Shown: piece after piece, positions 1 through 64,000 of the stretch | Layout: every line of letters starts with the position of its first letter | Numbering within the stretch: the stretch's first letter is position 1 | Assembly: GCF_002214585.1 (NCBI RefSeq) | Contig: NZ_CP014862.1 | Span: forward strand, 1,240,001 to 1,304,000 | Length of the DNA stretch: 64,000 nt | Source of the DNA: Thermococcus profundus | GTDB taxonomy: Archaea > Methanobacteriota_B > Thermococci > Thermococcales > Thermococcaceae | Direction: 5' to 3' | Made by a program: the position numbers and the translations under genes | Notes under the pieces: model-generated | What the model saw: the letters and a program-made list of their open reading frames with translations, nothing else | What the model was told of the DNA's origin: nothing | The model's database searches: none

Positions 1-1189
1 GGAAGGGTATTCCACCGGAGTACACCTTGGGCGGTCTCGTCACGGCAGTCACGAACTCAGGCTTGAGAATCCCCTTCAGACCCTTCTCGATGTTCTCCTC
101 CCCTATTGGCCTTAAGCCGTGGGTTGGCGGGGCAAGGAACTTCATGTACTTGAAGGCCTCAACTATCTCCTCAGCCTCGTGCCAGGTGAGCTTTTCCGGC
201 GGCTTCTCCATAATCTTTGCCACCTGCTTGACGACCTTTGTGTAGCCCCTGAAGGAGCGGAGAACCTCCTTAACCTCACCCTTTGCGAGCCTCTCGTAGA
301 GCTGTTCCTGAACCTTCTTGTCCTTCTCCGTTTTTATGAGCCTGAGCGCGGCGATGTACTCGACCAGCTCGTCGACCTTCTTGTCGCTTATCCTGGAGAA
401 CTCTCCTATGAGGAAGCGCTTTACGGTGTTTCTCCTCGTCTTCTTGGCCATCCTGTAGACGTCGTCCGTGAGAACTCCGCGTGGGTGGGGCTTCATTTCG
501 ACGGGCGGCTCCGGCACTTCATCGCTCGAACGCGGGAAGACTATGAGCTTTCCGTCGGGTTCAATCAACTCGATGTGGGCGTGGGGGTTGGCTATAGCAG
601 TGAGCTTGAGGTACCAGTAAACCCCCTGCCTCGAGCGGATGTAGCGGACGTTCTTAACCTCAAGTTCAATTCTAGTTCCCCGCCAGCCGGTTGGATTGGG
701 CTTTTTCTCCTTCTTGACGATTTTACCCTCGTTTTTGTCAACGTCGATTTTAACCCAGGCTTCGATTATAGTGTCGCCGCCAGTGGAAGTTATGACGCGC
801 GTTGCCTTTCCGCTCGTTATCTGGGCGAACATGACGGCGCCGCTGATGCCTATACCCTGTTGCCCTCTGCTCTGTATGTTCCTGTGGGCCTTGGTTCCGG
901 CGAGCATCTTTCCGAAGACGTGGGTTATGTACTTTTCCGGGATTCCGGGCCCGTTGTCTTCAACAACAACCTTGTAGTGCTCGCTTCCAAGCTCCTCTAT
1001 CTCAACCCTGACGTAGGGCGGTATTCCTGCCTCTTCGCACGCATCAAGGGAGTTCGTTACAGCTTCATGGACTAAAGTTGTCAGCGAGCGGACCTTGCCC
1101 GTGTAGCCGAGCATTGCCGCGTTTCTTCTGAAGAACTCGCTGACACTCTGGATTTTGAATTCCTTAAAGAGCTGAGTTGCTTCGGCCAT
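1..1189 (-). CDS. top6B: DNA topoisomerase VI subunit B (3' end outside window)
   Basis: ATPase subunit of the type IIB topoisomerase that, with subunit A, relaxes and decatenates DNA. Translating the minus strand from the ATG at 1189 gives 396 residues that run off the left edge, so the C-terminal part is missing (family length is about 560). GHKL ATPase motifs are clear: N box with HEAVTNSLDAC near residue 42, DNGPGIP near 78 and the GQQGIGISG lid near 108, followed by the start of the H2TH/transducer region. The stop of the upstream KH gene lies 2 bp before this ATG, so it is probably the last or a late gene of the aIF1A-RIO1-KH operon. Subunit A is not visible and would be expected just beyond the left edge. 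Confidence 0.97.
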   Translation of the reverse strand, partial: MAEATQLFKEFKIQSVSEFFRRNAAMLGYTGKVRSLTTLVHEAVTNSLDACEEAGIPPYVRVEIEELGSEHYKVVVEDNGPGIPEKYITHVFGKMLAGTKAHRNIQSRGQQGIGISGAVMFAQITSGKATRVITSTGGDTIIEAWVKIDVDKNEGKIVKKEKKPNPTGWRGTRIELEVKNVRYIRSRQGVYWYLKLTAIANPHAHIELIEPDGKLIVFPRSSDEVPEPPVEMKPHPRGVLTDDVYRMAKKTRRNTVKRFLIGEFSRISDKKVDELVEYIAALRLIKTEKDKKVQEQLYERLAKGEVKEVLRSFRGYTKVVKQVAKIMEKPPEKLTWHEAEEIVEAFKYMKFLAPPTHGLRPIGEENIEKGLKGILKPEFVTAVTRPPKVYSGGIPF

Positions 1190-1191
1190 AT

Positions 1192-1911
1192 TCACTCCTC
1201 TCCTTCCTCATTATCTTTGAGCTCAACGGGGGGCGCCCCTCCTTCGAGGGCCTCGTAGTAGGCGGTGCTCTCTAGCTCGAGATCCTTCTTCCTCCTTTCG
1301 AGGTACTTGTAAACGACGCCGTGAGGCGATCCCCTGGCGAGCTTCTCTATAGCGGTTTTTGCCACTTCCACCTGTATGGGGTTTCCTATTATGGCCACGG
1401 TCTTTCCGTAGACGCTCACGTCGGTGCCGCTCATCTCCTCGATTATTTCCCTGGTCCTCCCCTTTCTGCCTATTATGCGCCCCCTTACCCTTGGAAGGGC
1501 GTTTTTATCGTTTCCAACGATGACATCCGTTAGATTGATGACCTCAAGGGTCTCACCCTCGTTCAAGAGCCTGAACGCTCTCTCCGGGGAGAACCCCCTT
1601 CCTATGGCTAGAACTATGTCCCTCGCCTTCCAGACGGCGAGGGGGTCTTTGGCTTCCTTGGTCGCGGTTATGAAGACCTCACCTGTATCGCTGTCTATCT
1701 CGATCTTCGTCCCGGTTCTCCTCTCTATCTCCCTCTTCGTCTCCCCCTTCTTTCCGATAACTACGGCTATCCTCTCCTTGGGGATCCGGACGAACTCCTC
1801 CTGCTCGCCCTCGGCCGCGTAGGTTATGCCCTCCTCGGGTTCATCATCAACGGGCCTTCCGTCCTTGTCGACCCTCTCGTACTTCCTCAGCAGTCTCTCG
1901 AACTCGTCCAT
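1192..1911 (-). CDS. KH-domain RNA-binding protein, Dim2/Pno1-like
   Basis: 239 residues with two KH domains. The GXXG loops are GKKG near residue 54 and GRKG near 147, each followed by the basic helix that grips single-stranded RNA. The arrangement matches the archaeal relatives of eukaryotic Pno1/Dim2, which bind the 3' end of small-subunit rRNA during maturation. It lies between RIO1 (11 bp upstream) and top6B (2 bp downstream); linkage with RIO1 and aIF1A supports a role in 30S assembly or rRNA processing. The start ATG follows GGGGTGAG. The acidic C-terminal tail is typical. Family assignment is firm; the exact rRNA target is inferred from homology. Confidence 0.9.
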   Translation of the reverse strand: MDEFERLLRKYERVDKDGRPVDDEPEEGITYAAEGEQEEFVRIPKERIAVVIGKKGETKREIERRTGTKIEIDSDTGEVFITATKEAKDPLAVWKARDIVLAIGRGFSPERAFRLLNEGETLEVINLTDVIVGNDKNALPRVRGRIIGRKGRTREIIEEMSGTDVSVYGKTVAIIGNPIQVEVAKTAIEKLARGSPHGVVYKYLERRKKDLELESTAYYEALEGGAPPVELKDNEEGEE

Positions 1912-1922
1912 ACTCTCACCCC

Positions 1923-2699
1923 TCAGATGCCAGCGAGCTGGCGAAACTTTTCTTCCGGATCTTCGGTGTCAACACCCCTCTTCCGGAAATAGCTGATTAC
2001 ATTCCTCAGATCCCTCTTTAGGAGTTCGAGGCTCATCCTGTTCCTTCTCACGGTCGCCTGGGACCAGTCTATAACAACGGGTCTGTTGTGGATCAGGATG
2101 TTGTACTCGCTCAAATCCCCGTGAACCATATCTCCCCTCTTCCAGAGGCGCTCTATAACACCGATTGTAAAGTTATAGAGCTCTTCAAAGTCTTCTTTTT
2201 CGAGCTCCCGCTCGACGTCCTTGAGCCTTGGGGCTGGAGCCTCGCCACCAATGAACTCCATCACCAGTACGTTGTTGCGGAAGGCTATCGGTTCGGGAAC
2301 GCGAACGGCGTATTTTATGGCCCTCTGGAGGTTTTTAAACTCCCTCCGAGTCCACACAAAGACGAGCTTTCTCATATCCTTCGGGAGGTATCCCACCCTT
2401 GGATCAGCCGCCAGGTACTCCCATATCCTCCGGAACTCGGTGGTGTAGGTTCGGTATATTTTAACCGCTATTCTCTCGCCGTTGCCATCAATGCCCGCGA
2501 AGACATTGGCCTCCTTTCCGGTGCTGATGACGCCGTAGAGAGCCTCTATCTTTCCCCGCCTATGCAGGTAAGCCAGGGTCTCCTTCGTGGTCTTATCAAA
2601 GACCTCGTTGGCTATCTTGTACAGTTCGCTGTCCTTCTCCCTTCTTTCCCTGAGGCCCAGGATGCTCTCTATCTCGCGGTCAAGGTGCTCTTCCAGCAT
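1923..2699 (-). CDS. rio1: RIO1-type serine/threonine protein kinase
   Basis: Atypical protein kinase/ATPase needed for late small-subunit maturation in eukaryotes and conserved in archaea. The RIO catalytic loop VHGDLSEYN, the metal-binding VIDWSQA and a nucleotide-binding STGKEANVF segment near residue 66 are present. The ATG at 2699 (258 aa) is preferred over the TTG at 2720 because it is preceded by a purine-rich GTGGTGG and gives the usual N-terminus. It starts 28 bp after the aIF1A stop and is followed 11 bp later by the KH-domain gene. RIO1 is the second RIO kinase of the window; RIO2 lies at 13262-14197. Confidence 0.95.
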   Translation of the reverse strand: MLEEHLDREIESILGLRERREKDSELYKIANEVFDKTTKETLAYLHRRGKIEALYGVISTGKEANVFAGIDGNGERIAVKIYRTYTTEFRRIWEYLAADPRVGYLPKDMRKLVFVWTRREFKNLQRAIKYAVRVPEPIAFRNNVLVMEFIGGEAPAPRLKDVERELEKEDFEELYNFTIGVIERLWKRGDMVHGDLSEYNILIHNRPVVIDWSQATVRRNRMSLELLKRDLRNVISYFRKRGVDTEDPEEKFRQLAGI

Positions 2700-2727
2700 C
2701 GCCACCACTCTGATCAACAAAGCGGGC

Positions 2728-3099
2728 TCAGAAGAGGAGCTCGCCGCCGCTCAGGAAGTCCTGGCTTATCTTGCCCTTTCTGAGGAGCCAGTCGACCTGC
2801 GTCCTGGTGTAGCGGTAGACTATGTCCCCCCTCTCGTCGCTCTGAACGGGCCATGGCTGGACTATGACGACGTCGCCAACGCGCATCCACATTCTCCTCT
2901 TGAGCTTCCCCGGAATTCTGCATCTCCTTACCTTTCCATCCGAACAGCGAACGTCCATCCAGCCCGAGCCGAGGGCCTGCTCGATTATGCCGAAGAGCTG
3001 TCCCTCCTTCGGCAGGGGGACGCGGATTATCTCATCGCCGCCCTGATTGCTGTTTCCCCGGTGTCCACCCTTCTTTCCTTTTCCCTTATGGTAAGCCAT
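2728..3099 (-). CDS. eif1A: Translation initiation factor aIF1A
   Basis: 123-residue OB-fold factor that binds the A site of the 30S subunit and promotes initiation with aIF1 and aIF2. The basic, glycine-rich N-terminal tail (residues 4-20), the S1/OB core beginning near residue 25 with [10 protein letters not shown], and the VVIVQPWP strand are characteristic. ATG at 3099 is chosen because GGAGGTGAT lies 4 bp upstream; two upstream in-frame start codons overlap that site. First gene of the aIF1A-RIO1-KH-top6B run, with a TATA element about 35 bp upstream. Confidence 0.97.
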
Positions 3100-3130
3100 A
3101 ATCATCACCTCCCTTCAATCATCCGGCACC

Positions 3131-3141
3131 TTTATAAGCTT
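3131..3141 (-). promoter_or_regulatory. TATA box for the aIF1A operon
   Basis: On the minus strand the sequence reads GCTTATAAAGG. It lies about 35 bp before the aIF1A ATG, which would put the transcription start near 3110 and leave a leader of about 10 nt carrying the GGAGGTGAT site. Inferred from archaeal promoter geometry only. Confidence 0.55.
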
Positions 3142-3246
3142 AAGCCTTGCAAAAATTCTCTACTGACCGTACAATTATGAGCTTTTAAAATTTTTGCACA
3201 GGAAAACCGTTATATTTCCCTCCCCGAACATCTTTCAGTGTTGCCT

Positions 3247-3903
3247 ATGGCCGTGTACCTCTTTGATTTTGATGGAACCCTCGTGGACAGCCACCAAGCC
3301 GTGGAGAAGGCCCTCCGCCTGGCGATAGAGAGAACGATGCCAGCGGTGATAGAGAGCGACCTCTACGACGAGTACTACAGGGCGCTCTTCCTTTTCATCA
3401 AGGGGAAGCTGACCTACAGACATCTCGGCGTCATACACGAACTCGTTGCCCAGGGGACGATACACGAGTACTACCGCTTAATGCCCCAGTTTATACAGGA
3501 TCTTCCCAATGCGAGGAGGGTCGTCAGAACCCTTAGAAAGCGCGGGAGGAGGGTTATCAGCTTCTCCGGCGAACACACGTATCCCGGAGGGAAGGTCATC
3601 TTCATGAAGAAAACGGACTGGTACGATGAGTTCGACTCGGTAGTAACGTTCAAGAGCACGCGAGATATGCTTCAGAAGTTTCAGGCCCTCAGGGATCTTT
3701 ATCCAGAAGATCCTATAGTCTGGGTTGACGACAGCCCCGGCAGGTTCACTTACATAACCGACGGCAACACCCTGCTCGTCCAGAAAGCTTCACCGTACAA
3801 GCACGACGTTGCCCTGCTCTTCGAACGCTGGAACTTCATGAAAATCAGAAACCTGAGGAAGCTTCTCGAGATTGACAATGGTCTTTCCGAGTTCTTCGAA
3901 TAG
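3247..3903 (+). CDS. HAD-superfamily hydrolase
   Basis: 218-residue haloacid-dehalogenase-like phosphatase. Motif I is DFDGTLVDS (nucleophile and acid/base Asp near residues 6 and 8), motif II is the Ser in ISFSGEH, and motif IV is WVDDSPG. The residues between motif I and motif II form a helical C1-type cap. Substrate unknown. ATG at 3247 is preferred over upstream GTG and TTG; a TATA-like GTTATATTT at about 3209-3217 places the start of transcription close to it, so the mRNA is nearly leaderless. Divergent from aIF1A, single gene. Confidence 0.85.
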   Translation: MAVYLFDFDGTLVDSHQAVEKALRLAIERTMPAVIESDLYDEYYRALFLFIKGKLTYRHLGVIHELVAQGTIHEYYRLMPQFIQDLPNARRVVRTLRKRGRRVISFSGEHTYPGGKVIFMKKTDWYDEFDSVVTFKSTRDMLQKFQALRDLYPEDPIVWVDDSPGRFTYITDGNTLLVQKASPYKHDVALLFERWNFMKIRNLRKLLEIDNGLSEFFE

Positions 3904-3947
3904 AGACAGTTTTATACCACCATCCCCAATCTAACCCGGTGAACGAC

Positions 3948-5676
<1,729 letters not shown>

Positions 5677-5723
5677 AATTTCTTTCGAAAGCCTTTTAGG
5701 CCTCCAAGTCTTATTTTCGCCAG

Positions 5724-6887
5724 GTGAAAAAGGTGGAGAGGTTTAGGGAGCACCTCCGCCTTGGGAACTACCGGGGAGCGTTTGCAGAGGCCCTCCGCGA
5801 GAGGAACCCGTTCAGGAGGGCGGTGATGATAGCGGAGATCATAGCGAGATCTTATCGGGAGGAGTTCGTTCCCCAGCTCATCGAGGCACTGGAGGAGATA
5901 AAATCGCCGAAAGAGCTAGCGATAGCTGAATCCTACACGGCCAGGGCCTTTTACGCACTTGAAATGGAACGAGATGGGGAGAGGCACTTCCAGAGGGCCT
6001 TCGAGGAGCTCAGAAGAATGGCATCACCCATGGAAACGGCGGAAGTCCTGGGAATAATCGGGAAAAACCTCGTTCTCTCCGGGAGGTACAGCGACGGCCT
6101 TAAAGCCTTTAGAAAGGCCTTTGATACACTCCAGTCCGCCAGGGCTGTGTACTCCGAAGTGGTTTCTGGCCTTGTGAACCTCGCCAGAAGGGTGGAAATG
6201 AGTGCGGAGGAGATCCCCAACGAGATCGCGTTGAAGTTCTATGAACTGGCCTCGGACATCTACGAGAGCCTCGGCTTCAAGCTCCAGGCTAGGGAGATAA
6301 AGGAAAAGATGAAAACTGCAGAGGAAGTTTTCAAAAGGGGTTCCTTAGCAGTTACGGAGCTTCTTGAGAGGGGAGACGTTGACAGGGCTCTGCAGATGGC
6401 GAGGTTCCTTCCACCCGGGGAGAGGGCGGTGGCGATGCTGAACGTTTCTTACTGGCTCTTCATTCACGACTACAGCGATCTCGCAAGGGAAGTGTTCAAC
6501 GACGCCACAGAGATGCTCCTCGTGGGAAAGTTCAAGGCCAGGGAAGGTGAGATCGAGGCTGTTGCCTACAAATTCCTCAGGGTGGGCAAGCTCAACGAGG
6601 CTATGGTTCTGGCGGGTCTTCTCAGGGACGAAAGGAGGTTCTCAGAGCTGATGGGGGAGATAGCACTAACCTACGCTCGCCGGGGAGAGGTTGAGCAGGC
6701 AAAGGAACTTGCCATGAGGATAGGCGATATCCTTATTAGGGATAAAGTCGCAAAGGCTATCAGGGAGGTTGAGGAAACTCGGGTGACCCCCGGACCTAGG
6801 ACGCCCCCCGAACCGGATCTGGAATCAGATGATTCTAATCGTGAAGGGGGTGAGGGGGGCAGTTTGGATGCTGATAGAGAGAATTGA
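5724..6887 (+). CDS. Helical-repeat (TPR-like) protein, first of a tandem pair
   Basis: 387 residues, almost entirely amphipathic helices arranged as repeated pairs (Ala-rich helices such as AESYTARAFYAL and GKNLVLSGRYSDGLKAF), consistent with a tetratricopeptide-like solenoid. No catalytic motif or membrane segment is visible. It is a paralog of the next gene: both carry an MARF/MARY-P-P-R segment and a VFNDAT/IFNDAT motif near residue 257-262 at the same spacing. The last 45 residues are acidic and Pro/Gly-rich and probably disordered. Starts at GTG 5724; another GTG lies 9 bp downstream. Function unknown, probably a scaffold for protein contacts. Confidence 0.75.
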   Translation: MKKVERFREHLRLGNYRGAFAEALRERNPFRRAVMIAEIIARSYREEFVPQLIEALEEIKSPKELAIAESYTARAFYALEMERDGERHFQRAFEELRRMASPMETAEVLGIIGKNLVLSGRYSDGLKAFRKAFDTLQSARAVYSEVVSGLVNLARRVEMSAEEIPNEIALKFYELASDIYESLGFKLQAREIKEKMKTAEEVFKRGSLAVTELLERGDVDRALQMARFLPPGERAVAMLNVSYWLFIHDYSDLAREVFNDATEMLLVGKFKAREGEIEAVAYKFLRVGKLNEAMVLAGLLRDERRFSELMGEIALTYARRGEVEQAKELAMRIGDILIRDKVAKAIREVEETRVTPGPRTPPEPDLESDDSNREGGEGGSLDADREN

Positions 6888-7977
6888 GGAGTATGTAAGG
6901 AGAGATAACGTCTGGGGGGCCCTGAGGCTGATCTCCGAGGAAAAGGACGGAGTCACCAGGGCCGAACTCCTAGCGGAGCTTCTCAAAAGAGTCACAAAAT
7001 ACGACGAGTACAGGGCGGTTAAGGACGAACTTCTGGAGTGCACTGCCGATGCACCCGACAGAAAAACAAAGGCGCTCATTCTCTCCATAATAGGTGAGGC
7101 GTTGCTCTCCTCAGGGGACTACGACGGCGTCAAGTTCTTTGAGGAAGCCATTTCAACCGCGAGACGCATTGGATTCCCGCTATGGAGGGCTGAGGCCTTT
7201 ATCGGAGTGGCCCTCAACCTGATCAGAGCTGGCATCTACGAAGACGCATATTCCCTTCTCAACTCTGCCTTCGAAGGAGTTGTGGTGGCTAGAACCGAAG
7301 ATCCCGACAGCGCCATAAGACTCCTCCGCAACCTCGCCGATTCTCTGCTCATTTCGATCGAGTGGATAGACGACGGTGAGTGGGCAAAGCTCTATCTCAC
7401 TACCGCGGCCGAGGTTTACGAGTACATTGGAATCGATTTCCTAGCTAATTCGGCCAAGGCAAAGGCCTGGATAATAGACCGCGCCCTGGAGGGCAACACT
7501 ACCTTCTTAAGGCGCCTCCTGGCAGAGAATCGGGTAGACGACGCCATACTAATGGCCCGCTACATCCCCAGAGAGCACAGGGGAATGGCGTTCCTTGAGA
7601 TAGCGTTCTGGCTCTACGCCAACGACTATCCAGAACTTGGCAGGGACATATTCAACGATGCCACAGCTTTGCTCTCTGAAAACGCTGGGACAGAACACGA
7701 GATCGCCGAGATAGCCAGGGATTTCCTCAAACTCGGCTATCCAGATCTGGCGTTCAGGCTCACGCGCTTCGTGGAGAACGAGCGCCTTCTCTCGGAGCTC
7801 CTTACGAGGATAGCCGCGGAGTACCACAGGCAGGGCGACGAGCTCATGGCAAGAACCGTGGCAATGAGCATACCCAACGAAACCATTAAGAGCAGGGTAG
7901 TCCAGCAACTTGGCGGTGGAGAACATGTGGGATACGAGCAAGGACTACAGGTTGCTGGTGGCGGAAAAAAGCGTTGA
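6868..7977 (+). CDS. Helical-repeat (TPR-like) protein, second of a tandem pair
   Basis: 369-residue paralog of the preceding gene, with the same all-helical layout and the same IFNDAT motif about residue 262. ATG at 6868 follows GAGGGGGG; an earlier ATG at 6829 lacks such a site. It overlaps the first paralog by 20 bp and the downstream tRNA-binding-domain gene by 53 bp, so the three form one transcription unit. The C-terminus ends in a basic GGGKKR tail that the first paralog lacks. No enzymatic motif seen. Linkage to a tRNA-binding protein hints at a translation-related complex, but that is only context. Confidence 0.75.
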
Positions 7978-8650
7978 GCTCTTCCTCAAGACGATCGAGG
8001 GCGCCAAGTTCAAGGGCAAGTGGGACAAGAAGAAGGCCATCCAGCTCGCGAAGGAAATGATCCCGGAGATTCAAGCCATGCGTTATTCCTACGTCGAGCC
8101 AAAGGAGTTAGTTGAGACGCCGCAAATGGAAGCCCTCAAGGAGAATGCCACGGGGATAATCGAAGCCCTCGGTGGGGAAGACTGGCACCACAAGTTCCTC
8201 AGCTTAGCCGACAAGAACGAGCGCGAGAAGGTCGAAGAGGCGGTAGCCAAGATCAAGTTCTTCCTGAACACCATCCTCAACCTTGACAAACGCCTCTCCC
8301 TGGGCAAGATCAACGATCCTGTAATAGCGGTCGATATTAGGGTCGGCGAAGTCATGAGCGTCGCCAAGCATCCGAACGCCGACAGACTGCTGGTCACAAA
8401 CGTCAACCTCGGAGACAGGGCGATAACCGTCGTCACCAACGACCTGGGCGTTAAGGAAGGTAACCGCGTTGCAGTGGCCCTCCTGCCCCCCGCCAACTTC
8501 CGCGGTATAGTGAGCGAGGGCATGTTCCTAGGTGCGGGGGAGGGCGTCCTCAAGGACGTCAAGGGGGAAATAGGCGGTCTTCCAAAGGGAGTTCCACTGG
8601 AGGCCTTTGTTGAAACGAGAAACCTCGTGGAGGCTTTTCTTAAGTCCTGA
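7925..8650 (+). CDS. tRNA-binding domain protein (Trbp111/EMAPII-like)
   Basis: 241 residues: an N-terminal helical part (1-130) and a C-terminal OB-fold tRNA-binding domain from about 137, with [18 protein letters not shown] and [16 protein letters not shown] typical of the domain found at the end of methionyl-tRNA synthetase and in Trbp111/Arc1p. ATG at 7925 is preceded by GGTGGA with 5 bp spacing, inside the 3' end of the second helical-repeat gene. Probably a free structure-specific tRNA-binding or aminoacylation cofactor. The final GTG/TGA region is followed by an antisense sRNA gene. Confidence 0.88.
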
Positions 8651-8670
8651 TTTTTCAATTCCCTATTTTG

Positions 8671-8684
8671 TTGAAAAAGAAAAA
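8671..8684 (-). terminator. T-rich terminator of the C/D sRNA
   Basis: Immediately after the D box the minus strand reads TTTTTCTTTTTC, two T runs typical of archaeal intrinsic termination. Confidence 0.6.
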
Positions 8685-8740
8685 TCAGCACTCAAGATCC
8701 TCATCATCCTTCCGTCAGCAACTGCCGAGGTCATCACCTA
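8683..8740 (-). ncRNA. C/D box sRNA (2'-O-methylation guide)
   Basis: The minus strand contains, in order, box C GTGATGA (8737-8731), a 12-nt guide, box D' CTGA (8718-8715), a 7-nt linker, box C' ATGATGA (8707-8701), a 12-nt guide and box D CTGA (8688-8685). This is the complete canonical archaeal arrangement with the standard 12-nt spacers. A TATA element at about 8760-8768 would start transcription next to box C and a T run follows box D. The D guide GGATCTTGAGTG complements a tRNA-Leu(CAA) anticodon loop; by the N+5 rule the methylated residue is C34. The D' guide CCTCGGCAGTTG would methylate the U of CAACUGCCGAGG, a target I cannot name. It lies antisense in the gap between the tRNA-binding-protein gene and the EamA gene. 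Confidence 0.88.
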
Positions 8741-8756
8741 GAGGGGATCTGGGTTG

Positions 8757-8770
8757 GGGTTTATATCCCT
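8757..8770 (-). promoter_or_regulatory. TATA box for the C/D sRNA
   Basis: The minus strand reads AGGGATATAAACCC; its centre is about 25 bp from the first base of box C, the expected distance to a transcription start. The purine-rich AAGAGG upstream could serve as the TFB recognition element. Confidence 0.6.
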
Positions 8771-8793
8771 CTTTTTGAGAATCATCGAAACGT

Positions 8794-8806
8794 TAAACTT
8801 TTAAAC
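8794..8806 (+). promoter_or_regulatory. TATA-like element for the EamA transporter
   Basis: AAACTTTTAAACT lies about 27 bp before the ATG at 8828. No ribosome binding site precedes that ATG, so a leaderless transcript is likely. Confidence 0.45.
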
Positions 8807-8827
8807 TGAACTATCCCTACCGTAACC

Positions 8828-9697
8828 ATGAGTCAGATGGTTCTAGGCGTAGCGGCGGCCCTAACATCCGCCCTGTGCTGGGCTACTGCAACGATCTTGA
8901 TAAAAGTCGGCATGCGCTCCAAAAGCCCCGTGGCGGCCAACATACTCCGGCTTTACATTGTCTCGGTCATGTATCTCATCGTCATAATCCCCACCGACGG
9001 AATCCGAGAGATCCTGAACTCGGATCCCCGCTACCTCCTCCTCGCCTTTGTTTCCGCCCAGTTTGGGTTCGTTATCGGGGACTACTTCTACTTCCACGCG
9101 CTCCATCGGATGGGCGTCTCTCGAACCGTCCCGATAACCTCAACCTACCCCCTCTGGACCGTCCTATGGGCTTCTCTCTTCCTAGGGAGGAAGGTAAGCC
9201 CCAGGGTCTACCTCGGCGCCCTGCTCATAGTTCTGGCGATAGTCATCGTCCGCAGGGCGGAGGTTGAGGAGCACGCCGATCCAAAGGGCTTCGCCTTTGC
9301 CCTCATAGCTCCCGTCTCCTGGAGCGTGGCGATAACCGTAATGGACTGGCTCACCGGGCACTTCACCTCCCTCACGCTGGCCGCGCTCAGGATGTTCTCC
9401 GGAGCGGTGGGAGTTTCGGTTTTCCTGCCTGCTTACGGAGAAGAGATTCGGAGCACCACAAGAAAGGAACTGCTGATACTGTCGGGGGCGGCTTTCAGCG
9501 GCCTTTTCCTGGGCCAGTTCCTCTTCGTATACTCCACCCAGGCCGTTGGTTCCCAGGTCTCGGCGCCGGTGTCTGCCATAAACCCCCTCCTGACCTCGTT
9601 GATGGCTGTTGCCCTGCTTAAGGAGAAGCCAAGCAGACGGATATTCGAGGGACTCGTCCTGGCAATCGTGGGCATAATCCTCGTTTCGATGAAGTAG
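8828..9697 (+). CDS. EamA/DMT-family transporter
   Basis: 289-residue membrane protein with ten predicted hydrophobic helices in two homologous EamA halves (about 1-140 and 150-289). Typical signatures are SALCWATATILIKVG at the N-terminus, the helix-4 segment ISTYPLW-like VPITSTYPLW, and the second-repeat SAINPLLTSL. Drug/metabolite exporters of this type move amino acids or metabolites; the substrate cannot be told. Single gene divergent from the C/D sRNA. The start ATG has no Shine-Dalgarno sequence and seems leaderless. Confidence 0.88.
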   Translation: MSQMVLGVAAALTSALCWATATILIKVGMRSKSPVAANILRLYIVSVMYLIVIIPTDGIREILNSDPRYLLLAFVSAQFGFVIGDYFYFHALHRMGVSRTVPITSTYPLWTVLWASLFLGRKVSPRVYLGALLIVLAIVIVRRAEVEEHADPKGFAFALIAPVSWSVAITVMDWLTGHFTSLTLAALRMFSGAVGVSVFLPAYGEEIRSTTRKELLILSGAAFSGLFLGQFLFVYSTQAVGSQVSAPVSAINPLLTSLMAVALLKEKPSRRIFEGLVLAIVGIILVSMK

Positions 9698-9752
9698 TTC
9701 CGTTTCCACAATCCTTTTAACCCTTCGAGCGTTCCTTTCAACGGTGATCGAA

Positions 9753-10673
9753 ATGGTCGCTATAATAGTTCATGGAGGGGCCGGCACCATAAGGAAGGAG
9801 GAGCGCATCCCAAAGGTCATCGAAGGTGTTAGGGAAGCAGTTCTGGCCGGCTGGCGCGAGCTGAAGCGTGGTTCCGCTCTCGATGCGGTTGAAGAGGCTG
9901 TGAAGGCCCTTGAAGACAACCCGATTTTCAACGCCGGAACGGGAAGCGTCCTGACCCTCGACGGGAAGGTCGAGATGGACGCGGCGATAATGCGCGGCAA
10001 AACGCTCGAAGCCGGTGCCGTCGCTGGAATCTGGGGTGTTAAGAATCCCATAAGCGTGGCAAGAAAGGTTATGGAAAAAACCGATCACGTCCTCCTCGCT
10101 GGGGAAGGGGCAGTTAAGTTCGCCCGTCTGCTCGGGTTTGAGGAGTACAGCCCGATAACCGACGGGAGACTCAAGCAGTGGGAGGAGCTCAGGAAGAAGC
10201 TGGTCGAAAAGGGGGAGACGAGGCACTGGAAGAAGCTGAACGAACTGATAAAAGAGTATCCCGAGGTTCTAAGGAGCACCGTTGGGGCGGTGGCCTTCGA
10301 CGGTGAGGAGGTCGTCGCCGGAACCTCGACGGGAGGAGTCTTCCTCAAGATGTTCGGCAGGGTTGGTGATACACCGATAATCGGAGGGGGAACGTACGCA
10401 AACGAAGTTGCCGGAGCTTCCTGCACTGGTCTTGGGGAGGTGGCGATAAAGCTGGCATTAGCTAAAAGCGCCACCGACTTCGTCAGGCTCGGTATGGACG
10501 CTCAAGCGGCAAGTGAGGCCGCGATAAGTCTGGCCACCAAATACTTTGGCCCGGACACGATGGGCATCATAATGGTTGACTCTAAAGGCAACGTCGGCTT
10601 TGCAAAGAACACCAAACATATGAGCCACGCCTTCATGAGGGAAGGCATGAAGGAGCCGGAGGCTGGTGTTTAG
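9753..10673 (+). CDS. Isoaspartyl peptidase/L-asparaginase (Ntn hydrolase)
   Basis: 306-residue plant-type asparaginase that autocleaves into alpha and beta chains and hydrolyses asparagine or beta-aspartyl dipeptides. The N-terminal IVHGGAG motif, the FNAGTGSVL oxyanion segment near 67, and the Thr nucleophile of RSTVGAVAFD (about residue 177) with the downstream GTSTGG and GGGTYAN motifs are all present. ATG at 9753 follows GGTGAT with 4 bp spacing. Its stop overlaps the GTG start of the MFS gene by 1 bp. Confidence 0.93.
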   Translation: MVAIIVHGGAGTIRKEERIPKVIEGVREAVLAGWRELKRGSALDAVEEAVKALEDNPIFNAGTGSVLTLDGKVEMDAAIMRGKTLEAGAVAGIWGVKNPISVARKVMEKTDHVLLAGEGAVKFARLLGFEEYSPITDGRLKQWEELRKKLVEKGETRHWKKLNELIKEYPEVLRSTVGAVAFDGEEVVAGTSTGGVFLKMFGRVGDTPIIGGGTYANEVAGASCTGLGEVAIKLALAKSATDFVRLGMDAQAASEAAISLATKYFGPDTMGIIMVDSKGNVGFAKNTKHMSHAFMREGMKEPEAGV

Positions 10674-11845
10674 TGGACAGGACTCTGAGAAACATCTGGC
10701 TCCTCAACCTGTCAACGTTTTTCTTCTTCCTTGGGATAAGTTCGGTCAACCCAATAATCTCGCCCTTTGCCATGACCCTTGGGGCCACGCCCTTCGTCGT
10801 CGGAATACTTGCGGGCGTTACCTCCGTGCTCTCGCTCATCTCGAAACCGATAGGCGGCCTGGTGGGGGACAGGGGCTACCGGCTTGAGGCCATGATAGCG
10901 GGAAACCTCATGGCCCTGGTCTCCGGGGTTCTGTACGTTGGTTCCGCGCTGACCGGAAGCGTGTGGCTGTTCGCCTTTACCCGAGCCCTCCACGGGTTTT
11001 CTATGGGAATTTTCTTTCCCTCCAGCCTTTCGACGGCGGTTGATCTTGCCCCCATCGGCAGGGTGGGGGAGACCCTCGGCTGGAGGGGCATGATGTTCTC
11101 ACTGGGAAACATCGTCGGCCCTGCCCTGGGCGGCTACGTATCGGACTACCTCGGGTTCACGGCGGCCTTCGCCCTAACTGCGTTGTTTTCCGCGGTAGGA
11201 GCCGTCCTAGTTGTCCCAGTCTTAAAGGACGTCGGTGGAGGTATTGTTTCGAAGGGGAGTCGGGAAGAGGCCGATTACTCAGAACTGCTCCGCCCCGGCT
11301 TTATCGCCGCCTCCCTCTCCCTGCTCTTCTTCGCGGCGTCTTACTCGGGAATAACGACGTTTCTTCCCGCCCTCTACAAGGAGCTCTCTTACCCACAGAA
11401 AGTCTTTGGGACGTACATGATGCTCGTTGGAGCGGCGAGCTTCTTAACCAGGGTTTTCGGGGGGAGGAGTGCAGATAGAATGGGGCCGATACCGATAATA
11501 AGGGCGGGTATGATAACGGTGATAACTGGGTACGTACTTCTCCTTTACATAACCCTTCCCCCCGGCTCCTACCTGAGCGCCCTTGCCGTGGGAGCGGGCT
11601 TCGGGCTGGCGGTTCCCGCGATGCAACTAATGGCCCTTGGAAACCTTCCCCAGAGGATAAGGGCTATGGGATCGAGCGTTTACACAATGTTCTTCGACCT
11701 CGGGACGATGGCGGGGCAGTTCGGCCTGGGCTACGTTGCCAACGATGTAGGTTACAATGGGATACTGAAGTTCCTGCCGGTTCTGGCCGGGGTAGCACTT
11801 TTAATCATCCACCTCCCCCATCTCTGGAGGGATAGAAATGGTTGA
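10673..11845 (+). CDS. MFS transporter
   Basis: 390-residue major-facilitator protein with twelve hydrophobic segments. The loop 2-3 signature appears as KPIGGLVGDRGYR (about residues 60-72) and its pseudo-repeat as RVFGGRSADRMG in the second half. Probably a drug or metabolite efflux carrier; substrate unknown. Starts with GTG that shares one base with the asparaginase stop and ends 8 bp inside the radical SAM gene, so the three genes form an operon. Confidence 0.9.
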   Translation: MDRTLRNIWLLNLSTFFFFLGISSVNPIISPFAMTLGATPFVVGILAGVTSVLSLISKPIGGLVGDRGYRLEAMIAGNLMALVSGVLYVGSALTGSVWLFAFTRALHGFSMGIFFPSSLSTAVDLAPIGRVGETLGWRGMMFSLGNIVGPALGGYVSDYLGFTAAFALTALFSAVGAVLVVPVLKDVGGGIVSKGSREEADYSELLRPGFIAASLSLLFFAASYSGITTFLPALYKELSYPQKVFGTYMMLVGAASFLTRVFGGRSADRMGPIPIIRAGMITVITGYVLLLYITLPPGSYLSALAVGAGFGLAVPAMQLMALGNLPQRIRAMGSSVYTMFFDLGTMAGQFGLGYVANDVGYNGILKFLPVLAGVALLIIHLPHLWRDRNG

Positions 11846-12791
11846 GATGATAAGGGTATCCTACGGAACTGCCATAGCTATGGGCCTGATAAAAGCGAAG
11901 GCTTTGGTTAAACCAACGACGGCATACATGATGACGTACTGGCCCGGCCACTGCAGGAACAACTGTGCCTTCTGTGCCCAGGCTAGGGGAAGCAGGGCGA
12001 ATCTGGAGAAGCTGTCTAGGATAACCTGGCCAGCCTTCGACCTTGAGGAGGTCATTGATGCCCTCCCAGCCGGGAAATTTGCGAGGATCTGCCTCCAGAC
12101 CGTAGACTATCCGGGCATGGTGGACGAGGTTTTAGAACTGCTAGAATATTTCCGTCCCCTGGGCCTTCCAATTTCAGTTTCTATAACCCCCGTTGATAGG
12201 GGGACACTTGAAGAGCTCAAATCCCTGGGAGTGGACTACATCGGCGTTGGCCTCGATGCGGCGAGTGAGAGGGTTTATGAATCAGTCAAGGACTCCCTTT
12301 ATTCCTGGAGCGATATGTGGGAGTTCACCGGGAACGTCGTAGACGTTTTTGGTAAGGGAAAAGCGCTCGTTCACCTCATAATCGGCCTTGGAGAGAGTGA
12401 TAGAGAAGCCGTTGAAACAATGGAGAAGGCGTATTCAATGGGCGCTGATGTGTCGCTCTTCGCTTTTACCCCGATAAAAGGAACGGCGATGGAAAACCAC
12501 AAAACCCCCAGCCTGGCGCGCTACAGGCGGATCCAGATAGCGCGCTACCTCCTGGAGAAAGGCCTCTCAAGCTTAGAAGACTTCCAGTTTGACAGCGACG
12601 GCAACCTTCAGGGGTTTGGGGTGAGTATGGATGAACTGAAGGAAATTCTGCCCCCCAGTGTCTTCTCAACCCACGGCTGTCCCGGTTGCAACAGACCGTA
12701 CTACAACGAGAGACCTAGAGAAGAACCCTACAACTTCCCCGTCGTCCCTGAAAGAGGTTATGTCGAGAGGATACTCAAGGCCCTTCTTTAA
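11838..12791 (+). CDS. Radical SAM protein, biotin-synthase-related
   Basis: 317 residues. The radical SAM cluster motif CX3CX2C is formed by Cys39, Cys43 and Cys46 (HCRNNCAFC). Conserved GVGLDAASERVYE and the C-terminal CPGC (about residues 281-284) suggest a second metal or cluster site. It resembles archaeal biotin-synthase-related proteins (COG2516 type), whose product is unknown. ATG at 11838 follows GGAGGGAT. Overlaps the MFS gene by 8 bp; its 3' end converges with and overlaps the next minus-strand gene by 17 bp. Confidence 0.85.
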   Translation: MVEMIRVSYGTAIAMGLIKAKALVKPTTAYMMTYWPGHCRNNCAFCAQARGSRANLEKLSRITWPAFDLEEVIDALPAGKFARICLQTVDYPGMVDEVLELLEYFRPLGLPISVSITPVDRGTLEELKSLGVDYIGVGLDAASERVYESVKDSLYSWSDMWEFTGNVVDVFGKGKALVHLIIGLGESDREAVETMEKAYSMGADVSLFAFTPIKGTAMENHKTPSLARYRRIQIARYLLEKGLSSLEDFQFDSDGNLQGFGVSMDELKEILPPSVFSTHGCPGCNRPYYNERPREEPYNFPVVPERGYVERILKALL

Positions 12792-13272
12792 GGACCGAGA
12801 GGGCCTCGTTCATCTCCCTTATGGGAAACTCCACTTCTATTTCCTCCCCCTTTGCGGCCCTCACCATGGCGTCTACAAAAGCCCTTAGGGTCTCGTCCTC
12901 ACCGACGTGGGAGAAAAAGCTTCCCGTATCCCTGGTCAGATCATCCACCTTTCCGGAGTCCCGGATTATGTTAAACACGTCCCTGAGACGCTTGAAGCCC
13001 AGACGGTAGAGGTTCTCGTTGGGGGCCCTGGCTATTCCGCGGAGGGCGCACTTTACCGCACCGCGGTAGTTGTCCTCCTGGAGAAAGATCTCCGCGAGGC
13101 GGAAGCAGGCCTCGAAGTAGAACTCGGGCTCCTCATCTATACTCTCGTGGAGTATCTCATCGAGCTTCCTTTTGGCGGTCTCAAGGTCGTTGGCGTTTTC
13201 AGCTTCTATTGCCTCGCGAAAGAGCCTCACGATCCTCTCGCGCCGGTTTAGGGGTTCGTACTTAATCACCAT
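12775..13272 (-). CDS. Small helical protein encoded after RIO2
   Basis: 165 residues, predicted all-helical with TPR-like helix pairs (ACFRLAEIFLQEDNYRGAV). No catalytic motif is visible and the family is not recognised. ATG at 13272 follows GGAGGATT directly and lies inside the 3' end of the RIO2 gene (11 bp overlap), indicating translational coupling and a possible shared role. The 3' end overlaps the convergent radical SAM gene by 17 bp. Confidence 0.75.
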   Translation of the reverse strand: MVIKYEPLNRRERIVRLFREAIEAENANDLETAKRKLDEILHESIDEEPEFYFEACFRLAEIFLQEDNYRGAVKCALRGIARAPNENLYRLGFKRLRDVFNIIRDSGKVDDLTRDTGSFFSHVGEDETLRAFVDAMVRAAKGEEIEVEFPIREMNEALSVLKEGP

Positions 13273-14197
13273 AATCCTCCCCCCTGCTTTCTCTCCACGC
13301 CCTCTCAAACTCAGGCCAGACATCCTCAAACTTTCTCTCCACCTTCCACCTTCTCCTGAATGCATTGAGGAGCACAGTTAGATCTCTCTTGAGGAGTTCA
13401 TAGCTCTCGGGATCGGCGGTTGGGATATATTGGGCCCAATCGATTATAAGGATGTCGCCGTCTTCAGTGAGGACTATGTTGAACTCGCTCATGTCAGAGT
13501 GGACTATACCAAAACGCACTATCTTCAGGTACTCTTCCAGAACCCGTTCCAGAACCTCGGAAGCCATCTCCCTGCTGATGTCAGTATCACGGATTTCAGC
13601 GAGTTCCCTTCCCTCAACGAACTCCATGACAACCACGTGCCGGTTCCACGCCACCGGCCTCGGAACCCTGGCTATCGGACTCAGAAGAACCAGGGCCTCG
13701 TGCTCCTTCTTTGCGATCAGCCGTGAGATGTAGAGCCAACTCGTGTGGTGTTTGTCGTGGAAAACATGCCTGTGATACGCTGCTTTCCTTGATGCCGTCC
13801 TTCCGCCGATCCTGTTGAACTTCACCGCAACCTTCTCGCCGTTTGGGGTTATTCCAACGTAGACGTCGGCGTCCTTTCCGACCCCGATGTGCACGGGGCT
13901 TATACCCTCGATCACTCCCTTCTTCGCCAGTGCCCTTATTGCCAGAGCGTCGTAGCCATGTATCGTAAGCTGGTAGCCAATGTAGCCGATGTCGCTCCTT
14001 CTAAAGACCAAGCCCCAGTCGTCCAGCTTTCCGAGGCGGAAGCTGGCCGTTTCGACATCGATCCTAGCGAAGCGGGCTATATCCTCCAGCGGAACCCAGC
14101 GGTGGTGGCGCATGTTGAGCTCGACACCCCGGAGTATCCTGAAATCGAGGTCTTTGAGGTTTGGGTAAGCCTCAAGCGCGAGTAATTTGCTGACCAT
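13262..14197 (-). CDS. rio2: RIO2-type serine/threonine protein kinase
   Basis: 311 residues. An N-terminal winged-helix domain (about 1-90) precedes the RIO kinase domain with flexible-loop IGVGKDADVYVG near 105-115, the catalytic loop VHSDMSEFNI (about 235) and the metal-binding IIDWAQY. RIO2 is an ATPase-type kinase in the late maturation of the small ribosomal subunit. First gene of a two-gene unit with a TATA-like TTTATAAA at about 14229-14237 on the minus strand. Length and domain order are normal for the family. Confidence 0.95.
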   Translation of the reverse strand: MVSKLLALEAYPNLKDLDFRILRGVELNMRHHRWVPLEDIARFARIDVETASFRLGKLDDWGLVFRRSDIGYIGYQLTIHGYDALAIRALAKKGVIEGISPVHIGVGKDADVYVGITPNGEKVAVKFNRIGGRTASRKAAYHRHVFHDKHHTSWLYISRLIAKKEHEALVLLSPIARVPRPVAWNRHVVVMEFVEGRELAEIRDTDISREMASEVLERVLEEYLKIVRFGIVHSDMSEFNIVLTEDGDILIIDWAQYIPTADPESYELLKRDLTVLLNAFRRRWKVERKFEDVWPEFERAWRESRGEDYGD

Positions 14198-14237
14198 CTT
14201 CCTCTCCGATTCTCCCGTTGGAGGCGGGATTTATAAA

Positions 14238-14792
14238 TCACTCGGAGGGGTTTGGAACCGTAAAGTCCCACTCCCCCCTGTAACGCCTGAATCCTTTCTT
14301 CGCCACCACCTCAACGCGGAGGGAGATCAGCTTCTCCAGATTTTTTGGGGTTCTGTCCATGAAGATGAGCTCCACGCTTCCCTTGCCAAGATCCTTCTGA
14401 GGAGTGGCCTCAACAACCTGAGCCCAGCCGTTCCTCGTTTTCTCGCGGTACACTTTGAGGCTTCCTGCTCCAAATCCGGTATCCACGTAGAGGTCGTTGC
14501 CGTACTGCCTGTAAATCAGCACCTTCAAGCTCTCGATGGTATAGTCCTCTTTCGGTTCTGCCCGGACTATTATCCTTCCGGATTTCCTTAGAACGCTTAT
14601 CACGAACGCGTTGCTGAAGTTGGCCCATGCTTCTCCGTGGATCGGAACCGGAGTGGGGTACACGTGCTCACCGCTGGAGGAGTAGTATCCAGTGGGGCGG
14701 AGGTTTAGGGTGCTCTCGGAGTAGACCAGGGCGGAGAGGCCAACGAGGCCGATAATTATGAGAGAGCCCCAGAGAAGGTACTTTCTCTTCAT
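14238..14792 (-). CDS. Membrane-anchored protein of unknown function
   Basis: 184 residues with one N-terminal hydrophobic helix (about 5-24) after a KRK start, then a beta-rich domain probably outside the cell. The family is not recognised. ATG at 14792 follows GGGGGT; an upstream TTG is not supported because the TATA element (CCTTTTTATAGG on the minus strand, 14824-14835) lies too close to it. Single gene between RIO2 and PAN. Confidence 0.75.
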   Translation of the reverse strand: MKRKYLLWGSLIIIGLVGLSALVYSESTLNLRPTGYYSSSGEHVYPTPVPIHGEAWANFSNAFVISVLRKSGRIIVRAEPKEDYTIESLKVLIYRQYGNDLYVDTGFGAGSLKVYREKTRNGWAQVVEATPQKDLGKGSVELIFMDRTPKNLEKLISLRVEVVAKKGFRRYRGEWDFTVPNPSE

Positions 14793-14823
14793 ATTACCCC
14801 CCTGGATTAAAAACTCCGTCATC

Positions 14824-14835
14824 CTATAAAAAGGT
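14824..14835 (-). promoter_or_regulatory. TATA box for the membrane-anchored protein gene
   Basis: CCTTTTTATAGG on the minus strand, centred about 37 bp before the ATG at 14792, predicting a transcription start near 14803. Confidence 0.5.
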
Positions 14836-14894
14836 TGTGATAGAAATGCAAAATCCGTACAGTTGAAGAACCATCACCGAAAATAAAAGATGGA

Positions 14895-16091
14895 TCAGCC
14901 GTACATAACCTCGTGCATTGCTATCGCCTGGGCGAGCCTCTTCTCGGCCCCAAGGACTTTATCCACTGCTTTGAGGAAGTCTTCCTGGGTGATGTAAGTT
15001 CTCCTGTCCCTGATTGCGAACATTCCGGCCTCGGTAGCGATGGCCTTAAGATCCGCGCCGCTGGCCCCCTCGGTTATGTCAGCTATCACCGAGAGGTCGA
15101 CTCCCCTGAGGTTCATCTTCCTCGTGTGAACCTTCAGTATCTCAAGCCTGCCCTTGAAGTCCGGAAGAGGGACCTCAATAAGCCTGTCGAACCTTCCGGG
15201 CCTGAGGAGGGCTGGATCGAGTATGTCGGGTCTGTTGGTTGCCGCTATTATCTTAACGTTTCCGCGCGGGTCGAAGCCGTCCATCTCGGCGAGGAGCTGC
15301 ATGAGGGTCCTGTTCACTTCCCTCTCCCCGCCGGTCGTCTCGTCCATTCTCTTTGCACCGATGGCATCTATCTCATCGATGAACACGATGGTTGGTGCCT
15401 TTTCCTTGGCCAGCTCAAAGAGTTCGTGGACAAGCCTAGCTCCCTCGCCTATGAACTTCCTCACAAGCTCGCTTCCGACGACCCTGATGAAGGTGGCGTT
15501 GACGTGGTTTGCAACGGCCTTTGCCATCAGGGTCTTTCCACAGCCGGGCGGACCGTAGAGGAGGACTCCCTTAGGGGGCTCTATTCCGACCTTTTCAAAG
15601 AGATCCGGGTGCTTGAGCGGAAGCTCAACGGCCTCCCTGAGCTCGTGCAGCTGTCTGTCAAGACCCCCAATGTCGCTGTAAGTGACCCTGGGCTTCTCGA
15701 TGACCTCGAAGCCGAGAACACTCGGATCCTTCTCGCTCGGGAGGAGCTCGACCACCGCCATCGTCCTCTGGTCGAGGGCAACCCTCGAGCCGGGCTTGAG
15801 CTTGTCGCGCTCTATCCATGGGGCTATCCTGACCACGAAGCGCGGCCCGTTGAAGTTCTGGACTATCGCCCTGTCGTCGTCGAGTATCTCCAGGAGAGTC
15901 CCCGCAAATGCCGGAGGCTGCCTCAGCCTGGACATCTCCATTCTAAGGCGCGAAAGCTCCCTTTCAAGCCGCTCCTTGTCCGCTTCAAGCGTTCTGACCT
16001 GGAGCTCTAACTGCCTGATCCTCCTCTTGAGGAACGTGATGTAATCATCGTAATTGGCATCCGAACCCTTAACCTCATCAAAACTGCTCAT
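14895..16091 (-). CDS. pan: Proteasome-activating nucleotidase (PAN)
   Basis: 398-residue AAA+ ATPase that unfolds proteins and feeds them to the archaeal 20S proteasome. Order of domains: N-terminal coiled coil (about 17-60), OB domain (about 65-125), AAA+ module with Walker A GPPGCGKT (about 183-190), Walker [10 protein letters not shown], the SRH region with ATNRPD and RPGRFDR, and a C-terminal HbYX motif, Met-Tyr-Gly, that opens the proteasome gate. ATG at 16091 follows AGGTGA; a TATA-like GAGTTAAAAAGG lies at about 16124-16135. Single gene. Confidence 0.97.
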
Positions 16092-16244
16092 CGTTCTCAC
16101 CTGATCATTAATCCGCTCGGGGCCTTTTTAACTCTATCTCTCATCCTGCGTAAAAAGAGCCCCAGTTTCAAAACAGAGGAACGCGCAGTAATACGGCCTT
16201 TCCCCGAAAGGTGAGCTCACAGGGGGATGTCAAAAGGGATGCGA

Positions 16245-17000
16245 TCACCCTCCCATTTCTCCGGACTTTGCCCTGTCCTCATCGATTACCTTAACCATCC
16301 CAAAACCGTAGCGCGTCTTTTCGCCGAAGCCCAGGTCGTATCCAAAGCTCGCGATCTCCTGGGAGCCGAAGTATCTGAATATCATCAGGGAGCCCCTGTA
16401 GTAAGTGTCAGCCACGAGTATTCTGACGGGCTTGAACTTCACGACCTCGATCTTGAACAGAGAATCCTCGGGTGTGCGTCCATAGAGTTCGGAGTATCTG
16501 AGGAGCATGACCTTTCTGAGCTTGTCAAAGAAAGTAGGCTCGCTCGGATAGAGATCCCATATCTTCATCCTGTTGTTTTCGAACTTCACTGTGCGCACTA
16601 TTATGGGGCTTAGCGTGGAGAAGAGAACTCCGTTGTGGATCCTCGGTTCCTTCAGGGGTTTAACATCATCGGCAACGAAGTCAGTCTCTCCAATCTTCAT
16701 CGACGGGCTCGTCATGAAGCCCTCCACTATGGCCTGTATTACCTCTGGAGAATGGGACGAGACGTACAGGGAAACCGTGTCCGAAAGAATCCGTATTCCC
16801 CTCTCGGGAAGAAGTTCACGCTTCCTAACGAGAATCCTAGAGAAAGTGAAGTGATCAACGTGGCTGAGCTCCACTTCTTTTGCAATATCCGGTGATATCA
16901 GGGTTATTTTGTCAACTATCTGACGGTAAACCTCGTAGTTATAATTGAAAGGAAGTATGGGATCCTCGCCTATTGGTCTGAGCTTTATTTCTATCCTCAT
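16245..17000 (-). CDS. cas6: CRISPR-associated endoribonuclease Cas6
   Basis: 251-residue RAMP protein with two ferredoxin-like folds. The glycine-rich C-terminal loop GFGEKTRYGFGMVKV (about 223-237) is diagnostic for Cas6, which cuts CRISPR repeats in pre-crRNA. ATG at 17000 follows GGAGGGG. No other cas gene and no repeat array is present in the window, so it is solitary here and may act on arrays elsewhere. His47 and His50 lie in the region where Pyrococcus Cas6 has its catalytic His, but by eye the catalytic Tyr and His positions are not exactly kept. Confidence 0.88.
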   Translation of the reverse strand: MRIEIKLRPIGEDPILPFNYNYEVYRQIVDKITLISPDIAKEVELSHVDHFTFSRILVRKRELLPERGIRILSDTVSLYVSSHSPEVIQAIVEGFMTSPSMKIGETDFVADDVKPLKEPRIHNGVLFSTLSPIIVRTVKFENNRMKIWDLYPSEPTFFDKLRKVMLLRYSELYGRTPEDSLFKIEVVKFKPVRILVADTYYRGSLMIFRYFGSQEIASFGYDLGFGEKTRYGFGMVKVIDEDRAKSGEMGG

Positions 17001-17126
17001 TTTAGCCCCTCCGGTGTGAGTTCTTGACATGGGCCTGGCGTATTAGACGTATTAATATTAAACCATCAATATTTAATAAGGCTTTCGCAATTATCTGACC
17101 ATCGCCCAAAGAAATGAAAAAAGAAA

Positions 17127-17798
17127 CTACCTCCCCTTTAAGGGCGCCCCAAAGGCCCTGTCACCGGCGTCGCCGAGCCCGGGAAGGATGTAGCCATTAT
17201 CGTTGAGCTCGCGGTCAATCTTTGTCACGAATATCTCCACGTCTGGGAACTCTTCCTTTATCCTTGATATTCCCTCAGGAGCCGCCAGAACGCCGAGGAC
17301 AATGAGTCTCTTTGGCTTTCCGTACTTCCCAACTTCTTTAAGGACTTTGATAAGGGTGGAGCCGGTTGCTATCATGGGATCCGCAACCACAACGGTGTCT
17401 TCGGGCGTTATGTTGGGTATCTTAATGTAGTTCATCTCTATCTCAAAGTTGGGGGCCTTTCCGCGCGAGGCCGAGACTATGCCCACCCTAGCGTGTTCGA
17501 GAACCTTTATCAGCCCCTCCATGAGGGGTATCGCAGCACGGAGAACCGTTATGATGACCACGTTTCTCCTGTCCTTGACCACCGTCCCCAGGGTTTTCTC
17601 AAGCGGCGTCTCGATCTCGACCTCCTCTGTATCCATCGTCTTTGTAAGCTCGTAGCCCATGTACCTTCCGAGCTTGACGAGCCCCTTCCTGAAGGATATG
17701 CTGTCCGTGTTCTTATCCCTCAGCTCGGTCAGTATCTCCATTATGAACGGGGAGTCCTCAAAGGAGTAAACCCCCTCCCACCTTCCGTCGGCCTTCAT
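17127..17798 (-). CDS. upp: Uracil phosphoribosyltransferase
   Basis: 223 residues; salvages uracil with PRPP to give UMP. The PRPP-binding motif [13 protein letters not shown] (about 137-149) and the C-terminal uracil-binding [11 protein letters not shown] are intact. The start follows GGTGATTCC. Its ATG lies 9 bp after the rhomboid stop, and it ends the DUF63-IMPase-rhomboid-upp run. Confidence 0.96.
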
Positions 17799-17807
17799 GG
17801 AATCACC

Positions 17808-18428
17808 TCAATAAACCTCATCCCAGTAGAGCATACGCGCCATCCTCTCTTTAACGTATTGGCCGTAGATGTAGCCGAAGGCTATGCCCACTATCAGACC
17901 GCCGAGGTGGGCTATTGCATTCACGTGGGGCATCCAGCTGTTTATCAGAAAGAGGAAGACCGCATTAGCCAGTGCGTTTTGGATGTTCCTCTTTAGAACT
18001 CCCTCGATCATTATGAGCGCCCCGGCTACCCCAAAGAGCGCCCCGCTGGCGCCGCCGCTTAAAACGAACGGATCCATGAGGGCAACGCTGAGCACGTTCC
18101 CAAATATCCCAGCCGTCAGGTAAAGCACGAGATACCTCAGCCTTCCCACGAAGACCTCAAGCTGGCTGCCGAGGTAGATCAAGAAGAATGTGTTCATAGC
18201 GAGGTGGATCCAGCTCAGGTGGACGAAGATGGCACTCACGAGGCGCCAGTACTCGTGGCATTCTGTAACGCAGAAGTTCAGGAGGCCCAGTCTGAGGAGG
18301 GCAGGGTCCTTAACGGTGAGGGAGCCGCTCAAGTAGAGCTCGTAGCCAAAGACCGCGAAGTTTATCAGGGCTATCGTGTAGGTCATCCAAGCATGCTTCA
18401 CGGCCTTAACGAGTTCCCCGGTTCCCAT
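17808..18428 (-). CDS. Rhomboid-family intramembrane serine protease
   Basis: 206 residues with six predicted membrane helices. The catalytic Ser lies in GASGALFG and the catalytic His in AHLGG, the core rhomboid dyad; HLAMNTFF in helix 2 is also typical. A membrane protease that cuts single-pass proteins; substrates unknown. ATG at 18428 follows GGTGGGTGA and shares one base with the upstream IMPase stop. Confidence 0.93.
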   Translation of the reverse strand: MGTGELVKAVKHAWMTYTIALINFAVFGYELYLSGSLTVKDPALLRLGLLNFCVTECHEYWRLVSAIFVHLSWIHLAMNTFFLIYLGSQLEVFVGRLRYLVLYLTAGIFGNVLSVALMDPFVLSGGASGALFGVAGALIMIEGVLKRNIQNALANAVFLFLINSWMPHVNAIAHLGGLIVGIAFGYIYGQYVKERMARMLYWDEVY

Positions 18429-19192
18429 CACTCACCCACCTCTTCGAGGATTATATCCAATGTCCTTTGATCGCTGGCAGCCACGAGGTTCATCTTCTCC
18501 TCCGCGCTCAGCCGTATTTTGAGATCTTTTCCGGTATCATCCACAACGATCGCCCCTGCTTCCCTCGCTATCATCGTTCCAGCGGCTATGTCCGTCGGCC
18601 TGACGTAGTTCCTCACATCGACGACTCCCTGGAGTGCTCCTTTGGCAAGGTACGCGAGTTCAACGGCGATCGCACCCAGGACCCTAACCCGTTTGACCCT
18701 CCGGATTATCCCGATGCCCCTTCCGCGGGTGTAGAAGCTCAGTGCGGCCTTCTCCGGCGGTTTCGGCTGAACTCGTATTGGTTCGCCGTTCATGTAGGCC
18801 CCTTTGCCTGGAACAGCCTCGTAGTAGTTCCCGGTTGAGAACTCGTATAGGGCCCCATAAACGGGCTTCTCCCCTTTGAATAGGGCGAAGCTGAAGGCGA
18901 ATATTGGTATCCCAGCAGTGAAGTTGTACGAGCCGTCTATGGGATCAACAACGGCCGTGTAGTCGCTCCCGTTATCAATGAACCCTATCTCTTCGCTCAC
19001 CACGTTGATTCCCAGCGGCCTGAGTCTCTCAAGGACTATGTCCTCTGAAACCCTATCCACGTAGTCCGTTACATCACCGCTCACGTTCGTCCCAACAACT
19101 TCTCCGGCCTTGGGCTTTCCAAAGAGGGGCATAACTGCCCTCTCGACGTCTTTAGCAAGCGAGAAAACTACCTCATTCCATCTGACCTCCAT
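18428..19192 (-). CDS. Inositol monophosphatase / fructose-1,6-bisphosphatase
   Basis: 254-residue member of the Mg2+/Li+-sensitive phosphatase family. Metal-binding signatures are SEEIG (about residue 67), VVDPIDGSYNF (about 81-91) and the C-terminal RPTDIAAG. Archaeal homologs such as the Methanocaldococcus jannaschii enzyme act on both inositol phosphate and fructose-1,6-bisphosphate. ATG at 19192 follows GGGGGTGTGA; the alternative GTG 6 bp upstream overlaps the DUF63 stop. Confidence 0.9.
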   Translation of the reverse strand: MEVRWNEVVFSLAKDVERAVMPLFGKPKAGEVVGTNVSGDVTDYVDRVSEDIVLERLRPLGINVVSEEIGFIDNGSDYTAVVDPIDGSYNFTAGIPIFAFSFALFKGEKPVYGALYEFSTGNYYEAVPGKGAYMNGEPIRVQPKPPEKAALSFYTRGRGIGIIRRVKRVRVLGAIAVELAYLAKGALQGVVDVRNYVRPTDIAAGTMIAREAGAIVVDDTGKDLKIRLSAEEKMNLVAASDQRTLDIILEEVGE

Positions 19193-19194
19193 TC

Positions 19195-20007
19195 TCACAC
19201 CCCCATGAGAGTTATCAGCAGGTTCCTCGTCCCGGGCCCGAAGCCGAGAATGAACATGGCCAGCTTAACGAAGTTTATCAGGTCCGGATCTTCATCTTCC
19301 ATCATCCTGTCCAGTATCCATACCACCGGGAGGAGAATAACGAATTTTTCGAGGTACATAACAGCTGGCGTCCCCGTCATGTCTATCAGGGTTCTCGCTA
19401 GAACGTGCTGCTCCCAGTAGCCGAAGAACTGGATCCCCACGAAGGTCGTCGTTGCATCGTAGAAGTGAGTGTAAAAAAGAATCCTGTTGTTTCTGATGAT
19501 TTCAAACTTCTTTGATAGGGCCCATATAAAAGCCTCGGCTGCCAAAAGGGCGGGAAGGAAGTAGTAAAAGTACGACCACCTGAAATCGACCTTGTCAAGG
19601 TTTATGATCAGAATGAACAGCAGTCCGCCCACCAGGAGTAGTCCCACGTCCCTATAAAGGGGGTAGAACTTTTCACCAGGTCCTACATGCCTCCAGACAA
19701 CGAAGAGGGCGGCAATGGCAAAAGCGGCTATCACAAAGTATCCACCTGGGCTCACGGTGAGGTACGTCCTGGGGAGCATGCCCACGTCCGTCATCGCCCT
19801 CATCAGGGGGCCCAGGAAAATATAGGGCATCAGGGAGACGAAGAAGGTTTCGTTCACCCTTATTCCAAGCTTCTTGAGGAGCCTGTAGAGGAGAAGGACC
19901 GCTATTCCAAGGATTATCGCGTAGACGGTCGTGTTTACCGGATTGTAGCCCTGATTGTACTTTATCGGATCGACGAAGTACCTCTGGAAGAACTCTCCCG
20001 CCCCCAT
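19195..20007 (-). CDS. DUF63 family membrane protein
   Basis: 270 residues with about seven hydrophobic segments and the DUF63 hallmark N-terminus FFQRYFVDPI followed by GYNPVNTTVY. The YTHFYDATTTFVGI segment with His and Asp in a helix is another conserved feature. Function is unknown in all archaea. ATG at 20007 follows GGTGG; it is the first gene of the four-gene minus-strand unit. It is divergent from egsA across a 94 bp gap. Confidence 0.9.
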   Translation of the reverse strand: MGAGEFFQRYFVDPIKYNQGYNPVNTTVYAIILGIAVLLLYRLLKKLGIRVNETFFVSLMPYIFLGPLMRAMTDVGMLPRTYLTVSPGGYFVIAAFAIAALFVVWRHVGPGEKFYPLYRDVGLLLVGGLLFILIINLDKVDFRWSYFYYFLPALLAAEAFIWALSKKFEIIRNNRILFYTHFYDATTTFVGIQFFGYWEQHVLARTLIDMTGTPAVMYLEKFVILLPVVWILDRMMEDEDPDLINFVKLAMFILGFGPGTRNLLITLMGV

Positions 20008-20101
20008 TGAACCACCGATGTGGGTAAGGGGAAGGGGTTAAAGCTTTTCCTATCCAATCATTTTTTAAGCGGGGGCGCCTTAGTTAAGTGAGGTGAAGAA
20101 A

Positions 20102-21142
20102 GTGCACCTGATGGAGCTGCCCAGGGAAGTGCTCCTCGGCGAGGGCCTCGCAGAAGAGAGCGTCAGCGTTGCCAGACGGCTTAAACTTGGAAGGAATGCC
20201 CTCGTTCTGTACGGCCCCAGGACAAGGGAGATAGCTGGTGAGGAGGTTGAGGAAAACCTCTCGCGCGAGTTCGACGTTTCTGGGATGGTGGTTAAAGGGG
20301 CCACTATGGAAGAGGTTAGTAGGGCCATGGAACTGGCGAAGGAGCTGAAAGCTGACTGGATGATCGCCGTTGGAGGGGGGAGCATAATAGACGTGGCGAA
20401 GCTCGCATCCTACCGGCTCGAAATCCCCTTCATAAGCTTTCCCACGACCGCTTCACACGACGGCATAGCCAGCGCAAACGCGTCGATAAAGGATCTGGGC
20501 TCCAAAACATCGGTGAAGGCGAGGCCTCCAATAGCCGTCATAGCGGATGTGAAGGTTATCAAAACCGCCCCATACCGCTACCTAGCTGCAGGCGTTGGGG
20601 ACATAATAAGCAACCTCACTGCGGTTAAAGACTGGCAGCTGGCCCATCGCATCAGGGGAGAATACTACAGCGAGTACGCGGCTTCTCTGAGTTTGATGAG
20701 CGCCAAGATGGTGATGAAGAACGCCGACATAATCCGCATAGGCAACGAGGAGTCCGTTAGGAAGGTCGTAAAGGGTCTCATATCAAGCGGCGTTGCCATG
20801 AGCATAGCTGGATCATCCAGACCAGCCAGCGGAGCTGAGCATCTCTTCAGCCACGCCCTCGACGCCATAGCCCCAAAACCGGCCCTCCACGGTGAACAGG
20901 TTGGAGTTGGGACTATAATAACTGCCTACCTCCACGGCCTAAAATGGGAGAGGGTTAGGGAAACCTTAAAGAAGGTTGGCGCACCTACAAACGCATACGA
21001 GCTTGAAATCGAGCCTGAGATAATAATAAAAGCCCTAACGATAGCCCACACGATAAGGCCGGAGCGCTACACCATACTCGGGCGCGACGGCTTAACCTGG
21101 GAGGCGGCCGAGAAGGCCGCGAAGATAACCGGCGTCATCTAA
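20102..21142 (+). CDS. egsA: sn-glycerol-1-phosphate dehydrogenase
   Basis: 346 residues; reduces dihydroxyacetone phosphate to sn-glycerol-1-phosphate, the step that sets the stereochemistry of archaeal lipids. NAD-binding GGGSIIDVAK (about 91-100), FPTTASHDGIAS and metal ligands in ASGAEHLFSH and HGEQVGVG are present. GTG at 20102 is chosen because GAGGTGA lies 5 bp before it and it gives MHLMELPRE; GTG 20093 would place the start inside that site. A TTTTTTAAGC element is seen at about 20060. Confidence 0.96.
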   Translation: MHLMELPREVLLGEGLAEESVSVARRLKLGRNALVLYGPRTREIAGEEVEENLSREFDVSGMVVKGATMEEVSRAMELAKELKADWMIAVGGGSIIDVAKLASYRLEIPFISFPTTASHDGIASANASIKDLGSKTSVKARPPIAVIADVKVIKTAPYRYLAAGVGDIISNLTAVKDWQLAHRIRGEYYSEYAASLSLMSAKMVMKNADIIRIGNEESVRKVVKGLISSGVAMSIAGSSRPASGAEHLFSHALDAIAPKPALHGEQVGVGTIITAYLHGLKWERVRETLKKVGAPTNAYELEIEPEIIIKALTIAHTIRPERYTILGRDGLTWEAAEKAAKITGVI

Positions 21143-21169
21143 AGATCACGTCTCATGGAGGTGTTTGGA

Positions 21170-21598
21170 ATGGTCATCACACTGGTCGGTGAAAAGCTGG
21201 CGAAACCCGGAATGGAGTTTATCTACTACGGTCCAGCTGAGCCCTGCAAGACCTGCAGGCTGGCAAGGGTATGCGTTGGAAACCTCGAACCCGGTAGGAG
21301 GTACAAGGTCGTCAAGGTCAGGAACATAGAGCACTCATGCCCGCTCCACGAGGGGAAGGTCCGCGTCGTTGAGGTCGTGGAACCGTCGATCGAGATACTG
21401 CTCGACCCAAGAACGGCCATAGTGGGTTCAAAGATGACGCTGAAGTTCGTGGACTGCGAGGACCCCGAAAAAGAGAGCCTCGCCAAGCCCGAGGGGCTCT
21501 TTGAGGGCGACACCGTCAAGATCCTTGAGATACTAGATGACGTCGAATGCGGTGGCAAGCACTACAAGCTGGTCAAGGTGATCCGGGAAAAGGAGTAA
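21170..21598 (+). CDS. UPF0179 family protein
   Basis: 142 residues. Cysteines at the N-terminal [10 protein letters not shown] cluster and later Cys residues (IEHSCPL, VDCED, VECGG) suggest a zinc or iron-sulfur site. The family is restricted to archaea and has no known function. ATG at 21170 follows GGAGGTG. It sits 27 bp after egsA and 33 bp before the HD-family gene, all on the same strand. Confidence 0.85.
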
Positions 21599-21631
21599 TC
21601 TTTTCTTCCTTTTTTATTTGGAGGGGCCGTA

Positions 21632-22714
21632 ATGAAGCTGATCCACGATCCCATCCACGGATCGATAGAGATTGACGACTTCGTTCGCAGACTCATCGAC
21701 ACCCCCGAGTTCCAGCGCCTCAGGAGGATAACCCAGCTCGGATTAGTTTTTCTGGCGTATCCCTCCGCGAGGCACACCCGCTTTGAGCACTCCCTCGGAA
21801 CCTTCTATCTGGCCTCCAAGATGGCGGAACGAAATCCAGAAGTGGAGGAGGGAACAGTCTACGCGGCCCTGCTATACGACCTCGGACACTACCCCTTCTC
21901 CCACACCCTAGAGGCCACCTACCCCAAACACGAGGAGAACACCCTTTGGTTCCTGAAGCGTGGGGAGGTGGGGGAGGTCATACAAGAAAGGTACTCCCTC
22001 AAGGAGTTCTCAAGGCTCCTCAAGCATCCCTTGGTGAGCGGCGACATCGATGCAGACAGAATGGACTACCTCGTCCGCGATGCTTACTACAGCGGAGTTG
22101 CCTACGGACTCGTTGACCTTGAAAGGCTCGTGAGGAACCTGATATGGGACGGTGAAAAACTGGTGGTTCTTGAAAAAGGTCTTATGGCCGCACAAAACCT
22201 TCTGCTGGCCAGGAGCATGATGTACTCGACGGTCTACCAGCACCACGTATCCAAGATAGCGGGAGCGATGCTCGTTGAGGCTGTGAAGCTTGAGGGGATA
22301 CCCTTCGAGGAAATACGAGTTATGGACGAGATCGACCTGGTCTCCACCCTCCGGACGAGCGAAAGGGATGAAGTGCGCGAGCTGGTCAGGGCCATCGACG
22401 AAAGGAATCTCTACAAGAGGGCAGTCTACTCCGGGAATGAGCTCCCGCCGGAGAAGGTCAGGGAACTCGAAGAGGCGTTAAAGGAAGAGTTCGGACACCT
22501 GACCATCGTTGATTACCCACCCAAACCCAAGTTCGAAGAGCGGAACGCCTTCGTTAAAACCTCTACCGGACTCAAGCGGCTGAGCGAAGTTTCACCCCTC
22601 GTTCGCTCTCTGGTTGAACTCAAGGATACCCAATGGCGGTGGGGAGTCTACGCTAGGAGTGACGTTGTGGAAGAGGTTAAGGAAACCGTCGAAGAAATTC
22701 TTGACCAAACTTAA
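21632..22714 (+). CDS. HD-superfamily phosphohydrolase-like protein with altered HD motif
   Basis: 360 residues of the SAMHD1/dGTPase-like HD family: DPIHG start, TRFEHSLGT with metal His53, the GDIDADRMDYL segment with the distal Asp, and HEENTLW. The central HD dipeptide, normally LLHDIGH, reads LLYDLGH here: residue 82 is Tyr (codon TAC at 21875-21877). This His is a metal ligand, so catalysis may be reduced or changed. ATG follows GGAGGGG. Substrate unknown; family members hydrolyse dNTPs or nucleotides. Confidence 0.85.
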   Translation: MKLIHDPIHGSIEIDDFVRRLIDTPEFQRLRRITQLGLVFLAYPSARHTRFEHSLGTFYLASKMAERNPEVEEGTVYAALLYDLGHYPFSHTLEATYPKHEENTLWFLKRGEVGEVIQERYSLKEFSRLLKHPLVSGDIDADRMDYLVRDAYYSGVAYGLVDLERLVRNLIWDGEKLVVLEKGLMAAQNLLLARSMMYSTVYQHHVSKIAGAMLVEAVKLEGIPFEEIRVMDEIDLVSTLRTSERDEVRELVRAIDERNLYKRAVYSGNELPPEKVRELEEALKEEFGHLTIVDYPPKPKFEERNAFVKTSTGLKRLSEVSPLVRSLVELKDTQWRWGVYARSDVVEEVKETVEEILDQT

Positions 22715-22775
22715 AGGACAGCTTTTGACACTGATGATCTTTAAAGCCCTTTGAAGTACCCTTTTTTCGCCAGGT

Positions 22776-22788
22776 AACGTTATAAACA
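22776..22788 (+). promoter_or_regulatory. TATA box for the aromatic aminotransferase
   Basis: AACGTTATAAACA lies about 36 bp before the ATG at 22818, which would start transcription near 22807 just ahead of the GGTGAT site. Confidence 0.55.
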
Positions 22789-22817
22789 TTCCATCCAAAG
22801 GATTTCCGGTGATCACA

Positions 22818-23987
22818 ATGGCGCTGAGCGATAGGCTGGAACTCGTTAACCCTTCTGAGATCAGGAAGCTCTTTGACCTCGCCGCGGGAATGGAGGATGT
22901 CATCTCACTCGGCATCGGTGAACCGGATTTTGACACACCGGAGCATATCAAAGAGTACGCGAAGGAGGGCCTCGACAAAGGGTATACCCACTACGGCCCA
23001 AACGCTGGTTTGCCTATGCTTAGGGAGGTCGTTGCAAAGAAGCTCAGGGAACAGAACGGCATCGAGGCCGACCCCAAGACCGAGGTTATGATCCTCACCG
23101 GAGCCAATCAGGCGTTTCTCATGGGTCTCTCTACCTTCCTGAAGGACAACGAGGAAGTCCTCATCCCCTCGCCGATGTTCGTGAGCTACGCTCCCGCGGT
23201 TATCCTCGCCGGGGGAAAGCCCGTTGAAGTCCCAACCTATGAGGAGAACGAGTTCAGGCTTTCAGTTGACGACCTTGAGAAGCACGTCACCGAGAGGACG
23301 AGGGCCCTCATCATAAACACCCCAAACAACCCGACGGGCTCCGTTCTGACGAAGAAGGACATCGAGGAGATAGCGGACTTCGCCGTTGAGCACGACCTCA
23401 TTCTGTTCTCCGACGAGGTCTACGAGCACTTCGTCTACGACGGCGTTAAGAACCACAGCATAGCTTCACTCGACGGCATGTTCGAGAGAACCATCACCGT
23501 AAACGGCTTCTCCAAGACCTTCGCAATGACCGGCTGGAGACTCGGCTTCGTCGCAGCTCCAGCCTGGATAATCGAGAAGATGACGCGCTTCCAGATGTAC
23601 AACTCCACCTGTCCAGTTACCTTCGTTCAGTACGCCGCCGCTAAGGCCCTTGAGGATGAGCGGAGCTGGAAGGCAGTTGAGGAGATGAGGAAAGAGTACG
23701 ACAGGAGGAGGAACCTCGTCTGGGAGCGCTTAAATGAAATGGGCCTCCCAACGGTAAAGCCAAAGGGCGCCTTCTACATCTTCCCGAGGATAAGGGACAC
23801 TGGCTTGACCGACCACCAGTTCAGCGAGCTCATGCTCAAGGAGGCAAAGGTTGCCGTGGTTCCGGGTTCTGCCTTCGGAAAAGCTGGGGAGGGCTACATC
23901 AGGATAAGCTACGCCACAGCATACGAGAAGCTTGAAGAGGCAATGGACAGGATGGAAAAAGTCCTAAAGGGGGAGAAGCTCGTCTGA
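22818..23987 (+). CDS. Aromatic/aspartate aminotransferase, class I
   Basis: 389-residue PLP-dependent aminotransferase (fold type I). PLP-binding GFSKTFAMTGWRLG carries the Schiff-base Lys; NNPTGSVL, SDEVYEHF and RISYATAYEKL complete the class I pattern. Sequence features closely match the Pyrococcus aromatic aminotransferase (ArAT), so transamination of Phe, Tyr and Trp with 2-oxoglutarate in amino acid fermentation is likely. ATG at 22818 follows GGTGAT. Single gene with its own promoter. Confidence 0.94.
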   Translation: MALSDRLELVNPSEIRKLFDLAAGMEDVISLGIGEPDFDTPEHIKEYAKEGLDKGYTHYGPNAGLPMLREVVAKKLREQNGIEADPKTEVMILTGANQAFLMGLSTFLKDNEEVLIPSPMFVSYAPAVILAGGKPVEVPTYEENEFRLSVDDLEKHVTERTRALIINTPNNPTGSVLTKKDIEEIADFAVEHDLILFSDEVYEHFVYDGVKNHSIASLDGMFERTITVNGFSKTFAMTGWRLGFVAAPAWIIEKMTRFQMYNSTCPVTFVQYAAAKALEDERSWKAVEEMRKEYDRRRNLVWERLNEMGLPTVKPKGAFYIFPRIRDTGLTDHQFSELMLKEAKVAVVPGSAFGKAGEGYIRISYATAYEKLEEAMDRMEKVLKGEKLV

Positions 23988-23991
23988 CTTT

Positions 23992-24381
23992 TCATTTTTC
24001 AAGGACGTGCTTTTCGAGGACGTAGCAGTGGAAGGTCCCCTCAAACACTTTCTCCCCCCTTTCGTTGAAGACCTCGGCTTTAACTACCTTTTTCCTCCCG
24101 AGGTCGTCCACAACATTTGCCTCGGCCCTCAGCTTCTCCCCGACTTTGACAGGTTTCAGAAAGCGCACCTCGGCCTTTCCAAGGACCACAGTGGGCTCGT
24201 TCACGGCCAGCATGGCAGCGTAGTCAGCTAGCCCAAAGGTGAAGCCGCCGTGAACGAGGCCGTATTCGTCAACCTTCATCTCATCGATCGTTTCAAGCTC
24301 CACAACAGCCCGTCCTTCCCCTATCAGCACCGGCCTTCCCACAAGCCTCTCGGAGGTGAGCGTGTGAGTCCTCTGCTCCAT
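23992..24381 (-). CDS. Hotdog-fold thioesterase (PaaI-like)
   Basis: 129 residues of the hotdog fold: the VHGGFTFGLADYAAM helix with the conserved His-Gly-Gly, and VRFLKPVKVGEKL strands. Probably hydrolyses acyl-CoA thioesters. ATG at 24381 follows GGTGAC; an upstream GTG overlaps it. It starts 12 bp after the radical SAM stop and converges with the aminotransferase with a 4 bp gap. Confidence 0.85.
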   Translation of the reverse strand: MEQRTHTLTSERLVGRPVLIGEGRAVVELETIDEMKVDEYGLVHGGFTFGLADYAAMLAVNEPTVVLGKAEVRFLKPVKVGEKLRAEANVVDDLGRKKVVKAEVFNERGEKVFEGTFHCYVLEKHVLEK

Positions 24382-24393
24382 AGGGGTCACCGA

Positions 24394-26139
24394 TCAGACT
24401 TTGATGAGATCCTTTAAAGCCTCTTGGAAGGAAGGATCAACAAGCTCAAGGAACTCCTCCTTCCGGGAGAACGGCCTTTTAGCCAGTATCCTGATGGATC
24501 TCTTCTTCCCTATTCCAGGGAGATACTGGAGAACCTTTGGACTCTCCCTGTTCACGTTGATCGGCACCGGAATCCCTGTTATGCTCCTGAAGCCGTGATC
24601 GACGATAAGAACGTCGTAGAACCTATTGAGAGGAACCTCCTTCGGCATGCCCACTATCAGCGGATAGCTCCCGATCTGCCTGCCGTAGGTGAGGCCGTCC
24701 TCAAAAACTTCGGCCCTAACATCGCGGAGGATCGTTCCAACGGGAACCACCCGCTTCAGCATCGGCAGGTCTATCTCGTGCCTTATCTTGTACTTGTAGT
24801 GCTGGATGAGCTTCTTGTGCTTTTCCGTCTTCACCTTATCCCTCATGTGCCAGAGCGGCGTCCCCGGGAATACAACCACCTGGCGGATGTTTATCCTCCT
24901 CACCATCAGCCCGTCGTCGAGGAGCCTTTTGAGGAACTGAAAGGTTATTTCGTAGCTCTTCTTAGTCTCTCCTGGAAGGCCGAAGATTATGTTTATTCCT
25001 GGTAGGAGCCAGGGCATCCCGTTGTAACCTCTCTCCCCACCGATCTCATTGAGGATCTTAACGGCCTCATAGGTCTCCTCCGCGGTAGCGTTCAGGTTGT
25101 TGAGCTTTGCCACCTTAGGGTCTGCACTCTCAAGGCCAAATGCCACTACGTTCCCGGGGGTGCCGTACTCTATGAGCGCCTTCGCTATCCTCCTGCTCTC
25201 CTCGGGATAGTTCGCTATAACGGCTGGATTGGCGTTGTCCACGTGGAGGGTTTTAACATCTGGAGCAACTGAGCGGATTCCACGGAAAAGCCGTTCTATA
25301 GCTTCTGGATTCGGAATTGGAACCCTTCCGTTGGGCTTCGCCATGTAGGAGAAGATGCAGCTCTGCCTTCCAACCCTGAAGTGTCTGACGCCGAGATTGT
25401 AGAGGGCCTCAACTTCAGCAACGACGTCCTCAACCGGCCTGTCTTCAACTTTCCTATAGCGAACCGGCTCCGTGCAAAAGGAACAGCCGCCTATTCCCAT
25501 CGCCTTCGGACAGCCGCGCTGGGTTTCTATCTCAACAATAACAAAGTCAGGGTAATCCGGAAACTGTCTAACTACTTCTGCCCCGATAATTGCATAATCC
25601 CTTAGTTCAGCATAAGTCCTGAAGCGGAAGGGGTCGGCATCCTTCGGGTTGCTCAGATAATCGAAGAGAAAAGCCTCCAGATCACCGTAAACTATGTGGT
25701 CGAAAACGCTCTGGGCCAGCAGAAGCTCGCGGGAGGTAATCTTTGTCCCCCCGGCGTGGGCTGAACCCATAAAAGCAGGCCCGCCGAGGATTTTTACACC
25801 CTTGAACGGCCGTATAAACTCGGCTATCTCCTCCACCTGAGACGGAACCGCGGAGAGGTATTTGCCGGGGGTGTGGAGGCCGCCTATGTAGACAATGACG
25901 TCGGCTTTTTCCAGTATCTTCTTCGTGTTGGGGAAGTTTGGGGTCTTGTTTTTTGTTCTTATCCCATCTTCGCCCTTGAAGGCTGCCCGGAGGTCGTCTA
26001 TGGTGAGGTAAAAGACCGAGGCGTCTTTTCTGGCCTTCTTTACCGCACCGTAGGCGTAGCGCGGGTAGATGCCGAGGTAAGGCGGCACGCCCAAGCCGGC
26101 CGGCTCATCCGTGTAGCCGTCGATGATAGCGACTATCAT
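24394..26139 (-). CDS. Radical SAM protein with C-terminal helix-hairpin-helix
   Basis: 581 residues. An N-terminal region resembling a B12-binding-like alpha/beta domain (about 1-180) precedes a radical SAM core whose cysteines are spaced CX8CX2C (CPKAMGIGGCSFC, near 210-222) rather than CX3CX2C. INIIFGLPGET is the usual beta-strand 6 motif. A helix-hairpin-helix, LPGIGKKRSIRIL (about 535-547), closes the protein and suggests nucleic acid binding. It fits the COG1031 type, of unknown function; RNA modification is a guess. Confidence 0.88.
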   Translation of the reverse strand: MIVAIIDGYTDEPAGLGVPPYLGIYPRYAYGAVKKARKDASVFYLTIDDLRAAFKGEDGIRTKNKTPNFPNTKKILEKADVIVYIGGLHTPGKYLSAVPSQVEEIAEFIRPFKGVKILGGPAFMGSAHAGGTKITSRELLLAQSVFDHIVYGDLEAFLFDYLSNPKDADPFRFRTYAELRDYAIIGAEVVRQFPDYPDFVIVEIETQRGCPKAMGIGGCSFCTEPVRYRKVEDRPVEDVVAEVEALYNLGVRHFRVGRQSCIFSYMAKPNGRVPIPNPEAIERLFRGIRSVAPDVKTLHVDNANPAVIANYPEESRRIAKALIEYGTPGNVVAFGLESADPKVAKLNNLNATAEETYEAVKILNEIGGERGYNGMPWLLPGINIIFGLPGETKKSYEITFQFLKRLLDDGLMVRRINIRQVVVFPGTPLWHMRDKVKTEKHKKLIQHYKYKIRHEIDLPMLKRVVPVGTILRDVRAEVFEDGLTYGRQIGSYPLIVGMPKEVPLNRFYDVLIVDHGFRSITGIPVPINVNRESPKVLQYLPGIGKKRSIRILAKRPFSRKEEFLELVDPSFQEALKDLIKV

Positions 26140-26224
26140 ACCTTGAGCTTTGGGAAGGGATTTAAAAGAATAGCGGGCTCAGTAGAGATGTAAAGGCATC
26201 GGGGATCAAGAAACCCGCTACGGA

Positions 26225-26767
26225 TCACGCCCCCGGGCGATTACCGCGCTCAGGGCCGCCAAGGGAACGCTCCCCGTTTCGATCAACAGCCCTTGACGAC
26301 TCCATTTTTATAACGTAGTCGGCCGCGTTCTGGAGTGCAACTGAGAAGCCCGGATCAACGCCTATCACGACGGTCTCCTTCCCCCGTCTTTTGGCCTCGA
26401 TGATGATCGGAAGGAAGTCGGCATCCCTCGAAGCTAGGGCTATAACGTCAACGTCCGCGTTGTAGATCATCTCCATGGCCTCTATGGCAACGCGAACGTC
26501 CGTGTCGCCGGCAACGATGACCGGTTCGAGGCCCTGGTTGACAACCGCCTCTATTAGCCCCTGGGGCGCGTACTGGTTGAGGATGACCTTGGCTATCCTA
26601 ACGCTTCCGATCCTGGTTAGGGCCTCCATGATATCCTCGAGCTTGATCCCGAACTCCTTCCTCAGAATGTTGGGCCCGTCGATTATCAGGCCTATGGTTT
26701 TCTTTGGTACCTCCTGTCTCTCCTCCTTCTCGCCCCGTTTGAGTATCCGGAAGAGGGTCTCCTTCAT
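26225..26767 (-). CDS. NYN-domain (PIN-like) protein
   Basis: 180-residue LabA/DUF88-type NYN domain, a PIN-related fold that often acts as a nuclease. The acidic residues expected at the active site are present: LIIDGPNIL near 28, the AGDTD segment near 87 and SRDADFLPI near 113. A short basic, disordered tail follows. ATG at 26767 overlaps the stop of the second NYN gene by 4 bp, so the two were a tandem pair. Probably cleaves or binds RNA; substrate unknown. Confidence 0.85.
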   Translation of the reverse strand: MKETLFRILKRGEKEERQEVPKKTIGLIIDGPNILRKEFGIKLEDIMEALTRIGSVRIAKVILNQYAPQGLIEAVVNQGLEPVIVAGDTDVRVAIEAMEMIYNADVDVIALASRDADFLPIIIEAKRRGKETVVIGVDPGFSVALQNAADYVIKMESSRAVDRNGERSLGGPERGNRPGA

Positions 26768-27268
26768 TCCTCTTCACCGCCGAGGAGTATTGCGTAATCT
26801 GCCGCGTGCTTCAGTGCGGCTGAGAACCCGGGTTCAACGCCGATCACGACGGTCTCTTTTCCCTTCTCCTTGGCCTTGAGTATAACCGGCAGAAACTCCG
26901 CGTTCCTCGTTGCCAGTGCTATGACGTCGATGTGGGGGTTGTAGATCTCTTTCATGGCCTCAACGGCCAGCTTTACCCCGGTTTCACCCGAGACTATCAG
27001 GGGCTCAAAGCCCTGGTTGGAAACGGCCTCTATGAGGCCCTGGGGCGCGTACTGGTTGAGAACGACCTTGGCCACTCTTATATCCCCTATCTCCGAGAGA
27101 ACCTCAACGAGATCCTCGAGCTTGATCCCGAACTCCTTCCTCAAGAATATTGGGTCCGTCTATGAGAAGGGCTATCTTCTTACCCCGTGAGACCTTCCGT
27201 TTCATCTGACCGATGATCCTGATCCCGCTCTTCGTCATCGAGACTATCTTTTCCCACTTGCCGGCCAT
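26764..27268 (-). pseudogene. NYN-domain protein, second copy, frameshifted
   Basis: The minus-strand frame from ATG 27268 reads MAGKWEKIV...ALLIDGPNIL for 42 residues; the next residues RKEFGIKLEDL continue in another frame. Compared with the first copy, one extra A is present at 27143-27144 (CTCAAGAAT against CTCAGAAT), so the span of 505 bp is one base too long. Removing it restores a 167-residue protein. The downstream part also lacks the acidic residues of the first copy (GETG for GDTD, TRNAEF for SRDADF). Either a decaying duplicate or a sequencing error in a divergent one. Upstream there is a weak GGTG site. Confidence 0.8.
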
Positions 27269-27332
27269 GGGGAACACCGCTGATTATCGATGCCATTACA
27301 GGGGCAGTTAGAGAAGGAAGTTAAAAAATTAT

Positions 27333-29771
27333 TCATCCCCTAAGCAGCCTCTTGTAGTAGTACCAAAGCCCCCGGATTATGTCGCGCACCTCTATCATGG
27401 TAAATGTCTCGGTCCTGTCTATGAGCTTCGCCGTTTCTTCCCAGCTGTGCGCCTGGAGAACGCGGTATATGAGGAGCTTTATCTGCCTCTCGTCGAGGTA
27501 GGGCTTCATCCAGCCGTCTAGGAAGTAGAGCTTCACTATCGGCTTGACCGCGTCTACAACGGTGTCGTAGGTGAGAACCTTGCCGGTGAAGGCGTCTAAG
27601 CGCTTCTTCTGTATCTCCGTCAGGTGAATCGGGTAATCCACCGCCTCACCGAAGGGCGTCTCGAAGAGCCAGCGCGCTATCTCGGGCTCAAGCTCCCTAT
27701 GGGTGTCACTTAGCCACTCCGTCAACCTAACGCGGAACTCGTCGCTGGCCTTCTTAATCAGCTCCTTCGCTCTCTCGCTTATCGGCTTGAGGACTATCGC
27801 AGTGAACTCGCCGCTGACCGGGTTTCTTGCCGGGCTGAGGTGGACAACAGCGAAGCCGTTCTTCACCCAGAAGCGGGCCAGCTCTTCGCTCGCCCCGAAC
27901 CCGGAACCTATCCAGTCGAGGCCCTTTTCGCGGGCTTCCTTCTCCAGCAATTCGAGCGCCTTGCTCCCCAGCCCCATGTCCATCGCGTCCGGGTGGGTGG
28001 CTATCCTGACTATGCGGTATCCCTTCAGCTTGGCGAACTCCTTGAGAATGTGGTGCTTGACCATCATGTCAGGGATTATGTTTCCGCGCGGCTTGTAGCC
28101 CTTGGCCATCTTCTCTATGACCTTCTTTGGAATGTTGCCCTCCTTCGCTATCTGCACCGCCGTCACTATCTTGCCGTTCTTGAGGCGGAGAACTCTCGCC
28201 TCGTGGTGGGGGGCATCGGCTAAAAGAGCCACGTCGCTCGGCCTGTTGCGGTAGTGAGCTAAAATATAGATGCCCACGAAATTTCTAAGATCTTCCCTGT
28301 CGTGCTCGAACCAGTCGTCGAGGTTGGGCTCCTCGAAGTAGACCTCCTTCTTCTTGATGAGCTCGTAGTCCTCCTCCGTCAGCTCAACAGGTTCAGCATC
28401 GAGGAGGAGAACGTCGAAGAGCCACTTCTCAATCGGATCGTGGTCGGCATAGCGAATCGGCTCGTCCATGTGGAGCTCCTTGAACTCCCTCTTTTCCCTC
28501 GCCTTCTTGAGGAACTTGACCGAGAATCCCCTTCCAGCCCCTTCGTAGCCATGGATCGTCGAGGAGTAGACGACGCGCGGCTTGTTCAGGTACTTGTGGA
28601 GTATCGGCACGTGGATTCCAGCCGCTTCATCGAGGATGTAGAGGTCGGCGCTCTTGCGGTAGCCCTCGGTGGGCGGGTAGTAGCGCAGCCCTATCTTCCT
28701 CGCGTAGAGCTCCTTTATGAGGCCCTTCTCCTCGACGACGTGCGGCTTGAAGCCGAGCCTTTCGAGGGCGCGCTTGGCGAAGCGGAATAAGGATTGAACG
28801 TTCTCGGGTTCAGGGGCAGTAACCACGATGCGCGTCCTCTTTCCGAGCGCGAGGGCAAGGCCGATGGATGCAATTCCAACGGAGACGCTCTTTCCGCGTC
28901 CCCTGTCCGCGGTGAGGACGAGCATGCCCTCTTTCTCCACCAGCCCCTCGAAGGCCTTTAGAACCTCAACCTGCCCCTCGGTGAGGGCCATCTCGTAGAG
29001 CTCGCGCGAGAAGGTGGTTTCCTCCGGAATCTCGACGCCCTTCCTTCCCTTTATCTTCGCCTGGGTCTTGTTCCTCTTCGGCTTCTTCCTAAGCTTCCCG
29101 TTCTCGGTGACGATGTATATCTCGCCGTATTCGGTGAGCTTTCTGATGAGCCTCCTGTTGAAGCGCTTCTTAACGTCGTCAATCGTGTAAGGAGGAGTAA
29201 CGAGGCTCTTGTGGAAGCCCGTCCACATGTCCTTCCACTTGTTGAAGGGATGAGCCAGGATGAATATCAGCCCGCCGCCGCGGACGGTCTCTATGATCCT
29301 GCCGAGGTCGTTTGGCGAATAATCGTAGCTCATGTCCAGAACGAGCAAATCGTAAGTTCTTCCAAGGATGTCGCGGGTGTGCTTGAACGTAACCGCCTTG
29401 ACCTCGGCGTTCCCTCCGGCCAAAACGTCGAAGTGCTTTCTAAAGGCCTCGTAGCGCTTTCTCCCAAAGGTGTCCTCTCCTAGGGCATCCGTGGCGTAGA
29501 GAACCTCTATGGTGTTCTCACTCTCATCGCGGAGGCGCTTCTTCATGAGCTCCTCAAGGACCGAATCCAAGACTCTCGCCGAAGCTCCGGCCAGAATTCC
29601 CGCAAGTTCGGCCTTCTTTACGGTATCTCCCTCGATTACTATCATTCTCCGGTGGAACTTCTCCAAAGCCTGAGCTAAAGCCGTCTCGGTGAGCCTGAGA
29701 ACATCGTCCTTAACCTTCTCGCCTTTAGCGTAGTCTCTCACTTCCTTATCAAAGCGGACCTTGACGGTCAT
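27333..29771 (-). CDS. tmcA: RNA cytidine acetyltransferase TmcA/Nat10
   Basis: 812 residues; forms N4-acetylcytidine in tRNA and, in Thermococcales, widely in rRNA and other RNAs, using ATP and acetyl-CoA. Domains in order: N-terminal DUF1726-like part, RecA-like helicase module with P-loop TADRGRGKS (about 286) and Walker B-like ILDEAAG, GNAT acetyltransferase domain (about 440-600, MGLGSKALELL), and a C-terminal tRNA-binding region. ATG at 29771 follows GGAGGGG. TATA-like CCTTTTTAAATC lies at about 29801-29812 on the minus strand. Length agrees with archaeal homologs. Confidence 0.95.
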   Translation of the reverse strand: MTVKVRFDKEVRDYAKGEKVKDDVLRLTETALAQALEKFHRRMIVIEGDTVKKAELAGILAGASARVLDSVLEELMKKRLRDESENTIEVLYATDALGEDTFGRKRYEAFRKHFDVLAGGNAEVKAVTFKHTRDILGRTYDLLVLDMSYDYSPNDLGRIIETVRGGGLIFILAHPFNKWKDMWTGFHKSLVTPPYTIDDVKKRFNRRLIRKLTEYGEIYIVTENGKLRKKPKRNKTQAKIKGRKGVEIPEETTFSRELYEMALTEGQVEVLKAFEGLVEKEGMLVLTADRGRGKSVSVGIASIGLALALGKRTRIVVTAPEPENVQSLFRFAKRALERLGFKPHVVEEKGLIKELYARKIGLRYYPPTEGYRKSADLYILDEAAGIHVPILHKYLNKPRVVYSSTIHGYEGAGRGFSVKFLKKAREKREFKELHMDEPIRYADHDPIEKWLFDVLLLDAEPVELTEEDYELIKKKEVYFEEPNLDDWFEHDREDLRNFVGIYILAHYRNRPSDVALLADAPHHEARVLRLKNGKIVTAVQIAKEGNIPKKVIEKMAKGYKPRGNIIPDMMVKHHILKEFAKLKGYRIVRIATHPDAMDMGLGSKALELLEKEAREKGLDWIGSGFGASEELARFWVKNGFAVVHLSPARNPVSGEFTAIVLKPISERAKELIKKASDEFRVRLTEWLSDTHRELEPEIARWLFETPFGEAVDYPIHLTEIQKKRLDAFTGKVLTYDTVVDAVKPIVKLYFLDGWMKPYLDERQIKLLIYRVLQAHSWEETAKLIDRTETFTMIEVRDIIRGLWYYYKRLLRG

Positions 29772-29818
29772 AGCGACCCCTCCCGGATAGAAGGGGGAAG
29801 GGGGATTTAAAAAGGTAG

Positions 29819-30739
29819 CTAAGAACACGAAACGTTGAGGGTTTTCTGGAGGGTGCTGAACTCTCCGCTGGTTAAGGCAGAGTGAAGGTAGTGAAGCACC
29901 TCGCAGGAAGCAGAGGTTTCGTTCTCCCAGACATAATCATCGGCCATGTTATAGAAGTCCGAATAGTGAGGATGAAGGGTGTCGGGGAATTTACTGCAGG
30001 ACGGGGAGGAACCGGCGCCGTTATCCTCATCTGGCATAAGATAACCCAAAACGTAAACTAGGCCCTCCACTGCCGCGGACAGAATGAGGATGGCCAGGAT
30101 CGATGCCAATAGGAACCTCAGCAGGCGGTTAGTCCTCTGGAGCTTCGCCAGGAGGACAAGCCAAAGGAAAATCGCTCCCACAAGGACGAGGCCAATGAAG
30201 GGTCCGAAAATCACGCCTTGGATGTAAGGGTCGGTTTTATCGCTGAAGGCAAAATCTCTTATGGCAAGCATCCAGGCCAAGGGGGGAGAAGGCCTGAAAA
30301 CGACCTCTGTGATGTTCCTCTCGCCGTACTCCCGCGCAAACTTTAAAGCAGAGTAGCTCTTCTCTACCATCCTAAAGTCCACCAACACGTAGTCAGGGTT
30401 TTCCTCTTTGATGCCCTCTTCAAGCCATTCAACACTTTGATTCAAATCGGAGGAGATCATCCAAGTCAAGATCTCATAATCGCCTGAGTACCCTCCGAGT
30501 TTTCCTGAGACTACCGCCTCCACTTCTCCACGATATCCTATCCTGTGTCCGACGGCATTTCTAAGGATTCCAGATGGCGGCAGAAAAGACGTAACCTCCA
30601 GCCTGTAAGGAGCAAGCCGGGTGTCGCAGGGTAGGGATTCTACCCTCTCCTCAGCCCGATGGAACGCCAGCCACTGCACTGCCGAAAGTATGAGCATTCC
30701 CACAACCAGGACAAGGACAACTTTCAGTATGCGACGCAT
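29819..30739 (-). CDS. Membrane protein of unknown function
   Basis: 306 residues: an N-terminal hydrophobic helix (about 5-25), a soluble region to about 170, two adjacent membrane helices (about 174-196 and 207-232), then a Cys-containing tail of about 70 residues (Cys at about 248, 281 and 305). No known domain recognised. Divergent from the S9 peptidase gene. It ends 47 bp before tmcA and may be co-transcribed with it, although tmcA has its own TATA-like element. Confidence 0.7.
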   Translation of the reverse strand: MRRILKVVLVLVVGMLILSAVQWLAFHRAEERVESLPCDTRLAPYRLEVTSFLPPSGILRNAVGHRIGYRGEVEAVVSGKLGGYSGDYEILTWMISSDLNQSVEWLEEGIKEENPDYVLVDFRMVEKSYSALKFAREYGERNITEVVFRPSPPLAWMLAIRDFAFSDKTDPYIQGVIFGPFIGLVLVGAIFLWLVLLAKLQRTNRLLRFLLASILAILILSAAVEGLVYVLGYLMPDEDNGAGSSPSCSKFPDTLHPHYSDFYNMADDYVWENETSASCEVLHYLHSALTSGEFSTLQKTLNVSCS

Positions 30740-30810
30740 GAACTAAACTAGAGAATTGCCCTTATTACTTTTTCGCATTGTCATCTATTAAAACCGGTAT
30801 CGAAACGCTA

Positions 30811-30823
30811 AGCTTTTATACGA
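30811..30823 (+). promoter_or_regulatory. TATA box for the S9 peptidase
   Basis: AGCTTTTATACGA lies about 36 bp before the ATG at 30853, predicting a start near 30842 just upstream of GGTGAT. Confidence 0.55.
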
Positions 30824-30852
30824 AAAAGACTCAATAGTTTTGGTGATTCTAA

Positions 30853-32751
30853 ATGGCGAAAGGTCTGACCGAGAAAGACCTCGGAAAGTTCAAGCTTGTG
30901 GGGAACATAGACGCCTTCAGGCGAAAGCTCGTTTTCCAGGTTACGGAGATAAGCGTCGAGAAGGACGACTACTTCTCCAGGCTGTACTTCTACGACGGGA
31001 GAAGGGTTAAGCCCTTCACCTCGGGGAAGAAGGACACCAACCCGCGCTTTTCTCCAGATGGAAAGCTGGTTGCTTTCACATCCAAGCGCGACAAAGAAAG
31101 CAAGGAGGCCGAGCTTTACGTCATTCCCACCGACGGGGGCGAGGCAAGGCTTTTAGCGAAGTTCAAGTACGGAATTAAAAACCTCCGCTTTACAGAGGAC
31201 GGGAAGGGCATAGTGGTCGTTACTCCGATAGACGTCGAGAAGAAGCCTAAGGACGACGTCCACATCATCAAGGAACTCCCCTTCTGGTTCAACGGTGTCG
31301 GCTGGGTCTATGGGAAGAGGAGTGTCGTTTATCTTGTTGACATTGAAACCGGCAAAAAGAAGCGCCTCACCCCGAAGAACCTCGACACTGGCCAGATCCG
31401 CTTCCATGGGGGTAAGTTATACTTCATCGCCCAAGAAGACCGCGAAAGGAAGCCGATGATCAGCGACCTTTACGTCCTTGAGGGCAGGAAAGCCAAGAGG
31501 CTGACGCCGGGCAAGTGGGACATCTCGGACTTCATACCGCTGGATAACGGAACGTTCATCCTCAAAGCCAGCACACTCGAGCGCGGTATTCCAACGAACA
31601 CACACATCTACCACTATAACCCTGAAACCGGTGAGATGAGGAAGCTGACGAGGGATCTTGACAGGGCAGCCTACAACTCCCTCAACAGCGACGTTCGCGG
31701 TGCTCAGAGGGCTGAGCTCGTCTTTAAAGATGGATGGGTTTACTACGTAGCCACCGACGGCCCGAGGGTGAACCTTTTTAGGGTAAACCTCAACGGAAAT
31801 GTAGAGCGCATTATCGGTGGGGACAGGAGCGTCGAGAGCTTTGCTATTGGTGACTACATAGCATTCACCGCCCAGGACGCGGTTACACCGCTTGAACTCT
31901 ACGTTCTCCGCGACGGGAAGGAGAGGAAAGTTACCGACTTCAACGGCTGGATTAATGAGTACAGCCTCTCAAAGCCGGAGCACTTTAAGGTAAAAGCCAG
32001 TGACGGCGTTGAGATTGACGCCTGGGTAATGAAGCCAGTCAACTTCGAACCGGGCAGGAAGTACCCAGCTGTCCTTGAAATCCACGGCGGGCCGAAGACA
32101 GCCTACGGCTACGCGTTCATGCACGAGTTCCACGTTTTGACTGCCAAGGGCTTCGCGGTGATATTCTCCAACCCGAGGGGAAGCGACGGCTACGGGGAGG
32201 AGTTCGCCGACATAAGGGAGCACTACGGCAAGCGTGATTATCAGGACATAATGGAGGTCGTGGACGAGGCAGTAAAGAGGTTCGACTTCATAGACCCTGA
32301 GAGAATAGGAGTAACCGGCGGCTCCTATGGCGGCTTCATGACGAACTGGATAGTCGGCCACACCAACCGCTTCAAGGCCGCGGTGACCCAGCGTTCAATC
32401 TCGAACTGGACGAGCTTCTTCGGAACGACTGACATAGGCTACTTCTTCGCCCCTGATCAGGTTGGCGGCGACCCGTGGAGCAACACCGAGGGTTACTGGG
32501 AGAAGAGTCCATTGAAGTACGCTCCCAACGTCGAGACGCCGCTCCTCATAATCCACAGCATGGAGGACTACCGCTGCTGGTTAGCTGAGGGACTGCAGTT
32601 TTTCACGGCACTCAAATACCTCGGCAAAACCGTTGAGCTGGCCCTCTTCCCCGGCGAGAACCACGACCTCAGCAGGGGCGGAAAGCCGAAGCACAGGGTT
32701 AAGAGGCTTGAGCTTATCGCTGGGTGGATGGAGAGGTGGTTGAAGGAGTGA
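30853..32751 (+). CDS. S9-family peptidase (acylaminoacyl/prolyl oligopeptidase type)
   Basis: 632 residues. An N-terminal seven-bladed beta-propeller (about 1-370) is followed by an alpha/beta hydrolase domain with the nucleophile in GGSYGGF (Ser about 491), the Asp in MEDYRCW (about 572) and the His in ENHDLS (about 604). Such enzymes cleave short peptides in the cytoplasm, releasing acylated or plain N-terminal residues. Start follows GGTGATTCTAA. Single gene. Confidence 0.93.
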   Translation: MAKGLTEKDLGKFKLVGNIDAFRRKLVFQVTEISVEKDDYFSRLYFYDGRRVKPFTSGKKDTNPRFSPDGKLVAFTSKRDKESKEAELYVIPTDGGEARLLAKFKYGIKNLRFTEDGKGIVVVTPIDVEKKPKDDVHIIKELPFWFNGVGWVYGKRSVVYLVDIETGKKKRLTPKNLDTGQIRFHGGKLYFIAQEDRERKPMISDLYVLEGRKAKRLTPGKWDISDFIPLDNGTFILKASTLERGIPTNTHIYHYNPETGEMRKLTRDLDRAAYNSLNSDVRGAQRAELVFKDGWVYYVATDGPRVNLFRVNLNGNVERIIGGDRSVESFAIGDYIAFTAQDAVTPLELYVLRDGKERKVTDFNGWINEYSLSKPEHFKVKASDGVEIDAWVMKPVNFEPGRKYPAVLEIHGGPKTAYGYAFMHEFHVLTAKGFAVIFSNPRGSDGYGEEFADIREHYGKRDYQDIMEVVDEAVKRFDFIDPERIGVTGGSYGGFMTNWIVGHTNRFKAAVTQRSISNWTSFFGTTDIGYFFAPDQVGGDPWSNTEGYWEKSPLKYAPNVETPLLIIHSMEDYRCWLAEGLQFFTALKYLGKTVELALFPGENHDLSRGGKPKHRVKRLELIAGWMERWLKE

Positions 32752-32772
32752 ACCCCTTAATTTTTTGAACTC

Positions 32773-32999
32773 CTAATCTCTCTTTTCTCCCTTCCATGCT
32801 GCATATCTACCACCCATTTCCTCGATGTGCCCGGGATAGACGTTCCTCATTCCCGGATGAAGGCCTTGATACCCCTTTCAACGAGCACGAAGAGTGTTCC
32901 GGTCATAATAGGAAGCCCTTTCACGACGTCCCCCGTGAGTGATATGCGCGCGAGCACAAATTTCTCCCAAAGGTTCTCAGGAGAAAAAACTTAAGTGGC
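32773..32999 (-). pseudogene. Remnant of a protein-coding gene (C-terminal fragment)
   Basis: The gap after the S9 peptidase holds two short minus-strand reading frames that look like parts of one protein. The first (ending at 32847) reads ...TGDVVKGLPIMTGTLF and ends AFIRE-stop; the second, in another frame and overlapping by 4 bp (ATG 32850, stop 32773), reads MRNVYPGHIEEMGGRYA. Adding one base at the junction joins them. No start region remains, so a degraded C-terminus of a larger, perhaps membrane, protein is likely. I do not recognise the family. Confidence 0.4.
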
Positions 33000-33026
33000 C
33001 AGGGCCTATAAAAGGCGGTGGTTGGG

Positions 33027-34940
33027 ATGAAAAGGAGATCCCTCACTCGGCTTATCACGCTCCTGATCATATGGAGCATCCTACCTTATTCCATAGCGGT
33101 TGCGTCCCAGAGCTATTGGGTCAGGTTCTACGGAGGGGATGGGGCGGACAGTATAAGCGGCGCCTCCCCCATGCCGAACGGCGACCTTGTTGCAGTCGGC
33201 AGCACGGGGATAAACGGAAAACCCCAGCCGTGGGTTCTGCGCGTTGACCGGTATGGGAGCGTCCTGTGGTCAAAGTACTACACCCTGGAGGTGGACGCGG
33301 AAATTCGCCTCAACGAAGCGGCCATCGACGAGGATGGGAACGTAGTCGTGGTTGGAACGTTGAAAAAGGAGATCCAGGGCATATCTGATTCCGACCTCTT
33401 TGTTATGAAGATAGATGAAAAAGGTAATTCCGTGTGGGCAAAGACCTATGGCCTGAGCGGACTGGATGGCGGAACCTCGATCGCCATAGAAGGCAACGCT
33501 ATCTTCGTTGGGGGCTACACTGACGTCGACGGAACACCGGGCCTCTGGATACTCCGCCTCAACCCCTACGGCAACGTGGTCTGGCAGAGGGAATACTCGA
33601 GTGTTTACCCCTCGTTCAAATATTCTATGGCCACTGGAAAAGGCGAGCTGATAGCCGCGGGCTCCTCCGAGAGCGGCAACCTAATAATACTGCGCGTTAA
33701 CCCGATAAGCGGCACGGTTGATGATGCCCTGGAGTACGTGAACTTTTCAGTCAGCGATCCCCTGCTCGAATCCTCCGGTGGAGGGATCACCGTTGCCGCG
33801 GGAAGCAACGGCTGTCTGGCACTGCTGAACCTGAACGAAGGCGGGGAGTGCTACAAAGTCGGCTCCGCAGGCCCAGTCCCGGGCGGTATCTTCAGTGCCG
33901 AAAACGGGGAACTCTTTGTGGCCGCCTCTGTATCCAAAAAAATATGGCTCCTTGGCCTTAAAGATGACGGCTCCGTTGCATTCAGCAAGATCTACAATCT
34001 GAGTGCCTCTGACGTCTTAAACGGACTTACTGGAGGGGACGGCTCACTGATACTCTCTGGGGATACCGACCGCTTTTCATCGATAAGAAACACCGACGGC
34101 TTCATAGTCAGATTGCCGTACAACGGAGCGCTTCCTGGATATGAATCAGAGGACGTGGAGCCGGAAGTCTTTGGAGTTGGAGGATACGAACCGACAAAAG
34201 TGAGCGTGAGGACGACGGTCACCAACGCAGTGGTCGAGAACCTCAACGTCCACCCCAAAGACTTCCCCCAGAGCGGGATCCTGGGGGTCACGATAAGCCC
34301 GAATCCGGAATCCCTGGGGAAGAAGGTGGAGATCTACCTGGACGGCAACCTCACGTCAGTGAAAGGAGGAGAGATCCTCCTGCCGCTGACCCCTGGTTCT
34401 CACAGCGTTAAAGTGGCTATGAACGGCTACCATCTCTACGAAACATCCGTGAGCATAAAGGCGGGCGAAGAAATTGACATTAAAGCCACCCTCATCCCCA
34501 TGACGCCGACGGGAACCCTGAGGATAACTTCAACACCCTCAGGTGCGGCCGTGTTCCTGAACGGAACGTTCATAGGGCTCACCCCACTCAGCCTGAATCT
34601 GAGCGCCGGCCTCTACACTATCAGAGTTTCCAAGGACGGCTACGAAGACTACTCGAAGAGCGTCGAGATCAAGGGCGGGGAGGAGGTAGCCATCACCGCG
34701 GGACTTAACCCCATAACCCGGACCACTGCAACAACTACACCGTCCATCACGACCACAACCACCCCCGTCGGGACAACGACTACAACAACCACTGTGAGGA
34801 CGACCACGACGACTCAGGAAACTACCTCGAGCACGGCCGCAACAACCACGACTACGTCAAAAAAAGGCGGGGGAATCTGCGGACCGGGGGTCATTCTCCT
34901 ACTGGTTCCACTTTCAAGGCTCATGAGGAGGGGCCGCTAG
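33027..34940 (+). CDS. Secreted beta-propeller/PEGA protein with CGP-CTERM anchor
   Basis: 637 residues. Signal peptide (about 1-26), then a WD/PQQ-like propeller of repeated VxxVGST/WVLRxDxxGxVxW units (about 30-360), two PEGA-type modules (about 415-480 and 485-555), a Thr-rich linker (about 560-610) and a C-terminal CGP followed by a hydrophobic helix and Arg-rich end. That tail is the CGP-CTERM sorting signal known from Thermococcales, so the protein is probably processed and anchored at the cell surface. ATG at 33027 follows GGTGGT. Probable adhesion or ligand-sensing role; the ligand is unknown. Confidence 0.85.
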
Positions 34941-35008
34941 GTCCCTTCAGAAACTCTTTTAACGAGGGGCCGTTATGTACTTCAGGCGTAAGAGTGCAAG
35001 GTGGTAGC

Positions 35009-36817
35009 ATGTGCGGAATAATTGGATACATCGGGGATAGAAAAGCCTGCGATGTGATTGTCAAGGGCCTTAAAAGGCTCGAATACCGGGGTTACGACTC
35101 CGTGGGTATCGTCACGGCCGACGGAGACAAGATAGAAATCAGAAAGGGGGCCGGAAGGATAGACGAGCTCACTGAGAAACTCAACTTTCAAGAGATGAGG
35201 GGGAACAGGGGAATCGGCCATACCCGGTGGGCAACCCACGGCGTTCCAAACGACACCAACGCCCACCCTCATACGGACTGCACGGGCAGAATCGCGGTCG
35301 TTCACAACGGCATAATAGAGAACTTCGCTGAGCTGAGGGAGGAGCTCCTCAGAAAGGGACACACCCTCAGGAGCGACACTGACACCGAGGTCATAGCTCA
35401 TCTCATAGAGGAGGAGCTCAAGAACGCCAAAAACTTTGAGGAGGCCGTTAGGAAGGCCTTACTCCGCCTGAAGGGTTCCTTTGCCCTCGGGATAGTCTAT
35501 GCGGACGAACCAGATAAGATATACGTCGTCAGGAACGAGAGTCCACTGGTTCTTGGAATTGGGAAGGGAGAGACCTTCGCGGCGAGTGACGTTCCAGCTT
35601 TCCTTGAGTACACCAACAAGGTGGTCTTCTTAGACGACAGGGAATACGCGGTTTTAACCAAGGACTCGTGGATCGTTAAAAACCTTGATACAGGCGAAGT
35701 AGTTGAAAAACAGGTTCAGGAAATAGAGTGGACCCTTGAGATGGCCGAGAAGGCAGGTTATCCCCATTTCATGCTCAAGGAGATCCACGAGCAGCCGAAA
35801 GCCATCAGGGACGCGATACACGGCAACAGAGGCATCATAAGCAAGGTGGCTGAGGAAATAGCCGGCTACGACAGAGTCATCTTCGTCGCCATGGGCACCT
35901 CGTACCACGCCGCCCTCGTCGGCAAGTACCTCTTCCAGAGGCTCGCGAAGAGAATCCCAATAGTCGAGGAGGCCAGCGAGTTCCGCTACGAGTTCGAGGA
36001 CCTTGTTGATGACGGAACTCTAGTGATAGCCATAACCCAGAGCGGCGAGACAGCAGACACTCTCGCGGCTATGAAGCTCGCCAAGAGGAAGGGCGCAAAG
36101 GTTCTCGCCATAGTCAACGTCGTCGGGAGTATGGCGACGAGGATCGCGGATTTAACCCTCTACACTCACGCGGGGCCGGAGATAGGGGTCGCCGCTACCA
36201 AGACCTACACCACCCAGCTTACCGTTCTCACGATGCTCGCAATAGAGCTCGCCAGAAAACTCGGCACGGTGGATCCGGAATACCTGGGGGAGCTTGAAAG
36301 GGGCCTTGAACTCGTCCCCGACCTGGTGGAGGATGTTTTGACTCACGAAGAAAGCCTCAGAGAGCTGGCAGAGGAGCTCAAGGACAAGAGGGATTTCTTC
36401 TACATCGGCAGGGGCGCGGGCTTCCCAACGGCCCTTGAGGGCGCCCTAAAGCTCAAGGAGATAAGCTACATTCACGCCGAAGGGCTCTCCGCGGGGGAGC
36501 TGAAGCACGGGCCGCTCGCACTGCTTGAGGATGGCGTCCCGGTTGTCGCGATAAACCCGAGCGGGAAGGTCTTCGACAAGATGGTGAGCAACATCGAAGA
36601 GGCCAGGGCGAGGGGGGCAATGATAATCTCACTCTCGGACAGGGAAGAGCTCAGCAGGGTTTCGGATGTGCTCATAAAGATGCCCGAGGTCGATGAGCTG
36701 TTGAGTTCGATAGTTTATGTAGTTCCCCTCCAGATTCTCGCATATCATCTTGCAGTGTTGAGGGGCAACGACCCCGACAAGCCGAGGAATTTGGCCAAAT
36801 CGGTCACAGTTGAATGA
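35009..36817 (+). CDS. glmS: Glutamine-fructose-6-phosphate aminotransferase (isomerising)
   Basis: 602 residues; makes glucosamine-6-phosphate from fructose-6-phosphate and glutamine. The N-terminal Ntn glutaminase starts MCGIIGYIG with the catalytic Cys exposed after Met removal; RWATHG and HNGIIEN follow. Two SIS sugar-isomerase domains fill the C-terminal half ([17 protein letters not shown]-like TQSGETADT, and the C-terminal AKSVTVE). ATG at 35009 follows GGTGGT. The stop lies 14 bp before the preferred aglB start, linking UDP-GlcNAc supply to N-glycosylation. Confidence 0.96.
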
Positions 36818-36831
36818 AGGGGGTATCTAAA

Positions 36832-39807
36832 ATGGTTAAAACGGACGTTAAAAAGAAGAGGAAAAAGGAGAAAGAAAAAACTAAACACCCCAAACAAACC
36901 AAAAAGGAATCAGAAGAGCTCAAAAAACTCGCCGGAATGTATCCTAGGCTGAAAACCTACGGACTGGCCCTGATCGTCCTCCTCGTTGCATACTACGGGT
37001 ACTTGATAAGGATGAAAACGGCAAAGCTCAAGTATCTCGTTGATCCGGATACGTTCTACCACTTCGAGATGTTCAGGCAGGCCGTAAAGCACGGCATCCC
37101 GAGCTACTTCCCGATGGCGGAGCCCCCGACGGGAATAAAAGTCAGCGGCTCCCTCGGTCTCTACGTTATCCCCGCGAAGGCCTACAGCCTGATCTTCAGT
37201 CACCTTGGATACTCAGAGCTGGAGTTCTTCAAGATGTGGACACCCCTAATGGGTGCACTGACGATCATAGGGATCTACCTCCTAGGGAAGAAGCTTCACT
37301 CAGACTGGACTGGCTTCTGGGCGGCGGTGTTCCTGGCGTTCTCCTACGCCAACTACACCAAGACCTACGCGGGAAACGCGAGGGGTGAGGCACCCTTCCT
37401 GATGTTCTTCGTCTTCGCCCTGCTCGCGATGACCTACTACCTCGACGACGATGCCAACCTCCTCGACTTCAAGAGGTCTTGGAAGAAGCTCACCTGGGGT
37501 GCGCTGTTCGTCCTCCTCAGCTGGCTCTTCATGATGAGCTGGCAGGGAAGCGAGTTCGGTCTCGGCGTACTGCTGGCATTCATGGCAGTTCACCCGATAG
37601 TCCTCTTTACGTTCGGAAGGATAAGGGAGCTCAAGAAGTTCACGTACGAGTTCTATCCACTGATGCTTGTCATCCTCCTGGGAGCCCTTCCGCTGACCGG
37701 CATCTCGCTCATCGGCTACAAACCGTTCCTAATATTCTCCATTGAAGTTTACTTTGCAGTGGTTGCACTCACCGCAGTAATGCTCTTCGGTGAAAATGTC
37801 GGCCTCAACTACTCGGACAAGAAGCACAGGTTCGGAACGGTTCTCGGCGTCGGCCTTCTCGGCTTCATAGGGGCTTACGCTTACTTCGGAAGGAGTCTCT
37901 GGAAGTTCTTCGGAAGCGCGTACCAGTCCAACCCGCTTTACCAGACGGTTGCAGAGCTCGCCAGGCCCAACTGGGGCTATGTAAAGAACGTCTTCAGCAT
38001 TCACTACAGCGGAGGCGCCGGTCAGGACGGTATGCTCTACATATTCTCCCTGCTGGGCTTCCTCGTGCTCATAATCAGGATGGGCTGGAAGCTCCGCAAA
38101 GGGGACATCACTAGCTACAAGGAGATATTCCTCGCCACGTACTACACCGCGGCAACTTACCTCCTCTGGACGGCGGTTAGATTCAGCTTCCAGGCCTCTG
38201 GAGCAGTCATACTTCTAGCCGGCCTTCTCTTCGGTGAGATGATAGTGGCAGTTGAAACCATGAAAGACACCCTAGGTACGAAGGCGATGTACGCCATCGT
38301 CCTCATCCTGCTTCTCCTGCCGCTCCCGGTGATCGGTGCGAGGGACATGGGCAAGATGGCAGATGCACAGGCTTCGAGTGAGGCAGTCCCGAAGAGCTGG
38401 CAGGACACCCTCCTCTGGCTCAGGAACAACAGCAACCCGCTCGACAGCGCTACGAGCTGGTGGGACTACGGCTACTGGATAGAGTCCAGCCTGCTGAGCG
38501 ACAGGAGGGCCTCAACGGACGGTGGCCATGCCTACGACAGGAGGTACATCCTGGCGGACTTCTTCTCCCACAGCGGAAACGAGGCGGAGCAGGACTTTGA
38601 GGCATGGGGACTCAACTACCTGATAGCCTGGCAGAGCGATATCTACAAGTTCAACGCCATAAGCTACCTGGGTGGTGCGATAACCTACGGCGAGTACAAG
38701 CACAACCCGATGTTCATGCCGGTCGGACCCCAGTACGGCTCCTCGATAGTGTTCGACAACCAGAGCAAGACCTACTACGTCAGGGTCGCCTACAGGAACG
38801 GTCAGGTTCTGCAGTACGTACCGGACACGATCATAGACATGAGCACGGGCTCGGTGTACCAGAACAAACAGTCCAACGTGCCCTACGTCCTCTACAAGTT
38901 CTCGCCGGGTTTTGGAGTGCTAGCCTACGATAAGATCGCCTACAGCAACTTCGTTCAGCTGGCCTTCATCTACCTGAACCCGAGGAACATCACCGAGTCC
39001 ATGAAGCTCAGGGCCAACTTCAAGCTCGTGAAGGCCGAAGGAGGCGTCAACACCTACAAGTTCCAGCCCTTTGCCGTTTACAGGATAGACATGCTCACCA
39101 ACGGGACGATCGAGAACGGAACTTGGCAGCAGGTTTACTCCACGTTCATGCCCACAAAGCTTCCGATAGGCGACCACACCTTCAGGATTTACATATCGGC
39201 CTTTGGAAGGGACGTCAAGGACGGAACCCTGATATTCGAGGCCTACAAGAACGGAACCCTGATACAGAAAGAGGTGCTCGCCCGGAACCTCCACATCGAC
39301 CACCTAAACGAGACCCCCATAACCGTGACCCTCAGCGTTCCCAACGCCACCAGCTACCGCATGGTTCTCCTCCAGGACGGTCCTATTGGAGTCCTCGATG
39401 GACCAGTCAAGGTTAACGGGAAGGAGGTCAACCCGAGCTTCCCGATAGCTCCGGGGCAGAGCGGCGATATGAGCCTCACCGCAGCCTTCAGGAAAGACTA
39501 CGAGAACGTCAACCTAACCCTGAGGGCGAGCGTGGTCTACTACGTCACACCTAACGGAGGGGACATCTACAGCGACAAATTCTACCTCGAACCCCACCAG
39601 GACATTATAGCGTACGTCCCAGTGAAGAGCCTGAGCGTCAAGGCGGGGGACAACGAAGTAACCGCCCACGTCAGCGTTCCGAAAGATGTGTTCGATGCGT
39701 ACATCGAAAAGCTCAAAGAGAAGTACGGGGACAACGTTGTCATCTACAAGAAGAGACTAGAGACCGTATTCATAACCCAGAAGGAGTACGTTGTGTGGGA
39801 GGGGTGA
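36832..39807 (+). CDS. aglB: Oligosaccharyltransferase AglB (STT3 family)
   Basis: 991 residues; transfers lipid-linked glycan to Asn of secreted proteins. After a very Lys-rich cytoplasmic tail (about 1-35) come about thirteen membrane helices (to about 510), with a metal-binding Asp pair in VDPDTFYHF near 70, then the large extracellular domain with the catalytic WWDYG motif (543-547) and beta-rich C-terminal modules. ATG at 36832 follows GGGGGT; an ATG at 36814 overlaps the glmS stop and is less well supplied. Length matches the long Thermococcales AglB. Confidence 0.95.
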   Translation: MVKTDVKKKRKKEKEKTKHPKQTKKESEELKKLAGMYPRLKTYGLALIVLLVAYYGYLIRMKTAKLKYLVDPDTFYHFEMFRQAVKHGIPSYFPMAEPPTGIKVSGSLGLYVIPAKAYSLIFSHLGYSELEFFKMWTPLMGALTIIGIYLLGKKLHSDWTGFWAAVFLAFSYANYTKTYAGNARGEAPFLMFFVFALLAMTYYLDDDANLLDFKRSWKKLTWGALFVLLSWLFMMSWQGSEFGLGVLLAFMAVHPIVLFTFGRIRELKKFTYEFYPLMLVILLGALPLTGISLIGYKPFLIFSIEVYFAVVALTAVMLFGENVGLNYSDKKHRFGTVLGVGLLGFIGAYAYFGRSLWKFFGSAYQSNPLYQTVAELARPNWGYVKNVFSIHYSGGAGQDGMLYIFSLLGFLVLIIRMGWKLRKGDITSYKEIFLATYYTAATYLLWTAVRFSFQASGAVILLAGLLFGEMIVAVETMKDTLGTKAMYAIVLILLLLPLPVIGARDMGKMADAQASSEAVPKSWQDTLLWLRNNSNPLDSATSWWDYGYWIESSLLSDRRASTDGGHAYDRRYILADFFSHSGNEAEQDFEAWGLNYLIAWQSDIYKFNAISYLGGAITYGEYKHNPMFMPVGPQYGSSIVFDNQSKTYYVRVAYRNGQVLQYVPDTIIDMSTGSVYQNKQSNVPYVLYKFSPGFGVLAYDKIAYSNFVQLAFIYLNPRNITESMKLRANFKLVKAEGGVNTYKFQPFAVYRIDMLTNGTIENGTWQQVYSTFMPTKLPIGDHTFRIYISAFGRDVKDGTLIFEAYKNGTLIQKEVLARNLHIDHLNETPITVTLSVPNATSYRMVLLQDGPIGVLDGPVKVNGKEVNPSFPIAPGQSGDMSLTAAFRKDYENVNLTLRASVVYYVTPNGGDIYSDKFYLEPHQDIIAYVPVKSLSVKAGDNEVTAHVSVPKDVFDAYIEKLKEKYGDNVVIYKKRLETVFITQKEYVVWEG

Positions 39808-40212
39808 TCATCCCCTCCGGATTTTCATATCTTCGAGCCTTCTAAGTCCGCTCTTCTCGGCGGTCTTCACAATTCCTGGGATGAACTTCCCCCTTGGGAC
39901 GAGCACCAGGGCCTCTACTTCCATAACGCCGAGCTTCTTGAGGGCAAAGGCCCTGTGATGGCCGTCAAGAATGTAGTACCTCCCTGCGTGGGGGAGAACG
40001 ATGATGGGGGCATCGTAGCCGTGTTTTATCTCCTGAAGAACCACTAGAAGCTTTTTCTCGCTCAGCTCGGACTGAGTCGGCACCACTTCTTCCAGGGAGA
40101 TGAACTTCCGCTCCACTTCGAACTCAATCCCCGAGATAGTCCTATACTCGTCCCTTATGCGCTCGGCCCGCTTTACGGCTTCTTCCCGTGTTATGAGTCG
40201 TATTCCGCTCAC
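39808..40212 (-). CDS. ParB/sulfiredoxin-fold protein
   Basis: 134 residues (GTG 40212, preceded by GGGGAGTGA; a GTG at 40230 is possible). The core YYILDGHHRAFALKKLG is the ParB N-terminal-like DGHHR motif. Relatives include DNA partition proteins and the archaeal ADP-dependent serine kinase SerK, which shares the fold, but this protein is much shorter and lacks a DNA-binding HTH. Function uncertain. It converges with aglB, whose stop abuts its own. Confidence 0.75.
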   Translation of the reverse strand: MSGIRLITREEAVKRAERIRDEYRTISGIEFEVERKFISLEEVVPTQSELSEKKLLVVLQEIKHGYDAPIIVLPHAGRYYILDGHHRAFALKKLGVMEVEALVLVPRGKFIPGIVKTAEKSGLRRLEDMKIRRG

Positions 40213-40423
40213 TTCTTCACTCCCCCACACCTATGATTTCCCGCACCACCTCCCGTCCATCCCCAGATCAGCCCGATGAATGATCTGAAGGAGGAAAGAA
40301 AGTGTGCGTACTTTTCTGGGTGTTTCCACCCCTGACTTAAGCCACAGGATTAGGGTACTCTCCCGCACTGAGCCCCCTGTTCTTGGGAGGAACAGACAAA
40401 TTTCGGCAACCGCCGCATCATCC

Positions 40424-41098
40424 TCACTCGTGCTCCTTCCTCTTCTCCTCGCGGGCGTGGATGTAGTCAAGGAGGGGCTGGATCCTCTTCCAGACCTCGG
40501 ATATGGGACCGTCCCCATCGACCCGGACGTAGATGCCCTTGGCCCTGTAGAACTTTATTATGGGCTCCATGTTTCTGACGTAGATGTGATAGCGCTTCCT
40601 AACGACTTCCTCTCTATCGTCGGCCCTCTGAATTAGCTTTGAGCCGCAGACGTCGCAGATTCCTGGAACCTTCGGGGGGTTGTACTTAACGTGGTAAACC
40701 GCCCCACAGTTCGGGCATATCCTCCTGCCCGATATCCTCTCGACGCTTGTCTCCTCATCGATGAATATCTCCACTGCAAGATCCAGCCTTATTCCGTGAT
40801 CGTAGAGGTAGTTCTCAAGGGCTATAACCTGCTCCGGAGTTCTCGGGTAGCCATCTAGTATGAAGCCCTCCCTCCTTCTGCGGAGTTTTGAGATTATCAG
40901 GGTGTTGACTATCGTGTCAGGTATGAGGTCTCCCCTGCTGAGATAAGCTTCCATCTCAACCCCAAGGGAACTCTTTCGCTCGATCTCCCTCCTTATCAGA
41001 TCTCCGGAGGAAATGTAGGCAAGGCCGTATTCCTCGACTATCCTCCGCGAGTGAGTGCTCTTCCCGGAACCCGGGGGACCGAATATCAGTATGTTCAT
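40424..41098 (-). CDS. adk: Adenylate kinase, zinc-lid type
   Basis: 224 residues; interconverts AMP+ATP and 2 ADP. P-loop GPPGSGKST (about 7-15), the AMP-binding SSGDLIRREI and GYPRTPEQ, and a LID with four Cys (CPNC and CDVC, about 127-155) that binds zinc. This is the long bacterial-like form rather than the short archaeal AK. The start follows GGTGAT. Divergent from the next gene across about 57 bp. Confidence 0.95.
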   Translation of the reverse strand: MNILIFGPPGSGKSTHSRRIVEEYGLAYISSGDLIRREIERKSSLGVEMEAYLSRGDLIPDTIVNTLIISKLRRRREGFILDGYPRTPEQVIALENYLYDHGIRLDLAVEIFIDEETSVERISGRRICPNCGAVYHVKYNPPKVPGICDVCGSKLIQRADDREEVVRKRYHIYVRNMEPIIKFYRAKGIYVRVDGDGPISEVWKRIQPLLDYIHAREEKRKEHE

Positions 41099-41155
41099 GG
41101 GGGATCACCAATAATCATTTATGCTCAAAAGCTGAATAACTTTTTGGTGATCCTC

Positions 41156-41602
41156 ATGAAGCTGAGTACAGGCTATGTGAGGGCAAGTGGCTACGCGCAT
41201 AAAGTACGGAGGGTGCTCTTCGCCCTGGTCCGGAGGAGGGTGGAGCCCAAAGAGGTAGTCAGGGCCGCAGGAGAGCTTAACCAGCGCATCTTCGACAGAC
41301 TGGTTGAAATGAAGGTCGACAAGGCAGACGTCATCAGGGTGACGGTTCCGTTCTCAATAAGGGATGGACAAATAGTGTGGGACTACGAAAACCTTGAGAT
41401 CGAGGTCTACAGGAGGGAGGAAGAGGAAAACCTGGCCAGGGCCATGGAAGAGGTCGAGGCACGCGAGAGGGAGCTCGAGGAGAGAATAAAGGAAGTCGAA
41501 GAAGTGGCTTTAAGGCTGAAAGAGCTCTCAGAAGAGCTTCTTGAAAGGATCGAGCGCCTTAAGGAGGAGCACACCTCACTAAAAATCAAGGCAGAGGAAT
41601 GA
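41156..41602 (+). CDS. DUF2258-like protein
   Basis: 148 residues: an N-terminal domain of about 90 residues (STGYVRASGYAHKVRRVLF, then TVPFSIRDGQIVWDYENLEIEVY) that I tentatively match to the archaeal DUF2258 family, followed by a charged coiled coil (about 92-148). No enzymatic motif. ATG at 41156 follows GGTGATCCTC. Probably a cytoplasmic oligomer; function unknown. Confidence 0.7.
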   Translation: MKLSTGYVRASGYAHKVRRVLFALVRRRVEPKEVVRAAGELNQRIFDRLVEMKVDKADVIRVTVPFSIRDGQIVWDYENLEIEVYRREEEENLARAMEEVEARERELEERIKEVEEVALRLKELSEELLERIERLKEEHTSLKIKAEE

Positions 41603-41742
41603 CGTTAATTGGAGGATGCCACTTTCAAAGAATGAAAAGGCAAAATGTCCCCACAGGGGTGTTATAACAAAAACACGGAACCACGTAGCTGGCTCTTCAA
41701 CTTCCAGTTAAAAGCCGAAAGATTTTCAGTTTTTCGCCGAAA

Positions 41743-41760
41743 AGCATTTATATTTAAAAA
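41743..41760 (+). promoter_or_regulatory. TATA region for cstA
   Basis: CATTTATATTTAAAAAG is the strongest AT-rich promoter element of the window. Its centre is about 50 bp before the ATG, giving a leader of roughly 20 nt with the GGAGGTG site. The rest of the 197 bp gap before it (41603-41742) shows no gene. Confidence 0.6.
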
Positions 41761-41799
41761 GTGTACATTGAAGCGCAAAACTTAAATGGAGGTGCAAAT

Positions 41800-43533
41800 A
41801 TGAACTCTGCTGTAGTTATTCTGCTGGCCGCGACCATCTACGTGGCCATGTACTTCACCTACGGAAAGAGCCTTCAGAACAAAGTGGTACGTGCAGACCC
41901 CAACAGGCCCACACCGGCACACAGGCTCTACGATGGAGTGGACTACGTTCCAGCGCACCCGCTTGTCCTCTACGGACACCACTTCGCATCGATAGCAGGA
42001 GCAGGCCCAATCGTCGGCCCAGCAGTTGCAATGGCCTGGGGATGGCTCCCGGGACTGATCTGGGTCTGGTTCGGAAACGTCTTCATTGGTGCCGTCCATG
42101 ACTATCTCGCACTGATGTCATCTGTCCGCTACGATGGTAAGTCCATCCAGTGGATTGCAGGAAAGCTCATGAGCAAGAGAACCGGTATAGCCTTCGAGCT
42201 CTACATCTGGTTCGCACTGCTCCTAGTTGTGGCGGCGTTCACAGCCGTTATCGCGGGTATCTTCACGAAGACCCCCGAGGCGGCGACCGCAGCACTGCTC
42301 TTCCTAGTCTCGGCCATGATAGTCGGTTGGCTCATGTACAAGACGAGCCTGCACTTCGCTGGAGCAACGGTTATAGGCCTAATCCTCGTGGCCATCTCAG
42401 TATGGCTAGGCTTCATGTTCCCGATACACGCGAGCTTCCACGCATGGGCAACGTTCCTGCTGTTCTACATCATAATTGCGGCATCGCTACCAGTGTGGAT
42501 ACTACTACAGCCCAGGGACTACCTCAACGCCTACATCCTGTGGTTCGGCCTCATACTCGGTGGACTGGCGTTCATCCTCGTCGGCAGTAAGGGAACCTTC
42601 ACAGCCCCTGCATACACAACCTGGAGCGCTCACGTCGTCGGAGGCAAGCCCTCGCCGTTCTGGCCCACGATACCGCTCGTTATTGCCTGTGGTGCCCTCA
42701 GTGGATTCCACTCGATAGTCGGCTCTGGAACCTCGTCGAAGCAGCTCGACAACGAGATACACGGCCTCATGGTCGGCTACGGCGGAATGTTCACCGAGGG
42801 CTTCCTTTCAACAATTGTCATAGCCTCAATATCAGTCTATGGAATTAAGGTCTTCGCTGACGCTGGAATAACCATAAACGCCTCCAACTGGGCCGTCATC
42901 TACGCCCCCAAGGTGGCCAAGGTAGTCGGTAAGGTCGGCATCTTCGCCAAGAGTTACGCATATGGACTGCAGGACGCCTTTGGAATACCGTACAAGACAG
43001 GTGCAGTCTTTGCCAGCCTCTGGGTCTCGGCCTTCGCCTTGACGTCACTCGACACCGCCACCAGGCTTGGAAGGTTCGCCTGGCAGGAAGTCTTTGGAAT
43101 GGTCGTTGACACCAGCCAGGGCTTCTGGAAGACCGTTACCAACAAGTGGGTCGCTTCAACTGTCATTGCAATACTCGGTGTCGCCCTTGCCTGGGGCAAC
43201 CAGTGGCTCATCCTCTGGCCGGCATTCAGCGGTATGAACCAGATGCTCGCGAGCATTGCAATGATGACCGCCGCCCTCTGGGTTGCCAAAGTACAGAGAG
43301 CTGGTAAGTGGAGCTGGGCCGTTCTCATTCCAGCGCTCTTCCTGTGGATCACGGTAACGTTGGCGCTTGGATGGTTCCTCGTGGAAGTCGTACCGGGAAT
43401 AAGCACACCGCTCACGAAGTACTCAGTGGGCCTGATAACCATCGTCGGCCTGCTCCTGAACTTCCTCCTGGCCTGGGACTTCTGGATCGCTTGGAAGAGG
43501 CCAGCAGAGGAGTACGAGGCCGCAAAGGCCTGA
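41800..43533 (+). CDS. cstA: CstA-family transporter (carbon starvation protein)
   Basis: 577 residues with about 16 membrane helices. The conserved APAGP-type IAGAGPIVGP motif, HPLVLYGHHFASI, and the SLDTATRLGRFAWQE segment are CstA hallmarks. Bacterial members import peptides or pyruvate; the substrate here is unknown, and peptides would suit a peptide-fermenting archaeon. ATG at 41800 follows GGAGGTG with 5 bp spacing and a strong TATA. Strong promoter and site suggest high expression. Confidence 0.92.
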   Translation: MNSAVVILLAATIYVAMYFTYGKSLQNKVVRADPNRPTPAHRLYDGVDYVPAHPLVLYGHHFASIAGAGPIVGPAVAMAWGWLPGLIWVWFGNVFIGAVHDYLALMSSVRYDGKSIQWIAGKLMSKRTGIAFELYIWFALLLVVAAFTAVIAGIFTKTPEAATAALLFLVSAMIVGWLMYKTSLHFAGATVIGLILVAISVWLGFMFPIHASFHAWATFLLFYIIIAASLPVWILLQPRDYLNAYILWFGLILGGLAFILVGSKGTFTAPAYTTWSAHVVGGKPSPFWPTIPLVIACGALSGFHSIVGSGTSSKQLDNEIHGLMVGYGGMFTEGFLSTIVIASISVYGIKVFADAGITINASNWAVIYAPKVAKVVGKVGIFAKSYAYGLQDAFGIPYKTGAVFASLWVSAFALTSLDTATRLGRFAWQEVFGMVVDTSQGFWKTVTNKWVASTVIAILGVALAWGNQWLILWPAFSGMNQMLASIAMMTAALWVAKVQRAGKWSWAVLIPALFLWITVTLALGWFLVEVVPGISTPLTKYSVGLITIVGLLLNFLLAWDFWIAWKRPAEEYEAAKA

Positions 43534-43571
43534 AGGCCCTTTCTCTTTTTACCACCTTTAGGGGCGATGGT

Positions 43572-43859
43572 ATGAGAGAAGAAGTGAAGAAGGTTCTTTC
43601 AAAGCTCAAACTTCCGCTGACCTTCCTGTGGGAGTTCCACAGGGGCTTTGAACTTTACTACACGCAGGGGATCAAATGGGAGGAGGAAGAACTTGAGAAC
43701 GTGTTCGCGCTCATCCTGTTTGGTGACTATATCGGCCTCCCCCATCCGCCAACGGAGCTTACCTACAGGCTGCTTCCCTACGTGATAAGGGAGCTGTACG
43801 TGATGGAGGAGAAGAGCACGAAGGAAGTCTCGATCAAAACCGGGTGGATAGGAGTGTGA
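43572..43859 (+). CDS. Small protein of unknown function, paralog A
   Basis: 95 residues with no membrane helix. It shares a core with the next gene: an acidic EELENVFALIL helix followed by PHPPTELTYRLLPYV. The start ATG at 43572 lies 38 bp after cstA and follows a purine-rich GGGGCGATGG. First of five genes ending at 46107, including a Get3-type ATPase; it may be a partner or adaptor of that ATPase. Family not recognised. Confidence 0.72.
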   Translation: MREEVKKVLSKLKLPLTFLWEFHRGFELYYTQGIKWEEEELENVFALILFGDYIGLPHPPTELTYRLLPYVIRELYVMEEKSTKEVSIKTGWIGV

Positions 43860-43869
43860 GGGGATCGAT

Positions 43870-44151
43870 ATGCCGAAGAGGATACTTGAAGATATAAGGG
43901 CCTTCCTCAAGGGGTTTGGAAGCTCCTTCAAAGATCAGTCGACGGAGTACATAGAGTTCGAGGAGAGGGAGCTTGAGAACGTCTTTGCACTCGTGCTTAT
44001 GGGCTCTTTCGTCGGCATTCCCAGCCCTCCAACGACCCTAGTTGTCAGGCTGATGCCCCACATGGTTAAGGAGATGCACGTTATGCAGCAGAGGGCCGTT
44101 AATATGGACGATATATTCGGCGAGATAGCCGGAATGTTCGACATAGATTGA
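43870..44151 (+). CDS. Small protein of unknown function, paralog B
   Basis: 93 residues, paralogous to the gene just upstream: the ELENVFALVL helix and the PSPPTTLVVRLMPHM segment align with PHPPTELTYRLLPYV. The C-terminus is acidic (FDID). ATG at 43870 follows GGGGATCG. It lies 10 bp after paralog A and 9 bp before the Get3-like ATPase, consistent with translation as a unit. The duplication suggests a heterodimer or two alternative adaptors. No family recognised. Confidence 0.75.
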   Translation: MPKRILEDIRAFLKGFGSSFKDQSTEYIEFEERELENVFALVLMGSFVGIPSPPTTLVVRLMPHMVKEMHVMQQRAVNMDDIFGEIAGMFDID

Positions 44152-44160
44152 GGTGATCGT

Positions 44161-45153
44161 ATGAGGGAATTCCTGCTTCCGAAGGAAGGATTCAGGACGG
44201 TGTTCGTGATAGGGAAGGGGGGCGTTGGAAAAACGACGACCAGCGCCGCACTCTCGGTCGCCCTCGCGAAGAGGGGCTACAAAACACTGATAGTATCCCT
44301 CGATCCAGCGCACAACCTAGGCGACGTTTTTATGACAAAGCTCACTGACGAGCCCAAGAAGCTCGCAGAGAACCTCTACGCCAGCGAGCTGGACATGGAG
44401 AAGCTCATCAAGGGCTACCTCAAGCACCTTGAGGACAACCTCAAACATATGTACCGCTACCTGACCGTTATAAACCTGGAGAAGTACTTTGAGGTTCTCA
44501 GCTTCTCACCGGGAATAGAGGAGTATGCGACGCTTGAGGCGATAAGGAACATCCTGCTCAAAGGAGACGAATGGGACGTGATAATCTTTGACACCCCGCC
44601 GACTGGACTGACTCTGCGCGTTCTGGCACTTCCGCGCATTTCCCTCATATGGGCCGATAAGCTCATCGAAATCAGGAGAAAGATCCTCGAAAGGAGAAGA
44701 ATGATAGCAAAGGTTCACGGCGATCAGAAGTTCGTGCTTGAGGGACAGGAGTTCACCCTCCCCAAGGACGAGGAGGAAGACCCCGTAATGAAGGAGCTGA
44801 GGAAGTACAGAAAAGAGGTAGAGTTCGTCGAGGACGTCCTAACCGATCCCGGAAGGACGAGCGTGATCGCGGTGATGAACCCGGAGATGCTGCCGCTGTA
44901 CGAGACTAGAAGGGCTCACGAGAGCCTGAGGAAGTTCAAAGTGCCCTTCAACATGATAGTGATCAACAAGGTAATATCAGTTGAGCGGGAGATACCTGAG
45001 ATAAAGGTCAAGCTCGAAGCCCAGGAGAGGGTTCTAAGGGAGATAATGGCAGAGTTCAAAGACGTTGAAATAGTAAAGGTGCCGATGTTCCCGGAGGAGC
45101 CCAGGGGCTTGGAGAGGCTGGAAAAGCTCGGAGGTATGGTGGTTGAGGGCTGA
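44161..45153 (+). CDS. ArsA/Get3-family ATPase
   Basis: 330-residue SIMIBI ATPase with deviant Walker A GKGGVGKTTT (18-27), a switch II-like DTPPTGLTLR, and nucleotide-base motif VINKV (about 263). Family members insert tail-anchored proteins (Get3) or energise arsenite efflux (ArsA). The two halves of bacterial ArsA are not present, and no zinc CXXC of fungal Get3 is seen. No arsB nearby, so arsenite transport is unlikely; a targeting or chaperone role is favoured. Start follows GGTGATCGT. Confidence 0.88.
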   Translation: MREFLLPKEGFRTVFVIGKGGVGKTTTSAALSVALAKRGYKTLIVSLDPAHNLGDVFMTKLTDEPKKLAENLYASELDMEKLIKGYLKHLEDNLKHMYRYLTVINLEKYFEVLSFSPGIEEYATLEAIRNILLKGDEWDVIIFDTPPTGLTLRVLALPRISLIWADKLIEIRRKILERRRMIAKVHGDQKFVLEGQEFTLPKDEEEDPVMKELRKYRKEVEFVEDVLTDPGRTSVIAVMNPEMLPLYETRRAHESLRKFKVPFNMIVINKVISVEREIPEIKVKLEAQERVLREIMAEFKDVEIVKVPMFPEEPRGLERLEKLGGMVVEG

Positions 45154-45448
45154 AGATATTTTGGAGCTCCTGAAGGGCGTGAAAAATCCTTTCACGAACA
45201 TGGATATAGTAAGTGAAGGACTCGTCACGAAGATCGAAGTCGAGGAGGAGGAAGGGAAAGTCACCATATACGTTGCCTTTGCCAGGAACACGCCCCTTCA
45301 CCCCTTTGCCATGGCCGTCAACTGGCCGATCCAGGCCAGGATAGTCCGGGACATGGTAAACGTTTTAGAGGATAGGCTGGGATACTTTGAGATAGTTGAC
45401 GACACAACCCTGCAGAGGTATTACCCACTCGATGAAACGGAGGTATGA
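45143..45448 (+). CDS. MIP18/DUF59-like iron-sulfur assembly protein
   Basis: 101 residues of the MIP18 (SufT/DUF59) family: EDILELLKGVKNPFTNMDIVSEGLV is shortened to the diagnostic NPFTNMDIVSEGL, followed by VTIYVAFARNTPLHPF. Such proteins help load iron-sulfur clusters onto targets. It starts with TTG 11 bp inside the ATPase gene, with a GGTGG before it, and its stop overlaps the next start region by 4 bp. The usual Cys of the family is not evident. Confidence 0.78.
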   Translation: MRAEDILELLKGVKNPFTNMDIVSEGLVTKIEVEEEEGKVTIYVAFARNTPLHPFAMAVNWPIQARIVRDMVNVLEDRLGYFEIVDDTTLQRYYPLDETEV

Positions 45449-45450
45449 TG

Positions 45451-46107
45451 ATGGAACTGACGTCTACTCTAATTTGGGCTATAATGATTCTCGCGGCTGT
45501 GACATCGATACAGTTCTACAAAGGAAGAAAGTGGAACCTCCAGCTAATGCAGCACTACCTCCGCTCCGTGGAGGATGTAGTAAAACCCGAGGACAAAGAC
45601 TACGTCTGGCTTGGTGGATACATCGGCTTTAGGGCAAACTACAAGATCAACAGGGACAACATAAGGAGGTTTGAGTACACCCTCACACTCCTCCCCAGGC
45701 ACAGCATCCTCTACTTCCCGATCTCACTGGTTACTAGCAGACACGACAAGCTCTACGTTGTGGTGAGGCCATTCGCCCAGATAAAGCGCGAGGCACACCT
45801 CATACAGAAGGGTTACTACAGGCTCAAGCCGAACATTGAGAACGAGCCCCTGTTGCAGAGTGAGGAGATCGAGATAGCCGGCAGAAAGTACGAAGCTTTG
45901 TTCGAGAAGAGAAGGGACCTGGAGAACCTGAAGGCCCTCGTGGAGAGCATGCCTAGACCGCACAACATCAAGCACGTCGCGCTTACTCCAAAAACCAACG
46001 TCTTCTACGTCCAGATGAAGCCCGAACCTGACACCATAAAAGAAGACATCGAGAAAATCGTCCGCTTTGCCAACGAAAAGCTCAAGGAAAGCCCGTTCTC
46101 TTCTTAA
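45451..46107 (+). CDS. Membrane-anchored protein of unknown function
   Basis: 218 residues: an N-terminal hydrophobic helix (about 5-22) and a cytoplasmic-looking alpha/beta domain rich in basic residues with no motif I recognise. Three ATGs in a row lie at 45445-45453; the third gives the best spacing from GGAGGT. Last gene of the Get3-like operon, so a membrane receptor or docking factor for the ATPase is an attractive but untested idea. Confidence 0.75.
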   Translation: MELTSTLIWAIMILAAVTSIQFYKGRKWNLQLMQHYLRSVEDVVKPEDKDYVWLGGYIGFRANYKINRDNIRRFEYTLTLLPRHSILYFPISLVTSRHDKLYVVVRPFAQIKREAHLIQKGYYRLKPNIENEPLLQSEEIEIAGRKYEALFEKRRDLENLKALVESMPRPHNIKHVALTPKTNVFYVQMKPEPDTIKEDIEKIVRFANEKLKESPFSS

Positions 46108-46166
46108 GTTCTTAGCCCAAGAAAAACGTTAAATCTAATTTTCCCATTTTTACGGATGGTGAGTTT

Positions 46167-46949
46167 ATGGAAATCTACAAGGCCAAATTTGGAACTCCCG
46201 AAAGGGGATGGGTCGTCCTCGTCCACGGCCTCGGGGAGCACAGCGGCAGGTATGGAAAGCTGATCTCAATGCTCAACGAAGCCGGCTTTGGGGTTTATAC
46301 CTTCGACTGGCCAGGACACGGCAAAAGTCCGGGGAAAAGGGGCCACACAAGCGTCGAAGAAGCTATGGAAATAATTGATTCAATAATTGAAGAATTGAGT
46401 GAAAAGCCCTTCCTCTTTGGTCACAGTCTCGGAGGTCTAACCGTCATCCGCTACGCCGAGACGAGGCCGGACAAGATACGGGGCGTCGTTGCTTCATCTC
46501 CTGCACTCGCAAAAAGCCCCAAGACTCCGGGCTTCATGGTGGCCCTCGCTAAAGTCCTGGGGAGAATAACCCCCGGCCTCATCCTCTCCAACGGCATCGA
46601 TCCCAATCTCCTCTCCAGAAACCCGGATGCAGTGAAGCACTACATCGAGGATCCCCTGGTCCACGACAGAATCTCTGCAAAGCTCGGCATGAGCATATTC
46701 AAAAACATGGAGAAGGCCCACAGAGAAGCAGGCAGGATTAGGGTTCCGGTGCTCCTCCTGGTGGGTACTGGCGACATCATAACGCCCCCAGAGGGCTCAA
46801 GGAAGCTCTTCGAAAAGCTCACTGTGAAGAATAAAGAGATCAGGGAGTTCAAGGGTGCCTATCACGAGGTATTCGAAGACCCTGAGTGGGGTGAGGAGTT
46901 CCACAGGACGATAGTGGAGTGGCTCGTGGGGCATTCGGAGAGGGCCTGA
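46167..46949 (+). CDS. Alpha/beta hydrolase, monoacylglycerol lipase-like
   Basis: 260 residues with the classic fold: oxyanion HGLGEHSGRY (about 19-28), nucleophile elbow GHSLGG (about 90-95), Asp in LLVGTGD (about 200) and catalytic His in AYHEVFEDPE (about 231). It resembles lysophospholipase or monoglyceride lipases of the Hydrolase_4 type. Start follows GGTGAG. The next gene follows 1 bp after the stop. Confidence 0.87.
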   Translation: MEIYKAKFGTPERGWVVLVHGLGEHSGRYGKLISMLNEAGFGVYTFDWPGHGKSPGKRGHTSVEEAMEIIDSIIEELSEKPFLFGHSLGGLTVIRYAETRPDKIRGVVASSPALAKSPKTPGFMVALAKVLGRITPGLILSNGIDPNLLSRNPDAVKHYIEDPLVHDRISAKLGMSIFKNMEKAHREAGRIRVPVLLLVGTGDIITPPEGSRKLFEKLTVKNKEIREFKGAYHEVFEDPEWGEEFHRTIVEWLVGHSERA

Positions 46950-46950
46950 G

Positions 46951-47592
46951 ATGAAAGTTAATAAGGAACGCCTTTTTCATGTTTCCACTTTTCTCCCCCT
47001 CCTGATGGTGCCGTGGCTTGGAACGACGTGGCTAATCTTCACGGTTTTGGGTACAGTTCACAAATTCAGGGAAAGAATATGGGCCCTCTATGAACGCCAT
47101 GGAGGCAATTTCAAGACTTATCTGCTCGTTGGCATGGTATCCGCCTACCTGGTGGAAGTGCTCGCCGTAATCGACAACCTCACGCTTCCCCCGGAGGAGA
47201 GGATACTCCTCAACCCGGACCCGCTGGCCGACCTTTACCTCGCTTTTGCTTATTACCTGCCTTTTGTTCTGTACTGGGGATTAGCCGTGAGGGAATACGA
47301 CTATTCCTGGAAGGATGTGTTCTGGATAGGAGGCGCCACAAGGATACTAATGGAGCAGACGGGAGCGGTCTTCCTCTCCTTCAACCCAGTGGCATGGCTC
47401 TACGTTCTCCTCGTTTACGGCTCTTACAAGGCCATTCCAGTACTCGCGGCAGGGGATTGTCTCAGAAAAAGGAGGAGAAAGCAGATTGGGACGGGGAAAA
47501 AGCTTGCCCTCGGTGCACTGATAGAGGCTCTGGCCTTCGTCTCAGCCGGAGGGCTGCTGTGGATCTTTCGGCGGATAGGAGGGCTGGGGTAA
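46951..47592 (+). CDS. Multi-spanning membrane protein of unknown function
   Basis: 213 residues with about six hydrophobic segments; a basic RKRRRK patch follows at about 172. No known family recognised. It starts 1 bp after the lipase-like gene and is thus probably co-transcribed. It converges with the next minus-strand gene across a 38 bp gap. Confidence 0.7.
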   Translation: MKVNKERLFHVSTFLPLLMVPWLGTTWLIFTVLGTVHKFRERIWALYERHGGNFKTYLLVGMVSAYLVEVLAVIDNLTLPPEERILLNPDPLADLYLAFAYYLPFVLYWGLAVREYDYSWKDVFWIGGATRILMEQTGAVFLSFNPVAWLYVLLVYGSYKAIPVLAAGDCLRKRRRKQIGTGKKLALGALIEALAFVSAGGLLWIFRRIGGLG

Positions 47593-47630
47593 GCACCCCC
47601 ATTAAAATCGAAACTTTAAGGCAAGGAGCG

Positions 47631-48590
47631 TCATTCAAAGCCCCAACCATCCCCACCACCTTTTTCCCTCTCCTCCTCTTTTTCCTCCTCCAGAACGACC
47701 TCGAAGGAGCCCTCCTCAGCGACGTCGGGGCGGAATGGGATGTCCAGGATCAGTCTAACCCCGTAGACCCCATGTCCCATGATGTACTGCCCCTCCCTCA
47801 TAAGCCTCCTGAAGTCCTGGGGGGAGAAGCCGTCGTAGGCAACTATTAGGGTGTCCCCCTCCGGTAAAAGCTCCTTCGAGAAGTCGAAGGTTATTCCCTC
47901 TCCGATTTTGAAGCGGTTCCCCTGCCAAGCGGTGTGGAATATCTCAACCTTCGCTTTCCTCGCCTTTTGGAGGGTGGCGTATACGGTTCCGGACAGGGAT
48001 TTGCCAGCTCCCCTGAGGGAGAGCTGGGCGGAGTCGTTTTCCGTGGCAACCTCTACTGTGCCGGAGGCGTTGACCGCCCCCTTTGAGGACATTTTGAGAA
48101 GCAGGATGTTCTTATACGGCTCACTCAGTATCCTCACAGCTGGAAACTCTATCAGGCCGCTGTCGTCCTGCTTCACTGTGGCGATGAAAGGACCTTCGGG
48201 GAGAGTTATTGTCGGTCCTTCCCCGATCTCGGCTCTCCTGAACGTGTGGGACGTGTAGTAGTGCCTGTTCTTCCCGCTACCTCTCCACTCCCCGGTGCAG
48301 GTGTAGGTTCCGACCTCGTAGCGAACGGGCTGGGGCAGGGTTACGGTCTCTCCTATGCTCGAGTCCCGCATGAAGGAAGAGACCCTGCTCCTGGCGTTCT
48401 TAAACCTGATCAGAAGAAGAACCGGAACTGCAAAGAATATCGCCATGAAAGTCAGAAATATCAGCTGGAAGTCCGCTCCTGCCATTTCTGTCAGCGGGAA
48501 GGCAAAAACGAAGAAGACAACGGCAATGGCTGTGAAAACGACCACTCCTCCGATCACGGTACTGGGGGGTTTGTACTCCAGAACCTTCAT
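47631..48590 (-). CDS. Membrane protein with soluble C-terminal domain
   Basis: 319 residues. Two membrane helices (about 13-35 and 45-66) are followed by a beta-rich domain (about 70-300) and a very acidic Glu-Lys tail ending in GDGWGFE. It contains a YTCTGEWRGSG segment; no family recognised. ATG at 48590 follows GGTGAT. The upstream repeat-protein gene ends 10 bp before it, so the pair is likely an operon. Confidence 0.72.
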   Translation of the reverse strand: MKVLEYKPPSTVIGGVVVFTAIAVVFFVFAFPLTEMAGADFQLIFLTFMAIFFAVPVLLLIRFKNARSRVSSFMRDSSIGETVTLPQPVRYEVGTYTCTGEWRGSGKNRHYYTSHTFRRAEIGEGPTITLPEGPFIATVKQDDSGLIEFPAVRILSEPYKNILLLKMSSKGAVNASGTVEVATENDSAQLSLRGAGKSLSGTVYATLQKARKAKVEIFHTAWQGNRFKIGEGITFDFSKELLPEGDTLIVAYDGFSPQDFRRLMREGQYIMGHGVYGVRLILDIPFRPDVAEEGSFEVVLEEEKEEEREKGGGDGWGFE

Positions 48591-48600
48591 CCCAATCACC

Positions 48601-50658
48601 TCACGGCCGGTACCTGCTCTCCACCTGGGCCAGGCGGATCTTTGATGTTATTCCCCTCGGCACGAAGTCGTGTGAGATGACCTCCCCCGTGTGAGTGTTG
48701 AATTTGGCGAAGTAGGTTCCCCTCTCTCCGTAGCCTTTCACGCCGGCGATCCCTTCTTCAAGGTTGTGGAGAACCCACTCCACCTCGACTTCGTCCCCGT
48801 ATTCTTCCTCCACAAGCTCCTTGAAGAGCTTGGCCAAAAAGCTCTCAAGATACTGGTTCTCAAAGGCCAGAACCTCGCCCGTGGTTCTGTGGACGACCAT
48901 CCTGCCGAACCTCTTTGCCCCGCTGAACTCGACCTCCCAGTTCTCGCGGAGGGAGAGGCTCTCGACAACGGGGCCCTCATCGATTTCCGAGACTTTCCGG
49001 AGGGCGATCTCCTCAACGGCCTCCTTCTTCAAAAAGCGGTCGATCTCTTCTATCCTGCCGTCGGAAAAGACCCTGAGCTTAACGAGGTGCTTTTCCCCCT
49101 CCAGTGTGAGGTAGAAAGTTCCATCGCTCTCCTCGTCCAGTATGAGCTTAAAGCCATCATATCTGCTGAGGGCAATCCGTATAGCGGCTTCCCTGGTTAT
49201 TTCGATCTCCTTCTCACCTATCTCACCGGTTTCCCCGTTGTACTCGGCCCTCACCGTAACACCTTTGCCTTCGAACACTGCCCGAACGTTTCTGTGCCAG
49301 AGCACTCCCTCCACCTTCAGGGAAAACTCCTCCGGTTTGAACGGCAGGTTATCGCCTTTCAGAATGCTTCCCAGTACTTGGAACGGGTGGATCAACCTCT
49401 TTACCTCACCGCTCTCCCCCGTCTCCGGGTCGATCCTCAGAACTACCAGGGCTTTTTCCGTGAGCACGTCCGCGATGACCGAGTCCCCCCGCTTCTCCAC
49501 ACCCACTATTCCCCCATCTGGATAGCGCTCGAGTATTATTGAGAGCATCGCCCCCTCGTTGAGCGCCTTTCTAAAGTGGCCTATCTCCCCGCTGTAGCGG
49601 TTTATCTCCCCCTCAAAGACGTACCTCTCCGTCCTCCCCCTCACCAAGAGAACCTTGCCCTTCCGGACTTTGCCGGTCAGGAATGGCTCCTCGCCTGTTT
49701 CTCTTTCCGCAACTGTGAGGACCTTTCTGATGAGCTCATCCTCCCTCAGGGGGCTCGCCCTGGCCTGGCCCATTCCGTTTTCAAGGTTGAACTTCACGGT
49801 CGCCCTGTTATCTCCAATTGAAAGCTCAAGAACCGCCTCCACCGGTAGGTACGCCCTCCTCCCTTCAACCGTCTTCAGGTCCAGAATCCCCGCTTTGGTG
49901 GCCTCCCTCACTAGCATCTCCTCTGGACTATCGATTCTATCAAACGAGAGCTCCGATGCCTGAACAGTCGCCACGTCCTCGAGGAGAACCCTCATCGCCA
50001 AACCCTTTAGTTTCCCTGAATCCGCATCAAGAACAACCCCCTCCTTCCGGATTAGGGCCCTTTTCGTGTTTCCCCCAGAGGCCCAGGTGAAGACATGGAC
50101 TTCCCTGAGTTTCAATTTCAACTTTTCAGGCCGGATAAGCTCTGGATTAACCCCGTACCTATAGGAGAGCAGTTTTTTGGCCTCTTCAATGAGCTTCAAC
50201 GGGGAAACAGGGTTGAGGAGCGGACCGTCGAGGACGAACTCCCTCAGGAAGTCCACCTCACCCTCCTGGGGAAGGAACTTCTCGAGAATGGTTCTGGGAG
50301 GCTTTATCTCGTACCGAGTGAAGGCATCGGCCAGCCACTCCAATGTCAGGATCTTCACCCCGTCCACAGTTCCCTCAATTCCGTCAAAGGGTATGATGAC
50401 GGCGCTCTCCCCGCGATCCCCGAGGAGTTTTTTGAGTTTCTCTCCCTCGATAGTCCCCCTGCTGACGGCTATGATCATAGTCTCCTTCCGGGTGAATATG
50501 TTCTCCCTCTCCCCTATGACGATGGCAACCCTGGCTTCCCCAATCCTCTTGTACTCCCTTCCAACCTCTCGAAATCCAGCTTTTCTCAGGAGCTCTGACA
50601 GCCCCTCGACTATGAACTCCTCCGGGGCAACCCTGAGAACCGATGCGTCCCACTTCAT
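48601..50658 (-). CDS. Large repeat protein with PepSY-like units
   Basis: 685 residues. The N-terminal 120 residues form an alpha/beta region; the remainder contains about six spaced units of the form strand, D/N-x-x-TGE, strand (for example RAEYNGETGEIG, INRYSGEIGHF, RIDPETGESGE, FNTHTGEVISH), each next to a helix with ITREAAIRIAL-like spacing. This resembles tandem PepSY-type folds, usually inhibitory or binding modules. No signal peptide, so it is likely cytoplasmic. ATG at 50658 follows GGGGATT; TATA-like AGATATTTATCC lies at about 50692-50702 on the minus strand. Confidence 0.72.
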   Translation of the reverse strand: MKWDASVLRVAPEEFIVEGLSELLRKAGFREVGREYKRIGEARVAIVIGERENIFTRKETMIIAVSRGTIEGEKLKKLLGDRGESAVIIPFDGIEGTVDGVKILTLEWLADAFTRYEIKPPRTILEKFLPQEGEVDFLREFVLDGPLLNPVSPLKLIEEAKKLLSYRYGVNPELIRPEKLKLKLREVHVFTWASGGNTKRALIRKEGVVLDADSGKLKGLAMRVLLEDVATVQASELSFDRIDSPEEMLVREATKAGILDLKTVEGRRAYLPVEAVLELSIGDNRATVKFNLENGMGQARASPLREDELIRKVLTVAERETGEEPFLTGKVRKGKVLLVRGRTERYVFEGEINRYSGEIGHFRKALNEGAMLSIILERYPDGGIVGVEKRGDSVIADVLTEKALVVLRIDPETGESGEVKRLIHPFQVLGSILKGDNLPFKPEEFSLKVEGVLWHRNVRAVFEGKGVTVRAEYNGETGEIGEKEIEITREAAIRIALSRYDGFKLILDEESDGTFYLTLEGEKHLVKLRVFSDGRIEEIDRFLKKEAVEEIALRKVSEIDEGPVVESLSLRENWEVEFSGAKRFGRMVVHRTTGEVLAFENQYLESFLAKLFKELVEEEYGDEVEVEWVLHNLEEGIAGVKGYGERGTYFAKFNTHTGEVISHDFVPRGITSKIRLAQVESRYRP

Positions 50659-50865
50659 TACAATCCCCCATAGCTCATGTGTCGCCGAGGGATAAATATC
50701 TTTCCACATTCGGAGGTATCAATTTGGAACGGAATGCTTTGATAAGAAGGTGCAATGAAACGAAAAGATGGAAATAAAGTGCGGATGTGACGTTCCCCCC
50801 TTTAGAGCCAGTCACGTGGAGTCCTCAAAGCAGAAATGAAAATGATGAGGTCTCCGGCTTCGGGG

Positions 50866-51885
50866 TCAGATGTTCTCCCTCAGGTCTATTATGTGCCCCA
50901 TTTCCGGGCCGGTCTTTATGAGGCCAACGGGAACTCCAACTTTCTCTTCTATCTCCTCGATGAACTCCCTGGCCCTCTTCGGAAGTTTGTCGTAGTCGGT
51001 GACGCCAAAGGCCTCCCGATCGTACTTATCGAGCATGGTCACCGCGAGCATCGTGGCGCCGTTTAGTCTGGCAGAATAGCGGGCGAATTCAAAGTCGAAC
51101 CAGCCAACTCTCCTCCTTCTTCCAGTGACGGTTCCGTACTCAACGAGGCCAAGCTTTTCAGCTTCTTCCTGGCTCATCTCCGTCGGGAACGGGCCGGCCC
51201 CGACCCTCGTTGGAAAGCTCTTGAACACAACGATAACGTCATCGACCCTCGTCGGCCCGATGCCAACGTCGCTTGCTATGGCCGAGGCGGTGGTGTCCTT
51301 GGAAGTCACGTAGGGGTAGGTTCCGTAGTAGAGGCTCAATCCAAAGCCCTGGGTTCCCTCAACGAGGACGAGCTTACCCTCGTCGAGGGCGTCGTTCACC
51401 TCGGCAGCGACGTCTGTTAGGTAGGGCTCAAGCTCCTTGACGTCCTTTGCGAGCTTCGCAGTCCTCATGACCCTGTCCGCGTTTGCAGGCCCGCAGCCGC
51501 TTCCCGTGGTTCCGATCTCCTCATGAAGGTGGTGGTTGCTCCTGTCAATCTGTTTGTGCTTTTCCTCAATTATCGCGCAGCGGTAATCTATCCCAACCCT
51601 CTCGGCAACGTTGAAGTCCTTCAGATGCTCAAGCTCATGGAAGAAGACCTCCGGGTCAACGAGGACGCCCGCACCAACGAGAAGCCGGGCTTTGGTCTGC
51701 ATAAAGCCAGTCGGGAGCTGTCTCACTGCGTACTTCTTCCCGTTTATAAAAACACTGTGGCCGGCGTTCGTTCCAACGCCACCGCGCGCTATCACCTCAG
51801 GCCCGTCCTTCAGGGTAAGGTAGGCTATTATGGAACCCTTGCCCTCGTCTCCCCATTGACCACCAACAACGATGTAGCTCGGCAT
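50866..51885 (-). CDS. purA: Adenylosuccinate synthetase, short archaeal form
   Basis: 339 residues; makes adenylosuccinate from IMP, aspartate and GTP. The GTP/IMP-binding [10 protein letters not shown] (about 8-17), GTNAGHSVF, and the [11 protein letters not shown] segment are present. The protein lacks about 90 residues of bacterial PurA, as in other Thermococcales. Start follows GGTAAGGAG. A TATA-like ATTAACATAAAAT is seen at about 51905-51916 on the minus strand. Confidence 0.95.
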
Positions 51886-52041
51886 GGCTCCTTACCGGAT
51901 TTTATGTTAATATGTTCCTTATAATCGTTTCGAAATTGACATCAAAATGTTCAATTCAAAACCTCACCTAGAGGTGCAACAACATCAAGATGAACGCGAA
52001 AAAGATAAAACTTTTCACGCCCAAATAACTTGGGGAAGGCC

Positions 52042-52305
52042 ATGGTAGAAGTTGAACCTGTACTATCTGATAAGAGCATAGTCTTTAGAGACAAATCGAA
52101 CGGAAATATAGTGCTCGAGCTGTCCCTTGAGGATCTGGCAGACATACTCGAGTTCAGGTACGCAATGCCATGGAACAAGAGCAAGGAGACGATGGAGAGG
52201 GCAGCGATTGTAATAGCCGACGTCCTGTACATGGTGGGGAACGTCGAAGGGGAGGTCGACAAGGATCTCCTGATAGACATGGTCAAAAAGAGGAAGTATT
52301 TTTAA
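52042..52305 (+). CDS. Small protein of unknown function
   Basis: 87 residues, acidic, predicted beta strands then helices, no membrane segment. Not recognised. ATG at 52042 follows GGGGAAGG. It lies 22 bp before the NDP-sugar epimerase and may be co-expressed. A TATA-like ATAAAACTTT lies at about 52005-52014. Confidence 0.65.
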   Translation: MVEVEPVLSDKSIVFRDKSNGNIVLELSLEDLADILEFRYAMPWNKSKETMERAAIVIADVLYMVGNVEGEVDKDLLIDMVKKRKYF

Positions 52306-52327
52306 GTAATCAGGAGCTATCTCGTTC

Positions 52328-53260
52328 ATGCTGAGGGATAAACTCGTCGTTGTAACCGGGGGAGCCGGCTTCATAGGCTCTCACATAGCTTGGGAGCTCG
52401 TTAAGGACAACGAAGTGATAATCATAGACAACCTCTACACCGGAAAGGAGGAGAACGTCCCGCCCGGAGCGAAGCTCGTCAAAGCGGATATAAGGGATTA
52501 CGAAACGATAGCTGAGCTTATAAGCAACGCGGACTACGTCTTCCACGAGGCGGCTCAGGTGAGCGTCGTCGAGAGCGTTAGAGACCCGGTTTTCACTGAG
52601 GAAGTCAACGTTCTGGGAACCCTCAACATTCTGAAGGCCCTTCTTGAGGGGCACGGAAAGCTGATATTCGCCTCTTCCGCCGCAGTCTACGGCGACAACC
52701 CGAACCTTCCGCTGAAGGAGACTGAGAGGCCGAGACCGCTCTCACCCTACGGAGTTACCAAGTGGGGGGCTGAAGAATACCTCCGCGTTTTCCACGAGCT
52801 CTACGGCCTTCCTGTCGTTGCGCTCCGCTACTTCAACGTCTTCGGGCCGAGGCAGGGTTTCAACCAGTACGCGGGGGTTATAAGCATCTTCATAAACCGC
52901 GCGCTGAAAGGGGAATCATTAGTCATCTTCGGCGACGGGAAGCAGACTAGGGACTTCATCTACGTCAAGGACGTGGTCAAGGCAAACCTACTCGTTGCCG
53001 AGAGCAGAAGAGCCAACGGAAAAGTCTTCAACGTTGCCACTGGAAAGCAGACGAGCATTCTTGAGCTGGCGACCAAGATAATCGAGATAACCGGCTCCAA
53101 CGGATCAATAATCTTCGACAAGCCGAGGCCCGGCGACATAAAGCACAGCCTTGCAGACATTTCCGAGATTAAAAAGCTTGGGTTTGAGCCCGAGTGGGGT
53201 CTTGAGGAAGGCCTTAAAAGAACTGTAGAGTGGTATGCCAGCAACGCCGCTAGCGGATGA
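52328..53260 (+). CDS. NAD-dependent nucleotide-sugar epimerase/dehydratase
   Basis: 310-residue extended SDR. Cofactor motif TGGAGFIGSH (about 9-18), catalytic SSAAVYG and YGVTK (Tyr about 143), and FNVFGPRQ are all present. This pattern fits UDP-glucose or UDP-N-acetylglucosamine 4-epimerase (GalE/WbpP-like), giving sugars for surface glycans. The stop lies 10 bp from the convergent DUF2341 gene. Exact sugar not determinable. Confidence 0.9.
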   Translation: MLRDKLVVVTGGAGFIGSHIAWELVKDNEVIIIDNLYTGKEENVPPGAKLVKADIRDYETIAELISNADYVFHEAAQVSVVESVRDPVFTEEVNVLGTLNILKALLEGHGKLIFASSAAVYGDNPNLPLKETERPRPLSPYGVTKWGAEEYLRVFHELYGLPVVALRYFNVFGPRQGFNQYAGVISIFINRALKGESLVIFGDGKQTRDFIYVKDVVKANLLVAESRRANGKVFNVATGKQTSILELATKIIEITGSNGSIIFDKPRPGDIKHSLADISEIKKLGFEPEWGLEEGLKRTVEWYASNAASG

Positions 53261-53270
53261 TTCCCGGGGA

Positions 53271-54914
53271 TTATTTTCCTCTCCTCTCCCCGTTTTCTGT
53301 TTGGGGTGTGGATTCGTGAAGTACCGCCCGAGGGGTTCCGGAAAGGGGCACCGCTAGAAGCCCCATTCCGTCCTCCTGAAGGGCATTGCTTGATCTCAGC
53401 GGAAGTGCTCGAGAGGCGGTTGAGAAGTCTGTGGCCGCGGCGGCAGGAGGTTGCGGGTAGAAAACGAGTTTGTAGTACCAATACCCCACGGATACAGAAG
53501 GCTCCGGATCGGCATAGTTCCGAACCACGACCCATCCGTAATAACTGGGCCCTCCGCTCCACTGGCCAAAACCTATCCTTCCATCCCCATCTACGTTCAC
53601 AGTATAGGTTGAAATCTGCGTGTACGTGCTGATGTTACCCCAGTCTAAGCCGGATGTCTTTTGATAAAAACTAAGCCTGCCGTTGTACAGTGTCATGGAG
53701 ATATAGCTTCCCGCCTGTAGTTGATAACTGTTGCTTGCAACAGAGGCACTCCAGTATCCGCTGGAATCTGGATCAGCAGGGATGACAAACCTAAGTGAGC
53801 CTTTGGCGTCTAGGCGTAAGCTTCCGAATATGTACGCGCCTCCAGCACCGTCCGCGTATGCAGTGTTGTCCGGGGCAATATACCCCATGAGGAAAGGTCC
53901 GAGGGAGTAATAGACGATGTTCCCATTATTGGGGGCATTATCAAACCTCCTCCCATCATCCGATCCCATGTAAGCAGCTATGTGGACCGCGTAATGCTGC
54001 CCGAAGCTTCTCCGTGTCCACAACCACTGTCCAGCGGAGAGCTGCAAAACCCCGCCGTTAACCGTTATCGGCGAGTTGCTCTCCCATGTTGAGGCGTTGA
54101 AAGCGTAGAAATCATCCACGAAGAGGAACGTTTTATATAAGTCGTGATAGCCCGCATACGGGTTAGGCCACACACCGTAGTTGAGGCAAACGACCTCCTT
54201 AGAATCTGCAGGGAGTTTCGGGAGCTTAACCCAGAGATAAGCGATCCTGGCGTTTGCATCAAGATACTGGACCCAGAAATAGAGGGGGCTGCCGTTTTCA
54301 TCGGTGAAGTACAGATTGCTCGCGTTTATAACGTTCCAGTCAACTTTCCACAGCTCGGAATCGGTGTTGCCCGAGTCGTCCAGCGCAATCAGAACGCTGT
54401 AGTTGTAGAGGTCGTTCCCACTTCTCTCTGCTATGGTTATCGGGGTGCAGAACTTCGTAGTGTTGGCTATTCCCACCCCAATCTCCCTTACATTCACGGT
54501 TATGGTCCCGGAAGTCAGCGTCGTCTGATAATTTGGAGTTACGATCGTAACAACGGCCCTGACAACATCCGTCCTGGCGGCGTTGCTGGGGTTTTCAAGT
54601 GAATATCCAAGGACGCTTCCGGCCGGGAGATCACTTGAAAGTGTTATGGAATAGTTGTACGCAACGGTGTTATTGTTCGAGTCCTCGAGCGAAACATAGA
54701 TCCGAGTCCCGGAGGGGAGATCCCGCGGAAAGACGAGTTCGCCCCCGCTGAGCCCCAGATTGAACCATATAGAACCGTCCAGGACCGGCGAAACCAGCCG
54801 CTGGGAACCCTCCCCAATCTCCTCTACACTGACGTTTATGGTGGGGACTGCTAACCCGACGACGGTAATGGATAGAACCAGCATTAGGAGGCCGGCTGAT
54901 TTTAACGCCCTCAT
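53271..54914 (-). CDS. Secreted DUF2341 protein
   Basis: 547 residues. A signal or membrane anchor (about 5-25) is followed by beta-rich modules, a DUF2341 domain (about 185-270, KVDWNVINASNLYFTDENG) and a lectin/LamG-like jelly roll (about 275-480). Extracellular and possibly glycosylated. ATG at 54914 is preferred over GTG 54929: the minus-strand TATA-like GGGTTTTAAGG (54937-54947) would start transcription at about 54917. The last 70 residues are Pro/Ser-rich with no anchor, so the natural end is uncertain. Confidence 0.78.
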   Translation of the reverse strand: MRALKSAGLLMLVLSITVVGLAVPTINVSVEEIGEGSQRLVSPVLDGSIWFNLGLSGGELVFPRDLPSGTRIYVSLEDSNNNTVAYNYSITLSSDLPAGSVLGYSLENPSNAARTDVVRAVVTIVTPNYQTTLTSGTITVNVREIGVGIANTTKFCTPITIAERSGNDLYNYSVLIALDDSGNTDSELWKVDWNVINASNLYFTDENGSPLYFWVQYLDANARIAYLWVKLPKLPADSKEVVCLNYGVWPNPYAGYHDLYKTFLFVDDFYAFNASTWESNSPITVNGGVLQLSAGQWLWTRRSFGQHYAVHIAAYMGSDDGRRFDNAPNNGNIVYYSLGPFLMGYIAPDNTAYADGAGGAYIFGSLRLDAKGSLRFVIPADPDSSGYWSASVASNSYQLQAGSYISMTLYNGRLSFYQKTSGLDWGNISTYTQISTYTVNVDGDGRIGFGQWSGGPSYYGWVVVRNYADPEPSVSVGYWYYKLVFYPQPPAAAATDFSTASRALPLRSSNALQEDGMGLLAVPLSGTPRAVLHESTPQTENGERRGK

Positions 54915-55002
54915 CTTCCACTGGTTCACCGCAGGACCTTAAAACCCTTCCCCAGCCTAAGCTTTATTAACCTTCAGCGGCCAGATATAACCGGTGGGCA
55001 TT

Positions 55003-55581
55003 ATGGTGCACATCCCACGTCCAATAGATCCAGCGATCATCAAGAGGATACGCAAGGAGCTTGGAATAACGCAGGAAGAGCTCGCTAGGAAGGCGGGGGT
55101 CACCCAGGCCTACGTGGCAAAGCTGGAGAGCGGAAAAGTGGATCCGAGGCTCTCAACCTTCAACAGGATCCTCCAGGCCCTTCTGGAGTGCAAGAAAGCC
55201 ATTCCAAAAGCAAAGAACGTTATGTCGTCCCCGGTGATCTCCGTCAAGCCGTACGAGAAGGTCGAGAACGTCATCAGGCTCATGAACTCCCACAACATCT
55301 CTCAAATCCCCGTTATAAGCGGCACGAAAGTAGTCGGTTCTGTTACTGAGAAATCCCTCGTGAGGCGGAGCCTCGAGTACGAAGACATCTACGACAGAAA
55401 GGTTCTGGAGGTTATGGACGAACCCTTCCCTATAGTTACTGAGGAAGAGGACATTGAAGCCGTGAAATACCTTCTCGAGGAGCATCCCGCCGTTCTCGTC
55501 CAGGACAAGACCGGAAAAATAGTGGGCATCATAACGCGTGTGGACATATTCAAACAGAAGAGGGACAGGGAAAGCCTTTAA
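55003..55581 (+). CDS. HTH-XRE and CBS-domain transcriptional regulator
   Basis: 192 residues. An N-terminal XRE helix-turn-helix (about 9-62, [21 protein letters not shown]) is fused to a CBS pair (about 70-185) that probably binds an adenosine ligand. A common archaeal regulator type (COG1709-like); target unknown. ATG at 55003 follows GGTGGG. It is followed by prefoldin alpha 32 bp later, perhaps co-regulated. It is divergent from the DUF2341 gene. Confidence 0.88.
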
Positions 55582-55613
55582 AGCCGCCCTTCCAATTCCC
55601 CCCGGTGATGAAA

Positions 55614-56036
55614 ATGGCCGAAAACGTCGGAAAGAACGAGAAGCTTGAAAGACTAGCTTACGAGTACCAGCTCCTTCAGGCGCAGGCACAGCTCCTTAGC
55701 CAGAACTTGGAACTCCTCACACTGGCAAGAAACGAACTCACGGCCGTTAAGGAAACCCTTGAAGGTCTGAAGAACATGGAAGGCGAGAAGCTGGAGATCC
55801 TGGTGCCGATAGGCGGCGGCTCTTTCCTCAAGGGAATTATAGAGGACAAGGATAACGCCATCATCAGCATGGGAGCGGGCTACTCCGCTGAGAGGCCGCT
55901 TGATGAAGCCGTTGAACTCATAGAGAAGAGGATCAAGGAATACGATGACGCCATAGTTAAGACCCAAGAGGGACTCAAGAAGCTTGAAGCCCAGCTCCAG
56001 TCCCTAGCCAAGAAGGCGCAGGAACTCCAGGGATAA
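55614..56036 (+). CDS. pfdA: Prefoldin subunit alpha
   Basis: 140-residue coiled-coil chaperone that, with beta subunits, holds unfolded proteins for the thermosome. N-terminal helix (about 5-45, heptad [16 protein letters not shown]), the central beta segment with [13 protein letters not shown] (about 65-77) and [12 protein letters not shown], and a C-terminal helix (about 100-138). Start follows GGTGAT. Adjacent HTH-CBS gene is upstream. Confidence 0.95.
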
Positions 56037-56096
56037 CCACCCTTAAGATTTAATTTCTATCCTTTCGATCCCATCTCCGACTTCTCTTCTTCCTGC

Positions 56097-56137
56097 TTTA
56101 GGAGTATGAAGCCCCATGAATGGGGATTTATCCTAAA
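56097..56137. terminator. Two-tier hairpin between convergent genes
   Basis: Outer arms TTTAGGA (56097-56103) and TCCTAAA (56131-56137) enclose an inner stem CCCCA (56112-56116) and TGGGG (56121-56125) with a 4-base loop. It lies in the 115 bp gap between pfdA and the minus-strand ferritin-VIT gene. No T run follows, so bidirectional termination or a structured RNA are both possible. Confidence 0.4.
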
Positions 56138-56151
56138 AATCCGAAAATGAA

Positions 56152-57240
56152 TCAGAGGGCAGAGATGTGGAATAGGTTCTCCATCAGCCTGCCGAAGAGA
56201 TAGCTCAGGAAGGCCGCCCCAAGGCCGGTCGTGACCATTTCCAAGACCTTCGTCCTTATTGAGATCCCAGAGAGCACCGATATAAGCGTCGCCACGATGG
56301 CCAGAGCCGTTCCCGCCAGGAGTACAGAGAAGGGAAGTGCCGCTAGGGATGATGACGCCAGGAAGTAGGGTAGCACGGGGAACGAAACGCCGAAGATGTA
56401 CGCGAGGCCCGTGTAGAGGGCAGAGCGGACTTCGTTTTCCCCTTCCTCCTCCCCCACGAGGAGCTTCATGAGTGCCTCGTGGTTGGAGGCGAGCTTCTGG
56501 GCGACCTCCTCGGCTATCTCCTCAGGCATGCCGCTGTCCCTGAGCCTGTCTAGAAGTTCCTCCCTGGCCCTGTCGGGGGAAACCCTAAAGAGGACCTCCA
56601 TACGTTTCCTAACGCTCTCGTTGACCTGCCTCTGGGAGCGCACAGAGATGAACGCCCCTATTGCCATCGAAAGGGCCCCCGCTACACCCACTATGAGGCC
56701 GCTTATCCCCACTATCCTGGGGGCGTTGACGTAAACCGCCGAGAGGCCGGTAACCGCTCCCAAAAGCTCAACTAGACCGTCGTTCATGCCGAGAACGAAG
56801 TCCCTTATGTTTTCAGTGTGGAACCGCTTCTTGGTCTCGGCAAAGAAGTGTTCGTGCTCTAGTTCATCAAGTATCACCGCGGAGAGGGCTTTTCGCTCCC
56901 CTTCCTCCAGCTCGAAGCTTGTGAGGAACTCAAAGTACTTCTCAACCGCTGAGTTCTCTCCCATTTCAAGGAGCGAGGCAACCGCCCCCGGCCCAAGGAG
57001 CTTTCTGAGGATCCTAACCGAGAGGAGCTTCAGCCTTCCAACTTTAACGCGGGGAACCTCAACACCCCGTTTGACCAAGAAATCGTGCCAGAACTTCGCG
57101 TGCTTTGATTCTATGTTTGAAAGCCTCAAAAACTCCCTCTTGAGGGTTTCATCCTTTTCTTCTCTGGCGAGCCTAGCGTAGAGAACAGAATCCTGATATT
57201 CGTCAGTATAGAACTTTCTGGCTAGTTTCGTTGCCTCCAT
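56152..57240 (-). CDS. Ferritin-like/VIT1 fusion membrane protein
   Basis: 362 residues: an N-terminal ferritin-like helical domain (about 1-140) with iron ligands in EYQDSVLY, IESKHAKF and DELEHEHF, fused to a VIT1/CCC1-type membrane transporter (about 150-360) beginning NDGLVELLGAVTGL. This layout matches membrane-bound ferritin, which exports or stores iron and protects against oxidative damage. The start follows GGGGTGAG; TATA-like CAGTATAAGG lies at about 57289-57298 on the minus strand. Confidence 0.9.
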   Translation of the reverse strand: MEATKLARKFYTDEYQDSVLYARLAREEKDETLKREFLRLSNIESKHAKFWHDFLVKRGVEVPRVKVGRLKLLSVRILRKLLGPGAVASLLEMGENSAVEKYFEFLTSFELEEGERKALSAVILDELEHEHFFAETKKRFHTENIRDFVLGMNDGLVELLGAVTGLSAVYVNAPRIVGISGLIVGVAGALSMAIGAFISVRSQRQVNESVRKRMEVLFRVSPDRAREELLDRLRDSGMPEEIAEEVAQKLASNHEALMKLLVGEEEGENEVRSALYTGLAYIFGVSFPVLPYFLASSSLAALPFSVLLAGTALAIVATLISVLSGISIRTKVLEMVTTGLGAAFLSYLFGRLMENLFHISAL

Positions 57241-57353
57241 GTTCTCACCCCATCATAATTGAACCGCCCTCAGAAAAAGTTTACCAACACCTTATACTGC
57301 CGACCGGAAGAAACGTTAAATACTGAAAGTTGCAACGAATTTCAGGTGGTACA

Positions 57354-58337
57354 ATGGGACACAGAAAGAACGCACTCCTCGCTGGGGAGAGGGAATTTCT
57401 CCTGATCGGTGCGGGACTGGTGGCTCTAAGCGCGTATTTTGGGCCCGCTGGGCTTCTCGCTTTTGGAATCGGCATTATCCTCTACACCTGGGGCCTCTAC
57501 CTCTGGAGCGTCGACATTGACTCCCGGCCGCTGATCCTCTTCATCGCAGAGGCCGGACTAATGACCGCTGGAATTCTCGCCATAAATTGGTGGATTCATC
57601 GTACAGCCCTCTCACCCACGTGGGGATTTGGCAGAATGGTTTTCACGCTCCTAGCGGGTTATCCGTTCTTCGTTGCCGCCGCGGTTCTCTACAGGATCAG
57701 AATGGGTATTTTTGCTGGGGAAACGGAAGAGCTTGGTTTTAACCTCGCGGGGAACGTCGTTCTCATCGGCGCACTTTTATTTCCCCTGCTCATCGGAGTA
57801 CCGCTCTTCACCCTCGGCAGATTCATCGAGATGTTCTACCTCTGGAAGATGCCCCTCATCGGGAGCAGGGTCGACTACCTACCTTTCGCAGCAATCAAGA
57901 AGATCGGCGGGATAGCGCTTTCAGCACTGCTGATAGGGGGACTCGCCTATTATGCGGTCACACCAGATTACGATTTCTCCATTGTAAATGAGGCAGAGAA
58001 AATAGCGCTGTATGGGAAAGCCAAGGGCTCCCTCCTCGATCTAACTCTCCTCTATGCTCCAAGAACCTGCGGGAGTAACTACAAGGTGACTAAAGAGGGC
58101 ATTGTAATGACATACTCCGCCCATACATGCGAGGTCGAAGTTTATGTTGATGGAAATAAATTGAATACCGGGACATATGAGGCCATGGAAGCCAGCGGTG
58201 CCCTTGAGAATCTGTTTGGAACACCAGGGGTGGGTATTGTAAGAATAACGTTTCAGGCTCCGGGAAACGCCAGCACCGTCGTCGTTTCGTTTGAAGGAGA
58301 GGAAAACGTGACTTTCCAGCTCCCACTAAAGCGCTAG
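57354..58337 (+). CDS. Membrane protein of unknown function
   Basis: 327 residues: about six hydrophobic helices in the first 210 residues, then a soluble domain (about 215-327) with two Cys (TCGS and HTCEVEV) likely outside the cell. No family recognised. ATG at 57354 follows GGTGG; TATA-like ACGTTAAATACTG is at about 57311-57323. Divergent from the ferritin-VIT gene. Confidence 0.72.
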   Translation: MGHRKNALLAGEREFLLIGAGLVALSAYFGPAGLLAFGIGIILYTWGLYLWSVDIDSRPLILFIAEAGLMTAGILAINWWIHRTALSPTWGFGRMVFTLLAGYPFFVAAAVLYRIRMGIFAGETEELGFNLAGNVVLIGALLFPLLIGVPLFTLGRFIEMFYLWKMPLIGSRVDYLPFAAIKKIGGIALSALLIGGLAYYAVTPDYDFSIVNEAEKIALYGKAKGSLLDLTLLYAPRTCGSNYKVTKEGIVMTYSAHTCEVEVYVDGNKLNTGTYEAMEASGALENLFGTPGVGIVRITFQAPGNASTVVVSFEGEENVTFQLPLKR

Positions 58338-58360
58338 TTCTGTCGTGTATAACTGAAAGC

Positions 58361-58930
58361 TCAGGAACTCTCTCCTTTAACACTCATCACGTTTTCCACT
58401 ATCGTCAATATCAGGAGGACGAGCGTTCCTGTGTACAGGAAAGCAGAGAGCATCCTGAAGCCCAGAAAGAGTGAGAGTGCTGATACGAAGGCCATCACCC
58501 CCGCGGTGAGGAGTGGGAACCTGATCTCCGTCCCAAAGATCATCTCCATTGAGCTGAACCTCATCGCCGCTGTCCCAAGGATTATCAAAAGACCAGCTTC
58601 AAAGTAGAGGGAGCTTCCGGTAACTGCTACTGTTAGGAGGACGAGAAGGGTAATCAACCCGAAGAGCCAGTACATTGCTTTCTTGCCCGTATTTGTTGAG
58701 ACAAAGCGCTCTATCTGAATTCCTGCCATCAGAATGATAGTAAACTCCAGAAGGGATATCCAGGAATAGTCAACTCCCCCCACCTCCAGAAGTGAAGTGA
58801 TGAGAAGAAGGGCACCTACACCCAGCGCCCATGGGGAGCGGTACATGATCGGGTTCCTCCTTGAAAGGAATCCCACAATGGCGAAAACCGCGAGTATGAA
58901 ATCCGGTATCCCCATGATCACGCACTCCAT
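58361..58930 (-). CDS. Membrane protein of the KaiC-like operon, 189 aa
   Basis: 189 residues with about five to six hydrophobic helices and no recognised domain. ATG at 58930 follows GGTGG and shares one base with the stop of the upstream membrane protein, so the two are translationally coupled. Fourth and last gene of the unit that starts at 60873. A membrane partner for the KaiC-like ATPase is suggested only by location. Confidence 0.7.
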   Translation of the reverse strand: MECVIMGIPDFILAVFAIVGFLSRRNPIMYRSPWALGVGALLLITSLLEVGGVDYSWISLLEFTIILMAGIQIERFVSTNTGKKAMYWLFGLITLLVLLTVAVTGSSLYFEAGLLIILGTAAMRFSSMEMIFGTEIRFPLLTAGVMAFVSALSLFLGFRMLSAFLYTGTLVLLILTIVENVMSVKGESS

Positions 58931-59562
58931 CACAACCACCTTGAGGCCCTTTCATAGACAACCATGGCCGAGTACAGGAGGAGCACTGAGGAAGTGAACA
59001 TGACCATGAGTGCAGTATAGAATAGGCAAATACCGTTCCGGGTTAGCTGGTATGACCTCAACCACGCAAACAAGACCACGAGCCACGATGCTATGCGCAG
59101 GTTTCTTTTTTCAAAGTGCGTGAGCATCTCCACCGAGAGAAACCACCATAGTGCCAGCAGCATTATTGACTCAAAAAATGCTATGAACACTAATAATCCC
59201 AATTCCGAGGTCTGTCCTGCGTACAGTGAGACAACAAGGACCGGAAGGAACACTGCCGCGATCTGGAGGAGGAGCTCTTTTTTGATTCGGAATGCCCTGA
59301 ACGTCACTATAGAAAGAACGTAGAGGAGCACCCCCACCAGAGCGCCGGCCTGAAAAACGTACCCCGGGACGGGGGGAGAGAAAATGACTCTCCAGAGAAC
59401 CAGCGAGGCTCCGGTAATAAAAATTCCCAGGATATTGATTTTAAATGCCCCTTTACATCCTTCCACACAGTTTCCCAGCTTCCTTAGAGTGAGGGAGAGG
59501 TAACCGAACGCCACCAGCGTCGTTAGTATCACCAGCAGGTAAACGAGGGGCTCCTCATCCAA
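58930..59562 (-). CDS. Membrane protein of the KaiC-like operon, 210 aa
   Basis: 210 residues with about seven hydrophobic segments. Start uncertain: TTG 59562 has GGGTGAGG close upstream and lies inside the 3' end of the pseudo-KaiC gene; an earlier TTG at 59601 would enlarge that overlap. A Cys pair CVEGC at about 32-36 lies in the first loop. No family recognised. Third gene of the unit. Confidence 0.65.
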   Translation of the reverse strand: MDEEPLVYLLVILTTLVAFGYLSLTLRKLGNCVEGCKGAFKINILGIFITGASLVLWRVIFSPPVPGYVFQAGALVGVLLYVLSIVTFRAFRIKKELLLQIAAVFLPVLVVSLYAGQTSELGLLVFIAFFESIMLLALWWFLSVEMLTHFEKRNLRIASWLVVLFAWLRSYQLTRNGICLFYTALMVMFTSSVLLLYSAMVVYERASRWL

Positions 59563-60157
59563 GGGCCTCACCCACGATAACCTTTCCGTCCCTGAATTCA
59601 ATCCTGTAGAACCCGCTTACCCCTGAGGGGGACTTCTTCACCCGTATTCCCCAGACTATCGTAAACCCGGAGATTGTCTCCGATATTTCGAGGACGTGGG
59701 TGGCGCTGGCCTCAAAGCCCGCTATCTCCCTCTCCTTGAGGAACCTCTTGTCTAAGATTGCCAGGAGTATGAAACGACGTTCGAGTGCTATCTTCGTGAG
59801 TTGGGCGAAGAACTTCTGAACTACTTCGACTGGATGGAAAAGGAAGAGAGGCTGGAAGAAGAACACGCCTATGTAACTCTCCTTTGCCAAGTTTCTTATC
59901 AGGTCCGTTGTCTCAAAGAGGTTTTGCGGGCTTACCTCCTCCCCGAGGGTAATGAACCTTGCCTTCGTTATTCTTCTCTTCTCAAGCAGAAAGTGCTTGA
60001 TCTGGGATGTTGCGAATATTATCGCCCTCTCCTCGTTGCCCTTGAGGAAGTTAAAAAAGATGTCCACTCCAAGGTCTCCCACCGTAAGCATAAGCAGTGT
60101 GCTCCCTGGTTCAATATCCCCAAGGAGCTCATCGAGCTTTGGAACCCCAAGCTTCAT
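59555..60157 (-). CDS. Degenerate RecA/KaiC-like protein
   Basis: 200 residues with the same start as KaiC-like ATPases (LDELLGDIEPGSTL) but no P-loop: residues aligned with the Lys-Thr of the neighbouring paralog are Val31-Asp32. The remaining RecA-like core strands (AIIFATSQI, GVFFFQPL, RFILLAILD) are preserved. Probably cannot hydrolyse ATP and acts as a partner or regulator of the adjacent active ATPase. Starts 20 bp after its stop. Confidence 0.75.
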   Translation of the reverse strand: MKLGVPKLDELLGDIEPGSTLLMLTVGDLGVDIFFNFLKGNEERAIIFATSQIKHFLLEKRRITKARFITLGEEVSPQNLFETTDLIRNLAKESYIGVFFFQPLFLFHPVEVVQKFFAQLTKIALERRFILLAILDKRFLKEREIAGFEASATHVLEISETISGFTIVWGIRVKKSPSGVSGFYRIEFRDGKVIVGEALG

Positions 60158-60177
60158 CTCCCTACCGTCCAGAAACT

Positions 60178-60873
60178 TTAAAATATAGACTCACGGGAGT
60201 AAACTACTATGCCCCTGTCGGTTATCTTGTACGGTCTTGTCTCCTCGTCAAAGGAGCTTCCCCTGAACTTCCTGATCTTAATGCCCCTGAGGGGCTTTCC
60301 ACGTCCTTCGATTACATTCATCTCTATAACGCCGCTCACCAGGTACTCCTCAACGTCGCTTTCGGCAAGCTCCGAGGTGAAGATGACCGTCGCTCCGTGG
60401 CTGGCCACCACCTTTAAAAACGACATGAAGGTTCTTCTATACTCAAGTTCGTCCTTAATCGTGAGCTTGAGCATTGTTATGGGGTCTATGACCACTCTTG
60501 AGTATTTCTCTGCCTTGAGCTCTTGGATTATTGCTCTCGTGAGCTTCTCAAAGCTGACCGCAAAGTCTTCGTAGAAAACGTCTGCAAAAATGCTCCTCTT
60601 TTCCCCAACCGGTGTCGCATCTACGAGCTTTATATTCGGATTCTCAAGGTCAAAGCCAAAGTTTCTCATGTCCTCTTTGAGAGAAGAGACCGGCTCTTCA
60701 AGGCTGACATACAAGCATTTCTCCCCCTTTTTAACGCCATCCATAAGAAAGTGCATAGCAAGGGTCGTCTTTCCTGCTCCAGGTCCACCTTTCACGAGAT
60801 ACGCCCTACCGGGGATGAGGCCGCCGTTGAGCATTTCGTCGAGGCCTTCAATCCCCGTGGAAATTCTTGACAT
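60178..60873 (-). CDS. KaiC/RAD55-like RecA-superfamily ATPase
   Basis: 231 residues. Walker A GGPGAGKTT (29-37), Walker B-like RVVIDPITML (about 128) and the N-terminal STGIEGLDEMLNGG loop define a single-domain KaiC-like (RAD55) protein, common in archaea and implicated in signalling or recombination. ATG at 60873 follows GGTGATGG. First gene of a four-gene unit with a pseudo-ATPase and two membrane proteins; TATA-like AGATTTATTAGG at about 60906-60917 on the minus strand. Confidence 0.87.
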   Translation of the reverse strand: MSRISTGIEGLDEMLNGGLIPGRAYLVKGGPGAGKTTLAMHFLMDGVKKGEKCLYVSLEEPVSSLKEDMRNFGFDLENPNIKLVDATPVGEKRSIFADVFYEDFAVSFEKLTRAIIQELKAEKYSRVVIDPITMLKLTIKDELEYRRTFMSFLKVVASHGATVIFTSELAESDVEEYLVSGVIEMNVIEGRGKPLRGIKIRKFRGSSFDEETRPYKITDRGIVVYSRESIF

Positions 60874-60995
60874 ACTCCATCACCAGGAGTAACTTCTTGT
60901 CAAATCCTAATAAATCTTGCTGTATATGATCAAGAATCTAACCCCCCTGCAAAAACATTGAAATACAGCAGAAAAGGAAATGGATACAAGGTAGA

Positions 60996-61343
60996 TTACT
61001 CGAGCGCAACCTCGTTCTCCCAGAGGCCGTGAATGTTGCAGTAGCTGAGTGCGTAGAGCTTACCCTTCTTCTGAGTCCTGAAGAAGAAGACCGCCCTCGG
61101 CTCGGTGAGCGGGTCGCTGTGGTTGCTGAACTCGACCTTCCCAACGAGTATCGGGAAGGCCCCATCCTCGGGCTGGAACCAGAGCTGTATCCAGGCTATG
61201 TGGTGCTCCGGGGTGTTCGGGTGCGGTATCTCCTTTCCAACGGAGACCTCGACCTTGACGAGGTCGCCCTCCTTCTCGTACTCTATAACGGGGACGTGCT
61301 TCTCCCCCTTCCAGTCTCCACTCTTTATGGTTTCGCTAAGCAT
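60996..61343 (-). CDS. sorA: Superoxide reductase (neelaredoxin type)
   Basis: 115 residues; reduces superoxide to peroxide without making O2. Active-site iron ligands are present: Glu14-Lys15-His16 loop, His41, His47 and Cys102/His105 near the C-terminus (CNIHG). It matches the Pyrococcus enzyme, with a slightly shorter C-terminus. ATG at 61343 follows AGGTGGTGG and lies 11 bp after rubredoxin, its electron donor. Same transcript as rubredoxin. Confidence 0.96.
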   Translation of the reverse strand: MLSETIKSGDWKGEKHVPVIEYEKEGDLVKVEVSVGKEIPHPNTPEHHIAWIQLWFQPEDGAFPILVGKVEFSNHSDPLTEPRAVFFFRTQKKGKLYALSYCNIHGLWENEVALE

Positions 61344-61354
61344 TTTCCACCACC

Positions 61355-61516
61355 TCACTCAATTTTTTCAAACATGTCCTTGGGAGCGCCGCAGAGCGGG
61401 CAGACCCAGTCGTCCGGAAGGTCTTCGAACTTGGTTCCGGGGGCGATTCCGCTGTCCTCGTCCCCCTCATCCTCATCATAGATGTATCCACAAACTAAGC
61501 ACTTCCACTTCGCCAT
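61355..61516 (-). CDS. rub: Rubredoxin
   Basis: 53 residues; one Fe bound by Cys6, Cys9, Cys39 and Cys42 (CLVC and CPLC). Electron carrier that reduces superoxide reductase and rubrerythrin. Translation from ATG 61516 (after GGTGAAAG) ends at 61355, 11 bp before sorA. The insert EDEGDEDSG and [14 protein letters not shown] are standard rubredoxin. First gene of the rubredoxin-sorA unit. Confidence 0.96.
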
Positions 61517-61528
61517 TTCTTTCACCAT

Positions 61529-61557
61529 CCTAATGTTGTTAGGTCGTCCTTATAAGG
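61529..61557 (-). promoter_or_regulatory. Promoter and palindrome of the rubredoxin-sorA operon
   Basis: TATA element CCTTATAAGG at 61548-61557, followed 4 bp downstream on the minus strand by the palindrome CCTAA-N5-TTAGG (61529-61543). The palindrome overlaps the expected transcription start and could be an operator for a redox-responsive regulator. Confidence 0.5.
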
Positions 61558-61595
61558 TTTGCGCCTCAAACCTGAGAAGTAGAAGAAAGAAAGGA

Positions 61596-62111
61596 TCACT
61601 CAAACACCACGAACTTGTCCCTCGGTGCCCCGCAGACCGGGCAGTACTCGGGCGCCTCATCCACAGCCGTGTAGCCGCAGACGGGGCAGATGTACACCCT
61701 CTCTATCTCTATGTCCTTTCCGCCCTCCGCGGTTTCCTTGGCTTTCTTGTAGAGCTCGGCGTGTATCTTCTCAGCTTCGAGGGCATAGCGGGTTGTCCTA
61801 ACCGCGTCCTTCTCACCCTGGAAGTCGGCGGCGTTGTTGTAAACCGGGTACATTTCCTCGACCTCGAATGTCTCACCGTCTATCCCCGCCTGCAGATTCT
61901 CAGGAGTCTTTCCAAGCTTGCCGAGGGCTATGAAGTGATTCTTGGCGTGAACGAACTCGGCATGGGCTATAGCCCTAAAGAGCTTGGCTATGTTTGGATA
62001 GCCCTCCTTCTCAGCCTTCTCGGCGAAGATGAGGTACTTCATGTGAGCCATACTCTCCCCGGCAAAGGCCTCCTCCAGAAACTTCCTTGTCATTGCCCTT
62101 TTGACTGTCAT
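61596..62111 (-). CDS. rbr: Rubrerythrin
   Basis: 171 residues; NADH-linked peroxide reductase with a diiron ferritin-like domain (about 1-135, ligands in FAGESMAHMKY and HAEFVHA) and a C-terminal rubredoxin-like domain with CPVCG and CPVCG. Removes the peroxide made by superoxide reductase. The start follows AAGGTGGTG. It has its own TATA element and a palindrome, 79 bp from rubredoxin. Confidence 0.96.
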   Translation of the reverse strand: MTVKRAMTRKFLEEAFAGESMAHMKYLIFAEKAEKEGYPNIAKLFRAIAHAEFVHAKNHFIALGKLGKTPENLQAGIDGETFEVEEMYPVYNNAADFQGEKDAVRTTRYALEAEKIHAELYKKAKETAEGGKDIEIERVYICPVCGYTAVDEAPEYCPVCGAPRDKFVVFE

Positions 62112-62129
62112 CTACACCACCTTGAAAAT

Positions 62130-62164
62130 CATCAACCTTATTTGTCCGTTGATGTATAAAAATG
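62130..62164 (-). promoter_or_regulatory. Promoter and palindrome of rubrerythrin
   Basis: TATA-like element (CATTTTTATA on the minus strand, 62155-62164) is directly followed by the perfect 7-bp inverted repeat CATCAAC-N11-GTTGATG (62130-62136 and 62148-62154). Spacing to the ATG at 62111 puts the palindrome over the transcription start region. Confidence 0.5.
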
Positions 62165-62174
62165 TTTCCTGAAC

Positions 62175-62462
62175 CTAAGGTTTGCCTTTATCCCTGCCGA
62201 GAAGTTTGTACTTCACAACGTAGCGGCCGTGTTCGAACTCATCCTCCTCCGCTTCAAGAACTTCGACGGGCTCAATCCTAAGTCCAAAGTCCATCGCATC
62301 CCACTTGATATCCTCAAAGTAATCGTAGAGGCCGCAGGTGGCACAGAAGGATCCCTCAAATTCCAGGATGATCTCGTCACCGGTTATTTCTCGTATCCTT
62401 GCAACGGCCTCACTGCCGTGAAGTTTATTGAATTCATTAATTACACGATTGAGTTCTTCCAT
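62175..62462 (-). CDS. Small protein with CATC motif, redox cluster
   Basis: 95 residues, acidic. A CXXC pair sits in SFCATCGLYDYFED (about 39-42). No family recognised; its position between the 91-aa gene and rubrerythrin suggests a metal or redox accessory. Starts 3 bp after the preceding gene. It ends 63 bp before rubrerythrin. Confidence 0.7.
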   Translation of the reverse strand: MEELNRVINEFNKLHGSEAVARIREITGDEIILEFEGSFCATCGLYDYFEDIKWDAMDFGLRIEPVEVLEAEEDEFEHGRYVVKYKLLGRDKGKP

Positions 62463-62465
62463 AAT

Positions 62466-62741
62466 TTAATCACCACCGATGTAGTCGATGGCCTCTTCGA
62501 GGAAGTCTTCAAAGGCCTCTTTATCGATCTCCTCCAGTCTAAGCCCGAACCCATCCCAGAGAGTCCAGCGGACTGCGATGTTTTCCCTGTCAGTTTCCGC
62601 GATCACGAGTCCAAAGGGCATATCCCAATCCCAATGGTGCTTGGAGAACGTCACATGGAATCCCCCCTCCAGCTCATTCAGTATGGGCCCGCACGTCTTA
62701 AGCGGTCCAACAGAGGTCCTGGCGAATCCAGCGTATGGCAT
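62466..62741 (-). CDS. Small protein of unknown function, redox cluster
   Basis: 91 residues with one Cys and several His/Trp (SKHHWDWDMPFG). No family recognised. ATG at 62741 follows GGTGAG. First of a two-gene unit upstream of rubrerythrin; TATA-like CCTTTAAAG on the minus strand near 62790. It might share regulation with the SOR genes, but only by position. Confidence 0.65.
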   Translation of the reverse strand: MPYAGFARTSVGPLKTCGPILNELEGGFHVTFSKHHWDWDMPFGLVIAETDRENIAVRWTLWDGFGLRLEEIDKEAFEDFLEEAIDYIGGD

Positions 62742-62988
62742 CCTCTCACCTCGAGTTTTATATTCCACACATTAAGTTTGGCTTTCAAACTTTAAAGGTT
62801 TTCTCTTTGACAGACAGTCCCTCTTCAGTGGATCCCTCCACAAGGCCGGCGTTGCACGAAGGCACTCGGTCTGCAAGTCTGGGTCTAAAATTGGATTTTC
62901 CCTGCAGGCTTTTGAATTAACGGGGTCTGGTCTCTTATCCACCTGTTAGGACGAAACTTTCAAAAGAAGTGTAAAATAAACGGGTGGA
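62742..62988. other. Intergenic gap without recognised gene
   Basis: 247 bp between the 91-aa gene and moaC. Apart from the promoter near 62790 I see no ribosome-binding-site-led ORF, tRNA, C/D or H/ACA sRNA signature, or repeat. Confidence 0.5.
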
Positions 62989-63465
62989 TCACCCTCCAGA
63001 CCCCTTCACCTTTTCGACGACGTGAATGCCCTCTATCCTCGTGAACGGGTATTGGCCGTTCTCGTCCTTCTCCACTGCCTTTACCATGTCCCATATCGTC
63101 AGAAGGGCAACGCTGACGCCCGTGAGGGCTTCCATCTCGACGCCCGTCTTGTAGTAGGCCCTTACCTCGCAGGTGGCCTCTATGTAATCCTCCCCGAACT
63201 CAAACGAAATGTCGACGCCGGTGAGCGGTATCGGGTGGCAGAGGGGGATGAGCTCCGGCGTTTTCTTCACGGCCAGAATGCCAGCTATCTGCGCCGCCGC
63301 TATGACGTTCCCTTTCTTTGCCTTCCCGGCTTTGATAAGCTCTATCGTCTTCGGCTTCAGCCTTATCCTGCCCTTTGCAACGGCCTTCCTGAAGACCACG
63401 TCCTTGTGGCCCACCTCAACCATCTTGACGCCCTTCTCATCGACGTGGGTGAGTTCCCTGCCCAT
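62989..63465 (-). CDS. moaC: Cyclic pyranopterin monophosphate synthase MoaC
   Basis: 158 residues; second step of molybdopterin synthesis, forming cPMP from the MoaA product. Active-site [11 protein letters not shown] (about 77-87), the METG-like EMEALTG with conserved Asp in TIWDMVKA. Molybdopterin serves the tungsten enzymes of Thermococcales. ATG at 63465 follows GGTGAT; TATA-like GTTTTATTCTC lies at about 63496-63506 on the minus strand. Divergent from the lipoprotein gene. Confidence 0.96.
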
Positions 63466-63573
63466 TCTATCACCGGAGAACTTTGGAGCCAGAGAATAAA
63501 ACGTTTCCGCGGTGGTCAGCTCTGGGCTTCGAAAGAAAAATAAGTCCATTCCCAAATCAGTGACGGTGATAAC

Positions 63574-64000
63574 ATGAAACCCGGTATAGCGAGGCTCTTA
63601 GCCATCATAGTATCAGTTTTAATCGTTGCGTCGAGCGGATGCATGGGCGGGGGCGAGAAGACAGCATCGTCTTCTCCCAGCCGAACGTCAACCACCGCAA
63701 CCCCGGCCTCCGGAAGTCCTACCACTCAAACAACATCAACAGCTCCCATCACGAGCACGGCCTCCGAGACAAGGACCTCTCCAAGCTCCACTGTAACTGC
63801 AAGCCCGAGCACGACCACCGCTATCTCCCACACCCACACCACAACGACGACAACCACGACCACTACAACCACCAGTACCGCTGAGACATCAGGGACGGTC
63901 AAAGTTACGTTCATTGTCTCGGTCCCTGACTACACCCCCAAGAACGACTCGATTTACATAGCGGGAGACTTTAATGGGTGGAACCCGGGAGATGAGGCGT
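63574..64000 (+). CDS. Lipoprotein with Thr-rich linker and starch-binding-like module (3' end outside window)
   Basis: 142 residues visible, open at the right edge. A signal peptide ends in a lipobox-like ASSGC (Cys23), followed by a long Ser/Thr-rich, repeat-like linker (about 30-108) and the start of a beta-domain, [30 protein letters not shown], shortened here to its key GDFNGWNP. That motif is typical of CBM20/CBM48 starch-binding modules, so an exported amylolytic enzyme or sugar-binding lipoprotein is likely. Start follows GGTGATAAC. Confidence 0.75.

Follow-up and report, generated by a model that had tools for sequence, protein, structure and literature searches.

Among the C/D sRNAs described so far, the closest counterpart of the locus dealt with here is the Pyrococcus sRNA assigned to the wobble base of tRNA-Leu(CAA), which is recorded in a review (PMC7994747) and also in PMC7668247. 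In the latter source, C34 of the P. furiosus tRNA-Leu(CAA) is listed as a predicted site; Cm34 went undetected in the P. furiosus tRNAs analysed there, among which tRNA-Leu(CAA) may not have been recovered. Concerning the genus Thermococcus, two sources give 54 verified (PMC4247193) and 61 (PMC9014305) C/D sRNAs expressed by T. kodakarensis, i.e. RNAs of the same class and from the same genus as the one from T. profundus presented below.

The window, which is the whole stretch of 64,000 nucleotides analysed here, contains on its minus strand a box C/D sRNA core of 53 nt, counted from box C through box D (positions 8685..8737), the mature RNA probably extending a few nucleotides beyond this core at both ends. 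It shares with the Pyrococcus orthologs the D guide GATCTTGAGT and the core CTCGGC of the D' guide, and its predicted target is the same C34 as that of the Pyrococcus sRNA for the tRNA-Leu(CAA) wobble base. The differences concern the end of the D' guide (GTTG versus GGTC or GGTT in Pyrococcus), the linker (7 nt versus mostly 3 nt) and the genomic neighbourhood. They are accompanied by a difference in the score obtained with the Rfam model RF00095 (snoPyro_CD), the only Rfam match in the window at E<0.05: the present copy reaches 31.7 bits at 8682-8741, under the gathering cut-off of 45, whereas seven orthologs score 46-57 bits, their genomes being inferred to be Pyrococcus on a basis that includes the RF00095 match itself. 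It should be noted that RF00095 seems to bring together C/D sRNAs whose guides differ, since it also takes one copy (L174) of the paralog for tRNA-Leu(UAA) described below. The Rfam matches to Phe_leader and MIR7504, both far below the cut-off, were ignored.

With the Pyrococcus orthologs lying above the RF00095 cut-off and a Pyrococcus sRNA for the same wobble base being on record, the gene is an ortholog of a guide already described in Pyrococcus and is thus not new in kind, contrary to the earlier note on this DNA, in which it had been introduced as a new gene. The same note had named a covariance score below threshold as evidence against the gene; taken literally, this is what was found, the cut-off being one that suits the Pyrococcus sequences.

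Architecture of the gene and its neighbourhood

Read along the minus strand, the complete frame spans 8737-8685 as GTGATGA-CCTCGGCAGTTG-CTGA-CGGAAGG-ATGATGA-GGATCTTGAGTG-CTGA. It begins with box C (8737-8731), followed by the D' guide of 12 nt (8730-8719) with its conserved core, box D' (8718-8715), the D'-C' linker of 7 nt corresponding to the K-loop (8714-8708), box C' (8707-8701), the D guide, also of 12 nt (8700-8689), and finally box D (8688-8685). All four boxes correspond exactly to the consensus (RUGAUGA for box C, CUGA for both D' and D) and follow each other in order, the two 12-nt guides and the 7-nt linker being of the size usual for archaeal C/D sRNAs, in which the guides measure approximately 10-12 nt and the D'-C' linker is short. 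The strict C-D'-C'-D pattern has a single match when both strands of the 64-kb window are considered; 200 first-order Markov shuffles of this window yielded no match. The direct reading of the minus strand thus agrees with the order of the boxes, the exact guides and the linker as they had been noted previously, and the coordinates given at that time, 8683-8740, enclose the core.

The gene is situated between two plus-strand genes, one coding for a tRNA_bind-domain protein (7910-8650), the stop of which faces the sRNA gene in a convergent arrangement, and one for an EamA transporter (8828-9697), the start of which faces it in a divergent arrangement. The previous description of the locus as antisense between two coding genes holds as far as the position and the opposite strand are concerned; the sRNA gene, however, overlaps neither coding frame, so that the word can mean here opposite orientation only. 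Within the 3-kb loci examined for 30 Thermococcaceae, the divergent EamA gene accompanies the sRNA in 16, whereas the tRNA_bind neighbour is found in close relatives only, the genomic place being therefore conserved partly. Farther away, the open frame of 382 amino acids at 6829-7977 gave no Pfam match at E 0.001.

Conservation within and beyond the Thermococcaceae

The D-guide segment was searched for, with up to two mismatches allowed, in 94 genomes of the Thermococcaceae, and matches were obtained in 91 of them. One of these genomes (G088) contains the tRNA-Leu(UAA) paralog only, so that the tally for the tRNA-Leu(CAA) guide gene itself is 90 genomes with 91 copies; of the four genomes lacking the ortholog, three are represented by assemblies at 74-78% completeness. 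Secondary matches of the form TGAGTATCTTGAGTGCTG(A/T) in G020, G067, G070 and G072 were rejected, the rest of the C/D frame being missing around them. An orthologous gene is present also at G024:C1:1108466-1108487, the genome G024 being presumably that of T. kodakarensis strain KOD1. This copy is absent from the circular-RNA table of PMC9014305.

As to the D guide, the copies vary only at the positions -12 and -1, the ten nucleotides from -2 to -11 (GATCTTGAGT) being invariant; since the pattern used for collecting the copies was centred on this very segment, the invariance holds just inside its two-mismatch reach. In the present copy the segment adjoins box D inside the C/D frame as well. The linker is 7 or 8 nt long in 82 of the 91 copies and 3 nt in eight. 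Outside the family, the same guide or one differing in a single base (GATTTTGAGT) is placed within a C/D frame in another 14 genomes, which belong to other families of the class. In these sequences (L226-L239), the D guide for tRNA-Leu(CAA) is kept and the D' guide is quite different, as exemplified by GCGACCCCTT and AGATTCCCGG.

A paralogous C/D sRNA directed at the wobble position of tRNA-Leu(UAA) was observed at L158, L160, L161, L163, L165, L168, L171 and L173-L176, i.e. in Pyrococcus and in another genus of the Thermococcaceae. It has the same architecture, with the D guide differing in one or two positions (GATTTTAAGT, GATCTTAAGT), and its D' guide CCCGCGCAGC matches tRNA-Leu(UAA) over 10-11 nt, the tRNA of our own genome having served as a stand-in.

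Promoter and 3' end

Both flanking elements claimed previously, i.e. a TATA element and a run of T residues after box D, are present on the minus strand, their support as promoter and terminator being, however, unequal. The TATA element ATATAAA (8766-8760) has its downstream edge 22 nt before box C, and in the 91 copies aligned on box C the A+T content amounts to 0.86-0.91 at the positions -28 to -25 as compared with roughly 0.4-0.5 at -21 to -14. An A+T block at such a fixed distance is the pattern expected of a TATA box and argues strongly for a promoter.

The T-rich run TTTTTCTTTTTC (T5CT5C; 8673..8684), which immediately follows box D, might in principle be an archaeal terminator. It is, however, not a feature of the family, as the positions just 3' of box D are A-rich there on average, so that a terminator here is suggested only weakly. 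The region contains also an inverted repeat of 10 bp, CTGATTTTTC/GAAAAATCAG (8643..8688), stretching between box D and the stop codon that closes the convergent tRNA_bind gene. Downstream inverted repeats of at least 7 bp anchored at box D occur in 13 of 90 relatives versus approximately one expected from shuffled downstream sequence, and the repeat could possibly serve as a two-way terminator shared by the sRNA and the convergent gene.

Predicted target of the D guide

The targets of the D guide were sought among the 16S and 23S rRNAs and the tRNAs of the same genome, with 200 shuffled guides as a control. The best one is the anticodon arm of tRNA-Leu(CAA), with which 11 nt of the guide form contiguous Watson-Crick pairs (score 11), a score reached by two of the 200 shuffled guides. 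The tRNA-Ser(CGA) and tRNA-Leu(UAA) also pair well with this guide (10.5 versus 11), so that its specificity is not absolute. A tRNA-Leu(CAA) with the matching anticodon loop is present in 24 of the 25 genomes checked, its D arm being nearly invariant; a tRNA anticodon pattern allowing two mismatches was dropped as too noisy.

Within the duplex, C34 of tRNA-Leu(CAA) faces the guide nucleotide at the position -5 relative to box D. C/D guides direct methylation to the nucleotide opposite the fifth position upstream of box D, and the predicted product is therefore Cm34. The sRNA thus most likely directs, as judged from the complementarity, the ribose methylation of C34, the first anticodon base of the tRNA reading UUG.

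The earlier identification of the locus as a C/D sRNA gene is upheld by the ortholog in 90 of the 94 Thermococcaceae genomes, the kept boxes, the specific target of the D guide and the conserved position of the TATA element. With its observed architecture, conservation, TATA position and complementarity, the locus is very probably a stand-alone C/D sRNA gene, the D guide of which directs Cm34 formation in tRNA-Leu(CAA). Once transcribed, the RNA would be occupied by L7Ae both at its C/D kink-turn and at its C'/D' kink-loop, and the L7Ae-bound sRNA would recruit Nop5 and fibrillarin into an RNP. In the assembled particle, the D guide would hybridize to the anticodon arm of tRNA-Leu(CAA), aligning the wobble base C34 with the fifth guide nucleotide counted back from box D, and fibrillarin would make Cm34, which may stiffen the pairing of C34 with the G of UUG during decoding.

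The D' guide and alternative readings

The D' guide behaves differently across the copies. It drifts freely in its 3' half and measures between 10 and 13 nt, while 85 of the 91 copies, the present one included, retain the core CTCGGC one nucleotide downstream of box C, with the spacing fixed relative to box C and not to box D'. The six remaining copies (L092 in G024, L096, L103, L125, L130 and L138) carry CCAGGC or CTAGGC in its place. When the 32 distinct D' guides are averaged, the tRNA-Leu isoacceptors occupy the ranks 1-4 among 148 target pieces, by virtue of the D-arm sequence GCCGAG, and the 23S rRNA segment 1248-1333 ranks next after these four. In a plain RNA fold, pairing arises between the D' core and the end of the sRNA at box D (UCGGCA/UGCUGA); it was rejected as the cause of the conservation of the core, because seven copies with A at the position -1 lose a pair and keep the core, and the copies with CCAGGC lose a pair, too.

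A tentative reading, extending the assignment of the D guide to C34 without replacing it, is that the guide is bipartite: the D guide would lead to Cm34, and the D' guide would pair with the D arm of the same tRNA-Leu(CAA) (nt 8-15), either for docking or for methylation of U9/G10. The retention of the core at a constant distance from box C amid an otherwise drifting guide and the top ranks of the tRNA-Leu isoacceptors both point in this direction, as does the fact that the six exceptional cores match the adjacent stretch of the tRNA-Leu D arm (GCCTGG, nt 15-20), even though that stretch is common to many tRNAs. In the present copy, however, the D-arm match is weak, with a score of 8.5 equalled by 3% of shuffled guides, and it is outscored by a match to 23S 1270-1281 (10.0), which is yet no better than shuffled guides. 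Moreover, the D' guides of the other families share no common core, their match to their own tRNA-Leu being marginal or absent. Altogether, the match of the D' core to the D arm is only suggestive of an auxiliary contact or of another site.

As far as the choice between these two is concerned, the D' register shifts among the species and would bring different nucleotides opposite the position -5, which makes one fixed methylation site unlikely. Two sites on one tRNA are not unheard of, since the tRNA-Gln(UUG) of S. acidocaldarius is listed with sRNA-guided sites both in the anticodon and in the D loop, namely U34 and G18 (PMC7668247); for the tRNA-directed sRNAs of Pyrobaculum, one guide is described as being without a target (PMC7994747). 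It is conceivable, albeit doubtful, that the D guide selects C34 and CTCGGC makes a docking contact with the D arm of that tRNA, either without methylation or beyond it. The parallel would be the tRNA-Leu(UAA) paralog, the D' guide of which matches tRNA-Leu(UAA) with a score of 10-11.5, again with the tRNA of our own genome as a stand-in.

Rather unlikely is the possibility that the D' guide directs the methylation of U1274 (own numbering) in 23S rRNA, the sRNA thereby serving one rRNA and one tRNA site. The 11 contiguous pairs formed in the present genome, two of them G-U, would allow this, but their score equals the median of the shuffled guides, the 23S segment ranks under tRNA-Leu in the family as a whole, and the register of the D' guide is not conserved. 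Finally, a chance C/D-like string yielding no RNA product is extremely improbable and was rejected, because the Rfam score under the cut-off and a plain fold no more structured than that of shuffles (z 0.62), the latter in RNAs not expected to fold stably alone, are set against the complete absence of the strict pattern from the shuffles, the occurrence of orthologs, the guide and the TATA element being kept, in 90 of 94 genomes, and the Pyrococcus orthologs falling in RF00095.

Significance

The assignment of the D guide to C34 of tRNA-Leu(CAA) adds to the genome of T. profundus a confident guide gene with a clear predicted target, which is probably unannotated. The guide directed at the tRNA-Leu(CAA) wobble base is near-universal in the Thermococcaceae and is present beyond them in other families of the class. 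Should the D' core indeed dock on the D arm, this family, together with the paralog for tRNA-Leu(UAA), would offer a simple means of examining if C/D guides, besides selecting the base to be methylated, help to hold folded tRNAs.
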